64,000 nt of DNA from positions 248,001 to 312,000 of the forward strand of contig JANQQE010000011.1 in NCBI GenBank assembly GCA_028285105.1, read 5' to 3'. The stretch comes from Alphaproteobacteria bacterium (GTDB taxonomy: Bacteria > Planctomycetota > Phycisphaerae > UBA1845). This document shows, in pieces, positions 1 through 64,000 of the stretch (positions within the stretch are counted from its first letter, which is position 1; the number at the start of each line of letters is the position of its first letter). Both the position numbers and the translations under genes were made by a program. The notes under the pieces were generated by a model. That model did no database searches. It saw only the letters and a program-made list of their open reading frames with translations, and was not told the origin of the DNA.

Positions 1-407
1 CCCACCGTTCCCGTCACCAGACACGAAATGCTCGATTCGATAAACACGCAGGCCCCGACAGCCGTCGCCAGCAAACCGGCGCTTCGACGCGTGTTGGCAA
101 GTCCGAGTCCTCGAATCCAACCGACAAACCCATCCACTCCACCACTTCGCTGTATCAGCGTGATCAGCGAACCGACCATCAGGCAAAACAGAATCGTGCG
201 CGTGTTTCCGCTGCCATCAACTGCAAACACATCCACAAAGGCGGTCAGTGTTTTCGTCGTCGCCGCAAAGATGTTCCAGTCAGCCAAGACCAGGAAACCC
301 ATCCAAATCCCGATCGCCAGCGAAATAAATACCTGCCGAGTCAGAATAGAGAGAACAATCGCCAGCAGCGGGGGTAGCAGCGAGAGGAATTCGTAACCGT
401 CAGGCAT
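1..407 (-). CDS. NhaC-family Na+/H+ antiporter (N-terminal part)
   Basis: The first 135 residues of a membrane protein whose 3' end lies beyond the left edge of the window. Translation starts at an ATG at 407 and runs through hydrophobic segments, opening with LLPPLLAIVLSILTRQ and then a second helix with the IGIWMG stretch, which is typical of the NhaC/COG1757 antiporter family. These inner-membrane proteins exchange sodium for protons. A segment ending ESSISCLVTG at the window edge also fits. No strong ribosome binding site is visible. The FG-GAP gene lies upstream on the same strand, separated by a terminator, so this gene is probably transcribed on its own. The exact ion specificity cannot be read from this fragment. 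Confidence 0.75.
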   Translation of the reverse strand, partial: MPDGYEFLSLLPPLLAIVLSILTRQVFISLAIGIWMGFLVLADWNIFAATTKTLTAFVDVFAVDGSGNTRTILFCLMVGSLITLIQRSGGVDGFVGWIRGLGLANTRRSAGLLATAVGACVFIESSISCLVTGTV

Positions 408-443
408 GATTGCTTCGCAGGAACGAACGAATTATTAAAAGGA

Positions 444-487
444 CAAAAACAAAAAAGACCCGTCGCCGTAGTTTGCGACGGGTCTTT
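444..487 (-). terminator. Rho-independent terminator of the FG-GAP gene
   Basis: A perfect 13-bp inverted repeat (454-466 paired with 475-487) encloses an 8-nt loop. On the minus strand it is followed by a T-rich run (complement of 444-453). It sits 65 bases past the stop of the upstream minus-strand gene. Confidence 0.85.
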
Positions 488-551
488 CAATGTGACAAGT
501 CTATTCTTGATTCAAATCGCGTCAGTTTGCGACGGTTCAATTTACGACGGA

Positions 552-3500
552 TCAGTTCGCCACAGTGTTGTTACCGTAGATGATGTAAACCCGACCGTCG
601 TCCGGACGCCGACCAATGTTCGGATCGGTTCCGACATCGCCCGGCGTCTGTGGAAGGTTCTCATCCACAAAGTCCGAGCGCGTGAGCCCAAGTCCAATAT
701 CATCGAATCCGTCGTTGTTGATGTCGCCAAGAAGTCCAACGCTATCAATAGGCGCTTCATTGGGCCGACCCGTTTCGTAGGGCGACCAGAATACGATGCC
801 GGGCAATTGCGGCGTACCGACTTGAGAGAGGGAAAATCCGCCTTCAGGAGCATTATTCAAATGCGTACCACCGAAAATGAGGTACACGACTCCCAAACGC
901 TCTCGGTTGTTGTCATCAGTAAACCGGACGCCAGGTGCGGCGACGAGCAAATCACCGAATCCGTCGCGGTTGAAGTCGCCCCCTGACACAACATCCTCAC
1001 CCGCACGGTCGCCGGGGGACTCGCCATAGAAAATCACACCAGGCAGACTACTGGTTCCGATTTGACTGATTGTGCGATCTCCATCGAGTGTCACGTTTCC
1101 GAAAATGACGCCGGCAAAGCCATTGTCGACTGGGCATGCGTCGGCAAATCCAGCGACGAGATTGTCGAATGCGGCTTGGTCGTCTTCGTCAATATCGCGA
1201 TCGTTATCAAAGTCGTATTGTTTACATTGATCGCCAATAAAAACTTCATCACCAAAATTGTTGCGACAAGCAGTAAAGGTACTCGTGCTAAGATTCGCAT
1301 CGTCACAATTGGCTGTGACTGAATCCAAGAAATCGACGTTTGGTGACGAGATAAATACATCACCGATGCCGTCTCCATTGATATCCCTACCGCCTACCTG
1401 TCTATGACCGACACGATCGCCTTCCGTTTCGCCGCGAATACGCAAAACAGTGGGTCGCGGGAACGCTGCGTCATCCAAATGGCTCAATGATATGTTTCCG
1501 AATGGAGACCGGCCTTGAAGAATGTACACCGCACCAGTGTCGATACGACCATTGGCACTATTGTCATTACGTGGTGCACCACAAACGATGTCGGGAACGC
1601 CATCGCGATTCATATCGCCGGCGGATTCTGCGCCACCCAATAAGTCCGTAACATCCTCCGCAAGGACTTCGAAACGATTGACCGGACCAATCGGGCCGCT
1701 TCGACTCACAGGCGGCGATCCGGTGCATGATCCTCTACCAGGAATAACATGATTGGGAATTATTTGATTTCCATCCGAATCCGCAAACACACCACTTGCC
1801 GAATAGTCAGCGCCGTTAAGAACGATGATGCTACCAATGAATTGGTTGGAACCAAGTATCTTTGAATCGGCGCTTCCAAGTGGAGCCGCTTGGATCGACT
1901 GGAGATACGCTTCATTGCGAGGCGCGGAAATGACTATTTCTGGCGTACCATCAAGCGTGATGTCTCCGATTGAAGAAACGTGTTCTCCGAAAAAGTCAGT
2001 TCGAGGATTTGCCTGACCGAGGGCACCATCGTTGATATATTCCCAGAAACCACCCTGAATTCTAACCCCTCGCCCAAGGCCCGTGGTCGGATCGCCAGTT
2101 GTGTGTGTAATTGGACCTGCCGCAGGAGTTTGATTGCCGCCGCCAATGTTTGCTCCGGGACTAAGTGTTACTACATTTTCCTGCCCGGACAATTCCAATG
2201 AAAGCACCGTATTTTCCAGACGATTGGCTGAAACAGAACCGGCAAGGTCACGGTTTTCACTAGCGACCATAACGACCACACCGCAGGACTCCAATGATGA
2301 ATCGACTTGAAATCCATCACCGGGATCGTCAGGTCCAGTGGCAAGATTGTTAACCAATTGATCTGGATAACAATTGAACGTGACTTGCCCGGTTCTTGCT
2401 TCGTCGAATGAGACACTGAGCAAGGGGCGAGTCGTTTCGACTGATGCCTCCGATGTGAAGAACGCACCCGTCACAGGCAGTATCGGTATAATAATGAATT
2501 GTGGACTTCGTGTTCCGATTTCACCGTCGATTGCCGATTGCATCACTTCCGTAACATCGATGACCAACGTTGTTGTTATCGTTTGACCGTTGACGCTGAA
2601 GCTGACGCTGTAATCGAGCGTTTCGTCGTCATAATCGGTTGCTTCTGTCGGCCCGGGCGTTCCGTCGGAGGCGTTGAAATCGTTGAAGTCCGTATCGTCC
2701 GTCACTCCTAAATTCAATCGGTGAATTGAGAACGTTTCGGTGGAAATTGCAAGATTGCTTTGCAGTGTCAAAGTAATCGACGCGTCAAGGTCCGAAATAT
2801 CATTGGGATTTGGCGTGAAGACTTCATCCGGAAACTCGAACCCAACAATCGGAAACTGATTGCGGTCTGCTTCCTGGTCGGATGTCGCACTAAATAGCAT
2901 CAGTTGCTCATCGCCGGACGCATCATTCGGATCGTTGCGGTCGACATATGTGTCAATTGACTCCTCGAAATTGTCGTCAAAATCGGCGACAGGCGTACCG
3001 TTGTTCGTTAAAGTCCGGAATCCAAATCGAGCTGTAAAATTAACTTCGATCGGTTCCACTGCGTCTCCCGGATCATCATCCCGCCCTTGGTAAATACCAT
3101 CAGCCATTCCCATTCCTACGAGAATTTCCGGTCGACCATCGCCCGAAAGGTCGGCAATCGAAGACACACTGGTAATTCCTCTGGGCACACCCAAAGGATC
3201 GTTATGAAGGGATTCCAATCGATTAGGCGGCGCTTCAAGAATCACGCCCGAGATTCCGCGGCTGACGCTATTGATATTATTGACACCGCCGAATCGCGAC
3301 AGGTTCAATCCGTAAATCAAATATGCTTCGCCGATATTTCCGAAGTTGCGTGGGTTGCCGAACTGAGCGACTAGCATAAAATCGTCAATTCCGTCACCGT
3401 CAAAATCCCCGACATTTGTCATCGTGGACCCCAAACGCGAACCCGGATTGAATCCTTGGAACACTGCGCCCGATAGGATCGTTCCGACATCAAGAAGATC

Positions 3501-4430
3501 TACCGTACCCGTCGCGGATCGCAGAATATTGATCGAACCCTGTGCATACGCATGAACGCGTTGGTTACCCGCATCAATGATCGTTGCACGAACGCGATAA
3601 GCCTCACCATTGGGTCTTGGCGGGATGACACCCAGATCGACGGCAATATTAAACGTCAGTTCCTCGGAACTACCCATCGCTACGTCTTGTTGACGCAGAA
3701 CGATGATCTCATTCGGATCGGGCAGGCGTGGATCGTCGTCCGACGGAGTATCGTTAAAATCCAGGACGATGAACAATTCCGCCTCACTATCGGCATCGTA
3801 TGGCTCATTCGCATTGACTGGTCCAGTCGTCGGGCGAACCGTCACCGTCAGCGTGTCTTCCTGAGCAACGCCCTGGTTGAATGCCGGCTGAATGACAGCC
3901 ACCTGCGGCGGAACATTGAGAGGATTGGTACCCGGTTCGCCAATGGTAATCTCCACGCGCTGCGAGGTGGAACCGTCCGCCAGTGCAAACACCGAAACCA
4001 CTTCATTCAGTCCGTCGGAAATCTGACCAAGCAGGTTGTAAGTACCGAGTGGAATTAAACCCGTTGAAGCGCTGAACTGATCCGGGCCGGCATTGTCGTT
4101 CTCTTGGATATTCGAAACGAGGACTATCTCCGCACCCGTCACAACATTAATCAAACTAAATGAAATAACTGCCGGCGAATCGCGATCGTCGTCAGACCAC
4201 GAGATTTCAAACGGTTCACCTTGATTGCGGTTGAGGTTCGCATTGGGCGTGAGTATTTGCAATGACGGCGGCACGTTACCGATAACCCCCGGCCCCAAAA
4301 CCAGGCGAGGTTGATCACCGATGCATCCGAGAAATGCGGTCATTGCGATCAAACCGTAGACGGCTGGTTTCGTCATTCGCATGGCCAGAACCCGACTGGA
4401 AGCCGGAACCCGATTAGGTTGATGAGGCAT
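552..4430 (-). CDS. Secreted FG-GAP/integrin-alpha-like repeat lipoprotein
   Basis: A 1292-residue exported protein. The ATG at 4430 has GGAG nine bases upstream and is preferred to a GTG at 4436. A signal sequence ending TAFLGC suggests a lipoprotein. After Ig/cadherin-like N-terminal regions there are about seven FG-GAP blades, recognisable by calcium-binding loops such as DFDGDGIDDF, DMNRDGVPDI, DINGDGIGDV, DFNRDGFGDL and DINNDGFDDI. These blades form an integrin-alpha type beta-propeller. Between blades lies a dockerin-like EF-hand (DFDNDRDIDEDD) in a Cys-containing insert. The likely role is adhesion or cell-surface scaffolding that depends on calcium; no enzyme motif was seen. A strong terminator follows, so it is probably monocistronic. 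Confidence 0.85.
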   Translation of the reverse strand: MPHQPNRVPASSRVLAMRMTKPAVYGLIAMTAFLGCIGDQPRLVLGPGVIGNVPPSLQILTPNANLNRNQGEPFEISWSDDDRDSPAVISFSLINVVTGAEIVLVSNIQENDNAGPDQFSASTGLIPLGTYNLLGQISDGLNEVVSVFALADGSTSQRVEITIGEPGTNPLNVPPQVAVIQPAFNQGVAQEDTLTVTVRPTTGPVNANEPYDADSEAELFIVLDFNDTPSDDDPRLPDPNEIIVLRQQDVAMGSSEELTFNIAVDLGVIPPRPNGEAYRVRATIIDAGNQRVHAYAQGSINILRSATGTVDLLDVGTILSGAVFQGFNPGSRLGSTMTNVGDFDGDGIDDFMLVAQFGNPRNFGNIGEAYLIYGLNLSRFGGVNNINSVSRGISGVILEAPPNRLESLHNDPLGVPRGITSVSSIADLSGDGRPEILVGMGMADGIYQGRDDDPGDAVEPIEVNFTARFGFRTLTNNGTPVADFDDNFEESIDTYVDRNDPNDASGDEQLMLFSATSDQEADRNQFPIVGFEFPDEVFTPNPNDISDLDASITLTLQSNLAISTETFSIHRLNLGVTDDTDFNDFNASDGTPGPTEATDYDDETLDYSVSFSVNGQTITTTLVIDVTEVMQSAIDGEIGTRSPQFIIIPILPVTGAFFTSEASVETTRPLLSVSFDEARTGQVTFNCYPDQLVNNLATGPDDPGDGFQVDSSLESCGVVVMVASENRDLAGSVSANRLENTVLSLELSGQENVVTLSPGANIGGGNQTPAAGPITHTTGDPTTGLGRGVRIQGGFWEYINDGALGQANPRTDFFGEHVSSIGDITLDGTPEIVISAPRNEAYLQSIQAAPLGSADSKILGSNQFIGSIIVLNGADYSASGVFADSDGNQIIPNHVIPGRGSCTGSPPVSRSGPIGPVNRFEVLAEDVTDLLGGAESAGDMNRDGVPDIVCGAPRNDNSANGRIDTGAVYILQGRSPFGNISLSHLDDAAFPRPTVLRIRGETEGDRVGHRQVGGRDINGDGIGDVFISSPNVDFLDSVTANCDDANLSTSTFTACRNNFGDEVFIGDQCKQYDFDNDRDIDEDDQAAFDNLVAGFADACPVDNGFAGVIFGNVTLDGDRTISQIGTSSLPGVIFYGESPGDRAGEDVVSGGDFNRDGFGDLLVAAPGVRFTDDNNRERLGVVYLIFGGTHLNNAPEGGFSLSQVGTPQLPGIVFWSPYETGRPNEAPIDSVGLLGDINNDGFDDIGLGLTRSDFVDENLPQTPGDVGTDPNIGRRPDDGRVYIIYGNNTVAN

Positions 4431-4731
4431 GGGCACTCACTCCAATTTATGCATTCGTTTGGCAACGCAGGAAGACCTGACGCTGCCCGATTAATTATTT
4501 GCGTTGATCAAGACACAATCACAGCTTGGTTGAACGGAGGTTCCGTCCTGCGAGCCGCATCGCTACGGTGCGTTCCTCAGGACATCGTCCCGAGTTTCAT
4601 TGTCACTTTGCAGCAGCGCTCATACTAAAGGCACCCCAATTGTCCCGTCAAGCGCCACAAACCTTTCGCGCGGCTGATACTTACGTGCATTGACGGTTGC
4701 CCAAACCAGTCGCCTCTGGTTCAATGCTACG

Positions 4732-5442
4732 ATGCCATACGACGACGCCGACACATTCAAGCCGCCATCAGATGACCCGCTCGATTTGGGGGATGAAAGG
4801 CCACCCCTAAGCCGGGTGGCTGTCGCGGCGATGATTATCGGCGTGGTGTTCCTGATTCCCTGGCCACCATTCGTCGCCCTCATGCAAAACAATATCAGGG
4901 CGATCGGTACGGGCACCATCATTGGAATCATAGGCGCAGCACTCGCTGTCATTCTAGGCATTCTGGCATTTTTGCTGACGCGAAAGAATCGAAGAAGAGG
5001 GCGTTGGCTGGGGGTTACGGGCTGTATTCTGGGCCTGCTCGGAATCGTCCTCCAATTCGGGGTGGGCTATTCTCTGTACAACGTGGTGGGCAGTATCAAT
5101 CACGCACGGAAAGCCGTCATGATACTCAAGACATCGTCGTCGAAACGGGCCGAATTGGCGGCCAGGTGGCACCAAAAATTTGGTTCAAATCGATTCCAGG
5201 TTAGCACCACACCACAAGAATTTGAAGAATGGCTTAAACAGGTTGCCGACGAGCATGGCCAACTTCAGCAAATCGAATTGAACAAATCGGATTCGTTCGA
5301 TGCCAGAAACAACGTGACGACCGTGAAATTCAAAGGTCACTTCGTCAACGGATTGATGCCAGTAGAAGTTGACGTGGGTTTCGACGACGCCAAACCGAAA
5401 GCTGACAACATCCGAGTCGGTGAATCGTCAGCATTGGAATAA
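4732..5442 (+). CDS. Membrane protein of unknown function
   Basis: A 236-residue protein from the ATG that begins MPYDDADTF; an earlier in-frame ATG at 4690 gives an unlikely extension. An acidic, proline-rich N-terminus of about 35 residues is followed by three hydrophobic helices: VAVAAMIIGVVFLI, then TIIGIIGAALAVILGILAFLL, then the segment around CILGLLGIVLQFG. A basic KNRRRGRW loop separates the second and third. The C-terminal 110 residues are soluble. The three-helix core resembles DUF4190-type proteins, but only in outline. The gene is divergent from the FG-GAP gene and convergent with the next. No function can be assigned. Confidence 0.7.
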   Translation: MPYDDADTFKPPSDDPLDLGDERPPLSRVAVAAMIIGVVFLIPWPPFVALMQNNIRAIGTGTIIGIIGAALAVILGILAFLLTRKNRRRGRWLGVTGCILGLLGIVLQFGVGYSLYNVVGSINHARKAVMILKTSSSKRAELAARWHQKFGSNRFQVSTTPQEFEEWLKQVADEHGQLQQIELNKSDSFDARNNVTTVKFKGHFVNGLMPVEVDVGFDDAKPKADNIRVGESSALE

Positions 5443-5480
5443 CGCACCGAGAACACTGTTTGGCCTAATCCTGACGTACA

Positions 5481-6215
5481 CTATTTTGGGCAAACCACAA
5501 CTTCACCGTCAAACACACGGGGTGTGCAAAGCTTTGCGATCTCTGCACTGATCGCTTCTGTTTCCGCCAGGGATTTTCCGGGAATGCGCACCGAACGAAT
5601 CATCGGCGTCAGCGTCGTGAACCAGTCGGTCCACACCGGAACGGATGGCGGCAAGTCGATGGGCAGATCAATTTTCAACTTCGGCGAATTGATTTCCGTG
5701 ATGAATTCACGCAGTTCGACTGGCGATGTAAGAAACTGCCCTTTTGCCGGCTGCACGCATGGTGTGACCCCCCAGCGCTCTGCGATGGGCATGAGTCTTT
5801 TTAGCGAACGATACAAATCATTCATCGCACCCGCATACGTCAAGCGTGAGCCCGATTCAGTCAGGTTTATCGGGGCAAATGATATCCGCTCAATTTCGAT
5901 CGCGTGAGCAGCATGAACGAGCGATTCCATTAGCTCATCGCAAGGAAGTCCCACGAAACCTGCAACATGCCAAGACGTAAACCGAAACTCGGCAACACTC
6001 TCCGCCTGTGAGTTTTTGAACGCAGCAAATTCTTCAACCGTGCAGTTCAATTCAAAATCTTTGCCGTTCAGTTCTCTCGCCAACTGGCGAACGCTGTCCT
6101 GTTCGCCAGTTGTCGCGTTGATTGGCAATTGAATGATCGGTCGCAGTTGCATCATCTTGAAAGAATTCACAGTTCGGTCTTGGTCAGCCTCTTTCACATT
6201 GTCGAGCACATTCAT
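5481..6215 (-). CDS. TIM-barrel sugar isomerase/AP-endonuclease 2-like protein, degenerate
   Basis: A 244-residue cytoplasmic protein with the pattern of the xylose isomerase-like/AP endonuclease family 2 barrel. The stretch LYRSLKRLMPIAERWGV, followed about ten residues later by GQFLTSPVELREFITEINS, is the family's usual helix-strand order. The acidic residue normally found after the GV strand as a metal ligand is replaced (TPCVQPAKG), and histidine ligands are sparse. A catalytic metal site is therefore doubtful. The gene starts 57 bases from mutL and is divergently transcribed, so the two may share a promoter region. The start is uncertain; an alternative ATG pair lies near 6155. The protein may be a regulatory or substrate-binding relic of the family. 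Confidence 0.6.
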   Translation of the reverse strand: MNVLDNVKEADQDRTVNSFKMMQLRPIIQLPINATTGEQDSVRQLARELNGKDFELNCTVEEFAAFKNSQAESVAEFRFTSWHVAGFVGLPCDELMESLVHAAHAIEIERISFAPINLTESGSRLTYAGAMNDLYRSLKRLMPIAERWGVTPCVQPAKGQFLTSPVELREFITEINSPKLKIDLPIDLPPSVPVWTDWFTTLTPMIRSVRIPGKSLAETEAISAEIAKLCTPRVFDGEVVVCPK

Positions 6216-6272
6216 GCGCTCTATACTTCAAGTGATTTGCTTGCCAATGTCATCAATTCGACGGGTTTGTCC

Positions 6273-8144
6273 ATGAGTCGCATTCAAATCTTACCCGATC
6301 TGCTCGTCAACAAGATCGCTGCCGGCGAAGTCATTGAACGACCAGCCAGCATCGTCAAGGAACTCGTCGAAAACGCTCTGGATGCTGGCTCATCGCAGAT
6401 CAGCGTCACCATCGAAGACGGTGGGAAGCGCCTGATCCGGGTGGTGGATGACGGAATCGGCATGTCGGCTGAGGATCTGCGGTTGGCAGTCACGCCCCAT
6501 GCGACCAGCAAGATCACATGCGAGGACGATCTTTTCAAAATCGCAACGCTCGGTTTTCGCGGTGAGGCGTTGGCCAGCATCGGCGCAGTAAGTCGATTGC
6601 ACATCACCTCGCGCACCCGCGACGAAATCGAAGGCAACGAAATCGTCGTATCGGCAAAGCACTTGGAGACGACCCAGGCGGCTGGCTGTCGGGTTGGAAC
6701 GAACATTGAAGTTCGCGATTTGTTCTTCAACGTACCGGCCCGTCGAAAGTTCATGCGAGCCACAGCCACCGAGGTCGGCCACATCAACGAGCAGCTAGCG
6801 CGGATGGCGCTGGGACATCGCAGTGTTGGGTTTGAATTGACCAACAACAAGCGCACCACCCATCGACTCGCTGCCGAGTCAACGATTCGCGAACGCATCG
6901 GGGCACTCTATGGTGCAGACCTTGCTGAAGAACTCATTCCGATCGAACGTGACGAACGCGGTCTGCGCATCGAAGGTTACGTCGCTCCGCCAGCCCGATC
7001 GCGATCGACGGCATCGTGGCAATACGTATTTCTCAATGGTCGCTACATTCGCGACCGTTCGGTACAGCACGCCATCAGAGAAGCTTATCGCGGACTGATG
7101 GAACACCAGCGGTTTCCGGTGGCGTTTCTATTTCTGACGATGGACCCGCAACTCGTAGACGTCAATGTCCATCCGTGCAAACTTGAAGTCCGTTGGCAAA
7201 ATACGCAACTTGTGCATTCGCAGGTGTTGTCAGCGCTCCGCGATAAATTCCTCACGAGTGACTTATCGCCTGCGCTTCGAGCAGATGCGGGAAGCACGTC
7301 AACCAGAACGGATTTCGACCCAACGAAAGCCGCTGAGGTTCGTAGGGAAGCGGCAGAGTTTTATAAGGGGCTGGTGCCTTCACCAATGGGCTCTCCCATA
7401 CAAGCCACCTATGAAGGCCGCGACTTCTCACCATCCATCGGAACGCCCCCTTCAACCCGACCATCCGACATCCGTTCGGATGTATGGGATGCATTGCACA
7501 ATGGCGGGCAAACGGAAGAAAATCCGCCGCGAATACCGACCGATGACGTTCCCGCAGAGCTACCGCAGATCAAGGGATATCGAGCACTCCAGGTCCACAA
7601 CAGCTACCTCGTCGCCGAAACCAGCGACGGTTTGGTTATCATCGATCAGCACGCGCTGCACGAGCGCATCATGTACGAAAGGCTCAAAGCCCAGATCACC
7701 GACGGCCCCCTCGAATCGCAGCGATTGCTCATGCCTGAAACGCTGACGGCCAGCGCGACAGACATGGCCCTTCTTCAAGAACATGAACCGCTACTGTTGA
7801 AACTCGGCGTCGAAGCCAACGCATTCGGCGAAGATCAAATCGCGGTCCATGCATTCCCGTCATTGCTCAAAGACATCGACGCTGCCGCTTTCATGCGCGA
7901 CCTGTTGGATCGATTGGGTGAACAACATGCGCAGACCAGCGCGGAAGAAGTGATTCACGAAGTGCTGGACATGATGAGTTGCAAGGCGGCAGTCAAAGCC
8001 GGCGACTCGCTGACGACCGAGGAAATCGCAACACTCATAGATCAAAAGGGCGAGATCGAAAAATCAAGCAACTGCCCCCACGGCCGCCCAACCACACTTA
8101 GCCTTTCGGTGGACGAACTCGAAAAGCAATTCAAACGGAAGTAA
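6273..8144 (+). CDS. mutL: DNA mismatch repair protein MutL (endonuclease type)
   Basis: A 623-residue mismatch-repair protein that links MutS recognition to strand incision. The ATG that begins MSRIQILPD matches the family start; the longer in-frame extension has no homology. The N-terminal GHKL ATPase carries NKIAAGEVIERP with ELVENALDAG, then VVDDGIGM and TLGFRGEALASIG. A variable linker (about 340-420) leads to the C-terminal dimerisation domain. That domain has DQHALHERIMYE at about 458-469, matching the DQHA-x2-E-x4-E nicking motif, and CPHGRP at about 601, a metal-site motif. This is therefore the self-nicking MutL of organisms without MutH. Divergent from the upstream TIM-barrel gene. 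Confidence 0.97.
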   Translation: MSRIQILPDLLVNKIAAGEVIERPASIVKELVENALDAGSSQISVTIEDGGKRLIRVVDDGIGMSAEDLRLAVTPHATSKITCEDDLFKIATLGFRGEALASIGAVSRLHITSRTRDEIEGNEIVVSAKHLETTQAAGCRVGTNIEVRDLFFNVPARRKFMRATATEVGHINEQLARMALGHRSVGFELTNNKRTTHRLAAESTIRERIGALYGADLAEELIPIERDERGLRIEGYVAPPARSRSTASWQYVFLNGRYIRDRSVQHAIREAYRGLMEHQRFPVAFLFLTMDPQLVDVNVHPCKLEVRWQNTQLVHSQVLSALRDKFLTSDLSPALRADAGSTSTRTDFDPTKAAEVRREAAEFYKGLVPSPMGSPIQATYEGRDFSPSIGTPPSTRPSDIRSDVWDALHNGGQTEENPPRIPTDDVPAELPQIKGYRALQVHNSYLVAETSDGLVIIDQHALHERIMYERLKAQITDGPLESQRLLMPETLTASATDMALLQEHEPLLLKLGVEANAFGEDQIAVHAFPSLLKDIDAAAFMRDLLDRLGEQHAQTSAEEVIHEVLDMMSCKAAVKAGDSLTTEEIATLIDQKGEIEKSSNCPHGRPTTLSLSVDELEKQFKRK

Positions 8145-8333
8145 ACACGACACTATCTGAAAGCAATTCAATTGACTGTCCATTACGAACAGTGGATACG
8201 GTCAATTAGCGTCGGATAGAATTGAAAACCAAGTCGTCCGAGTAGCATCACTCAGCATGCCAACTTCACCTCTTTTGTTCTGCGACTCGATAAGGCGAAA
8301 ACCATTCCAGTCTCCATTTTCTGCGACAACACA

Positions 8334-8675
8334 CTATTGATCTACGAAACGGCCGATGAGAGATGCAATGTCGATCGGATTGGCAGTTTTTTCGACGCAA
8401 ACAGATAGATGCCCTGTGGTAGTCGGTTGCACGATCTGGAAAAAGTTTCCATACCGGATCACGACATACTCAAGACCACCACAGTCGATGTTGCCGCGTT
8501 GCTTGACGAGTGTGATGAGCGTGGGATTCACGATAAGTTCCTCATACTTGTCCGACTCGCTACTGCTTGCACCATCAGCATTTTTGCGGGCGCACGTTTC
8601 CAACTTGCCATTTTCGTACAGTGCGACGTACCGAACGGCATCGTTCGAATTCAGAATCGCTTCGACCATTGCCAC
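8334..8675 (-). CDS. Conserved small protein, possibly roadblock/profilin-like
   Basis: A 113-residue protein with a GTG start at 8675, or an ATG two codons later. It begins two bases after the htrA-like stop, so the two are probably co-transcribed. No signal peptide or membrane helix is visible. The alternating pattern around VRYVALYENGKLE and a strand of GLEYVVIRYGNFFQIVQP recalls roadblock/LC7 or profilin-type folds used as small GTPase or signalling adaptors. That fold guess rests on strand pattern only. Two cysteines (ETCARK, NIDCGG) are of unknown role. Convergent with mutL across a 189-base gap that holds only a weak hairpin (8171-8206). Confidence 0.55.
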   Translation of the reverse strand: MAMVEAILNSNDAVRYVALYENGKLETCARKNADGASSSESDKYEELIVNPTLITLVKQRGNIDCGGLEYVVIRYGNFFQIVQPTTTGHLSVCVEKTANPIDIASLIGRFVDQ

Positions 8676-8676
8676 C

Positions 8677-9867
8677 TTACTTCAATGCCTGAAGAACGAC
8701 GTCAACTGTGAGTCTCTTGCCATCGCGGTCGATCATCAGCTTAACCTTCTCCCCAACATTGTGATTGGCCAATGCGTCTAACAATGCGGCTTCGTTCGGC
8801 GTGGGGGCGTCGTCGACCATCACGATGATATCGCCCAAGACGATGCTACCGTCGCGGGCCGGCTTGGTGGGTTGCAAGCCAGCCGCTTCCGCGCTGCTGC
8901 CTTCCGATACGCCAATGATCAGCACACCGGGCAACCGCAAACGCCTCGACACCGCATCCGATGCAATGTTGATACCAAGTCCAGGCCGGACAATCTTGCC
9001 GTAAGCAATGATTTGTGCAACGGCATCGTTGACCGCATCAACCGGTACTGCGAAACCAATGCCTGCCGACACCCCCGAGGGCGTATAAATACTCGTATTG
9101 ATGCCGATAAGCCTGCCCGCACTGTCGAGAAGCGGTCCGCCGCTGTTGCCCGGATTGATCGCCGCATCGGTTTGAATGACGCCTTGAATTTTGCGATGCG
9201 TGACCGAGGCGATTTCGCGATTGAGCGCGCTCACCACGCCCGTCGTCAACGTGTAATCGAGTCCGAATGGATTACCGATCGCGTACACGCTCTGTCCAAC
9301 CTGCAAGTCGCTTGACGTGCCGATCGAAATAGGGGTGAGTTTTGCTTTGTCGGCATCGATTTTGAGCACGGCGATATCTTTGTCAGGCCAGGCACCTCGA
9401 AGACTGGCTTCGTAGGTTGTTCCGTCATGCAGCGTGACCCGACACGATGAAGCGTCCTGAATCACGTGGAAGTTAGTGACGATGTGCCCCTTGGTGTCCC
9501 AGACAAACCCTGAACCCGTTCCCATTTCTGTCACCCGGTCGGCAAAGAAACCAGTTCTGCGATAAACTTGAATCATGGGACTGACGTACACGACAGACTT
9601 GGAACTCTGCTCGAACAAATTGATCGTGGAGATTTCGTCGGCACCGAGATCGCCGCGCGGTGTCACCGGACGATTGACCGGATCTTTTCCGTCGCGTCCC
9701 TGTGCAAAAAGCTGGTAGCGAATCGCCGATGCGACAACCGCGACAATGCAAAGGCCAAAGATGAAGGTGGACAACCGCGAACGACGTAACTGACGAATTG
9801 GATGAGACGGCTGTACCGATTGAGGCTGATCCATTGAATGGGACTGTGGATTGGATTGATCGTGCAT
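8677..9867 (-). CDS. HtrA/Deg-family trypsin-like serine protease with PDZ domain
   Basis: A 396-residue membrane-anchored periplasmic quality-control protease. The ATG at 9867 is preceded by AGAGGTGAGG, a strong ribosome binding site; a GTG three codons earlier would overlap that site. A Gln/Ser-rich cytoplasmic tail and a single helix (about 33-50) precede the S1C domain. The triad is His134 (TNFHVI), Asp164 (DKDIAVLKI) and Ser242 (NPGNSGGPLL). One PDZ domain occupies about 300-396, with a GVLIIGV strand. With a single PDZ it is closer to DegS-like than DegP-like architecture. It is followed at two bases by the small conserved gene, suggesting an operon. Confidence 0.93.
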   Translation of the reverse strand: MHDQSNPQSHSMDQPQSVQPSHPIRQLRRSRLSTFIFGLCIVAVVASAIRYQLFAQGRDGKDPVNRPVTPRGDLGADEISTINLFEQSSKSVVYVSPMIQVYRRTGFFADRVTEMGTGSGFVWDTKGHIVTNFHVIQDASSCRVTLHDGTTYEASLRGAWPDKDIAVLKIDADKAKLTPISIGTSSDLQVGQSVYAIGNPFGLDYTLTTGVVSALNREIASVTHRKIQGVIQTDAAINPGNSGGPLLDSAGRLIGINTSIYTPSGVSAGIGFAVPVDAVNDAVAQIIAYGKIVRPGLGINIASDAVSRRLRLPGVLIIGVSEGSSAEAAGLQPTKPARDGSIVLGDIIVMVDDAPTPNEAALLDALANHNVGEKVKLMIDRDGKRLTVDVVLQALK

Positions 9868-10251
9868 GAACCTCACCTCTTGAAATGCACCCCAGCGAAT
9901 TCATCGAAAGGTCCGACAGATACGCTTGAATCTAGCCGCGAAATGACGGTCGCTTTGAAACGAACGGGTATCGTGGGTTCGAATCGAAGCCGGCAACTTC
10001 TTGCAACATCATATGAATTCTAGGTTTATCGTCCAATCCAACGCAGGTATATTTTTGTAGATGGATGCAGTTGGACAACGTTTTCCTCGTTAGCGCATGC
10101 TGGGGCTTTCCATCGGTTCATGGACGTTCGCTCGCCCCACCATGCTCTACAATTATCGCTGAAGTTGACTATAGTTCCTGATTCGGCTCTGAATCGAACA
10201 TATTTGTCATCCATAGCAGGTTGAATCATCTGTGGGATTTAAGGAATCAAC
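9868..10251. other. Divergent intergenic region, htrA-like / ileS
   Basis: These 384 bases contain no supported gene. They must hold the promoters of the two divergent genes. A GGTTCGAATC string near 9973 looks tRNA-like, but no flanking arms pair. No T-box-like leader was seen before ileS. Confidence 0.6.
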
Positions 10252-13200
10252 ATGGCCTTCGAGAAGGTAGAAACCAAAGTCGACTTTGCAGCCCAGGAAC
10301 GCCAGACGCTGAAATTCTGGGAAGAAATCAGCGCGTTCGACAAGCTTCGCAAGAAGAACCAAGGCAAGCCCCGCTGGTCATTTCTCGACGGACCGATCAC
10401 CGCCAACAACCCCATGGGCGTCCACCACGCCTGGGGCCGAACCTACAAAGACGTCTTCTGCCGATACTTCGCTGCCACCGGCCATGAGCTTCGTTATCAA
10501 AACGGTTTCGATTGTCAGGGCCTCTGGGTCGAAGTCGAAGTCGAGCGCGAGTTCGACATCAAAACCAAAGCCGACATCGAAGCACTCGGTCTCGACAAAT
10601 TTACGCAGGCCTGCAAAGAACGCGTCAACAAATATGCGGCGATCCAGTCGGAGCAATCCAAGCGCCTCGGTTACTGGATGGACTGGGACAACTCGTACTT
10701 CACGATGGCCCCCGAGAACAACTACACCATCTGGAGCTTTCTCAAGAAATGTCACGAAGGCGGTTTCATCTACAAAGGCACCGACGTAATGCCTTGGTCC
10801 GGTCGGGCTGGCTGTGCCTATTCGCACATGGAAATCGCCGAAGGCCGCAAGCTTGTGACGCATACATCGGTGTTTGTGCGCTTCCCGATTCGCAATCGCA
10901 AAGATGAATACCTGCTGGTCTGGACGACGACGCCCTGGACGCTTACGTCGAATACCGGATGCGCCGTCAATGGCGACCTTCAGTACGTCAAGCTTCAAGC
11001 CAAACGCGACGGTGCGATCTACTACTTCGCCGAAGAGAATTTACAGTTCCAGCGGTTGGCCAAGGAATACAAGGAAGGCTTCGGCGGCAAACCCTGGCCG
11101 AAAGACACGCCCAAACTCAAGACCCTTCACCAGATTTTTCAGGAGAAAGGTGGTTACGAAGTTCTTGGCAAGGTCAAAGGCAGCGAATTGGTCGGACTCA
11201 CGTACGACGGTCCATTCGATGAACTGCCCGCCCAACAACAACGCGGAGGCTACGCCCATCCGTTGGAGATGATTCCGCAGGATCAACGCGATTGGCCAAG
11301 CGGTGCAGAAGGTCACCGTGTATTCGATCCCGGTAAAACGTCGAAGGGCGAAGCATACGTGGTGGCTGGCGAGGGAACGGGCATCGTTCATTCAGCCCCC
11401 GGTTGCGGTGATGTCGATAACGCTTGGGGCAAAACGCAGAAGATCGTAGCCATCGCTCCGCTCGATGCCGAGGCCCGATTTACGGAAGGCTTTGGCCCGT
11501 TCACTGGCAAGCGCGCCACTGATCGCGAAACGGTCGATGCAATTCTCGACAACCTCCGCGAAAAGGGATTGCTCGTCGCCCACGAGGAATATCCGCACAT
11601 CTATCCGCACTGTTGGCGGACCGGCGATGAATTGGTGTTTCGACTCGTGGACGAGTGGTACATCTCGATGGACTGGCGCGAGGAGATCAAGAAGGTCGCG
11701 TCGCAGGTCAACTGGCTGCCCGCATCGATGCGCGGAAAAGAGCGAGAGATCGATTGGCTCAACACCATGCGCGACTGGATGATTTCCAAGAAGCGCTATT
11801 GGGGTTTGGCCCTGCCGATCTGGGAGTGTCCCGAGTGCGGTCACTTCGATGTCATCGGTGGGCATGACGAACTGAAGGAACGCGCGGTTTCGGGTTGGGA
11901 AGAATTCGACGGCCATACGCCTCACCGCCCGTATGTCGATGCCGTCAAGATCGCCTGCAACAAGTGTCAGTGTCAGAACATGGCACGCATTCCCGATGTT
12001 GGCAACCCGTGGTTGGATGCGGGCATCGTGGCGTACTCGACCACCAAGTACAATACCGATCGCGAATACTGGGACAAGTGGATTCCAGCTGACTTGATCA
12101 CGGAGTGCTTCCCCGGACAGTTCCGCAACTGGTTCTACGCCATCCTCGCGATGAGTACGATGATGGAGATGGGCAAGGAGAAACCGCGCCCGCCATTTAA
12201 GAATCTGCTCGGTCACGCGCTGGTACTCAATGAAGAGCGTCAGGCGATGCACAAGTCCGACGGTACGGCGATTTGGTTTGAAGAAGCGGCAGAGCAGTTG
12301 GGCGTCGATACCATGCGTTGGATGTACGCCTCGCAAACCCCGATCGCCGACTTGGCGTTCGGTACGCGGCATCCCGACGAGTCAATCACCATCAAAGTTG
12401 AAGACGGCATTGAAATGACACACACCGTCGGCGGTGACAGAATCTGTAGAGTCACCTCCACGCCTGCCGACGAAACCCGCCGCCGCGTGCTGCTGCCGCT
12501 TTGGAACACCTATGCATTCTTCTGCAACTACGCCCGCCTCGATGAATTCGACGTGGATGCTTCTCTCGTACCGTATGCCGATCGACCGGACATTGATCGC
12601 TGGATTCTCTCCGACTTGCAGCTGTTGATCCGCGACGCCCGGGCATCGTTTGAAGCGTTTGATTTGCAACCGGTTTGTGGCGCGGTCGAACGATTCATCG
12701 AGAACCTCAGCACGTGGTACATCCGTCGCAATCGCAGGCGTTTCTGGCGTGGCCCGGAAGCAGGCGACACGGATAAACTTGCCGCGTATCAAACGTTGTA
12801 TGAAGTGCTGGCGACGTTGAACAAGGTCATCGCGCCGATTTTACCGTTTGTCTCCGAACAGATTCATCAGAACCTCGTCGCCGATCAAACGAAGGATGCA
12901 CCGGAAAGCGTCCATCTCTGCGATTACCCGGAGGTCGATGAATCGCTGATCGACAACGCCTTGTCCGACAAGATGGCCGCCCTGCTCCGCATCGTGACGT
13001 TGGCGCGGTCGGCACGGGCCTCGTCGAAACTGAAAGTGCGTCAACCGCTTGCAGGCGTGCTCGTCAAACCAGCCAACGATGTCGAGCGGTCAGCCGTCGA
13101 ACACGCCGAATTCAAAAGCCACATTCTCGAAGAGTTGAACGTCAAGAATGTCGAAGCGCGCGACTCCGTGGACGAATTAATCTCACGCAAAGTCGAAGTC

Positions 13201-13731
13201 AATAAGAAAATGGCCGGCAAAAAGTTCGGCAAAGACCTACCCGGAATCATCAAAACGATCGCGGCGATGGACGGACGAGCAGTTGCTGCAACCCTGGCTG
13301 CCAAGAACGCGGTGGAAGCGAATGTCGATGGCAGCATCTTCACGCTTGATTCGTCTGACGTCACGGTGAATTACGACGCGGGCGCAGATTGGTCGGTGGC
13401 GGTCGATGGTGAAACGGTTGTGCTGATCGACAAACGTCTATCGCTCGAACTGCTTCAGGAAGGCCTCGCCCGTGATCTGGTCCGCAACATTCAAAACCTG
13501 CGGAAGGATTCCGGGTTGAACATCGAAGATCGTATCGCACTGTCTGTCGCAACGGACGACGACGAGTTGAAGGCGGCAGTCACGGCGTTTGAAGTCTATA
13601 TCAAGGATGAAACGCTTGCTGTCGAATTTTCGCAATCTCCGCTGGATGGTGGCGACATCCACACCAGCACCGTGAAGATTGCGGACAAATCGGCATCGCT
13701 GAGCATCGTGGTGCAGACCGTGAATGCATAA
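10252..13731 (+). CDS. ileS: Isoleucyl-tRNA synthetase, eukaryote-like type
   Basis: A 1159-residue class I synthetase that charges tRNA-Ile and edits valine. AAGGA six bases before the ATG supports the start. The HIGH-type signature appears as PMGVHHAWGRT (about 55-64). The KMSKS loop appears as AMHKSDGT (about 665-672). The CP1 editing domain lies between them, followed by an anticodon-binding domain and a long C-terminal extension that ends in a beta-rich region. Length and motifs fit the large eukaryote-like IleRS subgroup rather than the E. coli type. In other bacteria that subgroup is linked to natural mupirocin tolerance (established for the family, not shown here). dprA follows 26 bases downstream. 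Confidence 0.96.
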   Translation: MAFEKVETKVDFAAQERQTLKFWEEISAFDKLRKKNQGKPRWSFLDGPITANNPMGVHHAWGRTYKDVFCRYFAATGHELRYQNGFDCQGLWVEVEVEREFDIKTKADIEALGLDKFTQACKERVNKYAAIQSEQSKRLGYWMDWDNSYFTMAPENNYTIWSFLKKCHEGGFIYKGTDVMPWSGRAGCAYSHMEIAEGRKLVTHTSVFVRFPIRNRKDEYLLVWTTTPWTLTSNTGCAVNGDLQYVKLQAKRDGAIYYFAEENLQFQRLAKEYKEGFGGKPWPKDTPKLKTLHQIFQEKGGYEVLGKVKGSELVGLTYDGPFDELPAQQQRGGYAHPLEMIPQDQRDWPSGAEGHRVFDPGKTSKGEAYVVAGEGTGIVHSAPGCGDVDNAWGKTQKIVAIAPLDAEARFTEGFGPFTGKRATDRETVDAILDNLREKGLLVAHEEYPHIYPHCWRTGDELVFRLVDEWYISMDWREEIKKVASQVNWLPASMRGKEREIDWLNTMRDWMISKKRYWGLALPIWECPECGHFDVIGGHDELKERAVSGWEEFDGHTPHRPYVDAVKIACNKCQCQNMARIPDVGNPWLDAGIVAYSTTKYNTDREYWDKWIPADLITECFPGQFRNWFYAILAMSTMMEMGKEKPRPPFKNLLGHALVLNEERQAMHKSDGTAIWFEEAAEQLGVDTMRWMYASQTPIADLAFGTRHPDESITIKVEDGIEMTHTVGGDRICRVTSTPADETRRRVLLPLWNTYAFFCNYARLDEFDVDASLVPYADRPDIDRWILSDLQLLIRDARASFEAFDLQPVCGAVERFIENLSTWYIRRNRRRFWRGPEAGDTDKLAAYQTLYEVLATLNKVIAPILPFVSEQIHQNLVADQTKDAPESVHLCDYPEVDESLIDNALSDKMAALLRIVTLARSARASSKLKVRQPLAGVLVKPANDVERSAVEHAEFKSHILEELNVKNVEARDSVDELISRKVEVNKKMAGKKFGKDLPGIIKTIAAMDGRAVAATLAAKNAVEANVDGSIFTLDSSDVTVNYDAGADWSVAVDGETVVLIDKRLSLELLQEGLARDLVRNIQNLRKDSGLNIEDRIALSVATDDDELKAAVTAFEVYIKDETLAVEFSQSPLDGGDIHTSTVKIADKSASLSIVVQTVNA

Positions 13732-13757
13732 TTCTGAGTTGCAATTCGCAAAGGGAC

Positions 13758-14915
13758 ATGACGCTGAGTACCGACCTGCCAACGATTTCACAAGTCGGCC
13801 GTGAGTATCTTCGACTGCATCTATCCGATGCGGTTGGACCGGTCATGCTCGGACGGTTGATCGCCCATTTCGGCAGCATCGATAAACTCAAGAACGCTTC
13901 CATTGAATCGATGACTCAAGTCGAGGGCATCGGTCCCAGACGCGCTGAAGCTGTCTTCAAATCGCGGGACAACAACGTCGTCGATAGCGAGATCGACAAG
14001 TCCGCAGCCGTCGGCGCTCGAATCATTTGCTGGGAAGATGACACCTACCCAGCCCAACTTCGACACTGCAACGACCCGCCCGTGTGCCTGTACGTTCGCG
14101 GAATGCTCCAACCGGCAGACGCTGTGTCGATCGCCATCGTTGGCTCACGCAAATCAAGTCGCTACGGTTACGACCAAGCCCATCGCTTCGGCGCATTGGT
14201 CGCAGGTGCAGGATTCACCGTCGTATCGGGAATGGCCCGAGGCATCGACGGTTACGCCCACGAAGGGGCGATCTCGGCAAGGGGTCGAACTGTCGCCGTT
14301 CTGGGTTGCGGCGTCGATGTCGTCTATCCGCCGGAACATGGAACGCTTGCCAATCAGATCATCGCCAATGGTGCGTTGGTCAGTGAGATGCCCATCGGCG
14401 CGCAGCCAACGACCGGATCGTTCCCCAGTCGCAACCGCATCATCGCGGGGATGTCACTTGGTACACTCGTCGTCGAGGCATCCAACCGCAGCGGCGCACT
14501 GATCACTTCGCGGCTGGCCAACGAGTACAACCGCGAGGTGTTTGCCATTCCCGGACGACTCGACACACCGACCGCCATCGGAACCAACAAGCTGATTCAG
14601 TCCGGTTCCGCGAAGTTGGTGATGGGCTTGGAAGACATCTTCGACGAGTTGGGCGATGTCGGGAAAATCATGGGGACGATCGACGGGTCAAGTAAGGGTC
14701 AACCCGATCAGTCGAACGTGCCCGACCAAGCCGCCCTGACCAGCAACGAAAAATCGATCGCGACATTGCTAAACGAAGGCGAATTGAACATCGACGAGTT
14801 GATCGCGAAGAGCGGATTGAGCGCGTCGGAAGTTTCCGTCGCGATCACGCTGCTGCGCATCAAGAGCCTTATCGTCGAACTGCCGGGAAACTGTTTCGCG
14901 CTGCGTCGTCAATGA
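13758..14915 (+). CDS. dprA: DNA processing protein DprA
   Basis: A 385-residue single-stranded-DNA-binding protein that loads RecA during natural transformation. Domains in order: an N-terminal helical region with a helix-hairpin-helix (VEGIGPRRAEAVF, about 56-68), then the Rossmann-like core with IAIVGSRKSSRYG, VVSGMARGIDGYAHEGA, SFPSRNRIIAG and GALITSRLANEYNREVFAIPG, then a C-terminal winged-helix (about 320-385, LSASEVSVAITLLRIKSLI). An AAGGGA sits almost against the ATG, so spacing is short and the start is slightly uncertain. It lies 26 bases after ileS on the same strand and is probably co-transcribed. No other competence genes are nearby. Confidence 0.95.
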   Translation: MTLSTDLPTISQVGREYLRLHLSDAVGPVMLGRLIAHFGSIDKLKNASIESMTQVEGIGPRRAEAVFKSRDNNVVDSEIDKSAAVGARIICWEDDTYPAQLRHCNDPPVCLYVRGMLQPADAVSIAIVGSRKSSRYGYDQAHRFGALVAGAGFTVVSGMARGIDGYAHEGAISARGRTVAVLGCGVDVVYPPEHGTLANQIIANGALVSEMPIGAQPTTGSFPSRNRIIAGMSLGTLVVEASNRSGALITSRLANEYNREVFAIPGRLDTPTAIGTNKLIQSGSAKLVMGLEDIFDELGDVGKIMGTIDGSSKGQPDQSNVPDQAALTSNEKSIATLLNEGELNIDELIAKSGLSASEVSVAITLLRIKSLIVELPGNCFALRRQ

Positions 14916-14939
14916 AGCGACATCCATCCCGCATCGTAA

Positions 14940-16375
<1,436 letters not shown>

Positions 16376-16376
<1 letters not shown>

Positions 16377-17002
16377 TGGATCAACATCACGAACAAACAA
16401 ACGCAACCCCGAATGACGACGTCGCCATTTCGGCAGGCGATAGTGCGGGGATTGTGTTTTGGTGTTTGATCGGGCTGTCGCTCGTCGGCATGCTGCCCTG
16501 TCTGGTCTTGCCAGCTTGGCGTGAGTATCAAGATGCCACCGTTACGGAACAGGTGCGGGCGCACCAGATGCAAGATGCCCAGCGCGAACTCGACATCATG
16601 CGCAAAAGGCTCGACGCGATTCACAACGACCCGGTTGTCATCGCCAGGCTCGCCCGACGTGAACTCGGATTCCAAACGCCCGACGAGCAAGTTCTCCACA
16701 TCGATGAACTCGATGCCCCTTACCCACATTTGAACGAATCGGAAATGGCAGCGTCAGGGGCTTTCGATGGCCCCCCGATTGACGCCGTTACAGTGGCGCA
16801 TGAACAACCCGTCGCAGCGCAACTACCTGCCCCTCTGGCTCGAATTTCGTCGATGCTGCCTCGACTTGATTACGACCGGATTTTCTGCAAGAGTCCAGCC
16901 CGCGAGTTGATTCTGCTGCTGTCAATCTCGCTGTTCATTGCCGCATTTGTTATCTTTTGGCCCAAGCCCAACGCTGATTCGGATCAATCGGCTGCTGCAT
17001 AA
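16376..17002 (+). CDS. FtsB/DivIC-like septum formation protein with a second C-terminal helix
   Basis: A 208-residue protein whose GTG overlaps the enolase stop by one base. The order is a short acidic N-terminus, a membrane helix at about 22-44 (VFWCLIGLSLVGMLPCLVLP), then a coiled coil (about 50-85, including AQRELDIMRKRLDAIHNDP) ending in IARLARRELGFQTPDEQVLHI. That last segment is the hallmark of the FtsB/DivIC family, which bridges FtsL and FtsQ in the divisome. Eno-ftsB adjacency is common in bacteria and supports the call. Unusually, a Pro/Ala-rich stretch is followed by a second helix near the C-terminus (about 183-202). Known FtsB proteins have one helix and are about half this length. 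Confidence 0.75.
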
Positions 17003-17034
17003 CCTGGGGAACAGGGCAAGTTTCACCGAATTCA

Positions 17035-17511
17035 ATGCGAACGCGCATCAATCAGCTAACCTCAGTCGCCACAACCACGGTATTCCTGCTTGCAATGGTC
17101 GGTTTTCCATTGCCGGAATTGGGACCGCAAGGCGGCGAGGACTTTCCCTGCAAGGATCATGGGTGCGGCTGCACGTCGGCACTCATGTGCCGTACAGCCT
17201 GTTGCTGCGTGAAGCAGCCAGCCGTCGAAACAAACAAACCGGAACCGACAGGCGGTTGTTGTTCGACCAAAAAGACCACTGAAAAATCGAAACCCCAACG
17301 CGTGAGCTGGGTAATCGGCGCTGCAAACTGCCAAGGCCTCAATGCAATCTGGGTGAGTTTGGGGATGGTTGCATTGCCGCAAGATGGACAAATCGCCTGT
17401 CAATTAGCACGACACATCATACGCGACATTCCTCGCGACCAATCGATGCATTCTCTAAATACCATTCAAATCGACCCACCACCACCGCAATCCTGCACTA
17501 TTTTGGCTTAA
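17035..17511 (+). CDS. Cysteine-rich exported protein
   Basis: A 158-residue protein with a likely signal peptide (about 1-26, VATTTVFLLAMVGFPLPELG). It is followed by a dense cysteine block, FPCKDHGCGCTSALMC and then TACCCVK, and a further CC pair at GGCCSTKK. The rest contains one isolated cysteine in AANCQGL. The CxxxxCxC...CCC pattern suggests metal coordination, but no named family could be assigned with certainty. I recall similar short Cys-block proteins in planctomycetes and verrucomicrobia, from memory only. It follows the FtsB-like gene by 32 bases. It is followed by a hairpin (17559-17587) before the pseudopilin gene. Confidence 0.65.
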   Translation: MRTRINQLTSVATTTVFLLAMVGFPLPELGPQGGEDFPCKDHGCGCTSALMCRTACCCVKQPAVETNKPEPTGGCCSTKKTTEKSKPQRVSWVIGAANCQGLNAIWVSLGMVALPQDGQIACQLARHIIRDIPRDQSMHSLNTIQIDPPPPQSCTILA

Positions 17512-17558
17512 CTTAATTTAATCCAATCGGATCATTACTGAATTCTGTTTCTCGACAC

Positions 17559-17587
17559 AGACGGTGCGCCGTTGTGCGCACACGGTC
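17559..17587. promoter_or_regulatory. Inverted repeat upstream of the pseudopilin gene
   Basis: GTGCGC and GCGCAC arms (17564-17569 and 17576-17581) with outer AGAC/GTCT arms. There is no T run after it, so an operator or a 5' leader hairpin is as likely as a terminator. Confidence 0.35.
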
Positions 17588-17608
17588 TAGTGTGAAAGGA
17601 GAATCATT

Positions 17609-18349
17609 GTGCAATCGGATCAGCCGACACGCAGACAATTTGCGTTCACGTTGGTCGAGTTGCTGGTGGTCGTATCGATCATTGCCCTGCTGGTCGCGGT
17701 GTTGCTGCCGAACCTGCAATCGGCCAGAAAACAGGCCAAACGCATAACATGCATGGTCAAGATGCGGGAGCTCGGGCGATTCACCCAATTCTACAGCGAC
17801 GAGTTCGCAAATCGCATGCCCCGCAGTCTGCATTCGGCAGGGTTTGGGTTCTCGAACGGCCTGCCCTGGGGGTATGCATATGTGAAGTACGCCACCGCGC
17901 AGAATTGGTCGAGCGACCTAGCCGCATCGAGCTGGTCGAAACTGCTGAACGAGAATTACCGCTGCGGTTTCGATCGGCGGAAAGCGAAAGAAAGCGGACC
18001 TGCATTTTGGAGCTATGGGATCAACGTTTATTTCGAACTCTCTGAAGCTGAATCGGGAGATCGAACCTGGCGATTGATGGATCAGATTCCCAGGCCAGCC
18101 AGGACGCTGCTTTTTGCGGAAGTTGGCGATGACTTGCTGATGTCACCGATATCAGCCGATCACGTGATGGCCCACTTTTGGTCCAAGTACGACGCACCAG
18201 CAGAAGTCCACAAGGATCGTCATCGCCCCAACTCGGCGTACACGTTCGTTGATGGACACGTTGAGAATCTCAAGTTTGAGAAAACGTTTAAGAAGACGGA
18301 CGACGAAGTGTCGTCTCATGACAATTGGAATCCAGGCACGGCGCGCTAA
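17609..18349 (+). CDS. Type II secretion-like pseudopilin with H-X9-DG motif
   Basis: A 246-residue prepilin-like protein. A GTG start is preceded by AAAGGAG. The N-terminus QFAFTLVELLVVVSIIALL is a type IV prepilin methylation/cleavage site and helix. Position -1 is Ala rather than the usual Gly, while Glu+5 is kept. The C-terminal half contains HRPNSAYTFVDG, a histidine followed by nine residues and Asp-Gly. This is the signature of the prepilin-type processing-associated domain abundant in planctomycetes and related phyla. It would be inserted in the inner membrane and processed by a prepilin peptidase. Two secreted paralogs follow directly (gap of 31 bases), implying one transcript. Confidence 0.88.
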   Translation: MQSDQPTRRQFAFTLVELLVVVSIIALLVAVLLPNLQSARKQAKRITCMVKMRELGRFTQFYSDEFANRMPRSLHSAGFGFSNGLPWGYAYVKYATAQNWSSDLAASSWSKLLNENYRCGFDRRKAKESGPAFWSYGINVYFELSEAESGDRTWRLMDQIPRPARTLLFAEVGDDLLMSPISADHVMAHFWSKYDAPAEVHKDRHRPNSAYTFVDGHVENLKFEKTFKKTDDEVSSHDNWNPGTAR

Positions 18350-18380
18350 CTGCCCGTCGCCCAAACATAAGGAAATCAAC

Positions 18381-19037
18381 ATGCGTAAATCTTACGTAAT
18401 TGCAGCAACCTTGATATCCACCCTGACGGTCACCACCGCCTGGGCTGACGTTTGGCCACAAAACGTCAATGGCGTTACGAATATGAAGCACATCGCGGTG
18501 AGCCTCGACGGTTCCAACGTGGTGGCCACACCTAACCTTGATGACAGCCCGCTCGAACTCATCAACTTCGACGAGTCGCATTTCTCGCCGGCAGACGTCC
18601 TCGATGGCAAAGCATACAACGACCAATACGGCTGGATATATGAAGGATTTACCATACCCGATGCCGGAGATGCGATCTGGATCGAGTTGGAATCGCAATC
18701 GTCAGGCATGGAAACGTTTGAAGGCGGGATGCGACCGATGAAGGCTTCGCACACCTACGATCCGATCTTCGGCACCGACGGATCCGACAACGCGTGGCGC
18801 TTTGATCGCATGATGACCCATAACTGGTATGCAGTCACCGATCCGGGCGAATACTCGGCGACCTACAACATCTATGTCGGTGACGAATCAACCGGCGACG
18901 CAAATCTCGCATTCAACCCGACGAGCGTGACGCTGACCTGGACGCACGTTCCAGAACCGGCCAGCGCCCTGCTGCTATCGCTCGGTGCGATCGTTGGACT
19001 TCGCCGACGTAATTTGAGTGCGAGGACGATGGGATGA
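18381..19037 (+). CDS. PEP-CTERM sorted secreted protein
   Basis: A 218-residue exported protein. AAGGA lies seven bases before the ATG. A signal peptide (about 1-22, ending TTAWAD) precedes a beta-rich body with YNDQYGWIYEGFTIPDAGD and PIFGTDGSDNAWRFDRMMTHNWYA-type segments. The C-terminus is a textbook PEP-CTERM tail: VPEPASALLLSLGAIVGLRRR. Such tails are recognised by exosortase and lead to surface or extracellular placement, usually with exopolysaccharide. The next gene overlaps it by four bases (ATGA) and encodes a paralog without this tail. The body matches no enzyme that I recognise. Confidence 0.88.
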   Translation: MRKSYVIAATLISTLTVTTAWADVWPQNVNGVTNMKHIAVSLDGSNVVATPNLDDSPLELINFDESHFSPADVLDGKAYNDQYGWIYEGFTIPDAGDAIWIELESQSSGMETFEGGMRPMKASHTYDPIFGTDGSDNAWRFDRMMTHNWYAVTDPGEYSATYNIYVGDESTGDANLAFNPTSVTLTWTHVPEPASALLLSLGAIVGLRRRNLSARTMG

Positions 19038-19765
19038 AACGGTTGCAGACTTACATTGCACTCGCGACGTGTTTGACGATTTCAACACCATCGTTCGGCG
19101 GCGCGTCGCCGCAACTGGGCGGCCCGATGAAGCACTTACAGGTAACGGTGATCAATCAAATCGTGGCTGTCTCCATTGACGGTGATCCTCAGGAGCGTTT
19201 GTGGTTGGAGAATTACGGCGAGACGTACCCGGGGAATGCAGGCGTACTGGACGGTCAATCCTACAACGGCCAATACGGTTGGCTGATTGGCGGTATCGTC
19301 GACATACCGGGCGGCGCTGGCGTTTTTGTGAAACCGCTAAACCAAACGGAAGGACTGACGTCTTTCGAGCAAGGCTCATACGCGCCGATCTTCGGGACCG
19401 AAGGCTCGAGCAACGTATGGCAGTGGGACGGTTTCATGACCCACAACTGGTATGCGGCTGACATTTGTGGCAAGTACGAGGCGAGTTACGAAGTCTACGT
19501 CGGCGATTCATCCGGCGAGTATTGGCCGGGCTACACGTCGGACGTGGTGACGTTGTATTGGCAGGTCGTCCCGGATACCAATCTTGGCGATTTGGATCTC
19601 GACGGCGACGTGGACCTTCAGGACTTTGCCGAGTTTCAATCATGCTTCACTGGACCGGGTGAATCCACAATGGCGCCACATTGCGGATGTTTCGATTTCG
19701 ACGGTGATGATGACGTGGATCAGTTGGACTTCGAAGTCATCGAACCGGAATTCGCGTCGGACTAA
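19034..19765 (+). CDS. Secreted paralog with dockerin-like EF-hand pair
   Basis: A 243-residue exported protein whose ATG overlaps the previous stop. After a signal peptide (about 1-24) the body repeats the preceding protein: VLDGQSYNGQYGWLIGG, PIFGTEGSSNVWQWDGFMTHN and YEVYVGDSSGEY align with its counterparts. It ends not in PEP-CTERM but in a dockerin type I-like region. That region has two calcium loops (DLDLDGDVDLQDFAEF and FDFDGDDDVDQLDFE) separated by a short Cys-containing segment. The pair looks like a tandem duplication that diverged in its anchoring or partner module. A strong terminator follows, closing a three-gene unit with the pseudopilin. Confidence 0.85.
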   Translation: MKRLQTYIALATCLTISTPSFGGASPQLGGPMKHLQVTVINQIVAVSIDGDPQERLWLENYGETYPGNAGVLDGQSYNGQYGWLIGGIVDIPGGAGVFVKPLNQTEGLTSFEQGSYAPIFGTEGSSNVWQWDGFMTHNWYAADICGKYEASYEVYVGDSSGEYWPGYTSDVVTLYWQVVPDTNLGDLDLDGDVDLQDFAEFQSCFTGPGESTMAPHCGCFDFDGDDDVDQLDFEVIEPEFASD

Positions 19766-19795
19766 GGCCTCACAAACATAACGTCTCAATTTCAG

Positions 19796-19837
19796 GGCGG
19801 TGACGGATCGAGATGTCGATTTGTCACCGCCTTTTTT
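19796..19837 (+). terminator. Rho-independent terminator
   Basis: A 9-bp GC-rich stem (19796-19804 with 19823-19831) and six T follow the pseudopilin/paralog unit. Confidence 0.85.
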
Positions 19838-20000
19838 GGCAATGAATCCTACCGACCGCGGCATCTAACATGGATGTCGCCGTTGTGTAACAAACGGTTG
19901 GCGTGGCGTCACGAACCGGATACAGTTTGCGGATTCGCACCGGGATCGCCCATGCATTAACTTGAATTGGTTTTGAATCAGACCATAACGGGAGTTGGCC

Positions 20001-20591
20001 ATGAAGAAATCATTTGCTGGAATTCAGATGGTGGCGTTGCTGTTTGCAGGAATCTGTACGGGACATGCGTCGCAAGCAATGGCCGACGAGTACATCATCG
20101 ACGGCGGACATTCAAGCGTGTTGTTTCGCGTGATGCACAAGAAGACTGCCCCATTTTACGGACGATTTAACGAAATCAGCGGTAAGTTCTCGATCGAAGA
20201 CGATCCAACAAAATCGTCCTTCGACGTATCCATCAAAACCGACAGCATCGACAGCAACAACAAAAAACGCGACGGTCACCTCAAGAGTCCCGACTTCTTC
20301 AATGCCCGCGAATTCCCGACGCTGACTTTCAAAAGCACCAAGGTCGAAAAAGGAAAAGACGGCGGGTTAAAAGTTACCGGCGATCTCAATTGCCACGGCG
20401 TGACCAAATCGATCACCATTGACGTTGAGATCACGGGATCGAACGACGGTCCACGAGGCTCGACCAAGGGCATCGAAACCATGTTCATGATCAAACGCAG
20501 TGAATTCGGCGTCAGCTACGGACTTGAAGGCGGCATGCTGGGTAACGACGTCAAGATCATCGTCGCACTCGAAGGCGGCAAGGAAGGCTAA
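20001..20591 (+). CDS. YceI-family periplasmic lipocalin-like protein
   Basis: A 196-residue protein from the ATG that begins MKKSFAGIQ, with GGAG seven bases upstream. A cleavable signal peptide ends near ASQAMADE. The rest is a YceI domain: IIDGGHSSVLFRVMHKK at its N-terminus, then DVSIKTDSIDSNNKKRDGHL, SPDFFNAREFPTLTFKST and GDLNCHGVTKSITIDVEI. These barrel proteins bind polyisoprenoid or similar lipids in the periplasm. The physiological ligand here is unknown. It lies 30 bases before a polytopic membrane protein on the same strand. Confidence 0.93.
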   Translation: MKKSFAGIQMVALLFAGICTGHASQAMADEYIIDGGHSSVLFRVMHKKTAPFYGRFNEISGKFSIEDDPTKSSFDVSIKTDSIDSNNKKRDGHLKSPDFFNAREFPTLTFKSTKVEKGKDGGLKVTGDLNCHGVTKSITIDVEITGSNDGPRGSTKGIETMFMIKRSEFGVSYGLEGGMLGNDVKIIVALEGGKEG

Positions 20592-20621
20592 TTAGCGGTC
20601 GACGGCTGAGAGTTTGACGAT

Positions 20622-21494
20622 ATGGTTTTGTCATTTTTGCTGCGGGGTGTCGTTGCGCCCGCGGTCGTACTCATCGTAATGATCGTGATCGGCAATCGGT
20701 TTTGGCGTTTGAAAGATGGACGCCAAGCCGATCCATTGCCGGCACTGGCTTGCGGCGTTGCCCTCACCGTCGCATTCATTGCGATGTTTGGATGGTCGGG
20801 CATTCCTCCCAAAGAGCATTGGCAATGGATTCTGGTGACGATTTGGGGCGCGACTGTTGCCGCGTTGCTTGCCTCGAATCTGTCGTGCAATCACGCTTTA
20901 CGATTGATCGTGTGGCTGGGATTCGCCATTGCCACCGCGTGGTTGATTCACCCGACCTGGGAAGACTACGCCGATGAACGCTGGTTGATGATCGGGGTTT
21001 TTTCGGCGATCGTTTTCGTCAACCTGGAAGCAACATCGCATATCAGCCGCGAGCGACACGGTCTGTCACCGCTTTTCATGGTGACGATTGGAATGATTCT
21101 GACCTCCATTCTGGTTGTGAATGCAAATCAGGCGAAGTTCGCGCAAATTTGCGGTTCCGTTGCAACGGTACTTGGCATCTTGTTTTTGATTTGCTTGCGA
21201 CTGCCCAAACGTGAGCCCATTTTGGGTGCGATGGCGATGCCGTCCATCATGATTCCAGCAATGGCGTTTTTGGCATTCTATTACTTTTCGGATGGCGAGA
21301 CGTTTCCGACGGAATTTGTGCTGGCAGCGGTTGCCCCCGTCATGGTTGCTATAATGACGTTGATTCCAATGGGACGTCTAAAAGAATGGCAGCGATTTAC
21401 GATCGCGCAAGTGGTCTGCATCCTGCCGATTGCCCTCGGCATTGCGATGCTGATGATGACGCAAAGCGCAGAAGATCCCTATGACTACATGTGA
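20622..21494 (+). CDS. Polytopic membrane protein of unknown function
   Basis: A 290-residue, almost entirely hydrophobic protein with about eight or nine membrane helices, beginning VVAPAVVLIVMIVIGNRFW and ending in LPIALGIAMLMMTQSAED. There are few charged loops and no transporter signature that I recognise. It starts 30 bases after the YceI stop and is probably co-transcribed, but that alone does not give a function. It converges with the HDOD-GGDEF gene across 32 bases with no clear terminator. Confidence 0.75.
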   Translation: MVLSFLLRGVVAPAVVLIVMIVIGNRFWRLKDGRQADPLPALACGVALTVAFIAMFGWSGIPPKEHWQWILVTIWGATVAALLASNLSCNHALRLIVWLGFAIATAWLIHPTWEDYADERWLMIGVFSAIVFVNLEATSHISRERHGLSPLFMVTIGMILTSILVVNANQAKFAQICGSVATVLGILFLICLRLPKREPILGAMAMPSIMIPAMAFLAFYYFSDGETFPTEFVLAAVAPVMVAIMTLIPMGRLKEWQRFTIAQVVCILPIALGIAMLMMTQSAEDPYDYM

Positions 21495-21526
21495 TTCGAT
21501 ATTTAGTATGTGATGGTTTGGCTTTC

Positions 21527-23002
21527 TTAGAACGTGATTTCCACGCGATTGCGTCCGTCCTGCTTCGCTTCGTACAGGCATTCGTCTGCACGACGGATCA
21601 ACTCAACAACGTCCACAGATTCTTCCGTGAAATCTACGTGAGCAGCTCCAAGACTGGCCGTGAATTGAAGTGGCGTTCCATTGTGCTGAAATCGAATCTT
21701 TGAAATGCTTTCGCGAACTTCTTCAGCCAGTTCACGCAATTTCCGAGCGGACGACTCTGCCGCAACGATTGCAAATTCCTCACCCCCGTAGCGGGCGACA
21801 AATTGGGATTCCTTTGCGAAGTTATCGACGCACGCTCCGACACGGCGCAGCGCTTCGTCTCCGGCTTGGTGCCCGTGGGTGTCGTTGAGTTTCTTGAAGT
21901 GGTCGATGTCCATCATAATCAAGCCGACTTCACCTTTTGATTGGTTCGTCTCATTGACAACGGTAGCGATGTGATCGTCGAACGCCTGTCGATTGGCGAT
22001 ACCGGTGAGGCGATCGGTCTCGGCTTTGTGGCGCAGAGACTCCATCTGTGATTCGGTCGATTTTCGTTCCTGCTCGGCGCTCATGGAGATATTCATAATC
22101 TCCTGCATTGCGGACTGCCTGAGTTGGTCGTAGGAAACCTCCTTGCCCAAATCGACACTGAACATCTCAGCGGCTTCGGACACATTTGCGTTCAGGACCT
22201 CAACGACACTGTCCAAGAACTCACGGGAAACGCCGGTCCTGGCAATTGCGTCTTCAAAAACTGCTTCTGACTGACTTGGATCGATGTCGCCAGAGAACAA
22301 CGACGCGATATCCGAGGCAGCGCATAGAACGATACCAACCGACTTTGACCGGGGTTCAAGTTCATTGAGGCCATTGCCATGATGCGCCCGAATTGCATGG
22401 CACATGGCCTCAGGCATGCTCCAGTTGGCCATCATCATCGCACTGACATCTGCGTGGGTGATCTCAAAGATATCCTGCTCAATTTCGTGAATGCGACCTT
22501 CACCATCCGTGCTGCGGCGGACCACTTCGCCATACTCCGATTCGCAATGCTGTTGAATAGCGATCATTCCAATGTCGCTCAGGAGTCCGGCAACGAAAGC
22601 CTCATCTTTTCGAATACCACCGTATTCTTCTGCAAGTTGACGCGCGGCAACGGCTGTCGTCAGCGACCGTCGCCAGTACGTTGGAAAATCGAATGTTCCT
22701 TTTTTTCCGCTCTTAACGGTATCCGCCAGAGCAAAACCAAGCGCCATCACTTTGACGGTGCGGATGCCAAGGACGACCATGGCCTGCGAGAGGGAACTGA
22801 CGGTCTTGGACATACCGAACATCGACGAGTTCGCGGACTTGAGCATCCGAATGGTCAGTGCCGGGTCCGTTGAAATCGCGTCGGCAACATCCTGAATGTC
22901 GATGTCGTCCTCGCGGCAGAGTTCAATCACTTTCAGAGCCACTGCCGGGATGGAGGGCAACTCTTCGGAATTTACGATGGCTGAAAGAAGTGCTGTGTTC
23001 AC
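21527..23002 (-). CDS. HDOD-GGDEF signalling protein (putative diguanylate cyclase)
   Basis: A 491-residue cytoplasmic protein. The GTG at 23002 has AAGGGA nine bases upstream; an in-frame TTG at 23041 is possible. The N-terminal HDOD domain (about 1-210) begins NSEELPSIPAVALKVIELC and contains FVAGLLSDIGMIAIQQH. A helical linker (about 215-330) leads to a C-terminal GGDEF domain (about 330-490) with TDRLTGIANRQAFDDH, MMDIDHFKKLNDTHGHQAGDEA and the active-site GGEEF at 406-410. The upstream RxxD product-inhibition site is absent (KESQ in its place). It probably makes cyclic di-GMP, linked to an HDOD sensory output. Confidence 0.92.
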   Translation of the reverse strand: MNTALLSAIVNSEELPSIPAVALKVIELCREDDIDIQDVADAISTDPALTIRMLKSANSSMFGMSKTVSSLSQAMVVLGIRTVKVMALGFALADTVKSGKKGTFDFPTYWRRSLTTAVAARQLAEEYGGIRKDEAFVAGLLSDIGMIAIQQHCESEYGEVVRRSTDGEGRIHEIEQDIFEITHADVSAMMMANWSMPEAMCHAIRAHHGNGLNELEPRSKSVGIVLCAASDIASLFSGDIDPSQSEAVFEDAIARTGVSREFLDSVVEVLNANVSEAAEMFSVDLGKEVSYDQLRQSAMQEIMNISMSAEQERKSTESQMESLRHKAETDRLTGIANRQAFDDHIATVVNETNQSKGEVGLIMMDIDHFKKLNDTHGHQAGDEALRRVGACVDNFAKESQFVARYGGEEFAIVAAESSARKLRELAEEVRESISKIRFQHNGTPLQFTASLGAAHVDFTEESVDVVELIRRADECLYEAKQDGRNRVEITF

Positions 23003-23381
23003 TTGTGTTTGTCCCTTGACCCAATGGGCGCAGTCAATCAACTGCTGGCCCTACCAGCCAATCTGATGCCAAATTCCATGCGTCCATGCATGGTGATTGC
23101 TACCAATAAAATCGACTCCTGACCCCGCCGTCTTTGATGAACAATTGAATCGTCTTATCAAAATGGACTGCGATCGGATGAACTTTGGTACCCGAATACC
23201 CAGACCGCAACGCGCACGATTGGCCCTTCCATAAATTCATGCCGGTTTTCAGCATGAATAATTCAAGACGTACGCGAGTGTCACCGATAAACCGGCACAC
23301 GATCAAAATGGTCGCCTCCTTGAATTGGCGGCCTGTTGTGTCACTTGAATCTGAATTAGAAGAGAAAAACGGAGAATCAAT
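23003..23381. other. Divergent intergenic region
   Basis: These 379 bases have no supported gene. A 10-bp palindrome CCATGCATGG (23084-23093) lies about 80 bases upstream of the HDOD-GGDEF start. A possible leader of the downstream basic protein is otherwise featureless. Confidence 0.5.
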
Positions 23382-23774
23382 ATGGCAGCATCAAAGAAAA
23401 CCACCTACGCAAGCGTTCGTGCAAACTTCCAGAAAAAGGCTAATTTCTTCAAGACTTTGGCCAACCAGACAACCGGATCAGCTTCGGGAAGCCGTCCTTC
23501 GCCTTCACAGCTCAACTCGTTCTCGAAGTGGATCGAAAAAGGCGCCGTTCTTCAGAACGTCTCGAAAACGCAACTGAACCGTTGGTCAGCCTCGACCTCA
23601 AAAGGCAAGACCTCGAAAAGCAAGAACTGGAGCGTCGCTTCGGCAAGAACGACTCTCGCTAAACAGTTTGGCAAAAGCAGCATCAAAGCCGTCGCTCCCA
23701 ACAAATCGGGCGGATTCATCGTCGCAACCAGCCCGACCCGCAACGGCAAGAACTTCCGCTTCCCCACCCGCTAA
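23382..23774 (+). CDS. Small very basic Ser/Thr/Lys-rich protein
   Basis: A 130-residue protein with GGAGAA seven bases before the ATG. It has no signal peptide and no membrane helix. It is unusually rich in Lys, Arg, Ser, Thr and Asn with almost no acidic residues (opening MAASKKTTYASVRANFQKKA, later SKGKTSKSKNWSVASARTTL). Such composition fits a nucleic-acid-binding or nucleoid protein. It also has ordered-looking hydrophobic positions (FFKTLANQ, FSKWIEKGAVLQNVSKTQL), so it is not just a disordered tail. No known family is recognised. Its own strong ribosome binding site and two downstream terminators point to a well-expressed monocistronic gene. Confidence 0.75.
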   Translation: MAASKKTTYASVRANFQKKANFFKTLANQTTGSASGSRPSPSQLNSFSKWIEKGAVLQNVSKTQLNRWSASTSKGKTSKSKNWSVASARTTLAKQFGKSSIKAVAPNKSGGFIVATSPTRNGKNFRFPTR

Positions 23775-23793
23775 ATGAATTTCGCATGACTGC

Positions 23794-23822
23794 AAAGGTT
23801 CGCAACTTGCGAGCCTTTTTGG
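23794..23822 (+). terminator. Rho-independent terminator
   Basis: A nine-pair stem AAGGTTCGC/GCGAGCCTT with one G-T pair and loop AACTT, followed by five T and GG, just past the basic protein gene. Confidence 0.75.
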
Positions 23823-23848
23823 CATTAATGTGACACAGCAAAAAGAGA

Positions 23849-23883
23849 GAAGGCGATCCGCGGGATGCGGGTCGCCTTCTTTC
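23849..23883. terminator. Bidirectional terminator between convergent genes
   Basis: A 13-bp stem (23849-23861 with 23867-23879, one G-T pair). T-rich sequence lies on the plus side and an A-rich stretch before it serves the minus strand. Confidence 0.75.
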
Positions 23884-23908
23884 TGTGCGCTGAATCTCGT
23901 TCCACAAG

Positions 23909-25147
23909 TCAGTGTCTAAATGCAATCTTGACGATGTCACTTTCCGAACGTCTACCGACAGCTGCAAAAGCATCTCGATAGCTCGAGGGGGGATAAGTCT
24001 TGATACTCAGATGGTCCAAGTTAAGTTTTCCCCTGCCTATTAAGTCAAAAATCATCTCGTACGTGTGTTGGCGTTGCCCGTTCGCGTGTTCGTATTGGCG
24101 GCCATACGCGCCCAAGACAGTCAATTCGTTAAACCACAGTGCCGTCGTATCGACCAGCGCGATGTGCGAAGTGCCTGCGGCGACAACCGTCCCGCGCGCT
24201 TTGCAGAACTTCATCGCATTGGCGAGGCTCTCGCCCGTTCCGACACAATCGAACACAACGTCAGCACCCCCAATCATCAGTTGATTGCCGAATTGGCCAG
24301 CCACGCGCTGCGCATCCAGGTTGTCAGCCACTCGATCAAATAATCCCGCACGCGACAACTTGCGCGGCGCAATCACAACTTCCGTCGCGCCACAACTGCG
24401 TAAGGATTCAACCTGCCGATCGTTTCGAGCGACAATCGTGACGTGCGCTTTCGACCCCAAGGCCCGAATACACTTCAGCACGCCGATCCCGATGATACCC
24501 GCCCCCACCACAAGGACGCATTCGTTGTCAGCCGGCACACGCCGCAGAACCGCATGCAAACTACACGCCAATGGATCAACCAGCACAGCTTGCTCATCAG
24601 TCAATGCATCGGGCACCCGATACAACTGAGAATTGTGGGCGACAAAATAGGGCGACCAACTGCCCGACGTAAAGTTGTTAAGCCCGATCATCGTTCCCTT
24701 GTCGAGGCGACCACGCCCGACAAACGACTCACAGAGTGAAAACCGCCCCGCCGCACATGATTGACACAACGGATCGACACCCCGCGACACACACGACAAC
24801 GACGGCTCACAAACCACTCGGTCGCCAGCTTTCCATTCACCGGAATCTGATCCACATGCTTCGATAACGGCCACATTCTCATGCCCCAGGACTATCGGAA
24901 AACTCGTCAGCGACCGCACGATGTTTGCCGGATGCGTTCGCTGGGTCAGCATGGCCATATCGGTACCGCAGATTCCGCCCAGCTTTGTGCGCAGTAGAGC
25001 CCATTCATCTGAAGGCAATTCGGGTTTGGGAATATCGGTGTACTTGAGGCTCGAAAGCGGAGACCAGAATACGCTCGGCCAAACCTTCCCGAGCATTTTG
25101 CATGCGATCCATCGCAGTGGACTGATGTCGTAGATAAGTGCCTTCAT
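23909..25147 (-). CDS. Zinc-dependent medium-chain dehydrogenase
   Basis: A 412-residue MDR-superfamily oxidoreductase starting at the ATG for MKALIYDISP. Catalytic-zinc motifs are GGICGTDM and LGHENVAVIE. A structural-zinc-like cysteine set runs through CEPSLSC, LCQSCAAGRFSLCESF. The Rossmann cofactor site is VLVVGAGIIGIGVLKCIRALG. The family oxidises alcohols or polyols with NAD(P)+ (threonine, sorbitol and alcohol dehydrogenases). The substrate cannot be told here. An N-terminal stretch of about 25 residues before the TDIPKPELP strand is longer than usual. It follows the TolB-like gene region on the same strand, but a gap and its own weak ribosome site suggest independent expression. Confidence 0.88.
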   Translation of the reverse strand: MKALIYDISPLRWIACKMLGKVWPSVFWSPLSSLKYTDIPKPELPSDEWALLRTKLGGICGTDMAMLTQRTHPANIVRSLTSFPIVLGHENVAVIEACGSDSGEWKAGDRVVCEPSLSCVSRGVDPLCQSCAAGRFSLCESFVGRGRLDKGTMIGLNNFTSGSWSPYFVAHNSQLYRVPDALTDEQAVLVDPLACSLHAVLRRVPADNECVLVVGAGIIGIGVLKCIRALGSKAHVTIVARNDRQVESLRSCGATEVVIAPRKLSRAGLFDRVADNLDAQRVAGQFGNQLMIGGADVVFDCVGTGESLANAMKFCKARGTVVAAGTSHIALVDTTALWFNELTVLGAYGRQYEHANGQRQHTYEMIFDLIGRGKLNLDHLSIKTYPPSSYRDAFAAVGRRSESDIVKIAFRH

Positions 25148-25248
25148 GATCCCCGAGACATGCAGAAACAAAAAGCGGACTGACGAATCCGTTTCGCCAG
25201 CCCGCATGTTATCTTCAATCATGCAACCAATTGCAATTCACATTATCG

Positions 25249-26841
25249 CTATGGATTGATTGGCGCGATCGGACCGAGTCCACCGCCTCCACCGACTGCC
25301 GGCCCGATGACGATCGAATTCCTGAACCGAGGTCCGAATGACGGTGCGAAGTTTGCATTGTCGAACGTCAACTGAATGATGTCACCGCCCGCTGAGTCCA
25401 TTGAAAAGACTTGCGAGAATGACCCCACGATGGAATCGAAGTAGATTCGACCGTTCCGCGGGTGATACGTCGGATGTGAAGTACTAAAGGTTGCGTCATT
25501 CGTCAGGTTGATCTCGTTGGTTCCGTCCGGATCCATCAAATAGATTTGGGTAACACCGTCACGGGATGTTTCGAACGCGATGCGGCCGCCCTCTGGGTCA
25601 AAGACCGGATTGATATTGACCCCGCTCGATGATGTCAGCATCTCTTGATTGGACCCATCCGTATCCATCGACCAGATGCTCCAGGTCGACCCACCGACAA
25701 GGCGTCCAAAAAGAATCTGTTTCCCATCGGCGCTAAATGCCGCGAATCGTTCAATATCGCCATTCGTCGTCAGCCGAGTTTGATTCGATCCGTCCGCATC
25801 CATGATGAAAATGTCCTGACCACTCTCACGATCTGACATGAACGCGATTTTATTCCCGTCAGGGCTCCAGGCAGCATGAGAGTCCCGATTCGGATTGTTG
25901 GTCAAGTTTTGCGGTGCCGAGCCATCGGCATCCATGATAAATATCTCTTCATTGTTGCCCTGCCTGCGCGAGGTGAAGATGACCCGCGTTCCCTGGGGAT
26001 TGATCATCGCGTCTCGATCATATTCGGGGTGATTGGTAAGCCGAGTCTGCTCGCTGCCGTCGGCATTCATGATGTAGATTTCTTCGTTCCCGTCGCGCTC
26101 GGAGGTGAATACCAACTCGAAATCGCAGGCGTCACCGAACCCGTCACCGTCGTCATCGTCTTGATTGGCGTTTGAATTCGCCGGACAATTGTCGCACGCA
26201 TCCCCGACACCATCGCCATCTCCGTCTTCCTGGTTCGGATTGGAATCGTCTGGACAATTGTCGCATGCGTTTCCCAAATCGTCGCCGTCATCGTTGTTCT
26301 GATCGGCATTGGGCTCGTTCAAACAATTGTCGCAATCGTCGCTGATGCCATCGCTGTCCGCATCGTCAGCCGACTCATCCGCAATGTCCGGACATGGGTC
26401 ACACGCATCGCCTGCAAAATCACCATCGCTATCGGCTTGCGTCGGGTTGGCGATGACCGGGCAATTGTCGCAGACGTCACCCACGTTGTCCGAATCTGTA
26501 TCGGTCTGATCCGGATTCGTCGCGTTGGGACAGTTGTCTGCATCGTTGGTGATACCATCGGCATCGACATCGTCGTTGTCATCGTCGTTGTCATCGTCGT
26601 TGTCATCGTCGTCGGGTATTCCGTTGGTCCCCGAGTTATCGTCGACGGGTGGATCATTGTCGGTATCTGTGTCGTCAACATCATCGACACCATTCGAACC
26701 GACGTCACCTGGATCGTTTGAACCATCACCATCGTCGACGTTACTTTGATCCTGTCCGCCGGATTGCTCGTCGGGCATCTGACATGATGCCAATGAAATG
26801 GAAAACACAACCGCCAGCGTGAGAATGAATACGCGATTCAT
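25249..26841 (-). CDS. TSP3-repeat lipoprotein with TolB-like beta-propeller
   Basis: A 530-residue lipoprotein. GGAG lies nine bases before the ATG. The signal sequence ends in a lipobox (SLASC). An extremely acidic Asp/Asn-rich stalk (about 25-100) is followed by thrombospondin type 3 calcium repeats (about 95-240) of the form DxDxDGxGDxCDNCP. The C-terminal half is a TolB/PD40 propeller of about six blades with repeated xxIxIMDADGSxxxxLT and SPDGxxIAFxSDR elements. It is probably surface- or outer-membrane-attached and calcium-stabilised. TolB-like propellers usually mediate protein-protein or ligand binding; no enzyme motif is seen. Confidence 0.9.
   Translation of the reverse strand: MNRVFILTLAVVFSISLASCQMPDEQSGGQDQSNVDDGDGSNDPGDVGSNGVDDVDDTDTDNDPPVDDNSGTNGIPDDDDNDDDNDDDNDDVDADGITNDADNCPNATNPDQTDTDSDNVGDVCDNCPVIANPTQADSDGDFAGDACDPCPDIADESADDADSDGISDDCDNCLNEPNADQNNDDGDDLGNACDNCPDDSNPNQEDGDGDGVGDACDNCPANSNANQDDDDGDGFGDACDFELVFTSERDGNEEIYIMNADGSEQTRLTNHPEYDRDAMINPQGTRVIFTSRRQGNNEEIFIMDADGSAPQNLTNNPNRDSHAAWSPDGNKIAFMSDRESGQDIFIMDADGSNQTRLTTNGDIERFAAFSADGKQILFGRLVGGSTWSIWSMDTDGSNQEMLTSSSGVNINPVFDPEGGRIAFETSRDGVTQIYLMDPDGTNEINLTNDATFSTSHPTYHPRNGRIYFDSIVGSFSQVFSMDSAGGDIIQLTFDNANFAPSFGPRFRNSIVIGPAVGGGGGLGPIAPINP
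26569..26612. repeat. 12-bp tandem repeat in the Asp-rich stalk
   Basis: Three perfect copies and one partial copy of ATCGTCGTTGTC. On the minus strand each unit encodes Asp-Asn-Asp-Asp. Copy number is likely to vary by slippage and would change the stalk length without shifting the frame. Confidence 0.85.
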
Positions 26842-27118
26842 AAATGATCACTCCGATGTGTCTGACCGTGCCTGGATTTCGCCATTGATCCGAATGGTAT
26901 TGGCCCCGACGAATCTGTCACCTTTCAGACAATTTCAAGAAATTTTTTTTAGCACGGGGGCCTGATGATAAGCCTATTGTAGTCAATTACTTATGGGCAG
27001 GAAAGAGGAATCGGCGCTACCGAAAACGCACGTTTTGAGCAGAATCCGCCCGCAATCGGTGGGAGATTTCGATTGGTTGGCGCGTTGCGAACGTGGACCG
27101 CTGACAACGCCGGGGCAA

Positions 27119-29551
27119 TCAGCTGCCAGCCAATGACCGGTACTGTAACCCGTACAGGAGTTCCAGATAGCGACGTGTTTCTTCGCGATCGATGTTGGTG
27201 ACGTACTTCCAGAATCCGTAAACCCGGGCGAGGGTCATCATCTTCTCGGCATACAGTTTCCAGGTGTAACCACCCTCAATTCGCGCAATGCCATTCTTGG
27301 AGGTCTGCTCCCAGGTCTTCGGCGTCTTGCTGCACTTATCGAGGAACTCGGCGATTAGATTTGCGGCTTCGTCACCGTGGTTGGGGTCAATATGGAAGCC
27401 CGATACACCGTCTTCGATGATCTCCGACGGTCCGCCATAGCAGGTGGCAAATGTCGGCAGTCCGGATGACATCGCTTCGACAACAGTCAGGCCATACGCC
27501 TCAAAGAGTGCTGGCTGAACGAACACGCCGCGGTGGTCGGCAACAAACCGATACAACTCGCCCACGAGGTTGCGCTCCGACTGAAAACCCAACCAACGGA
27601 ACTGCCCTTCCAAGTTGTGCTCATCGTACAACTCGTGCATTCGCTCAATCTGTTCGCGCTCTTCGTGATCGTTTGAGAGCGCCGGATCGAGATGCCCACC
27701 AACGACAAACAGATTCGCCAACTCGCGAAGTTGTTCGCAGCGGCCATACCAATCGACTAGACCATTGAGGTTCTTGATGCGATCCAACCGCGCCATGGTA
27801 AAGACGATCGGTTTCGATTCGTCGTTGAAATGCCCGCGATACGGCGATCCACCGCCGTCACCGAATACCATCTCGCGTAGTTCCGGCTCCAAGGCAGTCA
27901 ATCGACGTTTCGTATCGGAATACGGGAAGTAGATGTCTGGATCTGCACCCGGCGACACGATATTGAACTTGGGGTCGTGAACGTTGATGCCATTGACCAC
28001 GCGGTACAAGCCGGGCATCGTAAAAGACGAGTAGCTTTCGTACTGACCGACGCTGTCATCGGTACCGGCGATTTCCTGATACGTACTCGTAATGATGAAG
28101 TCGGCATTGTTCATCGCGATCAGATCGGCAGTGTATTGACACGCAAAATGGTACTGATCGTTGTTGTCTTTCCAATACAGATCGCTCAACAGGTACTTGG
28201 TTTTTTCGAGGGCGTGGGCGATATTGCACTGCGTCACATGCAGGCGGCGCGACATCAGCGTAGCCACCAGATTACCGTCGGAATAGTTACCGACGATCAA
28301 TCCCGGGTTGCCGCCCAATTCAGCAAGAACTTCCTTCTCTGCTTCCTCAGCAAACCGTTCGAGGTACGGCCAAATCTCGAAGCGTGATATCCAATTCGGA
28401 ATAATCTCGCCTTGAGTGTCACGAAATGGCACTCGCAGGATTCTGGCGTTGTTGGTCCCGATGATTTTTTCAGTGCGCTGATCGCAGGTGGTGCCATGCG
28501 CGTCTTGAATCAATCGGGTGACGACAAGTATCTGCGGTTCGAGCGTGATGCCTTGCTCATCAAGGCGCTTGCGCATTTCTGATTCCAGGGCCCGCGCCTG
28601 ATCCAGTATGTAGACCACCTGTCCACCCGTATCGGGCAGGCCCAATACGTTCGACTGTCCAAAGTAACCGTGCGGTGACAGGATCACGATGTTGAAAATC
28701 ATCGGGATGCGGGCCAGAAAGTTTTCGAGGACCCCAGGATCGGGTGCTTCAAGTGTATCCGACAGCATACGCAGCGTTTCGCGCATGCGTTCGACCGTCT
28801 TGCCCCAACCCATCTCGAACCCCAGCGATTCCAACTTCACCGACACGTCGTCCCAGGTTGCATCGTTCGGCTGTTTGCGCAGAAATTCATCCGCCTGTCG
28901 CAGTGCCCGGCGCAACTCGGTCACATCTTGAATCCGTCGACTCAACATCAACTGCCGACCCGAATATTGATGCAGACGCAAGAACTCCAGCAGACGCTGG
29001 TCACCCTTGTCCAAGTCCTGAAACAGATCGCTGGAGAGGCGACGGTTGAGGAAGCTCATCCCCTGACCGATCGATCGCGGTTCCTTCAGCATCGGGAAAC
29101 CTCGATTAAACGGCGTCAGATCAACTTCCATCTGCCACTGATCGCGCGAGTCCTGTCCATCGACCAACCGTTCTTTGACGGCGAGAAACTCGGAAACGTC
29201 GATTTCCTCGACATCCACCGCCTCTGCATGAAAGCGCAGAAACTGCCAGCGCCCCGGCCGCCAGCGAACCGAAATTGCCACCCAAGGCCCATCGATCGCA
29301 GCCTCCTCGCACGACCGCAACACGTCACCCAACGGCGACGAAAGAAGCGACGAGTTCTCCTGCTCGGCAGACAACGCCTCCATCGTTTCGCGCAGTTCGG
29401 AGCGCATCACGAACTTCTTGTCGAGCGCGGTGAATCTGCGCAGCAACAGGTACGCCTCATCGCGGTGTTCGCGCAGATAAGTCGAAAGCGACTCAGGCAC
29501 TGTTGACGGGTTCGGGCTTGTCTGATTCTGCGTTGACGAATTCTGGCTCAT
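27119..29551 (-). CDS. Sucrose synthase
   Basis: An 810-residue cytoplasmic GT4 enzyme, the same length as plant sucrose synthases. It reversibly converts sucrose and a nucleoside diphosphate to fructose and an NDP-sugar. The start is the ATG for MSQNSSTQ; a longer extension is in frame but lies inside the upstream gene. The N-terminal regulatory region (about 1-220) leads to the GT-B core with [37 protein letters not shown] and the donor-site region [20 protein letters not shown]. Its first 59 bases overlap the 3' end of the sucrose-phosphate synthase gene in another frame. This indicates tight co-expression of synthesis and cleavage. Confidence 0.93.
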
Positions 29552-31688
29552 GGAGTCGGATCTTTCCGAAGAAGTCGTAGTGTTCGATGCCTTCGATGAT
29601 TCCCCAGGCGTAGTTTTGTTCTGCGAAGTAGATGTGCGGTTCGCCACGAAGTTTCTCCAATTCCGGATCGTGGTTTCCGACCACCACACCCAGCGTATTA
29701 CCGGTCAACATTTCCTCATCATTGCCCGAATCGCCAGCCACCAGGCAGCGATCCGGTTCGACACCCCAGTTCATGGCAAAATATCGAAGCGCCATGCCCT
29801 TTGATGCTCTTATCGGCAAGATATCGAGGTATGCCCCGTGAGAAGCGATGACGTTGGCCTGCAAACGATTGCGCCGAAGGTGTCGTGTGACTTCGGCGGC
29901 GGTGGGTGCCTTCTCTTTAATCAGGTTAAAGCTGATTTTGTATTCAGTCTGCCCTTCCGAACCCTGGGGCTTGAGTCCGGGAAGTTCCGACATGGCCTCC
30001 CGGATTCGGTCCGGACGCCAGCGATAGCGAATGTGCTGCTCAAAACCGCGATCCTCAATTAAGGGAGCCCCATAATGTATTGCGCTTCCGACAGACGTAA
30101 TCAGTAGCTGCGGTGTCGGAATCTTCCATTCTTTCAGGACCGATAACGTCAGGTCGAGACTACGACCGGTCGCAATGCCGAATGCCACCTTCGACCCTAC
30201 GTCTTTAAGCCGCCGAATCAATTCGCGAAGTCCGGACTTGTCGCCTATGAGCGTGTTGTCTATGTCGCAGACAACAATGCGGTTGGCTGTCACCAGCCGG
30301 GCGCTCGAGCGCAGTGGCCGCCGTTTTCGATCCGCCGAGCGAATCGCAGTGTTCACTTTTTTGACATAATTCTTGACGTGCGCCGACCATGAATAATGTC
30401 GATGGGCACCGCGTAATCCTGAGCGTGACCACTTCTTCCACTGCCCCTGATTCGAAACCGCATCCAGCAACGCAACGCCCATCGCTTTCGTATCCAATGG
30501 GTCGATCAGGACGCCATTTTTGCAGTAGGCAACAATGTCGCGTGGACCGCCGTCTGATGTCGCCACGATCGGCAGACCGCTCGCTGCCGCCTCCAGCAGT
30601 GTCAGCCCAAACGGTTCGGTCAGTGCGGGATTAACGAATACGCCCTTCGTCTTCGCTGCAAGTTGATAAAGGTGCGGCACGTCCGACGATTCGTGGTCTT
30701 TCGGGTACGCGACCTGACCATACAGGTTGTAAAGATCAACGTTGTAAATAATCTCGTTGATCACTTCGCGGGCGCTGCGGTCGAGCTGATTGATGTCCGT
30801 TCGGTTGCCCGCAACGATGACCAAATTGGCGATGTCGCGAAGCTCCTCGTTTTTGGCATAGGCCTTGACCAGCGCAGTGATGTTCTTTCGCGGATCGGGA
30901 CGCGATACCGCGAGGATCATCGGACGGGCCCAGTCTTCGAGAAACGGCGTGATCGCTTTGTGAATCTTCGGCAGGTTGCGCCAACTGCGCGGGGGCGGCG
31001 TGAATCGACTCAAATCAACTGCCGGCGGAATAACCGTCATCCTCTTTGGCTGATAGTTGTCGTATAAGGCGTACTGTTCTTCAACTTCCTGATTCGTGCT
31101 GGTCACGACGAATGAGGCATTGTCGAGAGCGTATTCTTCGGCATCGATGCGGCGGGTGATGCGGTAGCGTTTTTCGATCGCCTCCTCAGCCATCCCCTGA
31201 TCGAGCAGCCGCTGGCGTTTGACCCGACCCAGCGAGTGGCCGGTGAACGCCATCGGGATGCCCAGCAGCGATGACATCCGCCCTGCCACATAGCCAGCAT
31301 CAGCATAGTGACCATGAATCAGATCGGGCACGCGCCCCTGATCTCGAAGGTATCGCAGCAGATTGTCGGTAAAGCTGTCGAGATGGGGCCAAAGCGACTC
31401 CTTGGCCAGATACCGCTTCGGACCGCACTCGATCCGTACGATGTTTACGCCCGGTGCCAGTTCTTCGACCGGTTCTGCGTAGGACGAATCCACTTTGGAA
31501 TCAATCAGGCGTCGGGTCACCAGATCGACCCGGTCGATTTCGGGGTCCTCGATCAGGGCGCGGGCCAACTCCACCACATAGGTGATCTGTCCACCCGTGT
31601 CGGGGTCGGCACCCAGTTCCATCTCCGAGCCGCGAACTCGGCCATGAACACTGACGAGCATGATGTAACGACCTCGTCCGTCCGCCAT
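29493..31688 (-). CDS. Sucrose-phosphate synthase with HAD phosphatase domain
   Basis: A 731-residue bifunctional enzyme that would make sucrose-6-phosphate from UDP-glucose and fructose-6-phosphate and dephosphorylate it. The ATG for [10 protein letters not shown] has AAAGGA six bases upstream, better than earlier GTG/ATG candidates. The GT4 domain (about 5-440) includes [37 protein letters not shown] and [20 protein letters not shown]. The C-terminal HAD domain (about 465-710) has the nucleophile motif DIDNTL and the GDSGNDEEM motif. Both catalytic signatures are present, so the phosphatase half may be active, unlike many synthases that carry a dead copy. It leads the operon with sucrose synthase. 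Confidence 0.92.
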
Positions 31689-31898
31689 CTGCATTCCTTT
31701 GTATTTCACAAATTACCGGTCGAGATAACGTCCTTCACAGGCTAAGAGCTTTTCGCTTGAATGCAAATAGAACGCGAAAACCGCAATAATCACAGGGGTT
31801 TGCTGAATACTGTTGAATGTATGCATATTCGCATATGATTGGCCGCAAGATGTGAAATGCTTTCGCACGACAAAATGGACTGAGGAGAATCGGGTTAA

Positions 31899-32834
31899 AT
31901 GACAACGCAATTGATGTGCATGTTGGCCGTCGGGTTGATGCAACCGAGCGCGGTCGAACTCTCTGCGAGGCTCAATGCGGACGAGTTGAAGGTCGGCGAA
32001 ACGTATCAACTGGAATTCAATTGGGACGTTGCTTCCGACGCTGCGGTCGACCAAGCCGGCGTCCCCGTTCCCCTCATTCAGATCGATGTTCCCGATTCTG
32101 TCGAATTGGTGGGCAAGGCACTGAAAGGGCACAAGGAACTCGCCAAGAACGAGTTTCTGTACGCCCCGTATGAGCGGGCCCTCGAAGCGAAGAGCGAATC
32201 GATCGCGTTCAAACTGCGCTCAGAACCGAAACTCGAAGATCGAATCGCCATCAATTTCATCGCCTATTCCACAGCGGCAGACGGTTCGAGCCAGTTTGTT
32301 CGGAAACGCATTGCGACGCCAATCACAGCCAATGCAGATGGTAGAGAGGTCGAAATCGGTGATGCAGCCTGGGGCCGTAACAACTTCGGGAAGATAGGCG
32401 ACAAGGTCAAACCCTTCTCGCTCCCCCAAGCCGACGGTTCTCAGGTCGATCTCGGCGAAATGCTTGGCAAGTCGAATGTCATCATCACCACCTACCGGGC
32501 GTTCTGGTGACCGTTCTGTGCAAAGCAACTGGTTCAGTTGCAGGAACGCTACGACGATTTCGAAAAGCTCGATACCAAGGTTGTTGCCGTTGCACAGGAG
32601 GACAAGGATCTTGCGTCTCATGCCAAATTCCTGAAGCACTTCGACCCGTCTCCCCGATTCAAGGTGACCGCCGACATTGAAGGCAAAACGAAGGGCCGAT
32701 ATCATCAGACCTCGGCTTACCTGATTGATAAGTCCGGCTACATTCGCGAGATTTTCCCCATGATGATTCACCATCGTGCTTCGTGGGATACCATCTTGAA
32801 GCGGATCGAAGCGGTAAACCAGGAAGGCCGATAA
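31899..32834 (+). CDS. Probable selenoprotein, peroxiredoxin/thioredoxin-fold UxxC oxidoreductase
   Basis: Read through a TGA at 32508-32510, this is one 311-residue protein with selenocysteine at 204. GGAGAA lies upstream of the ATG. A short hydrophobic N-terminus (possible signal) and a beta-rich domain (about 20-145) precede an AhpC/TSA-type thioredoxin fold (about 160-310). At its redox site the frame reads TYRAFW, TGA, PFCAKQL, so the codon normally used for the first cysteine of a WCPFC motif is TGA and the second cysteine is kept. The same frame continues for 107 codons with family sequence (VAVAQEDKD, FKVTADIEGK, YLIDKSGYIREIFPM). A SECIS-like hairpin follows. A nonsense mutation is the alternative. 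Confidence 0.82.
32512..32548 (+). other. SECIS-like hairpin after the in-frame TGA
   Basis: The upper stem GCAACT/AGTTGC (32525-32530 with 32536-32541) closes a five-base loop GGTTC. The lower stem CGTTC/GAACG (32512-32516 with 32544-32548) is separated from it by an asymmetric internal loop. The apical loop starts 21 bases after the TGA and begins with G. This matches the general geometry of bacterial SECIS elements bound by SelB. Confidence 0.72.
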
Positions 32835-33274
32835 GGCATCGCTTCAAAACGTCATAAATCGCGTTGTACAAAATCCGACAAACGCACTGAGTACGCAACG
32901 TCCCATATCGGTCAAGATTCATAAGTGGTGCGTTCATCGAGACTTGACTGGACACCTGTGGATCGACGACAATCGCGATTGAATGTTTGTCACCATGCTG
33001 CCTAGCATGACAGAAACCGCGATTTCAAAGGGCGTCATCAGGCGTGTTGTCGCCCCGCCAATGGACTTTCAAAATCTTCAACTGATGACCTCGGGGCGGG
33101 AATCAAGCGTATCGAGCGCGAACACTTTACAACTTGCTGATTTTCGGAAGCCGGCGTTACATGACAGCGGCATCTAATACAACTTCAGAACACCGAATGC
33201 CAGGTTAATTGGCATAAAGACAAATTCTGCTTGCTGGTTTGCAGGACAATTAAACGAGCCATTGGGGAGCTGCC
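32835..33274. other. Intergenic region with a long imperfect hairpin
   Basis: These 440 bases have no supported gene. An imperfect hairpin spans 32971-33024, with AATCGCG/CGCGATT outer arms and a CATGCT/AGCATG tip. It has no T run. The remainder should hold the promoter of the metalloprotease gene. Confidence 0.5.
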
Positions 33275-36200
33275 GTGAAAACCAATTCATCCACACGAGG
33301 AATCTTCAACTGGACCTGCGGGGCTCTCGCCTTTGCATTCGTCTTTTCGATCTTTGTCGCCACCAATGCCGTTGCAGAAGAGCGAAAATTCGCGGTCATG
33401 ATGGTCGTTCCGCCCAAGTCGGTGACGGGAGGATATCCACCTGCGAGCGTGACCGGAGTCGACCGCGGCGACATTTTCGATCAGTACTTTGACGACTTCA
33501 ATCCGACCATCGATTCGTTCGCGGAATACTGGAATGAAATCTCCTACGGACAAGTCACGGTCACGGGAGACGTATTTGACTGGGGCGAGGTACCCTGGCC
33601 GCTCATTCCGCCGGGCTCTCCCGACGATTTGCCCTACACGAGTCTGACCACTTTTGTCTACGAATCATTTGTGGGGGAAGAATTCACACAAAGTCGGCAG
33701 ATGTTTCGCATCGACTACAACGGTGAGTTGTACGAAAACAACAGTACAGGCACATCCGATGATCCGCTGGCCAACGTTGAAATCTTCCCGCCAGGGTTGG
33801 AAGACTACGATACGAATGGCGCGCCCGTCTGGACACCGGGAGAGCGATTCATCGATCTCAATGGAAACGGTCGTTACGATGCTCTCATAGAAGATACGGC
33901 GGACGGTTTCAAGGGATCTTCTGATAATGACCTCGGTGATCCGGTCCCGGATTGCACGCCTGATGGCGAGATCGATTCCGAAGAATTCTGCGATTTGGAC
34001 AATGACGACGATTGGGACTACCCGGAACCGTTTGAAGACTTCCTAGTCATATACGATCCAAATCCCCCGGATCCCGATGACAGGTGGCGCAAGCTCGACC
34101 CAAGCCCCAACAATACGTTTGAAGGCGACGCTGAAACAGTTGGAAGCCGCGTCTGGGCGGAAGCTTACATCCGTCGAAATTACCCGGGCGACGCCGATGC
34201 GTTGATCGCTCGGTGCGGAAATGGCGTTTACGATGGCCCCGACGCCTGGACAGAAAAAGGAAACACCAAGCTCCAGCAGCAACCCGTTATGTTTCGGGCT
34301 GTCGATACTTTTGCGCCCGGAGAATTATATCCGTCGATGGTTTCCTATGAAGAGTGGTGGGAAGAATACTGGCGCGATGAGCACATTGATAGCGGGATTG
34401 TTCCTCCGCCCGCTCCTCCAGCACCGGAATGGGAAACCTCAATACCGAATATTGCTGATTTCGATCCAAACTCCCCAGCTGTCGGAGGCGATCGATCTTT
34501 TAATCCAAACGCCGGTGGAACCAATGTTCGCACTGGAAATGAGTGCATTCCCGATGCGGAGGTCGGAGAAAACGAATGCGGTTCGCCGGATGTTGAGGAA
34601 GCCTTTACAGGCGACGGATTTGACTCCGAGAATCCCAATGGTGGGGGCGGTAGTCTGTACCCAGACACGACTGGGTACTACGATGGTCCAGCGGAATTCC
34701 GGGACTTACCATCGTCGATCTATCATACACGCAGTTTTTCAGGTGGCAGGCCTGTCTACTCCGGTTACGAACATTTTGGGTTCATCAATACCAACAATCT
34801 TGATCCAATGGCTCCGAGCATATCGGGGCAATGGTACGGAGGTGATGGACGGTTTGGTGAAGTCACATCGCCGTTCAACGATCGGGACTGGGGGCATGAC
34901 CGAGGCACCAATAATCCTAATAGTGCGAGTGGACCTGACTCCATCATTCCAGCTTCAGGCCCGTTCGCATTCAATATCCACGGAACCGCCGGCTATGATG
35001 GTGGTAACCAGACGAGCCTGGAATTTCTAACTTGGCGTAAGGACGACGACGCCACTTCCAGCCGTGCGATGAAACGCGATTTCAATCTTGACGGACTGCT
35101 CGATCAAGGCGAAGTTCGAGCCCGAGGCACCGAAAACTACTCGGTGGATCTCGACATTGGAACAACGAACGACGGAGGTCCGGGAACACTCTATCCATTC
35201 AACCGACGCCGTCTCACTGAAGACGCCGTTGAAGTTCATGACAATTCCGCCGACTGGGACCTTTTGGTCATGCCTGTCGAAAACACGTTTTGCTTTACAC
35301 TTGATCTTCCATTCGGCGAGGAAGAGTTTTGTTTCGACCTGAGTTTCAATTTTCTGCACTCAACGTTTATCATACCGGCTGGCATCATTCCAACTGGATT
35401 GGCGCCGGGTGGTCGAGGACTGTTTCAGCTACCTGCGCCGGCGATGGACTTGCCCATTCAGGTGCGTGAAGATGAGCCGGGTGCACTCTCTCCGATCATT
35501 TTCTCCGATTTTGGCACGACGCTTGGTGACGTTGGAGAAGTTGGAACGACTGTGGGTGGACCTCTTGGTGGTGCTGGCAAGGAGCTCATGGTCCACGAAT
35601 GGTTACACGTTTGGGAACTCTATCCCGATCTCTACGACTATGACGAATATCTCCCTGGCGCGATCATCGACACGCCGGTTGGCGGATGGGATATTATGGC
35701 TGGCGGATTTGTTCATCCGGCACCTGTATTGAAAGAGAAATTCACGGGTACACCTTTCCTCGGAACCGCCCACCCGCCATGGATCGATCTGACCGATCTC
35801 GCTGACATTCTGCGCCCAGGCGAGCCAACAGAGATCGAACTCACTGACTTTGCCTTCGACCCGTCGCAGTCAGTGTACTATTACGAGAATCGAAACAAAG
35901 ACGCCGACCCTTCTCTCGAAGAGAGGTTCTACTTTTGGCGATTGACCAACGTTGATCCCCCGGATGAACCCGGCGCAGGTGGAAACAACATCAACTTCTC
36001 TAGATATGCACCGGGCGTGGGCATCGGTAACGGCATGATGCTGATGCACACCAACATTCCGCGATCGCTATTGGATGACCCGGAAGCCCAACCGCTTCAA
36101 CAACGCGTCGGTTCAAACTTCATTTATTCGATCATACAGGCTGACGGTGGCGAAGACGCCGGTGATCCCGGAGACCCATTCCCTGGCATAGCTGGCACCA

Positions 36201-39200
36201 CCGAATGGCGAGAGGATGCGACAGACCCGAACTCACGCTGGTATGGTCAAATCCGAAGCGGTATTGAAATCCTGGACATTGTTCAAGAAGCCCAAAGTTC
36301 GTTTGTGACATTCCTGTGGTCACCGCGACTTGTTCCGTTGCTTAACTTCCTAGATCCGCCTGGTGGATTGGTTGTGGGCGGTCAGTATCGTATCGCTTAC
36401 AACGCATTCGACTTTGATGGCGGAACCCAGATCGAGTTTTATTTTGATCAAGACAACACTGGCTATGACGGAACATTGTTGTCGCCGCCGGATACAAAAG
36501 GACCTGGGTTTGTCAATGGTACGTACGACGTCCAGTTGAACAGCCTTCCCGGCGATGGAACTTACTTCTTCTACGCCAGAATGGTCCCGGGTCCTGGACA
36601 GGATGGTCGAACCGACCCAAGCGCATCACCTGCCCGCCCGTTGGGCAGCAATCGTGGCAAGGGTAAAATCAGCAACGGTTCAGTCATGGTCGGAACGACT
36701 GGACTCTTCGAGGACCTGCCAGTTGAGGTCGATCTCGATACTTCAAAGATAGAATTGTGGGATGTCATTTGTATCGACGATTCGGTCCCTGGCTCGGAAG
36801 TTTGGCAGGTTGAAGGTGAAGTTTCTGGAGTTCAGGCGAATGCAACAACTGGTGTCGAGTACACGAGCGACGAGGGCGAAATCACATTTACCATCGATTG
36901 GACCGGCATCGAAGGTGACTCTGCCAACGTGTCCAATACCAACAACGTCTTCAGGCTGGTGGATACCAATGCCAGCTTTGCTGCGACGAACTTCCAGGCC
37001 AATGATATTGTTCGAATCACTGGAGGAAGCGGTGCTGTGCCGGGGTTTTATGACATCCTCTCAGTTCCATCGCCAAACGAATTGATCTTGGGCCAAAACC
37101 CTGGCAATAGCGGCAGTTCTGGCGATGTTACGTATCGTGTTCATAGTTTTTCCGCTGGCGATGCCGACGACGATGCCGATGCATTCACATTCTTCACGAC
37201 CGGCAAAACGATCTACAGCGCCCCAATTACATTCCTTAACGGCAACGTGCTTCCACGCTTGTTTCCGGAACTTGAAACTTCCAACCCTGATCCCGGCAAT
37301 GAACTAATCGTGCGCTTCGATGGGTCTGAAACCCGCGATGAGTTCTTTCAGCTTGACAATCCAGACTTGAGTTTCACCTGGGATTTTGGTGACGGAGAAG
37401 ACATGGTCGGCACAGGTCCCGTTGTCGATCACACATATGCGATGCCCCAAGCGACCGGTGCCAACATACAGATGACGGTGGTGAACACTGCAACGGGTGT
37501 GACTTCGACGATTGAGCGATCGATCGACGTGGGGCCGCGTGACGACGATCTGGACGGCGTCGACAATGACAATGACAACTGTCCTCAAATACCCAACGCC
37601 ACTCAAGTCAACAACGATAACGACCCCTTTGGTGACGCTTGCGACGGTTGTCCATTCGATTCGTCAAAAATTGCCCCAGATGTTTGCCCCTGCGGCGAAG
37701 TTCCGATCGATTCGCAGTGCACCGATAACTGCACTTGCATTCCCGACTGCAATACCAACGGTATCGCCGACACGATCGATCTGCTCGGATTGTCCGAAGA
37801 CTGTGACGGGAATGGCATTCCTGACGAGTGCCAATCACAAGCCGATTGCGACAACGATGGCGATCTCGATTTCTGTGAAATTGCAGGGGGCAGCGAAGAC
37901 TGCAACGCAAACATCATTCCCGACGAATGCGAGTCGCAGGCCAACTGCAATAACAACGGCTTGCTCGACATTTGCGAACTCGATGGCAACGACTGCAATA
38001 ACAACAACATTCTCGATGAATGCGAGTCGCAGGACGATTGCAATAGCAACGGCACACAAGACATCTGCGAGATAGACGGCAACGATTGCAACGACAACGA
38101 TGTTCTTGATGTGTGTGACATCGCATCGGGCTTCAGCCCGGACGTCGATCAGACCGGCGTCCCGGACGAATGCGAGGACTGCAACAACAACCAGATTCTT
38201 GATTCGGTTGACATTGCCGATTGCCCGACCGGATTTGCCAATGCAGCCGAATGTGCCGACTGCAACAACGACCGCATACCGGACGGCTGCCAGGGCGATT
38301 CCGACAACGACGGTACGTTCAATCCGTGCGACGGCTGTCCGAACGACTTCTTGAAGATTGCACCGGGCACTTGTGGCTGCGGCACACCGGAAACGGATAC
38401 CGACAGCGACGGAACGCCGAATTGCAACGACGGCTGCCCGACCGATCCGTCCAAGACGTCGCAAGGCAGTTGCGGTTGCGGCCAATCTGAAACGGATACG
38501 GATGGCGATACGGTTCCGGATTGCATCGACGTCTGCACCAATGGCACGGGCGACGAAGCCGACGATCGCATTGACTCCGACAACGACGGCACGCCCGATT
38601 GTGTTGACGAATGTCCCGACGACGCCAACGAGATCGATGCCGGCGAATGCGGTTGCGGCGTGGCTGAAGAGGATCCCGATTTCGACGGAATCCCCGACTG
38701 CAACGACAACTGTCCGCTGAACGCCAATGCAAATCAGACCGACAGCGATGGCGATGGCCGGGGCGATGCGTGCGACGCATGTCCGAACGATGCCAACAAG
38801 ACTGCCGTCGGCGTTTGCGGCTGCGGTGCTGTCGATTCCGATGGTGATGGCGACGGCGATCTCGACTGCAACGACAACTGTCCCGACACGTCCAACGCCA
38901 ACCAAGCCGACAGCGACGGTGACGGCGCGGGCGATGCTTGCGACGATTGCCCGAATGACCCGAACAAGGATGCCGTCGGCGAATGCGGTTGCGGAGTCGC
39001 CGATACCGATTCAGACGTGGACGGCGTGCCGAATTGCAACGACATCTGCCAGGGTACGCCACCGGGAACGGCTGTCGATGACGACGGATGTGCCATCCCG
39101 CTGCCGCAAACCGGCCTGCCGGGTTCGGATTGCGAAACGACGGCTGATTGTGTGGATGGTGGCGAATGCATCAACAGCATTTGCACGATGACGAGCAACG

Positions 39201-39463
39201 GCTGTGCAACGTCGCAGGATTGTCCGCAAGGCGAATCGTGCGTTGATGGCGAATGCATGGCTCCGGAAGCGGCGTGCTCAGCCAACAGCGACTGTCCGAC
39301 CGGTCAGAATTGCGTCGATGGTGAGTGTGTCGCCAGCGATGGTGACGACGTCGCAGATTGCGGAGCGGATGTGCCATGCGGTGGAACCGGCTCTGCCGCA
39401 ATGCTGATGCTGCTTCTCGGGTTTACCCGCATGAAAGCCCGACGACCGAAACGTCGGCGATAA
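33275..39463 (+). CDS. Giant secreted M6-like metalloprotease with PKD, TSP3 and C-terminal sorting tail
   Basis: A 2062-residue exported protein with a GTG start preceded by GGGGAG. A signal peptide ends near NAVAEE. The N-terminal domain resembles immune inhibitor A/M6 proteases. The zinc site is HEWLHVWELYPDLYDYD (His774, Glu775, His778), followed by GGWDIMAGG as in that family. A PKD-like domain (about 1340-1410, with FTWDFGDGED) is followed by a long run of thrombospondin type 3 and Asp-Cys-Asn repeats (about 1420-1930), then EGF-like Cys motifs. The end is CGGTGSAAMLMLLLGFTR plus an Arg/Lys cluster, a tripartite surface-sorting signal. It is probably a surface protease stabilised by calcium. 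A strong terminator follows. Confidence 0.88.
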   Translation: MKTNSSTRGIFNWTCGALAFAFVFSIFVATNAVAEERKFAVMMVVPPKSVTGGYPPASVTGVDRGDIFDQYFDDFNPTIDSFAEYWNEISYGQVTVTGDVFDWGEVPWPLIPPGSPDDLPYTSLTTFVYESFVGEEFTQSRQMFRIDYNGELYENNSTGTSDDPLANVEIFPPGLEDYDTNGAPVWTPGERFIDLNGNGRYDALIEDTADGFKGSSDNDLGDPVPDCTPDGEIDSEEFCDLDNDDDWDYPEPFEDFLVIYDPNPPDPDDRWRKLDPSPNNTFEGDAETVGSRVWAEAYIRRNYPGDADALIARCGNGVYDGPDAWTEKGNTKLQQQPVMFRAVDTFAPGELYPSMVSYEEWWEEYWRDEHIDSGIVPPPAPPAPEWETSIPNIADFDPNSPAVGGDRSFNPNAGGTNVRTGNECIPDAEVGENECGSPDVEEAFTGDGFDSENPNGGGGSLYPDTTGYYDGPAEFRDLPSSIYHTRSFSGGRPVYSGYEHFGFINTNNLDPMAPSISGQWYGGDGRFGEVTSPFNDRDWGHDRGTNNPNSASGPDSIIPASGPFAFNIHGTAGYDGGNQTSLEFLTWRKDDDATSSRAMKRDFNLDGLLDQGEVRARGTENYSVDLDIGTTNDGGPGTLYPFNRRRLTEDAVEVHDNSADWDLLVMPVENTFCFTLDLPFGEEEFCFDLSFNFLHSTFIIPAGIIPTGLAPGGRGLFQLPAPAMDLPIQVREDEPGALSPIIFSDFGTTLGDVGEVGTTVGGPLGGAGKELMVHEWLHVWELYPDLYDYDEYLPGAIIDTPVGGWDIMAGGFVHPAPVLKEKFTGTPFLGTAHPPWIDLTDLADILRPGEPTEIELTDFAFDPSQSVYYYENRNKDADPSLEERFYFWRLTNVDPPDEPGAGGNNINFSRYAPGVGIGNGMMLMHTNIPRSLLDDPEAQPLQQRVGSNFIYSIIQADGGEDAGDPGDPFPGIAGTTEWREDATDPNSRWYGQIRSGIEILDIVQEAQSSFVTFLWSPRLVPLLNFLDPPGGLVVGGQYRIAYNAFDFDGGTQIEFYFDQDNTGYDGTLLSPPDTKGPGFVNGTYDVQLNSLPGDGTYFFYARMVPGPGQDGRTDPSASPARPLGSNRGKGKISNGSVMVGTTGLFEDLPVEVDLDTSKIELWDVICIDDSVPGSEVWQVEGEVSGVQANATTGVEYTSDEGEITFTIDWTGIEGDSANVSNTNNVFRLVDTNASFAATNFQANDIVRITGGSGAVPGFYDILSVPSPNELILGQNPGNSGSSGDVTYRVHSFSAGDADDDADAFTFFTTGKTIYSAPITFLNGNVLPRLFPELETSNPDPGNELIVRFDGSETRDEFFQLDNPDLSFTWDFGDGEDMVGTGPVVDHTYAMPQATGANIQMTVVNTATGVTSTIERSIDVGPRDDDLDGVDNDNDNCPQIPNATQVNNDNDPFGDACDGCPFDSSKIAPDVCPCGEVPIDSQCTDNCTCIPDCNTNGIADTIDLLGLSEDCDGNGIPDECQSQADCDNDGDLDFCEIAGGSEDCNANIIPDECESQANCNNNGLLDICELDGNDCNNNNILDECESQDDCNSNGTQDICEIDGNDCNDNDVLDVCDIASGFSPDVDQTGVPDECEDCNNNQILDSVDIADCPTGFANAAECADCNNDRIPDGCQGDSDNDGTFNPCDGCPNDFLKIAPGTCGCGTPETDTDSDGTPNCNDGCPTDPSKTSQGSCGCGQSETDTDGDTVPDCIDVCTNGTGDEADDRIDSDNDGTPDCVDECPDDANEIDAGECGCGVAEEDPDFDGIPDCNDNCPLNANANQTDSDGDGRGDACDACPNDANKTAVGVCGCGAVDSDGDGDGDLDCNDNCPDTSNANQADSDGDGAGDACDDCPNDPNKDAVGECGCGVADTDSDVDGVPNCNDICQGTPPGTAVDDDGCAIPLPQTGLPGSDCETTADCVDGGECINSICTMTSNGCATSQDCPQGESCVDGECMAPEAACSANSDCPTGQNCVDGECVASDGDDVADCGADVPCGGTGSAAMLMLLLGFTRMKARRPKRRR
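37550..39060. repeat. TSP3/Asp-Cys-Asn coding repeats
   Basis: Degenerate in-frame repeats encoding DxDxDG and DCNxN calcium motifs. Their low complexity keeps several other frames open for hundreds of bases. Those frames, including a long one on the minus strand, are artefacts. Confidence 0.8.
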
Positions 39464-39495
39464 ATTCAACCAATCTTGTTGAGCCAACCCTTTGC

Positions 39496-39529
39496 GGCGC
39501 CGCGATCTCGAATCGCGGCGCCTTTTTTT
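39496..39529 (+). terminator. Strong Rho-independent terminator
   Basis: A perfect 11-bp GC-rich stem (39496-39506 with 39512-39522), five-base loop and seven T, just after the metalloprotease gene. Confidence 0.92.
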
Positions 39530-39622
39530 GCCCATTGATCGAAAGATCGCGATCGGCTGCTGTTGTTGAAACTGCCGATCGTGCGTAACATTCGCGCTCC
39601 CTTGACTCAGGAGGCTTCGTGA

Positions 39623-40897
39623 ATGGCGGAAAGCCAGCTCAACGTACTCATCATCGGTGGTGGTGGCCGAGAACACGCCATCGCAATCGCCGTCTCAAAA
39701 AGCAATCGACTCGGCAAGCTTTACTGCGCTCCCGGGAACGCAGGTACTGCTGCCATCGCGACGAATCTCGAAGTCGATACCAGCGATCATGAAGCTGTCA
39801 TTGCATCCGTCAAGGCCAACCAAATCGACTTCACCATCGTCGGTCCGGAAGCCCCGCTCTGCGCCGGCATCGTTGATCGATTCAACGACGAAGGACTCTG
39901 CGCCTTCGGTCCGACCCAGGCAGCCGCCCGCCTCGAAGGCGACAAGGCCTTCGCCAAGAATCTCATGACCCAGGCGTTGGTCCCGACGGCTGAGGCCCGA
40001 ACGTTTGACAATCTGGACCGCGCGAAAGAATACATCGCCACGCGCGACACGCCGCAAGTTGTTAAGGCGGCTGGTTTGGCGGCGGGCAAGGGAGTGATCG
40101 TTTGCGAAGAGCCTTTCGAAGCATTACTCGCGGTCGAAGAAATCATGGGCAAGGGGAAATTCGGCGATGCGGGCAAGACGGTCATCGTTGAAGAGCGCCT
40201 CAAGGGTCCGGAGATTTCACTGCTGGCTTTGATCGACGACCGAACAATGTATGTTTTGGAAACCGCGCAAGATTACAAGCGGTTAAGCGACAACGACGAA
40301 GGACCGAACACCGGTGGCATGGGATCGGTCTCGCCCTCACCGCACGCGACGGACGAACTTCTCGTACAAGTGCAGCGCGACATCATCATCCCGACGCTCG
40401 ACGGACTTCGTCGCGAAGGCGCTGTGTATCGCGGAGTGCTTTATGTCGGATTGATGCTCACTGCGGCTGGGCCGAAAGTGCTGGAATTTAACTGTCGATT
40501 CGGAGACCCCGAGACCCAGGCGGTCCTTCCTCGACTCAAGAGCGATCTTCTCGAACTGCTTCATGCGTGCGCGACTGGCCGCCTTGAAGAAACTGAAATT
40601 GAGTGGGACCAGCGGTCAGCGGTCTGCGTCGTCATGGCCTCGGGAGGGTATCCAAGCAAATACTCGATTGGCAAACCGATCGAAGGGTTGAATTCTGCCT
40701 TTAGTGACACGGTAGCGGTTTACCACGCGGGGACTCAATCGCATCCACCCGTCACCCGCACATCCGGCGGGCGGGTCTTGAGTGTCACCGCCCTGGGCGA
40801 GAACGCTTCAGCAGCACAAAGCAAAGCGTATGAAGCCATTGGCAAGATCAAGTTTGACGGCGCGACCTATCGCTCAGATATAGCAGCCAACATGTAA
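39623..40897 (+). CDS. purD: Phosphoribosylamine-glycine ligase
   Basis: A 424-residue ATP-grasp enzyme of purine synthesis that joins glycine to phosphoribosylamine. AGGAGG lies upstream of the ATG; a GTG one codon earlier is possible. Landmarks are LIIGGGGREHAIA, IVGPEAPLCAGIVDRF, GDKAFAKNLM, QVVKAAGLAAGKGVIVC, DNDEGPNTGGMGSVSP and LEFNCRFGDPETQAVLP. Domain order and length match the standard monofunctional enzyme. Its stop lies five bases from the stop of the convergent aldolase gene at the end of the BMC operon, with no terminator between them. Confidence 0.97.
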   Translation: MAESQLNVLIIGGGGREHAIAIAVSKSNRLGKLYCAPGNAGTAAIATNLEVDTSDHEAVIASVKANQIDFTIVGPEAPLCAGIVDRFNDEGLCAFGPTQAAARLEGDKAFAKNLMTQALVPTAEARTFDNLDRAKEYIATRDTPQVVKAAGLAAGKGVIVCEEPFEALLAVEEIMGKGKFGDAGKTVIVEERLKGPEISLLALIDDRTMYVLETAQDYKRLSDNDEGPNTGGMGSVSPSPHATDELLVQVQRDIIIPTLDGLRREGAVYRGVLYVGLMLTAAGPKVLEFNCRFGDPETQAVLPRLKSDLLELLHACATGRLEETEIEWDQRSAVCVVMASGGYPSKYSIGKPIEGLNSAFSDTVAVYHAGTQSHPPVTRTSGGRVLSVTALGENASAAQSKAYEAIGKIKFDGATYRSDIAANM

Positions 40898-40902
40898 CAC
40901 GA

Positions 40903-41658
40903 TCAGTGTCGGTTCGTTCTGCACGCACGAAGCACATCGTCCGCCGCACCAATTCCCAAATCCTCGCGAAGTTTTGCTAGCTTCTGAATCTCTGTGCCTG
41001 ACAGCCGTTTCGGACCGCCCAACTGATGGGCAGCCAACAGGACTTCGGCTGTATGTTCGAGTTTTTCGAGTTTGTGGTAAGCCGAAGTCAGCGTTTCTCC
41101 TACCGTCACACTGCCGTGTCGTTGCAGCATGATCGCATCATGTTCGGCGATCAGTTCGCGTGCGACAGTGGCCCCCTCATCGGTTGCCGGTGTGCCATAA
41201 TCGGTCGTGGGAATGCGTCCCAACGTCGCAACGACTTCCGGAACGATGCACGGATCAAGCGGGACACCTGCAAACGTAAAGGCATTGGCGATGGGCGGAT
41301 GGGCATGGATGACAGCCCGGACATCCGAGCGCTCTTCGTAAACCATCAAGTGAAGTCGAAACTCGGACGACTTATTGAGATCGCCGCAAAGTTCCCGCCC
41401 GTCACAGTCGATCATCACGATGTCCTGTGGACGCAGGCTGCCAAGTGCAACACCGCTTGGCGTAATCAGAATGCGACCGGTTCGTTGTTGGCCTAGTCCG
41501 ATGCGGACGCTGATGTTGCCATCGCTGGCCGCAACGAGGCGACGCTCGTCGATGCGCTTTGCAATCGCCACCATCTCGCGTCGTAGTCGCCATTCCATAG
41601 GTTTGAAAATGATTCCTGAGACCTTGGCGTCATGACGACGAATCGATGCTAACTTCAT
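40903..41658 (-). CDS. Class II aldolase (fuculose/rhamnulose-1-phosphate aldolase-like), last gene of BMC operon
   Basis: A 251-residue zinc aldolase expected to split a deoxy-ketose-1-phosphate into dihydroxyacetone phosphate and lactaldehyde. Family residues are ASDGNISVR, PSGV, the catalytic glutamate in SSEFRLH (Glu99) and zinc ligands in HAHPP (His118, His120) and LQRHGSV (His181). The ATG at 41658 overlaps the upstream pentamer gene by 29 bases; an alternative ATG lies at 41598. In planctomycete BMCs this enzyme class feeds lactaldehyde to the shell. A C-terminal helix starting LSGTEIQKLAKL (219 on) resembles the encapsulation helices of the other two enzymes, though class II aldolases often end this way. 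Confidence 0.88.
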   Translation of the reverse strand: MKLASIRRHDAKVSGIIFKPMEWRLRREMVAIAKRIDERRLVAASDGNISVRIGLGQQRTGRILITPSGVALGSLRPQDIVMIDCDGRELCGDLNKSSEFRLHLMVYEERSDVRAVIHAHPPIANAFTFAGVPLDPCIVPEVVATLGRIPTTDYGTPATDEGATVARELIAEHDAIMLQRHGSVTVGETLTSAYHKLEKLEHTAEVLLAAHQLGGPKRLSGTEIQKLAKLREDLGIGAADDVLRACRTNRH

Positions 41659-41908
41659 CGATGATCCCGACGATCACCGATCGAACCGGACCGTTGCTGT
41701 CTTGAAGGATTTGCCGGGCGCCGTTGCCTTCATCGACAATCAACACCGCGTCGCCCACGCCAGCTTCAACCGTAGCAACCGCGATGATGTAATCGTCGTT
41801 TCGCTTTCCGTACTCGTCGGTTTTTTCGACGATGAGCATGCGTCTGCCGTCGTAGAACGGATGGTTCACCGTCGAAATGATTTCGCCCGAGACGACACCC
41901 GTGATCAT
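41630..41908 (-). CDS. BMC pentameric vertex protein (EutN/CcmL family)
   Basis: A 92-residue BMC-P protein that caps shell vertices. It opens MITGVVSGEIISTVNHP and has IVEKTDEYG, the core VEAGVGDAVLIVDEGNGARQIL and the ending VRSVIVGIIDEVSID, typical of the family. It overlaps the preceding BMC-P gene by four bases and the aldolase gene by 29, so all three are translated from one message. It is one of three divergent BMC-P paralogs in the operon. Confidence 0.93.
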   Translation of the reverse strand: MITGVVSGEIISTVNHPFYDGRRMLIVEKTDEYGKRNDDYIIAVATVEAGVGDAVLIVDEGNGARQILQDSNGPVRSVIVGIIDEVSIDSSS

Positions 41909-42183
41909 CGCGACGCCTCCTGATGCACGTCGTCGACAATGCCGATGATCGTGTGATCGATCGGGACGAACGTTTCGCGGAGGGCCATCGCTGCCTCGCG
42001 ACCGCCTTCGTAGTAGATCATTTCACCCGGACCGGCCATATTGGTGGAATCGGCGCAAACCAGCGGCTCGCCGCACTCGTCGCCCTTTGGCGAGAGCGGT
42101 TGTATCAGCAGGTACGGGACGCCGTCGAGACCTTCACAGACCTCGGTAGCCACCACCGTTCCAATGACACGTCCGAGCAGCAT
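41905..42183 (-). CDS. BMC pentameric vertex protein (EutN/CcmL family)
   Basis: A 92-residue BMC-P paralog: MLLGRVIGTVVATEVCEGLDG, a central NMAGPGEMIYYEGGREAAMAL and the end DHTIIGIVDDVH. It starts 21 bases after the second tandem BMC-domain gene and overlaps the next pentamer gene by four bases. Sequence divergence from the other two copies suggests different positions or partners in the shell rather than simple dosage. Confidence 0.93.
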   Translation of the reverse strand: MLLGRVIGTVVATEVCEGLDGVPYLLIQPLSPKGDECGEPLVCADSTNMAGPGEMIYYEGGREAAMALRETFVPIDHTIIGIVDDVHQEASR

Positions 42184-42204
42184 GCTTACATTCGCTCCTG
42201 CGAT

Positions 42205-42789
42205 CTATCGTTTTTCGCCGTCGAATCGCGACGTATCCGCAAGTCGGTCAGCCAGTGCGTCGTCGATTCGCGAAACGATCGATTCACACAATTGCACATC
42301 TCTGCCAGCAAGTGATTCACGGGCAATTTGCGAAGCGGCTTCTGCATCTGAACGCCGCCCGACAAAACGGGCGAGCCCCTTTCCGCCCAATCCGTCGCCC
42401 AAACGCAATTCCATCAGCGAGACGTCAGCCCCCTTTGCCACCGCATCGGAAGCACGAACGATCGCCGTCACGTTCGACGTCTCCAGCGTCAGCATCGCAT
42501 CAGAGGCCTTCGCCAATCTTTCACCACCGATCGCATTGACCACATCGGCATGTGCGTCCGGCAGAAAGACATCGTCCAGAATCTGCGGCGTTCCCGTGCG
42601 AATGCCGGCGTTGTATGCAAGTTCGACTTCCGCCGTGCCTCCGCCGATAAGAATCAGAAATCGCCCGGGCTGAATCGTGCCGACGCGAAGAATCTGCACC
42701 GAAGCTTCCTTGACCATCGCGTCCGCAGCAAACGTGCCAGCCGCGATGCTCGAAAGCTCTATCATGGAGATCGCCGGCAAGTCACTCAT
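42205..42789 (-). CDS. BMC trimeric shell protein with tandem BMC domains
   Basis: A 194-residue BMC-T protein made of two BMC folds. The first covers about 5-90 (AISMIELSSIAAGTFAADAM, VGTIQPGRFLILIGGG). The second covers about 100-185 (DVSLMELRLGDGLGGKG, VGRRSDAEAASQIA). Trimers of such proteins form pseudohexagonal tiles, often with larger or gated pores for cofactors. The ATG overlaps the aldehyde dehydrogenase stop by four bases. It differs strongly from the other tandem protein at 45056, so the shell has two kinds of trimer. Confidence 0.88.
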   Translation of the reverse strand: MSDLPAISMIELSSIAAGTFAADAMVKEASVQILRVGTIQPGRFLILIGGGTAEVELAYNAGIRTGTPQILDDVFLPDAHADVVNAIGGERLAKASDAMLTLETSNVTAIVRASDAVAKGADVSLMELRLGDGLGGKGLARFVGRRSDAEAASQIARESLAGRDVQLCESIVSRIDDALADRLADTSRFDGEKR

Positions 42790-44237
42790 ACGATTCTAAA
42801 GTGATCCACAAGCACGCAACGACGCAACCGCGAGAATGTCCGCGGATCGGTCATCCCTTCGCCCGTCGGGCTGGCGATCGAAAACGACGTATACCCTTCA
42901 CCGCCTTCGCCAAGGCCGCTGTAGCACGGACCGTTCTTGACGAAAATGCTGCAATTGATCAGGCGAGCCATCCTTGCAAGATTGTCGATGTTCCTCGAGT
43001 GCATTACGGCTGTGTGTCGCCTGCCGCCTTCCGCTTCGACAGCAAGGTCGATCGCTTCATCGGCGTTGGATACTCTGGCGACCGGCATGATCGGCATCAT
43101 CTGCTCCGTCCAGATCAGCGGATGGTTGACGCCCACATCGATCACACCAAGACGCAGGTCGGTCGGCACGTTCATACCGATCTGCTGCAAGATCACACCA
43201 GCATTCTTGCCAATGAGATCGCGGTTGATGCTCGCAGCTTTTCGCGGACCATTGGTCTTGGTGAAGATCAGGTTTTCGAGTTGCTTGGTTTGTGACTGCG
43301 TAAGGATGACCGCACCATTGGCCGCCATCGAATTGAGCAACCGATCGGCCACCGACGACACGACGAACGTTTCCTTCTCGTCGGTGCAGATGACGTTGTT
43401 GTCGAACGATGCCCCAAGGACGATATCGCGGCCGGCTTGATTCAGGTCGGCAGTCTCGTCAACGACGATGGGCGGGTTGCCTGGACCTGCACAGATCGCC
43501 CGTTTGCCACTTTTCATCGCAACTTGAACCACGCCTGCCCCACCGGTGACCACCAATAACCGAATGCCGGGATGCACCATCAATGCTTGAGCCGTCTCGA
43601 CCGTCGGATGGGCCAGGGTCACCGCAAGGTTCGGCGGTCCACCGGCTTCGATGATGGCGCGATTCAAGAGATCGATGCACTTGATCGAACAATTCTTGGC
43701 GTTGGGATGCACGTTGAATACGACAGCATTTCCAGCCGCCAGCATACCGATCGTGTTGCAGATGATCGTTGATGTCGGATTGGTCGTCGGCGTGATCGAA
43801 CCGATGACGCCAAACGGCGCTCGCTCGAATAGCGACAGACCCCGATCGCCTGATTGTGCCTCAGCGCAAAGCACTTCCGTACCCGGCGTTTTGTTCGTCA
43901 CGAGACGATTCTTAATCACCTTATCTTCGTATCGCCCCAAACCCGTTTCGCGATGGGCTTCGTCGGCAAGCATCTCCGCCGCATCGAGCATGTGCTTGCG
44001 AATGTTGGCGATGATCTCGTTTCGTTTGGTCAGCGTAAGCGCGTCGAATGCCCTGAACGCAGCCCCCGCCGCGCTGACGGCTGAATCCAGTTCGGCAAAG
44101 ACGCCAATCACTTCGCGACCGAATTGATCCGATGGAGGCAATGGCTCAGAAGCACTTTTGGACATCGCACCCGACCCCAACCGTGCCAGCACGGATTGAG
44201 CGATGCGGTCGATTTGTTGTTGGGAAAGTTGACTCAC
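42786..44237 (-). CDS. CoA-acylating aldehyde dehydrogenase with N-terminal encapsulation peptide
   Basis: A 483-residue BMC core enzyme of the PduP/EutE type that turns an aldehyde plus CoA and NAD+ into acyl-CoA. A GTG start at 44237 has an AGG-containing ribosome site. The N-terminal helix (LSQQQIDRIAQSVLARLGSG, 4-23) is followed by a Ser/Pro-rich linker, as in known encapsulation peptides. The catalytic domain has FGVIGSITPTTNPTSTIICN, the glycine-rich TGGAGVVQVAM, and the nucleophile Cys284 in ASFDNNVICTDEKE. The expected substrates are acetaldehyde from the DeoC domain and lactaldehyde from the aldolase. Confidence 0.95.
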   Translation of the reverse strand: MSQLSQQQIDRIAQSVLARLGSGAMSKSASEPLPPSDQFGREVIGVFAELDSAVSAAGAAFRAFDALTLTKRNEIIANIRKHMLDAAEMLADEAHRETGLGRYEDKVIKNRLVTNKTPGTEVLCAEAQSGDRGLSLFERAPFGVIGSITPTTNPTSTIICNTIGMLAAGNAVVFNVHPNAKNCSIKCIDLLNRAIIEAGGPPNLAVTLAHPTVETAQALMVHPGIRLLVVTGGAGVVQVAMKSGKRAICAGPGNPPIVVDETADLNQAGRDIVLGASFDNNVICTDEKETFVVSSVADRLLNSMAANGAVILTQSQTKQLENLIFTKTNGPRKAASINRDLIGKNAGVILQQIGMNVPTDLRLGVIDVGVNHPLIWTEQMMPIMPVARVSNADEAIDLAVEAEGGRRHTAVMHSRNIDNLARMARLINCSIFVKNGPCYSGLGEGGEGYTSFSIASPTGEGMTDPRTFSRLRRCVLVDHFRIV

Positions 44238-44289
44238 GTTCGCCTGCTTTCCGAATGATCCGAGCCGAACGGCCCGAACGATTCACGAC

Positions 44290-44598
44290 TTACTTGTACG
44301 GTGGGGATTCGTCTTTTTTGTACTTGTACGTACCTTCGACTTCCCACTGATCGACGATGGCCATAATGACCGCGTCGCACGGACGATCGCGCGTCACCGC
44401 GGTCTGCCGCGCGGAACTGCCGGTGGCGTACATCACCATCTCGCCCACGCCAGCCCCCACCGCATCGACCGCGACAACGAGTCCGGAATTTTCCTGTCCA
44501 TCGATGTCGACCGGTTTGCACACCATCATGCGCAAACCTTCGAGCGATGCTTCTTTCTGCGTGGCGACAACCGTGCCAACGACTTTGGCAAGGACCAT
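44290..44598 (-). CDS. BMC pentameric vertex protein (EutN/CcmL family)
   Basis: A 102-residue BMC-P protein. The ATG at 44598 has GGAG eight bases upstream and gives the standard family N-terminus MVLAKVVGTVVATQKEASL. It has VDAVGAGVGEMVMYATGSSAR in the core and IMAIVDQWEVEG at the end, followed by an unusual Lys-rich tail (YKYKKDESPPYK) absent from the other two copies. It sits between the hexamer and aldehyde dehydrogenase genes. Confidence 0.93.
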   Translation of the reverse strand: MVLAKVVGTVVATQKEASLEGLRMMVCKPVDIDGQENSGLVVAVDAVGAGVGEMVMYATGSSARQTAVTRDRPCDAVIMAIVDQWEVEGTYKYKKDESPPYK

Positions 44599-44683
44599 TT
44601 CACGGGCTCCAATGCAAAAATGCCACAACCGCAGGGCGCAACCCTAGCACAAAACGCCCCAACACGTCGCGATTCAGTTTGAC

Positions 44684-44980
44684 TTAGCCCTTCTTGCCTT
44701 TTTCGGCGCGACCGAGCGGAATGACGCTGTCCACATTGGTGTGCGGACGGGCGATCACATGCACCGCCACCACTTCACCGACGCGCGAGGCAGCCGCTTG
44801 GCCTGCGTCACATGCAGCTTTGACCGCAGCGACGTCACCACGCACGACAGCACTGACATAACCGCCACCGGTCTTTTCATAAGTGACCAACTCGACCTTT
44901 GCCGCTTTGACCATCGCGTCGGCGGCTTCCACCACCGTCGGAAAACTGCGACATTCAATCATACCCAAGGCATCTGCCAT
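44684..44980 (-). CDS. BMC hexameric shell protein
   Basis: A 98-residue single-domain BMC-H protein, the main tile of the shell. A strong AAAGGAGG precedes the ATG, fitting high expression. The sequence starts [20 protein letters not shown], has [20 protein letters not shown] with the pore region, and ends in [19 protein letters not shown] plus a Lys/Gly tail. It is the only hexamer gene in the operon. Canonical planctomycete BMC loci, as I recall them, carry two. Confidence 0.95.
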
Positions 44981-45055
44981 AATGATGAACCTCCTTTGAA
45001 GCTCTTGTCGAATCCGCCAGCAGTTTCGCCAACGAACCGTTTGATCTCTAATCGT

Positions 45056-45685
45056 TTATTTGGATTTGTCTTTACCGGTCACGCCCTCGATTGCTGCCAG
45101 GGCGGCTTGATAACCGACTTCGATGTCTCGTTCTTCTCCGCCAAGGTATAATCTCCCGAAGCTTCCGAATACGCGCACTTCCAACACGTTGATGTTGGCA
45201 GCCTTTTCGGCTTCGTTGGCCGCCAGCGCTGCGTACCCAGCCGGTTCGACTTCCATCACATAAAGCGTCTGCCCGGCGATGATCATGTTGCCATGACGCA
45301 TGCGGTTGACCAACTGCGTCTGATGATCGTCCACCCGACGAATGACCTGACTCGACGCGATGCGCGGTTTGATGCGATCGTCCTCGGTCAGTTCCAAAGA
45401 TTCAAGAATCGAAGCCCCGGCCTGTCGCACATCGGCTTGAGAATCGGAATGGATTTCGAGCATGCCATACAATCGCTCAACAATCTGCATACCCGGTTTG
45501 ACGTTCGTGCTCTTAAGCGCGATATCGGTGACGCGGTTGATTTCGATTCCTGGCGAGATTTCGATGTAGAGGCTGGCCATCCCTGCAACGGGAAGAAAGC
45601 CTTGCGCAACGGTTCCAAGAAAAGCAGCATATTGCGGTTGGATGCTATCGAGAAAACAATACGTTCGTAGATCGACACTTGCCAT
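45056..45685 (-). CDS. BMC tandem-domain shell protein (second type)
   Basis: A 209-residue protein built of two BMC-like halves. The first half has [18 protein letters not shown] and [10 protein letters not shown]. The second has [24 protein letters not shown] and [18 protein letters not shown], which ends like a classic BMC helix. The similarity to the other tandem protein is low. It lies 73 bases after the RpiB-DeoC gene and 75 before the hexamer gene. It is probably a pseudohexameric trimer. Confidence 0.82.
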
Positions 45686-45758
45686 TTCATGTTTCCGATC
45701 AATTGTTTCTGGCGGACTTCAACACCGCCAAATTATGTGATTCTCGTACGATTGACCC

Positions 45759-47237
45759 TTAGTACTTTCCGTCACCGCCACCATTTGACGAAACCGTCAC
45801 ACCTTTTGCTTCCTGCACGATCCGGACACCGGCACTGACACCCAATCGCGTTGCTCCCGCACGAATCATTTGTGTGGCTTCATCGAGACTTCGAATACCA
45901 CCCGACGCCTTCACGCCCATCTTCGTTCCTTTAACCGATTCCGACATCAAAGCAACATCCTCAGCCGTCGCGCCCCCAGGACCGAATCCGGTCGAGGTCT
46001 TAACAAAATCGGCACGGGCACGTCGGGCAGCGATGCACGCCCGCGTCTTTTCTTCATTCGTCAAAAGAGCAGTCTCGAGAATCACTTTGCAGATCGCCCC
46101 ACCGTCCATGCACGCCTCGACAACGCAACGGATGTCGCGGTAAATCGCCTCATCGTCACCGCTCTTGAGCGCTCCGACGTTGATGACCATGTCGATTTCG
46201 CGAGCGCCTTCACGAATCGCCCGCCGCGCCTCCAACGCCTTGACCTCGGCGACATTCGCACCCAGCGGGAAACCCACCACAGTACAAACCTTGACCGCAC
46301 TCCCGCGCAAGATCGAGGCACTTCGTTTCACCTGGCACGGGTTCACACAAACCGAAGCGAACCCGAAATCCCTCGCTTCGTTACAGAGTGTCTCAATCTG
46401 TTCGTAAGTCGCATCCGGACGCAACAGGGTGTGATCGATATAACCGGCGATCTCCTTTGGTACGTCGCACCCATTTCCGCGACACACGATGCGATCCGCA
46501 CCCATTGCGACAAACTGACGAAGTTGTTCCGGATCGACCGGACCGCAAGGGCGACAAAATCCGCATTCCGGTCCAGTGCAGTCGCCACCCGAGGCAGTCG
46601 CCCCGGAACCCAGCATTGCTGCAATTCGGTCGGCAACCCGCTGAAGATCGGCTTCGGATAGATCAGTCAATTCATTCTCCAACTGCTGTTTGGTCGATAC
46701 CGAAACGTTTGAATCGATACAACCGCAGCCACCCATCGTGCCAGAATTTCCGCCACATTCACAGGCATGCGATGCGTCACCCCCGCTCCGCTCCACACCA
46801 TGCTCCAACGCATCGATCATCGCAACCCGGCGAAGGTGACGCTCTGCCGTGCATTGCGTGTCCAGAAAGACGTCAACGATCTGCTTGGCCAGCGCCGGAC
46901 CGATCAGCCCAGCCCCCAGTGTCATCAGATTTGCGTCGTTGTGCTCGCGACTGTTCCGAGCGCTGGACAGGTCGTAACATAGCGCCGCCCGAACACCGGG
47001 AACTTTGTTGGCCGCCATCGATGAACCGATGCCCGCACCGTCGATCATGACGCCCGCATCGGATTTTCCCGACGCGACATGCGTGGCAACTTCATTTGCA
47101 ATGACAGGGTAATCGCAGGCCTCTTGATTGAAGGTGCCACAATCGATCACGCCAATACCGCGGGCTGTCAGGTGTTCCGATAACAACTGCTTGAGTTGGA
47201 ACCCACCGTGGTCAGCCCCGATCGCAATCTTGCGCAT
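45759..47237 (-). CDS. RpiB-like isomerase/DeoC aldolase fusion, first gene of BMC operon
   Basis: A 492-residue fusion. Residues 1-145 are RpiB/LacAB-like ([33 protein letters not shown]). A linker holds clustered cysteines (159-173), the encapsulation-like helix [20 protein letters not shown] (193-212) and a CxxxxCxxCxxC motif (220-231). Residues 262-485 are deoxyribose-phosphate aldolase, with Schiff-base Lys413 (FVKTSTGFG), Lys443 (GVKASGGI) and [13 protein letters not shown]. DeoC splits 2-deoxyribose-5-phosphate into acetaldehyde and glyceraldehyde-3-phosphate. In the RpiB half the usual catalytic Cys66 is Asp. This pairing marks sugar-phosphate-utilising BMC loci. The upstream gene is divergent, so the promoter must lie between 47238 and 47477. 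Confidence 0.93.
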
Positions 47238-47477
47238 GAATGAATACCGTCTAAATCAAGATGAACAACGGACTGCGGGCCAAGCGACAATCCTTTATTG
47301 GACCACAAGGGCTGGGTGTGTCAAGACTTGAGCCATATTCGCCGCGTCCCCCGCAACTGCACAACTCACCCATCTTTCAAGTCGATATGGATTGTAGGTT
47401 ATAGACGCTCGTGGCGAATTCAATGCGCCATCGTCTTGCGAAGGAAATCCGGCTTTCAAAACTCGGGGGTTACTCCA

Positions 47478-48536
47478 GTGGGATTGTGGAACTGGGTCAT
47501 GGACATGTTGATTGGCGGCGGCACGAATGCGGTCAATCCTCCGAACCATAGCGGCGAATCATCAACTGCAGTCGGTGTGCTCGAACGCGATGAGGTTGAA
47601 TCGCAATCGAGCGACAATGACGACGCGGAATGTTGGTGGAGACCAGAAGGCGAGAGTTACACCGAACGCGTACCGCTCGCGCCCTTGAACCTCTCAACCG
47701 AAGCCCGCGCTTTGGAAAACATGCTCATCTCGCAATTCGATGGGCATGATCTTTCATTGCCACCGCTGCCCCGCGTACCCGAAGCCGTTCTGCGAAAACT
47801 CCGCAAGCGAAACTGCAACCTTCCGGAAATTGCACACGATATCAGCGAAGACCAGGTCAGCGCAGCATCCGTCTTGCGTATGTCGAACTCACCACTCTAT
47901 CGCGGAATGAATAAGATCACTTCCTTGGAGTTGGCTGTCGTTCGACTGGGTTCCAACGCCATCAAGACCCTGATGCTCCATCAAGCCATGCGGTCGTCCA
48001 CGTTTGAGCAAGGAGGCGGTTATAACAAAGTCGCCGAAATGCTTTCGCTGCGCGCCCTATCAGCCGCTTACGTCATGCGCGAGTTGGCCCAACTGACCGA
48101 CGTCGACATCGAAGAAGCCTTCATGATCGGCCTCCTTCACGATATTGGCAATGTCATGGTGCTGCGGACTGCGGTTGGTCTTAGAAAGCTGTCGAAATTC
48201 GAAATCGACATGGAATCGTTCGAATTTCTTTGCGAGGAAACGCACCAGGAATTTGGAGAATTGATCGCAGAGTCTTGGGGCTTGCCGGACCACATTCGAT
48301 CGCTCGTTTCAAGTCATCACGAGTATCCCGAATCGGACGACCCGCTCTTCACTGAACGTCTGCTGATCGAATTGACGGACATGATCTGCTCGCTGTTGAC
48401 GTTCACGCCGTATCAGCCGTACAACATTCTCGAATCGCGTGCGGCGAAAGACTTGGGTTTCGCCGATCGACCCGAATTTGGCGCAATCCTCGAACGTCTA
48501 CCGGACGATTTGGAAGAAGTACTCGAATTCTTCTAA
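47478..48536 (+). CDS. HDOD-domain signalling protein
   Basis: A 352-residue protein from a GTG at 47478 preceded by GGGGG; ATGs at 47499 and 47505 are alternatives. After an acidic variable N-terminus (about 1-75) comes an HDOD domain (about 85-285): LPPLPRVPEAVLRKLRKR, SAASVLRMSNSPLYRGM, EEAFMIGLLHDIGNVMVL and a following SSHH. HDOD proteins resemble HD-GYP regulators but lack phosphodiesterase residues and act as signalling scaffolds. It is a second HDOD protein in this window besides the HDOD-GGDEF fusion. Divergent from the BMC operon, but no link is shown. Confidence 0.88.
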   Translation: MGLWNWVMDMLIGGGTNAVNPPNHSGESSTAVGVLERDEVESQSSDNDDAECWWRPEGESYTERVPLAPLNLSTEARALENMLISQFDGHDLSLPPLPRVPEAVLRKLRKRNCNLPEIAHDISEDQVSAASVLRMSNSPLYRGMNKITSLELAVVRLGSNAIKTLMLHQAMRSSTFEQGGGYNKVAEMLSLRALSAAYVMRELAQLTDVDIEEAFMIGLLHDIGNVMVLRTAVGLRKLSKFEIDMESFEFLCEETHQEFGELIAESWGLPDHIRSLVSSHHEYPESDDPLFTERLLIELTDMICSLLTFTPYQPYNILESRAAKDLGFADRPEFGAILERLPDDLEEVLEFF

Positions 48537-48569
48537 ACACAATGCTGAAATCCTCAGAACAACCGGACC

Positions 48570-50159
48570 TCAGGTCAGGTTCACCAGCGGTGGAGCCGGG
48601 TTGGCGTTCGCTTCCAGTGGCAACGTCGCCGTAAATGTGCTGCCCACGCCTTCGGCGCTTTCCACTGCAATCGAACCACCGAGCATCTCGCAGAGTTCGC
48701 GGGTAATCGCCAGGCCCAGACCCGTACCGCTGTATTCGCGCGTCACAGACGAATCCATCTGCCGAAATTTTTCAAACACCGTTTCCAGCTGGGCTTGAGG
48801 AATTCCGACACCGGTATCCTTTACAGAAAACAGAATGCTGTCGTCACCCGCTGGTTGGACGATCAAGTCAACCGATCCACCTCTGGGCGTAAACTTGATG
48901 GCATTGCTCAAAAGGTTATAGAGAATCTGATGCAGTCGCCCCGAATCGGAATGCATCGGTGGCAGGTTGCTGTCAATGTGCAACGCAAGTTCAAGCTCTC
49001 CCTTGTCCGCGACTGGCGTCATGAAATCGATCAGATTTGTGCAAAGGTCTTTCAATTCAAACGTTTTGAGATGCAATTCAAACTTTCCGGCTTCGATCTT
49101 CGCGAGGTCGAGCAAGTCATTGATGATATCCAGCAGACTCCGCCCGCTGGTGAGGATGTTGCCAGCATATCGCGTCAACCGATTGGGGTCGATCGACTTG
49201 CCGTCACCAGCTTCTGCGAGCAGTTCGGCGAATCCGATGATCGAAACCAACGGTGTCCGCAACTCGTGACTCACATTGGCAATAAACTCGCTCTTGACCC
49301 GGTTGCTTTCAAACAAGGCAACATTGGTCTCAGCCAATTCGCCAAGTCGGGTGTCTAACGAACGGTTCGTTTTTCGCAACTGCTCCTGCGAATGTTGCAA
49401 ATGCCCCAGCATGTCGTTAAATGCCGTGCCCAACTCCTCAAACTCGTCACCCGTTTCGATCACCGATCGAGCGCTCATTTCGCCAAGCGTCACTTTTTCA
49501 GCGATGCGGCGCAGTTTCCTCACCGGAGACAGCAATACCTTCTGCGTCACCCAATAGAAAACCAGCACCGCCAGGAACGCCCCCAACGCAAGCGACGCCA
49601 CCAGAACGCCTATGTTCAGCAGCGCGTGCTCTGCCGGAATCGGCACGCGAACCTCGATCAGCCCCTTTAATTTACCCGCTCCCGGATCGCCGCTCACTTC
49701 TCGGATACCCATCGCCAACCGCACTTCGACCTTGCCGTCATCGTAGTGCTCTAATTTGAACCGATAAATCGCATCCGAATCGCGCTGAAGTTCAGCAATG
49801 GTGTGCGTCAGAAATCCCTCTCCTTTGCCAACCATCTCGAGGGTCTGGGCCTGCTCAACCGGGAACAACCGCGGAGGCATTGCAGCCAATTCATCGGCAC
49901 CGAATCGTTTGCGCAGGCGTGGCCAATTGCGGTTGATCGATTCCTGCGCAACTTCCCAATCCTGACCAAGAAGGTCCGTTTCCATCGTCGCAACGGTGGC
50001 AGATTCCTTGGCCATCCGCAGATACTGCTCGCGCGTTAGATCATTCATCCGTATCGCTGGAATAATCAGCGAAGCGCCAATAATGATCAGGACAGCCGCC
50101 CCAAACAGAAACTGACATTTGCGCGCGAGCGAGATTTTGGTATTGGGAAATAGTCTCAT
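48570..50159 (-). CDS. Membrane sensor histidine kinase
   Basis: A 529-residue protein. Two membrane helices (about 15-37 and 183-210) flank a periplasmic sensor of about 145 residues. A HAMP domain (about 205-258) and coiled coil lead to the HisKA region with phospho-acceptor His298 (NVSHELRTPLVSIIGFAE). The ATPase domain has LLSNAIKFTPRGG (N box), VKDTGVGIP (G1), and SGTGLGLAI (G2). It should phosphorylate a response regulator, but no regulator gene is adjacent, so it is an orphan kinase. Convergent with the HDOD gene. Confidence 0.94.
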   Translation of the reverse strand: MRLFPNTKISLARKCQFLFGAAVLIIIGASLIIPAIRMNDLTREQYLRMAKESATVATMETDLLGQDWEVAQESINRNWPRLRKRFGADELAAMPPRLFPVEQAQTLEMVGKGEGFLTHTIAELQRDSDAIYRFKLEHYDDGKVEVRLAMGIREVSGDPGAGKLKGLIEVRVPIPAEHALLNIGVLVASLALGAFLAVLVFYWVTQKVLLSPVRKLRRIAEKVTLGEMSARSVIETGDEFEELGTAFNDMLGHLQHSQEQLRKTNRSLDTRLGELAETNVALFESNRVKSEFIANVSHELRTPLVSIIGFAELLAEAGDGKSIDPNRLTRYAGNILTSGRSLLDIINDLLDLAKIEAGKFELHLKTFELKDLCTNLIDFMTPVADKGELELALHIDSNLPPMHSDSGRLHQILYNLLSNAIKFTPRGGSVDLIVQPAGDDSILFSVKDTGVGIPQAQLETVFEKFRQMDSSVTREYSGTGLGLAITRELCEMLGGSIAVESAEGVGSTFTATLPLEANANPAPPLVNLT

Positions 50160-50306
50160 CTTCGATTAAATCGCCACTATGCTGCCTGGTCATTGACACG
50201 CATAGGCACAACATCTGGCGTGCTTGAATTCGCCGCGAGGTAGTCAGTATACCTTGCATCGCTCAGTTGCACGAACCTGAAGGTAATCCGGATCGTATCT
50301 GGAACC

Positions 50307-51524
50307 ATGTCACCATTCGATGGAGTTTTGCTGGCGTCGTGCCTGTTCGACATCGCCGTCTTTGTCGCGCTTTTTTGGCTGGCGGCCGACCATGCAGGAG
50401 CAAAGGGCCTTTCGACCGTCAGCCCTACAATGTTCCTGACGACGTTGCTGATGTCTGTGGGCATCGTCGCAGTCAAGACTGTTGCATTCGCAGTCTTGGG
50501 CGTTCATCTGTTCGGGTTGATTCACATTCTGTACCTCGACATCGCGATCGTCGCGCCCACCATCGCAGTATTGATCTGTGTCAGTCGCTACTTTCGTATC
50601 CCGGGTGTTGGCAGGATCCGGTTTGGTCACGTCGGAGGGGTTGCCGCGATGATGGCAATGCTGCTCGTTCCTGTCTGCCTTTATGCCTCGTACTTCGAGC
50701 CGTTTAACCTGAAAACAGAACACCACCGAATCGAAGTTGCCGGATTGCCTCAGGAAAATTCACCCATCACGATCGCCGTCCTCGCTGACCTTCAATTTGA
50801 ACAGGTCACGTCCCACGAACGTCGTGCGATCGATTTGGCCATGGAAGCTGACCCCGACATCATCCTGATCCCCGGAGACGTCTTTCAGGGTACCGAGCGA
50901 CAGTTCCGCGAGCAGGAATCGGCGATCAAATCGCTTCTGAGCAAGCTTGAAGCGCCAGGCGGCGTGTACCTGGTCAGCGGCGACTGCGATCGGTTGAACC
51001 TGCTGATGCGGGCGATTGAAGGCTCGAAAATCAAATTCATCGACGGACAAGTCATCAACGCAAGAGTCGGTGAATCGAAAATTACAATTGCAGGTATTCC
51101 GATCAACTACCGATCGGCTGCGGCCCGCAACACACTGCGGCAGCTTTCGCAACGCGCTGATCGCTCAGACGTCGCCCTTGTATTGGTTCACCGACCAGGA
51201 GTCACCTTGCTACCTGAAATGCCTGACGATGTCGATTTGATTGTTGCCGGACACACGCACGGTGGGCAGATTCAAATACCTGGATTCGGACCGCCCATCA
51301 CCTTGTCGGCTGTCCCCCGCGACGTGGGTGCCGGCGGATTGAGTCTTCTCAACAATAGAAATGTTTACGTCTCGCGAGGAGTTGGTTGCGAGCGCGGTCA
51401 CGCACCGCGCATCCGATTCTTCTGCCCGCCCGAAGTTTCGATTCTGACCTTGGCTCCAAAGGTTAGCCGTGCCCCACAACATTTAATGGAATCCGATACT
51501 GGAATTGGTTCCGTATCCGAATGA
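50307..51524 (+). CDS. Membrane-anchored metallophosphatase-like protein with altered active site
   Basis: A 405-residue protein. Four hydrophobic helices (about 5-130) precede a calcineurin-like phosphoesterase domain (about 145-390) of the YkuE/LpxH-related kind. The motif positions read ADLQ (161-163) where DxH is expected, IPGDVF for GD, SGDCD (225-228) where GNHD/E is expected, and an intact AGHTHGGQ (314-320). Two metal/catalytic positions (His to Gln and Asn-His to Asp-Cys) are therefore changed. It may be inactive or use other chemistry. The C-terminal SRGVGCERGHAPRIRFFCPPEV matches the family end. Function unknown. Confidence 0.82.
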   Translation: MSPFDGVLLASCLFDIAVFVALFWLAADHAGAKGLSTVSPTMFLTTLLMSVGIVAVKTVAFAVLGVHLFGLIHILYLDIAIVAPTIAVLICVSRYFRIPGVGRIRFGHVGGVAAMMAMLLVPVCLYASYFEPFNLKTEHHRIEVAGLPQENSPITIAVLADLQFEQVTSHERRAIDLAMEADPDIILIPGDVFQGTERQFREQESAIKSLLSKLEAPGGVYLVSGDCDRLNLLMRAIEGSKIKFIDGQVINARVGESKITIAGIPINYRSAAARNTLRQLSQRADRSDVALVLVHRPGVTLLPEMPDDVDLIVAGHTHGGQIQIPGFGPPITLSAVPRDVGAGGLSLLNNRNVYVSRGVGCERGHAPRIRFFCPPEVSILTLAPKVSRAPQHLMESDTGIGSVSE

Positions 51525-52402
51525 GACGGCCCGGTTGATTTGGTCTGATGAGACGGATCAGGCGACTCAAGTCTGTCAAGATTTTTTACGGACTTTTGAC
51601 CAACTATTTGTTGCCTTTGGTTGTGCGCATTCTTATACTGTGAGTAACCCACTTCGTTGCAAATGGTTGGAACGTTCTGTGAATCTCGGTGGGCTGGCAT
51701 CGGCGGTGATTTGTCAGTTTGGGTCGTCTTGCACGCCCTGATCGATTTGTTCACTAACTATATAAACGACAGCAGGTTACAGAATCGACCGTCATTTTGA
51801 TCGGCATGACACCGGTTGGCGGAGAAGTCTAGATTCGGCGAGATTCTTGCGAACGGCATTTGGCAAACTGCTCTCGCTTTGATCGGGAGAACTTTGTCGG
51901 CAGGCATCGAGGGAATAATGTCGCGTGTAGCAAATAAGCGACTGGCTTGCGATGCCAAAATCATCCGAAGGTTCGGTTGAGCTGGTTCGTTTCGGATTAG
52001 CCCTCGCCGGTCAAAGAAATTCGCGATTGCCTGAAAGGTTGATCGGCTTGGCTAACAATAGCACTGCGATGAGACCCAGCACTGCGATGAGCCATTCGCA
52101 TTGCTGGTGTGCAAATTATAGAGGAGTGCTAACTAAAGGGTGCTTGCGTTTTGCTCGATGATTGAATCAGGCGTTGCGACGATTCGCGCTTTTTACAATC
52201 CATCGATTCAGCATCTTGAAATTTGAAATCCAGGTGGGCAACACGCGGGAATTCTTGTGGTGAACTTCCCGGCAGATGAGATCACTGCCAGCGTTGCCAG
52301 TCGCCTTAACAATACATCGATCTTCCACTCGCTGCGGCACCCTTTGACCGCGCCAATACTATCGGGGTGCCGCACGCCTTTTTTACTGTTTGCAATTGAA
52401 GT
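51525..52402. other. Long intergenic region without a supported gene
   Basis: These 878 bases contain only short reading frames with no recognisable protein features. A 14-base direct repeat AGCACTGCGATGAG occurs at about 52060 and 52078. A terminator-like hairpin (52333-52386) on the plus strand does not follow any annotated gene closely. It may end a non-coding transcript, or a decayed gene may lie here. Confidence 0.5.
52333..52386 (+). terminator. Orphan terminator-like hairpin
   Basis: Arms TGCGGCACCC (52333-52342) and GGGTGCCGCA (52365-52374), with a 22-base loop, then GCC and six T. It lies about 800 bases past the metallophosphatase stop. Confidence 0.55.
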
Positions 52403-52468
52403 GTAGGGTCCGCTGTGCGGACCATTTCATCCTTTCGCGCGCAATTCGGTCCGCACAGCGGACCCTAC
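52403..52468. repeat. REP/BIME-like paired palindromes
   Basis: Two perfect 21-base inverted arms (52403-52423 and 52448-52468) are separated by 24 bases. Each arm contains its own small palindrome GGTCCGC/GCGGACC around a three-base centre. This is the layout of two head-to-head REP units, as found outside genes in many bacteria and mobilised by RAYT transposases. Confidence 0.75.
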
Positions 52469-52483
52469 GGTCACTAACCAGAA

Positions 52484-52966
52484 TCAATACGATAAGCCGG
52501 ACTTGCGGATGTGGACGTAGGGTTTTTGATCGCCAGCGGTGTTCGTTGAGCAGACCTTGGCAATATAAACGGTATGGTCTCCCGCCTTTGCACTGGACTG
52601 TACCTCGCAGGACAGGCTGCCAGCCGCCACAGCCAACTCCACGCCCCACTCATTCTCGCTGGTTTCGAGCCCTTCAAATGCCGGTTCACCCGGTCCAAAC
52701 CCAGCCCCAAAATGCTTGAACATTGCACCCGGATCTTCGCCCAGCAGGTTGAGTACGAATCGGTTGGTGTCGTCGATAATCCCCTGAATGGGCCTGCCGT
52801 TCTTGACAGATACCGTCACGTATGGGGGGTCGAAAGAAGCTTGCTGAACCCATGAAGCCAGCATCCCCGTCGCGGCATCGCCCGCGCCGGCTGTGATGAT
52901 GCTGCAACCGCTGGGGATCAGTGCCAATGCCTTCGCCAAAGTTGAATCTTGATCTGTTTTGGTCAT
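52484..52966 (-). CDS. Flavin reductase-like FMN-binding protein
   Basis: A 160-residue cytoplasmic protein of the flavin reductase-like split-barrel family. It begins AKALALIPSGCSIITAG and has GMLASWVQQASFDPPYVTVSVKNGRP, the typical FMN-binding order, then RFVLNLLGEDP. The C-terminus carries a VQSSAKAGDHTVYIAKV strand pair. Such proteins reduce or hold FMN for partner oxygenases or oxidoreductases. It lies 26 bases downstream of the msrB stop on the same strand, so the two may be co-transcribed, hinting at redox stress. Confidence 0.9.
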   Translation of the reverse strand: MTKTDQDSTLAKALALIPSGCSIITAGAGDAATGMLASWVQQASFDPPYVTVSVKNGRPIQGIIDDTNRFVLNLLGEDPGAMFKHFGAGFGPGEPAFEGLETSENEWGVELAVAAGSLSCEVQSSAKAGDHTVYIAKVCSTNTAGDQKPYVHIRKSGLSY

Positions 52967-52992
52967 TCGAAATTCGCAGGGAGTGACATCGA

Positions 52993-53397
52993 TTAGCCAA
53001 CCGCCCCGTCCTTAAAATCAAGTGATGCCGAGTTGATGCAATAACGCTGCCCGGTTGGGTTCGGACCGTCAGGAAACAAATGACCAAGGTGTGCGTCACA
53101 GCGGCTGCATTTCACCTCGATCCGCCGCATCCCGAAACTGTTGTCCTCATGCTCGGTGATGTTCGACTTATCAACCGCATCCCAAAAACTCGGCCATCCG
53201 CTGCCAGAGTCAAATTTGGTGTCCGAAGTAAACAGATACTGACCGCAGCACGAACAGGCGTACACGCCCTCACCCTTGTGATCCCAGTACTTGCCGGTAA
53301 ATGCCGGCTCGGTTCCGCCGCAGCGGGTCACCTGATACTGATCGGGGCTGAGTTCCTGACTCCATTCGTCGTCCGATTTCTTGACGCGGTCTGACAT
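52993..53397 (-). CDS. msrB: Peptide-methionine (R)-S-oxide reductase
   Basis: A 134-residue repair enzyme that reduces methionine-R-sulfoxide in proteins. Two CxxC zinc pairs (CSCCG and CSRCDAHLGH) and the catalytic cysteine in GQRYCINSASL are present, together with FDSGSGWPSFW for substrate binding. The catalytic residue is Cys, not selenocysteine. It lies 14 bases after the aspS stop and 26 before the flavin reductase gene, suggesting an aspS-msrB-flavin reductase transcript. Confidence 0.97.
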   Translation of the reverse strand: MSDRVKKSDDEWSQELSPDQYQVTRCGGTEPAFTGKYWDHKGEGVYACSCCGQYLFTSDTKFDSGSGWPSFWDAVDKSNITEHEDNSFGMRRIEVKCSRCDAHLGHLFPDGPNPTGQRYCINSASLDFKDGAVG

Positions 53398-53411
53398 TCG
53401 ATTCTAAATCC

Positions 53412-55220
53412 TTAAGACACATTGGCTTCTTTGGCTTTGACTTCAGGACGCTTGTCGATGCCGAGTTCCTCCAACTGCTCGTCAGCCACTTCACCCGGAG
53501 CGTTGGTCAGCGGGCAGACTGCACGCTGCGTTTTGGGGAATGCGATCACATCACGCAAAGAATCGCACTTGGCCATCATCATCACCCAACGGTCGAAGCC
53601 CATCGCAATGCCACCGTGCGGCGGTGCCCCGTATCGCAGGGCGTCCATGAGGAACTGGAATTTCTCGTGGGCTTCCTCATCGGTGATGCCAAGGAGTTTG
53701 AACACTTTCGATTGAATCTCGCGGCTATGGATTCGGATGCTACCGCCGGCCATCTCGATACCGTTGAGGGTCAAGTCATACGCCTTGGCAATGACCTTGC
53801 CCGGATCGGTATCAAGCATGGGAATGTCTTCGTCCTTCGGCGCGGTAAACGGATGGTGGAGGCTGTAGAAGCGCTTGTCCTCCTCGCTCCATTCGAACAT
53901 AGGGAAGTTAACGACCCACAGCAGATTCCATTCATCGTCCGGAACCAGATCGAGAATCTCGCTCAAGCGCGTTCGCACATAGTGCAAATACTTGCAAACG
54001 TCGGCGTAGGTTCCGGGCATAAAGAAGATCGCATCGCCGACCTTTGCACCAGTGGCAGCCAGCAGTTCATCGCAGACTGGCTGGAGGAATTTCGCGACAC
54101 CGGTGGACAATTCCACACCGCCGTCGCCTTGAATCACCTTGGTGACTGGAAGACCACCGCCACCGATGCCCTTGACCTCGTCGGCCAACCCATCGGTCAC
54201 CTTGCGGGTCAGTTCGCCACCACCCGTCGCCACGATGCATTTGACCAAACCGCCCTTGCCAATGGCGTCCTTGAAGATACTGAAGTCGGTCTTGCCGGCG
54301 ACCTCGGAGATGTCCTGCAATTCAAGTCCAAATCGCAGATCCGGGCGATCGATTCCGAATCGGTCCATCGCCTCGTGGTAGGACATGCGCGGGAACGGCG
54401 TAGGGATGTCCAGCCCGATGCCCTCTTTGAACATCGTCGCGACCGCCGCCTCGACGGCTTCAAGGACGTCGTCCACCTGAACGAACGCCATCTCCAGATC
54501 GATCTGCGTGAACTCCGGCTGGCGATCGGCGCGCAGGTCTTCGTCGCGAAAACACCGGACGATCTGACAATATCGATCGAAGCCAGCCATCATGAATAGC
54601 TGCTTGTACAACTGCGGCGATTGGGGCAGCGCAAAGAATTTTCCGGGATAAACGCGCGACGGGACCAGATAGTCGCGGGCCCCTTCGGGCGTCGATTTAC
54701 CGAGGAACGGCGTTTCGATTTCGACGAAGTCCTGGTCCGCAAACGTGTCGCGGGCCGCTTTCGCCAAGCGGTGTCGAAGCCGGATGATCTCCTGCATCTT
54801 TGGACGGCGCAGGTCGAGCACCCGGTTCTTGAGTCGGGCGTCTTCACTGGCGTCAGTGTCATCCTCGACCGCAAATGGCGGCGTGTCGGATTTGCTCAAG
54901 ACGTCCAGATCGTGCCCCTCAACTTCGATCTCGCCGGTCGCGAGTTTGGGATTGACGTTTTCGCCGCGCAGGGCGACGTTGCCTCGAACCGCGATGCAAT
55001 CTTCGCGCCGGACGGTGCCGGCCAACTTGTGGGCGACGGGATCGGTCTGCGGGTTGAACTTGACTTGGGTGATGCCCGAATAGTCACGAATATCGATGAA
55101 GGCCATCCCACCCAAATCGCGGTAGTTGTGTGCCCATCCAACGAGGATGACTTCCTGCCCCAAATGGGACGCACGAAGTTCCCCGTTCTTATGCGTTCTC
55201 TTGTTGTACGGCACTGCCAC
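53412..55220 (-). CDS. aspS: Aspartyl-tRNA synthetase
   Basis: A 602-residue class IIb synthetase of bacterial type. A GTG start has AGGAGG seven bases upstream. Domains: N-terminal OB fold for the anticodon (about 1-115, VILVGWAHNYRDLGGMAFIDIRD), catalytic core with VEIETPFLGKSTPEGARDYLVPSR, PQSPQLYKQLFMMAGFDRYCQ and RCFRDEDLRADRQPEFTQID, a GAD insertion (about 300-420), and the end motif GGIAMGFDRWVMMM. It may charge tRNA-Asn as well, as in many bacteria that lack AsnRS; this cannot be decided here. It heads the three-gene minus-strand group. Confidence 0.97.
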   Translation of the reverse strand: MAVPYNKRTHKNGELRASHLGQEVILVGWAHNYRDLGGMAFIDIRDYSGITQVKFNPQTDPVAHKLAGTVRREDCIAVRGNVALRGENVNPKLATGEIEVEGHDLDVLSKSDTPPFAVEDDTDASEDARLKNRVLDLRRPKMQEIIRLRHRLAKAARDTFADQDFVEIETPFLGKSTPEGARDYLVPSRVYPGKFFALPQSPQLYKQLFMMAGFDRYCQIVRCFRDEDLRADRQPEFTQIDLEMAFVQVDDVLEAVEAAVATMFKEGIGLDIPTPFPRMSYHEAMDRFGIDRPDLRFGLELQDISEVAGKTDFSIFKDAIGKGGLVKCIVATGGGELTRKVTDGLADEVKGIGGGGLPVTKVIQGDGGVELSTGVAKFLQPVCDELLAATGAKVGDAIFFMPGTYADVCKYLHYVRTRLSEILDLVPDDEWNLLWVVNFPMFEWSEEDKRFYSLHHPFTAPKDEDIPMLDTDPGKVIAKAYDLTLNGIEMAGGSIRIHSREIQSKVFKLLGITDEEAHEKFQFLMDALRYGAPPHGGIAMGFDRWVMMMAKCDSLRDVIAFPKTQRAVCPLTNAPGEVADEQLEELGIDKRPEVKAKEANVS

Positions 55221-55582
55221 GGTACGGCCTCCTGGCTGGTTTCAGCCTTGATGGTATCTACTAACTGATTTCTGGCGGATAAGTCGCGTAGTTTTATGAC
55301 TTTGCGATGTGAAAAGCAACGCCGCCAAGGGGCAGATTCTCTCGATGCATCGCCGAGAATTGAGAATCCTCATGGCTTGAACCGCCGAAACATGACCGAA
55401 ACGCACCATCGACCGCATATAACCGTATAAACCCATGCGCCGTGGCTAATCGCTGTCCCATCCGTCTTTCTAAAATAAGACCTATAATGGCCCGGCGGAT
55501 GGCTTGGTTTGCAAGTCATATTTGCGCGAATCGGAACCGATGGGTAGAACAGACGTCTAACCCCTTAACAGCAGGTGATGCG
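55221..55582. other. Divergent intergenic region, aspS / ECF sigma
   Basis: These 362 bases hold the aspS ribosome site and a candidate promoter at 55483. In-frame codons extend upstream of the sigma gene to 55442 but show no family sequence. Confidence 0.5.
55483..55488 (+). promoter_or_regulatory. Candidate -10 box of the sigma/anti-sigma operon
   Basis: A perfect TATAAT, about 95 bases before the TTG start of the sigma gene. No convincing -35 box is present. If used, it places transcription start downstream of 55487 and supports the short form of the sigma protein. Confidence 0.35.
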
Positions 55583-56230
55583 TTGGAATCGCATTTGGCT
55601 GAAGGTCATTTTGAGGATGCAGTTCTGGTTCGCCGAGTGCAAGCCGGAGAGGTCCACGCCTTCAACGCGCTCGTCACCAAGTATCAGGATCGCATTTTCA
55701 ATACCTGCTGGCGGATCTGCGGCGATCATGCGGACGCAGGGGAGTTGACGCAGGAAGTGTTCATGAAGTCGTTTCAATCCATCGGCAAGTTTCATGGCAA
55801 GAGCGCCTTTTACACGTGGGTGTTTCGCATTGCGGTGAATCAATCGATTTCGTTCAAACGTAAACATGCCAAACGCAAAACGCATTCGTTGGATGGATCG
55901 TTGAACAACCACGACGACTCGGGCCATGGGCTGAAGGCCACCCTTGCTGCTGACGCTTCGGACGATCCCATTGCTGCTGCCGCCGCTTCCGAAAGTGAAC
56001 ACTTGGTAACCGAAGCATTGGCCAAGCTCGATCCCGATCAGCAAGCCGTATTGGTCTTGCGCGACATCGAAGGGATGGACTATCAGAACATCGCCGACAT
56101 TCTCGAAGTCGCGGTCGGCACGGTGAAGTCGCGTATCTATCGCGGGCGGATGAGTCTTCGAACGCTATTGTGCGACGGCGAGAATCAAACTCAGCCGGAC
56201 GCCAAGGCAACGGGAGGAAACGTTTTCTGA
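55583..56230 (+). CDS. ECF-type RNA polymerase sigma factor
   Basis: A 215-residue sigma factor from a TTG start with AGGTG five bases upstream; an in-frame extension to 55442 is possible but unlike the family. Region 2 has FNALVTKYQDRIFNTCWRI and GELTQEVFMKSF. Region 4 has LDPDQQAVLVLRDIEGMDYQ and IADILEVAVGTVKSRIYRGR as its helix-turn-helix. An acidic Ala-rich linker lies between. The anti-sigma-like gene begins two bases after the stop, so the pair forms a regulatory unit. The target regulon is unknown. Confidence 0.92.
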   Translation: MESHLAEGHFEDAVLVRRVQAGEVHAFNALVTKYQDRIFNTCWRICGDHADAGELTQEVFMKSFQSIGKFHGKSAFYTWVFRIAVNQSISFKRKHAKRKTHSLDGSLNNHDDSGHGLKATLAADASDDPIAAAAASESEHLVTEALAKLDPDQQAVLVLRDIEGMDYQNIADILEVAVGTVKSRIYRGRMSLRTLLCDGENQTQPDAKATGGNVF

Positions 56231-56231
56231 C

Positions 56232-58082
56232 ATGACGCATCCAGATGACAGAAAACCCAATTCGCAGTCACCGGAATGCTTCGACGAAGATTTCGGCATG
56301 TTGCTGTGCGCTTACCTCGATGACGAGTTGGCCCCGACAGAGCGCTTAGAAGTTGAAGCCCGTCTCAAGTCTGACCCGACAGCGCGGGCGCAACTTGACG
56401 CATTGACGATGGCGTCAAACACGATGCGAAACCTTCCGCGCGGATCGGCACCCGCATCGATCGTCGAAGACCTCACCGCTCAATCGGAACGGGCAGAACT
56501 TTTGGGCAAACCGGAGGAATCCGTCACGCTCGCCCGCCACAAACGCGGTCCGTTTCGAACAACGATGGCCGTCGCGGCGATGCTGATGGTCGCGGTCAGC
56601 GCGAGCTTGTATGTCTCACTGAAAGGCCAACAAGACAGCGGCCTCAATCGCCGGATCGAACGCAGCGACGTCCCTCTGACGTCAAAAAACGCGCCGACGA
56701 GAGAATCCATGCCGTCGAAAGAATCCATGCTGGCGAAGCGCGACGATTCAACGAAAAGAGGTCGAGAGCTGTTTGAGAACTCCACGAACGAAATGTTCCT
56801 GAATGATGGCGAAGCAGCTCGGTCGAAAGGTGCAACCAGCGACGAGTCGAATGCACGTTCATCGGCTGCGCAAGGGGGGCTGCGTCAAGAGGAGTCGGGG
56901 ACATTCGATTCTGCAAGTTCCGGAGGAAATGGCAAAGGCGAGCCCACTGGCCAAGTGATTCGCGAATCGAAGTCCAAATCAGCTACAGCACCCGGTCACG
57001 AGCATTCCAGGTTTGATGGCAAAGGGCCCTCCCTTGCGCAAAAGGACCACCGAAGTCTTTCAAAAGATGTTGCTAAACCTGAGTCGCAAGTGCGCACGCC
57101 TGATCCACAGTCCAAGACTGAGGCTTCCGATGCAATAACGAATCTCAATTCTCCGATGGCGAAAACGCCCGATTCGCGGCCAACGCAGTTGGCAGAACTC
57201 GACCCAGAGATGACCTTTGAGCAAAAACTCATCGCTGGTGCCGACGCAACCGCCGTAGCCCATCACGCCTTTGACAATGAACCGTTGCAGCTTTCGGTGT
57301 CATTCGAAAACGATCTGGAACAAGCCGCCGGTGAAAAACAGTTGCTTGCATTTCTTGGAAGAAACTGTGTGCGTTCCATTCCAACTCAGATTGAAGGCGA
57401 CAATGACTCGTCTGCTGCTGCCAAAGATGAGAATCGCTATCGCGATTCTGAACGATCATCGTCGGAACCGCTTGAACCATTCGATCTCGACGATGAGGCA
57501 TTCTATGTCGGTCTGGAAAATCAAAACTATGAAGCGACTTCCAACTCACGACAGTACCTTGTTCGAATCAAGAGTACATCGCTAGGCGAAGTCGTCAATG
57601 ATTTGACGACGATCGGCGCAGAAGAAGTGCAACTTCGCGTGGGCAATGTTCGTTCCGAGAACCCGGAGCAACTCTGGCAGTTGGCAGGCCAGGCGGCTGG
57701 CGAGGAATTTGAACGACCGGTACCCCCTCGTGCGCAGTCGAAACCAAACGACCGTATGGCGATAAATAGAAAGAAACAATTGCCCGAATCCGCACAGTGG
57801 ATTCAGGCATTGCAATTTTATGGCCTGATGCCCCGCGAAGACGCTGACGATTCAAGATTCGAAGGCAAAGCATCAGGCAAACAAGGGGCGGATCGCGGAG
57901 GATTTGCTGGCGGTGCAGGTGTCGGTAGAGCCATTTCAACAAACGGCGCTCCCAACGAGTCCAATCCCGGCTCGAAAGACGTAATAAAGACTCAGCAACA
58001 GACCTTGCTCACATTGGTCATCGAATTGGTCAACGATCATGCGCCGGGCAAAAAGGAAAAGCCGACGAAGATCAAACAGTAA
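56232..58082 (+). CDS. Putative anti-sigma factor with a long extracytoplasmic domain
   Basis: A 616-residue membrane protein that begins right after the sigma factor stop (TGACATG). Residues 15-60 resemble an anti-sigma zinc-finger region (MLLCAYLDDELAPTERLEVEARL), but the usual HxxxCxxC zinc ligands are replaced (KSDPTARAQL). One helix lies at about 112-132 (TTMAVAAMLMVAVSASLYVSL). The rest is exported: a Ser/Lys/Glu-rich low-complexity stretch (about 150-330), then a folded region with YLVRIKSTSLGEVVNDLTTIG, and a Gly-rich tail. Such large sensors may read cell-envelope signals. The C-terminal domain is not recognised. Confidence 0.78.
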   Translation: MTHPDDRKPNSQSPECFDEDFGMLLCAYLDDELAPTERLEVEARLKSDPTARAQLDALTMASNTMRNLPRGSAPASIVEDLTAQSERAELLGKPEESVTLARHKRGPFRTTMAVAAMLMVAVSASLYVSLKGQQDSGLNRRIERSDVPLTSKNAPTRESMPSKESMLAKRDDSTKRGRELFENSTNEMFLNDGEAARSKGATSDESNARSSAAQGGLRQEESGTFDSASSGGNGKGEPTGQVIRESKSKSATAPGHEHSRFDGKGPSLAQKDHRSLSKDVAKPESQVRTPDPQSKTEASDAITNLNSPMAKTPDSRPTQLAELDPEMTFEQKLIAGADATAVAHHAFDNEPLQLSVSFENDLEQAAGEKQLLAFLGRNCVRSIPTQIEGDNDSSAAAKDENRYRDSERSSSEPLEPFDLDDEAFYVGLENQNYEATSNSRQYLVRIKSTSLGEVVNDLTTIGAEEVQLRVGNVRSENPEQLWQLAGQAAGEEFERPVPPRAQSKPNDRMAINRKKQLPESAQWIQALQFYGLMPREDADDSRFEGKASGKQGADRGGFAGGAGVGRAISTNGAPNESNPGSKDVIKTQQQTLLTLVIELVNDHAPGKKEKPTKIKQ

Positions 58083-58110
58083 ACGCCGCAACAATCTTCG
58101 CAACGTACTG

Positions 58111-58806
58111 TTACCCCCGGCCGATTTTCTGATACACGTTCAAACAATGCTCCAGCACATCGTCGCCAGCTGGTATCCCATAATCGCAAACGTCAACCAG
58201 CTGGAACTGATGGTTTTCGGCTTCGACGATTCCCTGCTGCTGTTCGGATTCCGACAGACCGCGCGCCTTGAAAACAATCAAATGACCGCCAACGTTGATG
58301 TGTCGATATGCGATTCGAATACAGTTCTGAAGGCTGCCAACAGCTTTCGCCGTCACCAAATCGTACCGCTGTCGAAATGACGCCTCCCCCGCTCGAAGCT
58401 GCTTCCCTTGTAGATTTTTGATTCCCAGATCGGTGGCAGATTGTTGAACGAACCGCGCTTTCTTACCGGTTGAATCGATCGCGGTCACTTGCCAACTGGG
58501 ACGTGCGATCGCCAACGGGGTAGCCGGAAACCCTGCACCGGTACCCACGTCCAGCACCGACTTAACATCCAAATTACCCTCATCTGCCCAGGCAGCAGGA
58601 GCCAGCGAATCGGCGTACAAACGGGTGGCGGCTGCCATCGGATCGGTGATTCGCGTGAGGTTAAATTGGCGATTGGTATTAAGGACCAGTTTAAAATGCT
58701 GGCCCATCAATTCAAACTGGGCTGGCGAAACTGTCAACGCCATGCTTTCGACGGCAGCGGACAGTGCGCTTTGAAACGCCTCGATGTCCATAAATTCCAA
58801 ATCCAT
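58111..58806 (-). CDS. rsmG: 16S rRNA (guanine527-N7) methyltransferase
   Basis: A 231-residue AdoMet-dependent enzyme that methylates G527 of 16S rRNA. The ATG at 58806 gives a standard N-terminus; longer in-frame codons reach into the upstream terminator. Family motifs: YADSLAPAAW, the cofactor site VLDVGTGAGFPATPLAI, TAIDSTGKKARFV, and VTAKAVGSL. Loss of this enzyme gives low-level streptomycin resistance in other bacteria. Convergent with the anti-sigma gene, 28 bases apart. Confidence 0.94.
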   Translation of the reverse strand: MDLEFMDIEAFQSALSAAVESMALTVSPAQFELMGQHFKLVLNTNRQFNLTRITDPMAAATRLYADSLAPAAWADEGNLDVKSVLDVGTGAGFPATPLAIARPSWQVTAIDSTGKKARFVQQSATDLGIKNLQGKQLRAGEASFRQRYDLVTAKAVGSLQNCIRIAYRHINVGGHLIVFKARGLSESEQQQGIVEAENHQFQLVDVCDYGIPAGDDVLEHCLNVYQKIGRG

Positions 58807-58865
58807 GCTTGATTCCACGGGTAATTTTCGAATCGTCAGCGCGCATTGTAGCCGGAACCGCCCAA

Positions 58866-58908
58866 CAAAAAATGCGTCGGATAAAGAACGTGTCTTTACC
58901 CGACGCAT
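58866..58908 (-). terminator. Rho-independent terminator of the beta-propeller gene
   Basis: A 15-pair stem (58872-58886 with 58894-58908, one mismatch-type pair) followed on the minus strand by six T (complement of 58866-58871). Confidence 0.8.
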
Positions 58909-58941
58909 GACTGGATTGCCTAAGCAACGATTTTGGCGTAG

Positions 58942-61347
58942 CTACTCTGCGGCTGGTGCCGGCGCTGGAAGATCGACAACAAAGTCATCTTCGAATCCGC
59001 CATTCGGACCGTCTGCAAAATCCGGAGCCGGGAAGTCTACCGTCTTAACGACGTCTTCGACATTGCTGACTGGGACGGCTTTGATACCCTCTGACGTCGT
59101 CGCGTACAGATAGTCGCCAATAAAAGCCCCACGGGTAAATGCCGAGCCATAATAGTATTGACCGTCGGGTGCAGTGCTGACCCGACCGAGTTGGTTGAAT
59201 CCACCTTCGGGCGTGACCTGATACACATAGACACCGTAGAAGAAATCGGACGGTACCGGTGGCAACTCGATGATATCGACCGGCACTTCGTCATCATCAC
59301 CGGGTTCGTCCGCAGGGGGATCTTCAGCAACGGTCGAGTTGGTCGAATCGCCTTCGTTGCCCGGAGCGCTTTGGCCCTCATTCGGAAGATCGGTAACCGG
59401 CGTGTTGTCGTCCGGCGCGTTGCCATCTCCATCGCCTTCTGTTTCGACATTTCCAAAGTCATCATCGCTCCCGCCAGCATCACTGTCGACCGCAAAATCG
59501 ACACCTTCGCTGAATGCGTAGATTTCAACCGGGAATGCCAGCAAGTCGCGCTGGGCGAAATACGTGAGTGCCTTCGGATTGAACAACGCTTCCGAATACG
59601 CCCCGCCCAGACCGATCGATTCGGAGTGAGCGAGTTGCGGGTTCGCAAAGTCGGATACGTCGAAAATCGAAAGGCGAACGCCATCGGCACGAACGAATCC
59701 GAACTCGTCGGTGGTGTCGCGGCCGATGGTCAGCAAGTGGTTTTCACCCATCGGTGTGATGTAGGTACTGAATCCGGGCACTTTCAATTCGCCGACGACC
59801 TGCGGGCTTCGCGGATCGGACAGGTCCAACGTAAACAGCGGATCAATCTGTACGAACGTCACCAGGAATCCGCGATCGCCGATGAATCGCGCCGACTGAA
59901 TGCTCTCGCCCGGTGCCAAGCCTTCGACACTGCCCGCAACAGTCAACGCATCTTCAACCTGTTCAATGACGTACACGTTGTTCTTAGATTCGCTGGTGTT
60001 CTGACCCAGTCGGTCGAAATTCGGACCCACCGTGCTGGCCAACCGGAGGAATCCGTTGTGTTCGCCCATTGAATACTGATTGAGCACGCGACCGGGAACC
60101 GATCCCGTCGCCGCTAGCTCGGTCCCACCCTCGACGACGGCGAACTTGTAGATGTCCGTCGTCTCGCGCATGATGCCGTTAAAGTCGTAATCGGTGTTGG
60201 TCAGGTAAAGTGCCTCGGTGGACATGTACGCATTGGATGGATACCCGACCACGCTTTGTGCCTGGTAGTCGGTCGGCGTATTGATGTCGAAACTGACCAC
60301 CGTCGTAAGCCCCCAGCCGTCCTGATCGACAGGACGATAGAAATCGGTCGGTTCGGCTACATCGGCATCGACGACATTAACGCCATCGACATCGACCTTA
60401 ATGTTCGGAATCACGTCGCTGACGGTGCGGTTGTTGGCCTCGGCTGCATCGACCGACTCTGCGATCCGTGGCAGGAACTCAGGATAATGAACCATCACCA
60501 GGTACAATCGATCGTCGATCATCCGCGAAGCGTTGACGTTTCCATCAAGCTGGGTCCGCGATAACACTTGCGGATTCGCGCGGTCGGCAACATCGATCAC
60601 CGTGATTTGAACGCGAGGTTGATAAAAATAGTCAGCCGCGATCAATGCCGTCTCAATCGGTTCGAGACGGCCGGGTGAACCGCCACCATCCGCCGGAAAC
60701 GAATCAACAGGAATCGCTTCAAACTCTGGTGTGGTGATCGCGACGACCTTGTCGCCCACGAGGTACATATCGAAGCCGTACCCGCGCAGATCGACCGAAG
60801 ACACTTCTTCCATCGATTCAACCGGCGTGGCTTTAACGATACGGAGGTTTCCGCGACTTAAGACATACAGATACTCGCCATCGTTCTTGATGACATCCGC
60901 TTCCTGTACGCCGTCTTCCTGTTCGGTGGTCGTCGAGAAATCGCCGTCGTCACCCGTGTTTCCGCCTTGAGGTTCGGCAGACTCGGACGATCCAAAATCC
61001 GCATTGACACCTCCACCAGATCCGTCTCCATCGCTGGCAGTTGGTGCCGACGCCCCATCGGCAGCGTCCTCAAAAAGCCCGACGTTTTCGTCAATGCCAA
61101 ATCCGCCACGTTGCGAACTCTTGGATTGCTCGACGAAATACGCACCCAGTTCATCAGCCGACTCAAAACGGATCAACCGTTTTGCCGCGGGCGTCTGGTC
61201 TCCACCATCGCCTCCATCTTGCGCGCCCGGTCGACCAAAGAGTGCCATCAAGTCCGCTTCGCAGCCAACCAGTCCGGCAGTGAGAAATCCCCCGGTCAGT
61301 AGTCCAAATGCCATCGCTTTGGTAAATGCCCGTCTCTTGTGTCGCAT
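58942..61347 (-). CDS. Beta-propeller domain lipoprotein (Beta_propel family)
   Basis: An 801-residue exported protein. The ATG at 61347 has GGAGAA upstream. The signal peptide ends in a lipobox (TAGLVGC). An acidic/Gly-rich linker is followed by the family hallmark FSTTTEQEDGVQEADVIKND, then GEYLYVLSRGNLRIV. A beta-propeller of about 550 residues follows, interrupted near 630-690 by an Asp/Asn/Pro-rich insert. Related proteins are archaeal and bacterial secreted proteins of unknown function with a C-terminal propeller; no catalytic residues are known. It is transcribed alone, with its own terminator. Confidence 0.9.
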   Translation of the reverse strand: MRHKRRAFTKAMAFGLLTGGFLTAGLVGCEADLMALFGRPGAQDGGDGGDQTPAAKRLIRFESADELGAYFVEQSKSSQRGGFGIDENVGLFEDAADGASAPTASDGDGSGGGVNADFGSSESAEPQGGNTGDDGDFSTTTEQEDGVQEADVIKNDGEYLYVLSRGNLRIVKATPVESMEEVSSVDLRGYGFDMYLVGDKVVAITTPEFEAIPVDSFPADGGGSPGRLEPIETALIAADYFYQPRVQITVIDVADRANPQVLSRTQLDGNVNASRMIDDRLYLVMVHYPEFLPRIAESVDAAEANNRTVSDVIPNIKVDVDGVNVVDADVAEPTDFYRPVDQDGWGLTTVVSFDINTPTDYQAQSVVGYPSNAYMSTEALYLTNTDYDFNGIMRETTDIYKFAVVEGGTELAATGSVPGRVLNQYSMGEHNGFLRLASTVGPNFDRLGQNTSESKNNVYVIEQVEDALTVAGSVEGLAPGESIQSARFIGDRGFLVTFVQIDPLFTLDLSDPRSPQVVGELKVPGFSTYITPMGENHLLTIGRDTTDEFGFVRADGVRLSIFDVSDFANPQLAHSESIGLGGAYSEALFNPKALTYFAQRDLLAFPVEIYAFSEGVDFAVDSDAGGSDDDFGNVETEGDGDGNAPDDNTPVTDLPNEGQSAPGNEGDSTNSTVAEDPPADEPGDDDEVPVDIIELPPVPSDFFYGVYVYQVTPEGGFNQLGRVSTAPDGQYYYGSAFTRGAFIGDYLYATTSEGIKAVPVSNVEDVVKTVDFPAPDFADGPNGGFEDDFVVDLPAPAPAAE

Positions 61348-61689
61348 CAAATCTTCTCCGCCTGTTTGATTGGCCAAATAACCTGGTCCGTCCAATCCGT
61401 TGGAATACCTGGATCAATGTTCTGTCGGTGATGCATCTATCGTGATCATGCTTGTGATCAATGCAGCGAAGGTTTGGTATCGATCCGCAGGCCTTTGACC
61501 TGCAAGACTGAACCATACGATCCGCCGACTTAAGATTACACCGTTAATCGGCTCGTGGTGGCCACGAATGCGTAAATCGGTGCAGTCCTGCTCAATAATG
61601 AACCGGCTACGTGGGCAGTCAACTTCCGCTATTGCAGAGATTGGCGGTCTTGCAAAGTCGCCCTTTAACCTGTATTTGTGCCTCACATT
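61348..61689. other. Divergent intergenic region, beta-propeller gene / proS
   Basis: These 342 bases have no supported gene or structured element. Short frames within them have no protein features. Both promoters must lie here. Confidence 0.5.
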
Positions 61690-63396
61690 ATGCTCTGGAG
61701 CCAATACTTCATTCCGACCCTCAAGGAAACGCCCGCCGATGCGGTGGTGCCTTCGCATCAACTCATGCTGCGAGCCGGCCTCATCCGACAGATAGCGGCT
61801 GGGGCATATGCCTATCTGCCCATCGGACATCGCGTCCTTCGCAAAATCGAGAACATTGTTCGCGAAGAGATGAATCGGGCTGGCGCGATCGAACTACACA
61901 TGCCGGCGATGCAGCCGATCGACCTCTGGAAAGAAACGGGCCGCGATGAGGCGATGGGCAGCACGCTCGTCCAATTGCCGGATAAGAGTTTCCGCAAGGG
62001 AACGGTGCTGGGCCCAACGCATGAAGAGGTCATCACTGAAATCGTCCGGGCATACGTCAACAGTTACAAACAGCTTCCGGTGACACTCTATCAAATTCAA
62101 ACGAAATTCCGCGATGAGGAACGACCCAAGAGTGGTGTGTTGCGAACGCGCGAGTTTCTGATGAAAGATGCGTATTCATTTAACCCGTCGCTCGAATCGC
62201 TCAATGAAAGTTATGAGCGGATGTATGCGGCGTACTGCAAAATTTACGAACGCTGCGGCATGCCATACGTGGCAGTTGAAGCCGATTCTGGTGCGATCGG
62301 TGGCGATGCGTCGCATGAGTTTATGGTGGTGACCGATGCGGGTGAAGATTGGCTCGTGCGAACGGAAGACGGGTCGTACGCGGCCAACGTCGAGCGGGCA
62401 ATTGTCGCACCACTTAAAGCCGGTCCCACGCAGGATGCGACCAACCTCGAAGAAATCCACACGCCCGGTAAAGCCACCATCGACGAAGTCTCGACGCTGC
62501 TCAAATGCAAACCGTCGGACATGATCAAAACCATCGTGTACAGCGCTGACGAAACACCGGTCGTTGTTCTGGTTCGCGGTGACCACGAAGTCAACGAAGC
62601 CAAGCTTCGCAAGTTCCTCGACTGCAAATCGCTCGAACTCGCGAAGGTGGAAACCATTCGCAAAGTAACCGGAGCGGATGTCGGTTTCGCAGGACCGGTC
62701 GGACTCGCAGGCGTTCGCATCGTCGCCGACCAAGCCGTCACCATCATGCAAAACGCGGTGACCGGCGCGAACAAAACCGACTACCACTACACCGGCGTCA
62801 ACCTCGATCGCGATTTCTCGATCACCGAGTCAGCCGACCTGCGTTATGCCGTGCAGGGCGACAGTTCCCCCAACGGTTCACCGTTCGTCTTTGAAAAGTG
62901 CATCGAAGTCGGCCACGTTTTCAAACTTGGCACGAAATACTCCGACGCGATGAAAGCCACCTTCCTCGATGAAAACGGCAAAAGTATTCCGATCATCATG
63001 GGTTGCTATGGCATCGGCGTGAATCGTATCTTAGCCGCCAGCATCGAAGCGTCGCACGACGACAACGGCATCTGTTGGCCGATCAGCATTTCACCCTTCG
63101 CGGTACACATCGCTGCGCTCGACGTTCGCGAAGAGTCGGTGATGCAGACGGCTATGAAGATTCACGACGAGCTTGAGGCAGCCGGCATCGACGTGCTGCT
63201 CGACGATCGCGATTCGCGGCCCGGTGCGAAATTCAAAGACGCCGATCTGATCGGCATCCCCTACCGCGTCACGGTTGGCAAGCGTGGACTTGCTGACGGC
63301 ATCGTCGAGTTCAAACTTCGCAAGTCGGACGAGGTTGAGAAAATCGCGCCCGATCAGATCGTTGGTGTGATTCGCGAGAAGATTGCGAATTCGTAG
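61690..63396 (+). CDS. proS: Prolyl-tRNA synthetase, bacterial type
   Basis: A 568-residue class IIa synthetase from the ATG for MLWSQYFIPTLKE; a GTG four codons earlier is also possible and neither has a clear ribosome site. Motif 1 lies in LMLRAGLIRQIAAGAYAYLPIGHRVL, motif 2 in TKFRDEERPKSGVLRTREFLMKDAYSF. The INS editing domain (about 225-380, with LLKCKPSDMIKTIVYS) marks the bacterial form that deacylates Ala-tRNA-Pro. The anticodon domain ends the protein. Its last 86 bases overlap the 3' end of the convergent glycosyltransferase gene. Confidence 0.96.
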   Translation: MLWSQYFIPTLKETPADAVVPSHQLMLRAGLIRQIAAGAYAYLPIGHRVLRKIENIVREEMNRAGAIELHMPAMQPIDLWKETGRDEAMGSTLVQLPDKSFRKGTVLGPTHEEVITEIVRAYVNSYKQLPVTLYQIQTKFRDEERPKSGVLRTREFLMKDAYSFNPSLESLNESYERMYAAYCKIYERCGMPYVAVEADSGAIGGDASHEFMVVTDAGEDWLVRTEDGSYAANVERAIVAPLKAGPTQDATNLEEIHTPGKATIDEVSTLLKCKPSDMIKTIVYSADETPVVVLVRGDHEVNEAKLRKFLDCKSLELAKVETIRKVTGADVGFAGPVGLAGVRIVADQAVTIMQNAVTGANKTDYHYTGVNLDRDFSITESADLRYAVQGDSSPNGSPFVFEKCIEVGHVFKLGTKYSDAMKATFLDENGKSIPIIMGCYGIGVNRILAASIEASHDDNGICWPISISPFAVHIAALDVREESVMQTAMKIHDELEAAGIDVLLDDRDSRPGAKFKDADLIGIPYRVTVGKRGLADGIVEFKLRKSDEVEKIAPDQIVGVIREKIANS

Positions 63397-64000
63397 TCGG
63401 GTCGCGTTCGACCGTCGCGAGTTGATTCGTCAAATCCCCCACCCAATACTTTGAATCGAGTTTTCTGGCTTCTGTGCGAGCGGCGTGCGCGAACTGTTTG
63501 AGTCGCTGCGGATCTTTGAATGATTCGATGGCGATGCGAATGTCGGCGGGATTTCGCGAAGTCACGCTGATACCGCAACCGGTTTCGGTAATGTACCGAT
63601 TGACGAAACAACCCGGCGGAACAATCGCAAGGATCGGCCGCCCGACCGCAAGGTAATCGACGATCTTCGACGGAAAGCAGCCCTGCACTTCCTCGGGGTA
63701 TGGCGTCTCATGCCCCAGCGCCACGACCAACACATGCGAATTGGCAAGGGTCGCCATCGCCGACACGCGGTCCAGCCACTGCACATCCTGCCCGGCAAGC
63801 ATCGGATGCGGTTGGGCCAGAAACGTCAACGCAATACCCTCAACGTCGCGCGTGCCTTCAATCAATCGCTCAATCGAATCTTCGTGGGCTTGGTAAATGC
63901 TTCCCGCATAAGTCATGCGCAAACCATTTGCAAAACTCGGCAGCGGTGTGGGTTCACATTTCGCAATGCAGTGCGGAAGCACCCAAGTCTGATTGACGCC
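63311..64000 (-). CDS. Glycosyltransferase (C-terminal part)
   Basis: The 3' 229 codons of a gene that continues beyond the right edge; the frame stays open to the last base. The visible part is the C-terminal half of a GT-B enzyme: MTYAGSIYQ, then HVLVVALGHETPY, then FPSKIVDYLAVGRPILAIVPPG, which is the nucleotide-sugar-binding region of GT4-like enzymes. The following ETGCGISV segment also fits. Donor and acceptor are unknown. The last 30 or so residues (Ser/Arg/Pro-rich) lie in the overlap with proS and look unconstrained. Confidence 0.82.
   Translation of the reverse strand, partial: GVNQTWVLPHCIAKCEPTPLPSFANGLRMTYAGSIYQAHEDSIERLIEGTRDVEGIALTFLAQPHPMLAGQDVQWLDRVSAMATLANSHVLVVALGHETPYPEEVQGCFPSKIVDYLAVGRPILAIVPPGCFVNRYITETGCGISVTSRNPADIRIAIESFKDPQRLKQFAHAARTEARKLDSKYWVGDLTNQLATVERDPTTNSQSSRESHQRSDRARFSQPRPTCEV

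Follow-up and report, generated by a model that had tools for sequence, protein, structure and literature searches.

A probable selenoprotein gene of Phycisphaerae joining an N-terminal beta-sandwich to a peroxiredoxin-like UxxC domain

The interrupted reading frame and its neighbourhood

The analysed stretch of planctomycete DNA (the window, 64,000 nucleotides) contains on its forward strand a reading frame of 311 codons and a terminal TAA (31899-32834), predicted to encode a selenoprotein with a short hydrophobic N-terminus, a beta-sandwich domain and a UxxC domain of the AhpC/TSA type. By direct reading of the sequence, a Shine-Dalgarno-like GAGGAG (31882-31887, forward strand) is located 11 nt upstream of the ATG, and the codon directly 5' of this ATG is an in-frame TAA, so that no ATG of the frame lies further upstream than 31899. 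The only interruption is a TGA at codon 204 (32508-32510, forward strand), which is followed by 107 sense codons and the TAA. This codon, the putative Sec204, takes the place of the redox cysteine as the first residue of the motif U-P-F-C (WUPFC with the preceding tryptophan), and its putative partner, Cys207, is encoded at 32517-32519 of the same strand. The frame continues in one and the same domain past the TGA, as had been proposed: residues 166-284 (32394-32750, forward strand) were matched across it by the Pfam family AhpC-TSA (PF00578; 2e-17, 63.7 bits against a cut-off of 26), and the match of Redoxin (PF08534; 5e-12) also spans the TGA. The list of ORFs obtained under standard rules contains exactly two fragments here, 31899-32510 (203 aa) and 32538-32834 (98 aa, TTG start), which is the split that the preliminary description expected of gene callers. 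Among the 2375 TGA triplets of the window, only three are flanked on both sides by open frames of this length; the other two frames (31716-32843 and 11044-12381, both antisense) were rejected as shadows of long coding ORFs on the opposite strand.

Upstream, on the reverse strand, there are two paralogous glycosyltransferase genes (27119-31709), which we take to be of the sucrose synthase / sucrose-phosphate synthase type, the second one having a phosphatase-like C-terminal part. Downstream, a gene on the forward strand (33275-39463) encodes a secreted-looking protein of 2062 aa with many Asp/Asn/Cys-rich repeats, which is about 80% conserved in relatives. The interval separating this large gene from the interrupted one shows no conspicuous promoter or terminator. 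In close Phycisphaerae relatives, both the large protein and the neighbouring glycosyltransferase genes are conserved beside the interrupted gene.

Distribution and conservation of the TGA codon

Close relatives retrieved by a GTDB scan belong to Phycisphaerae MAGs (UBA1845, OFTM112), in line with the earlier assignment to planctomycetes. When 397 genomes of the class were searched with a profile, 33 full-length loci were recovered, all with the TGA; a survey of 392 genomes from the phylum yielded seven other genomes with full-length relatives, each having one TGA, which falls in the same codon when read as Sec (identity 29 to 80%). In total, 39 planctomycete genomes, from Phycisphaerae as well as from further families of the phylum, contain about 40 distinct full-length loci, all of them interrupted by an in-frame TGA and the most distant having about 29% identity; in 36 of the loci the position was verified to the codon, and the remaining ones were assessed by stop count only. 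The gene is thus widespread rather than a single case. Among the roughly 750 planctomycete genomes sampled, none showed a cysteine version of the two-domain protein. No relative was found in phages, and plasmids contained relatives of the Trx domain only. In 40 close genomes the N-terminal domain occurs in at most one place per genome, and the places that could be checked are the selenoprotein gene.

The UGA codon is identical in all 36 aligned full-length members and Cys207 forms an invariant column, so that UxxC is found in every member; the motif reads WUPFC in 25 of them, WUPYC in seven, and differently in four others. One divergent member (L015, genome G135) has RRATUGRC, in which the tryptophan and the proline of the motif are lost and UxxC is kept. 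Between 102 and 122 codons follow the TGA in all members. Shorter homologues, which lack the N-terminal domain, contain either cysteine or Sec at this site (RAHWCPFC and RANWCPFC are examples with cysteine), which agrees with the earlier proposal that the TGA stands for the first cysteine of a WCPFC motif of which Cys207 is retained. An in-frame UGA at the cysteine site of homologues is therefore combined in this gene with conserved coding sequence beyond it.

The hairpin downstream of the UGA

A hairpin core at 32525-32541 (forward strand; GCAACTG-GTT-CAGTTGC) consists of a 7-bp stem and the loop GUU (32532-32534), whose G lies 21 nt past the UGA; its folding energy is -8.9 kcal/mol. The model of bacterial SECIS elements has a loop of 3-9 nt with G in one of its first two positions, a stem of 4-16 bp, a distance of 16-37 nt from the UGA and a minimum free energy of -7.5 or lower (PMC13188914). 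With a 3-nt loop starting with G, the hairpin is within all of these ranges, and the spacing and the G-starting loop noticed at the outset are accordingly of the bSECIS type. Across 36 distinct sequences 98.4% of the cells in the stem are paired, compared with 91.2% after shuffling and at most 29.4% when the stem is slid by one base. Changes on both sides of the stem compensate each other at four of the seven pairs, one of which (pair 27-37) links position 3 of the Gln210 codon to position 1 of the Leu214 codon, two positions that can vary without changing the protein. This pair is A-U in 25, G-C in nine and G-U in two of the 36 sequences and never A-C; since the relatives share ancestry, these counts are not independent events. 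The loop starts with GU in 27 sequences and with GG in nine (Val or Gly in the protein), its G being invariant and followed by G or U in 36 of 36.

The hairpin overlaps conserved QLVQL codons, which favour a palindrome, and for this reason synonymous controls on single genes are less telling (p from 0.006 to 0.18, 0.095 for the gene in the window). Some cysteine homologues also fold at the hairpin site (L021, -8.9). The case for a SECIS element rests on the whole sequence set, the controls on single genes being weaker. A search of Rfam at the hairpin gave nothing meaningful. The preliminary description had a two-part hairpin beginning two bases after the TGA; its upper stem is real and conserved, but in the relatives the lower stem pairs in 55.6% of cells, a level that shuffled sequences also reach, and it was rejected as a conserved feature, the two-part form being true of the window sequence only.

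Selenocysteine machinery

The host genome (4.81 Mb, 36 contigs, 97.8% complete) encodes all the components whose presence had been suggested as a check and whose lack would have spoken against a selenoprotein. The genes selB (C15:24970-26844, 345 bits) and selA (C15:27126-28220, 492 bits) adjoin each other on contig 15, selD is located on another contig (C23:120945-121868, also L054:1501-2424; 368 bits), and a tRNA-Sec with the anticodon TCA, the selC product, was found at C1:257767-257861 (67.7 bits against a gathering score of 47). The selD gene of this genome appears to be a selenoprotein gene too, having an in-frame TGA in CAGUAGKL.

In the phylum sample, selB was above the cut-off in 40 of 43 genomes with a TGA-containing homologue and in 25 of 68 with a TGA-free one (Fisher p 1e-9, a value inflated by the relatedness of the genomes, from hand-compiled lists). 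Within the order selB is near-universal (74 of 80 genomes) and hence uninformative. Three of the 33 gene carriers had selB below the cut-off; all three genomes are fragmented (81-85% completeness), and one contains a partial selB. SelA, SelB, SelD and tRNA-Sec of the host very probably decode UGA204 as selenocysteine, with the hairpin at 32525-32541 directing the insertion.

Alternative explanations of the in-frame TGA

In-frame stops are usually caused by pseudogenisation or error, and the source assembly is fragmented into 36 contigs, so the TGA might have arisen recently by nonsense mutation or be a TGC/TGT that was called wrongly. The probability of this is nevertheless negligible: the same TGA codon is found at about 40 loci, in 39 genomes from several families of planctomycetes, and the length after the TGA is maintained in all members. 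A sequencing error at 32508-32510 is excluded, because the identical codon recurs in dozens of independent genomes. The downstream half shows no decay either, the dN/dS ratio being 0.065-0.166 after the TGA and 0.083-0.171 before it (Nei-Gojobori, against three close relatives; with dS above 1 the absolute values are rough), both halves of the gene thus being under equal purifying selection. Pseudogene and error were therefore rejected on the conserved TGA and the downstream dN/dS. No more credible is a pair of independent genes, one encoding 203 aa up to the UGA and the other 98 aa from TTG 32538, with the hairpin as a by-product of the QLVQL codons, even though exactly these two appear in the standard ORF list. 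Translation from the TTG would omit UxxC and start midway through a helix of a single domain running through the TGA; moreover, the codons from the UGA to the TTG are conserved, and the covariation of a synonymous pair and the invariant loop G with G or U beside it also contradict this explanation.

Insertion of a standard amino acid into the active site, by readthrough of the UGA with a near-cognate tRNA or by reassignment of UGA to Trp, is very unlikely. Some readthrough occurs in any bacterium, and the identity of the inserted residue does not follow from an RNA hairpin alone; however, homologues have the catalytic cysteine at this site, the genome encodes tRNA-Sec and SelB, and the hairpin fits the bSECIS model. 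Reassignment was rejected, since UGA still terminates 11 of the 36 family genes (TAG 14, TAA 11, TGA 11). Almost certainly, then, the internal TGA encodes selenocysteine and the two ORF fragments are one redox enzyme. We are highly confident that this is a true bacterial selenoprotein gene, whose UGA204 would be read as Sec by means of the organism's own machinery and the hairpin, and whose product would be a two-domain thiol/selenol oxidoreductase, probably an exported one.

Domain organisation and predicted function

In the AlphaFold model of the protein (pLDDT 86, pTM 0.84), a beta-sandwich at the N-terminus (about residues 18-145) precedes a peroxiredoxin-like thioredoxin fold, in which Sec204 begins the active-site helix. 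The C-terminal domain is matched in fold by peroxiredoxins (Z about 19 over 146 residues) and by ResA, and PF00578 was matched in all ten members tested, as is characteristic of Prx-like UxxC selenoproteins. In NCBIfam no curated cut-off was reached, the best scores being 45.4 of 170 for ResA and 35.7 of 120 for SelL_rel_redox. The PxxxTxxC motif of peroxiredoxins is absent from this domain, so the thiol-disulfide UxxC type is the better model.

The beta-sandwich domain (31950-32378, forward strand; about residues 18-160, pLDDT 87.5) has no conserved cysteine, and no Pfam family matched it in the 36 members. Its first Foldseek hit was DsbD_N (E 2.3e-3, TM 0.33, with a poor superposition of rmsd 8.9), and hhalign gave E 0.0027 and a probability of 11% for the same family. 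Naming the domain by PDB folds was rejected: the matches are a generic mix of beta-sandwiches, with Z up to 8.9 for unrelated proteins, and DsbD_N is absent from the VIA-align list.

Three other UxxC selenoproteins from planctomycete genomes (L016, L017 and L018 of G066, G058 and G383) represent a second two-domain type: they have an AhpC-like domain with WWULFC or WWULYC, a hairpin of the same type downstream of the UGA and then a DsbD_N-like C-terminal domain with two cysteines; in L017 and L018 this is a real DsbD_N domain.

The only cysteine besides Cys207 is Cys7, within the N-terminal hydrophobic stretch, which leaves Sec204 and Cys207 as the only candidate redox residues; this pair would cycle between the selenol/thiol and selenenylsulfide forms. 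As the N-terminus of the window protein has no basic n-region, export is uncertain. The protein is most likely a periplasmic selenol/thiol oxidoreductase that reduces disulfides or peroxides; chemistry, export, substrate and partner are all predicted features.

Comparison with known selenoproteins

UxxC selenoproteins with PF00578 or PF08534 have been established by computation (PMC13188914, PMC1794560, PMC2398784). Among them are the Prx-like thiol:disulfide oxidoreductases with PF00578 and UxxC or UxxU (PMC13188914 Table 1, PMC1794560; Prx-like 1 in PMC2398784) and the Redoxin family with PF08534 and UxxC (PMC13188914). The planctomycete protein resembles the former in having Sec as the first residue of UxxC, a bacterial SECIS right after the UGA and cysteine homologues, and the latter in its Redoxin match through the TGA; unlike Prx-like selenoproteins, this family adds an N-terminal beta-sandwich, and no two-domain form with cysteine was seen. 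Marine metagenomes have yielded fused Prx-like selenoproteins (Prx-like 3 / Unknown_3; PMC2398784); these likewise join a Prx-like selenoprotein to an extra domain, a likeness at the level of their published description. With TlpA, ResA and DsbE the protein shares the thioredoxin fold and the position of the WCxxC motif, ResA being a strong match in sequence and fold; it differs from them by Sec in place of the first cysteine, by the added beta-sandwich and by NCBIfam scores far under the cut-offs. Peroxiredoxins (AhpC, Prx1-6, PrxU) are the best fold matches of the C-terminal domain, but their classical PxxxT/SxxC active site is absent (TTYRAFWU at 197-204) and the UxxC pair is present instead. 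DsbD_N (PF11412), the top Foldseek match of the isolated N-terminal domain with weak scores, differs in that the planctomycete domain contains no redox cysteines, has no Pfam match and is N- rather than C-terminal.

Two further kinds of UxxC selenoprotein were observed: one with HWUPPC and a CTSCH motif in its N-terminal part, possibly a cytochrome c fusion (L027:838-1734, G020), and putative membrane-anchored Prx-like proteins with RGFWUPFC and several N-terminal hydrophobic stretches (L034 and L035, G151 and G226).

The preliminary description regarded Prx-like UxxC selenoproteins as known and the two-domain form as possibly undescribed. The former is borne out by the published kin. As to the latter, no description of this architecture was found in the main texts searched; with about 40 loci it constitutes a family, and its published kin, fused Prx-like selenoproteins among them, place it within a known kind. 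Selenoproteins were reported from two planctomycetes of Porphyra, in a main text that does not contain 'peroxiredoxin', 'redoxin' or 'AhpC' (PMC4807772), and Planctomycetota go unmentioned in a review of prokaryotic selenoproteins from 2026. The novelty of the beta-sandwich/UxxC fusion is therefore probable, and the Sec-only two-domain architecture, which occurs in Phycisphaerae as well as in other families of the phylum, seems to be a previously undescribed variant of the known UxxC type. Opinion is evenly balanced on the stronger statement, an undescribed selenoprotein family of Planctomycetota in which the beta-sandwich is fixed to the UxxC Prx-like domain and Sec is obligatory.

Implications

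Standard gene calling would split each member of the family at the TGA and lose the active site, which would make the family invisible in annotation. The SECIS hairpin of these genes and the sequence coding for QL-V/G-QL are jointly constrained. The finding extends the poorly charted selenoproteome of Planctomycetota, and the family is a clear case of seemingly fixed Sec, with no cysteine version across widely diverged planctomycetes. If Sec is truly obligatory, unlike in most selenoprotein families, this would suggest an envelope reaction in which selenium is irreplaceable by sulfur.
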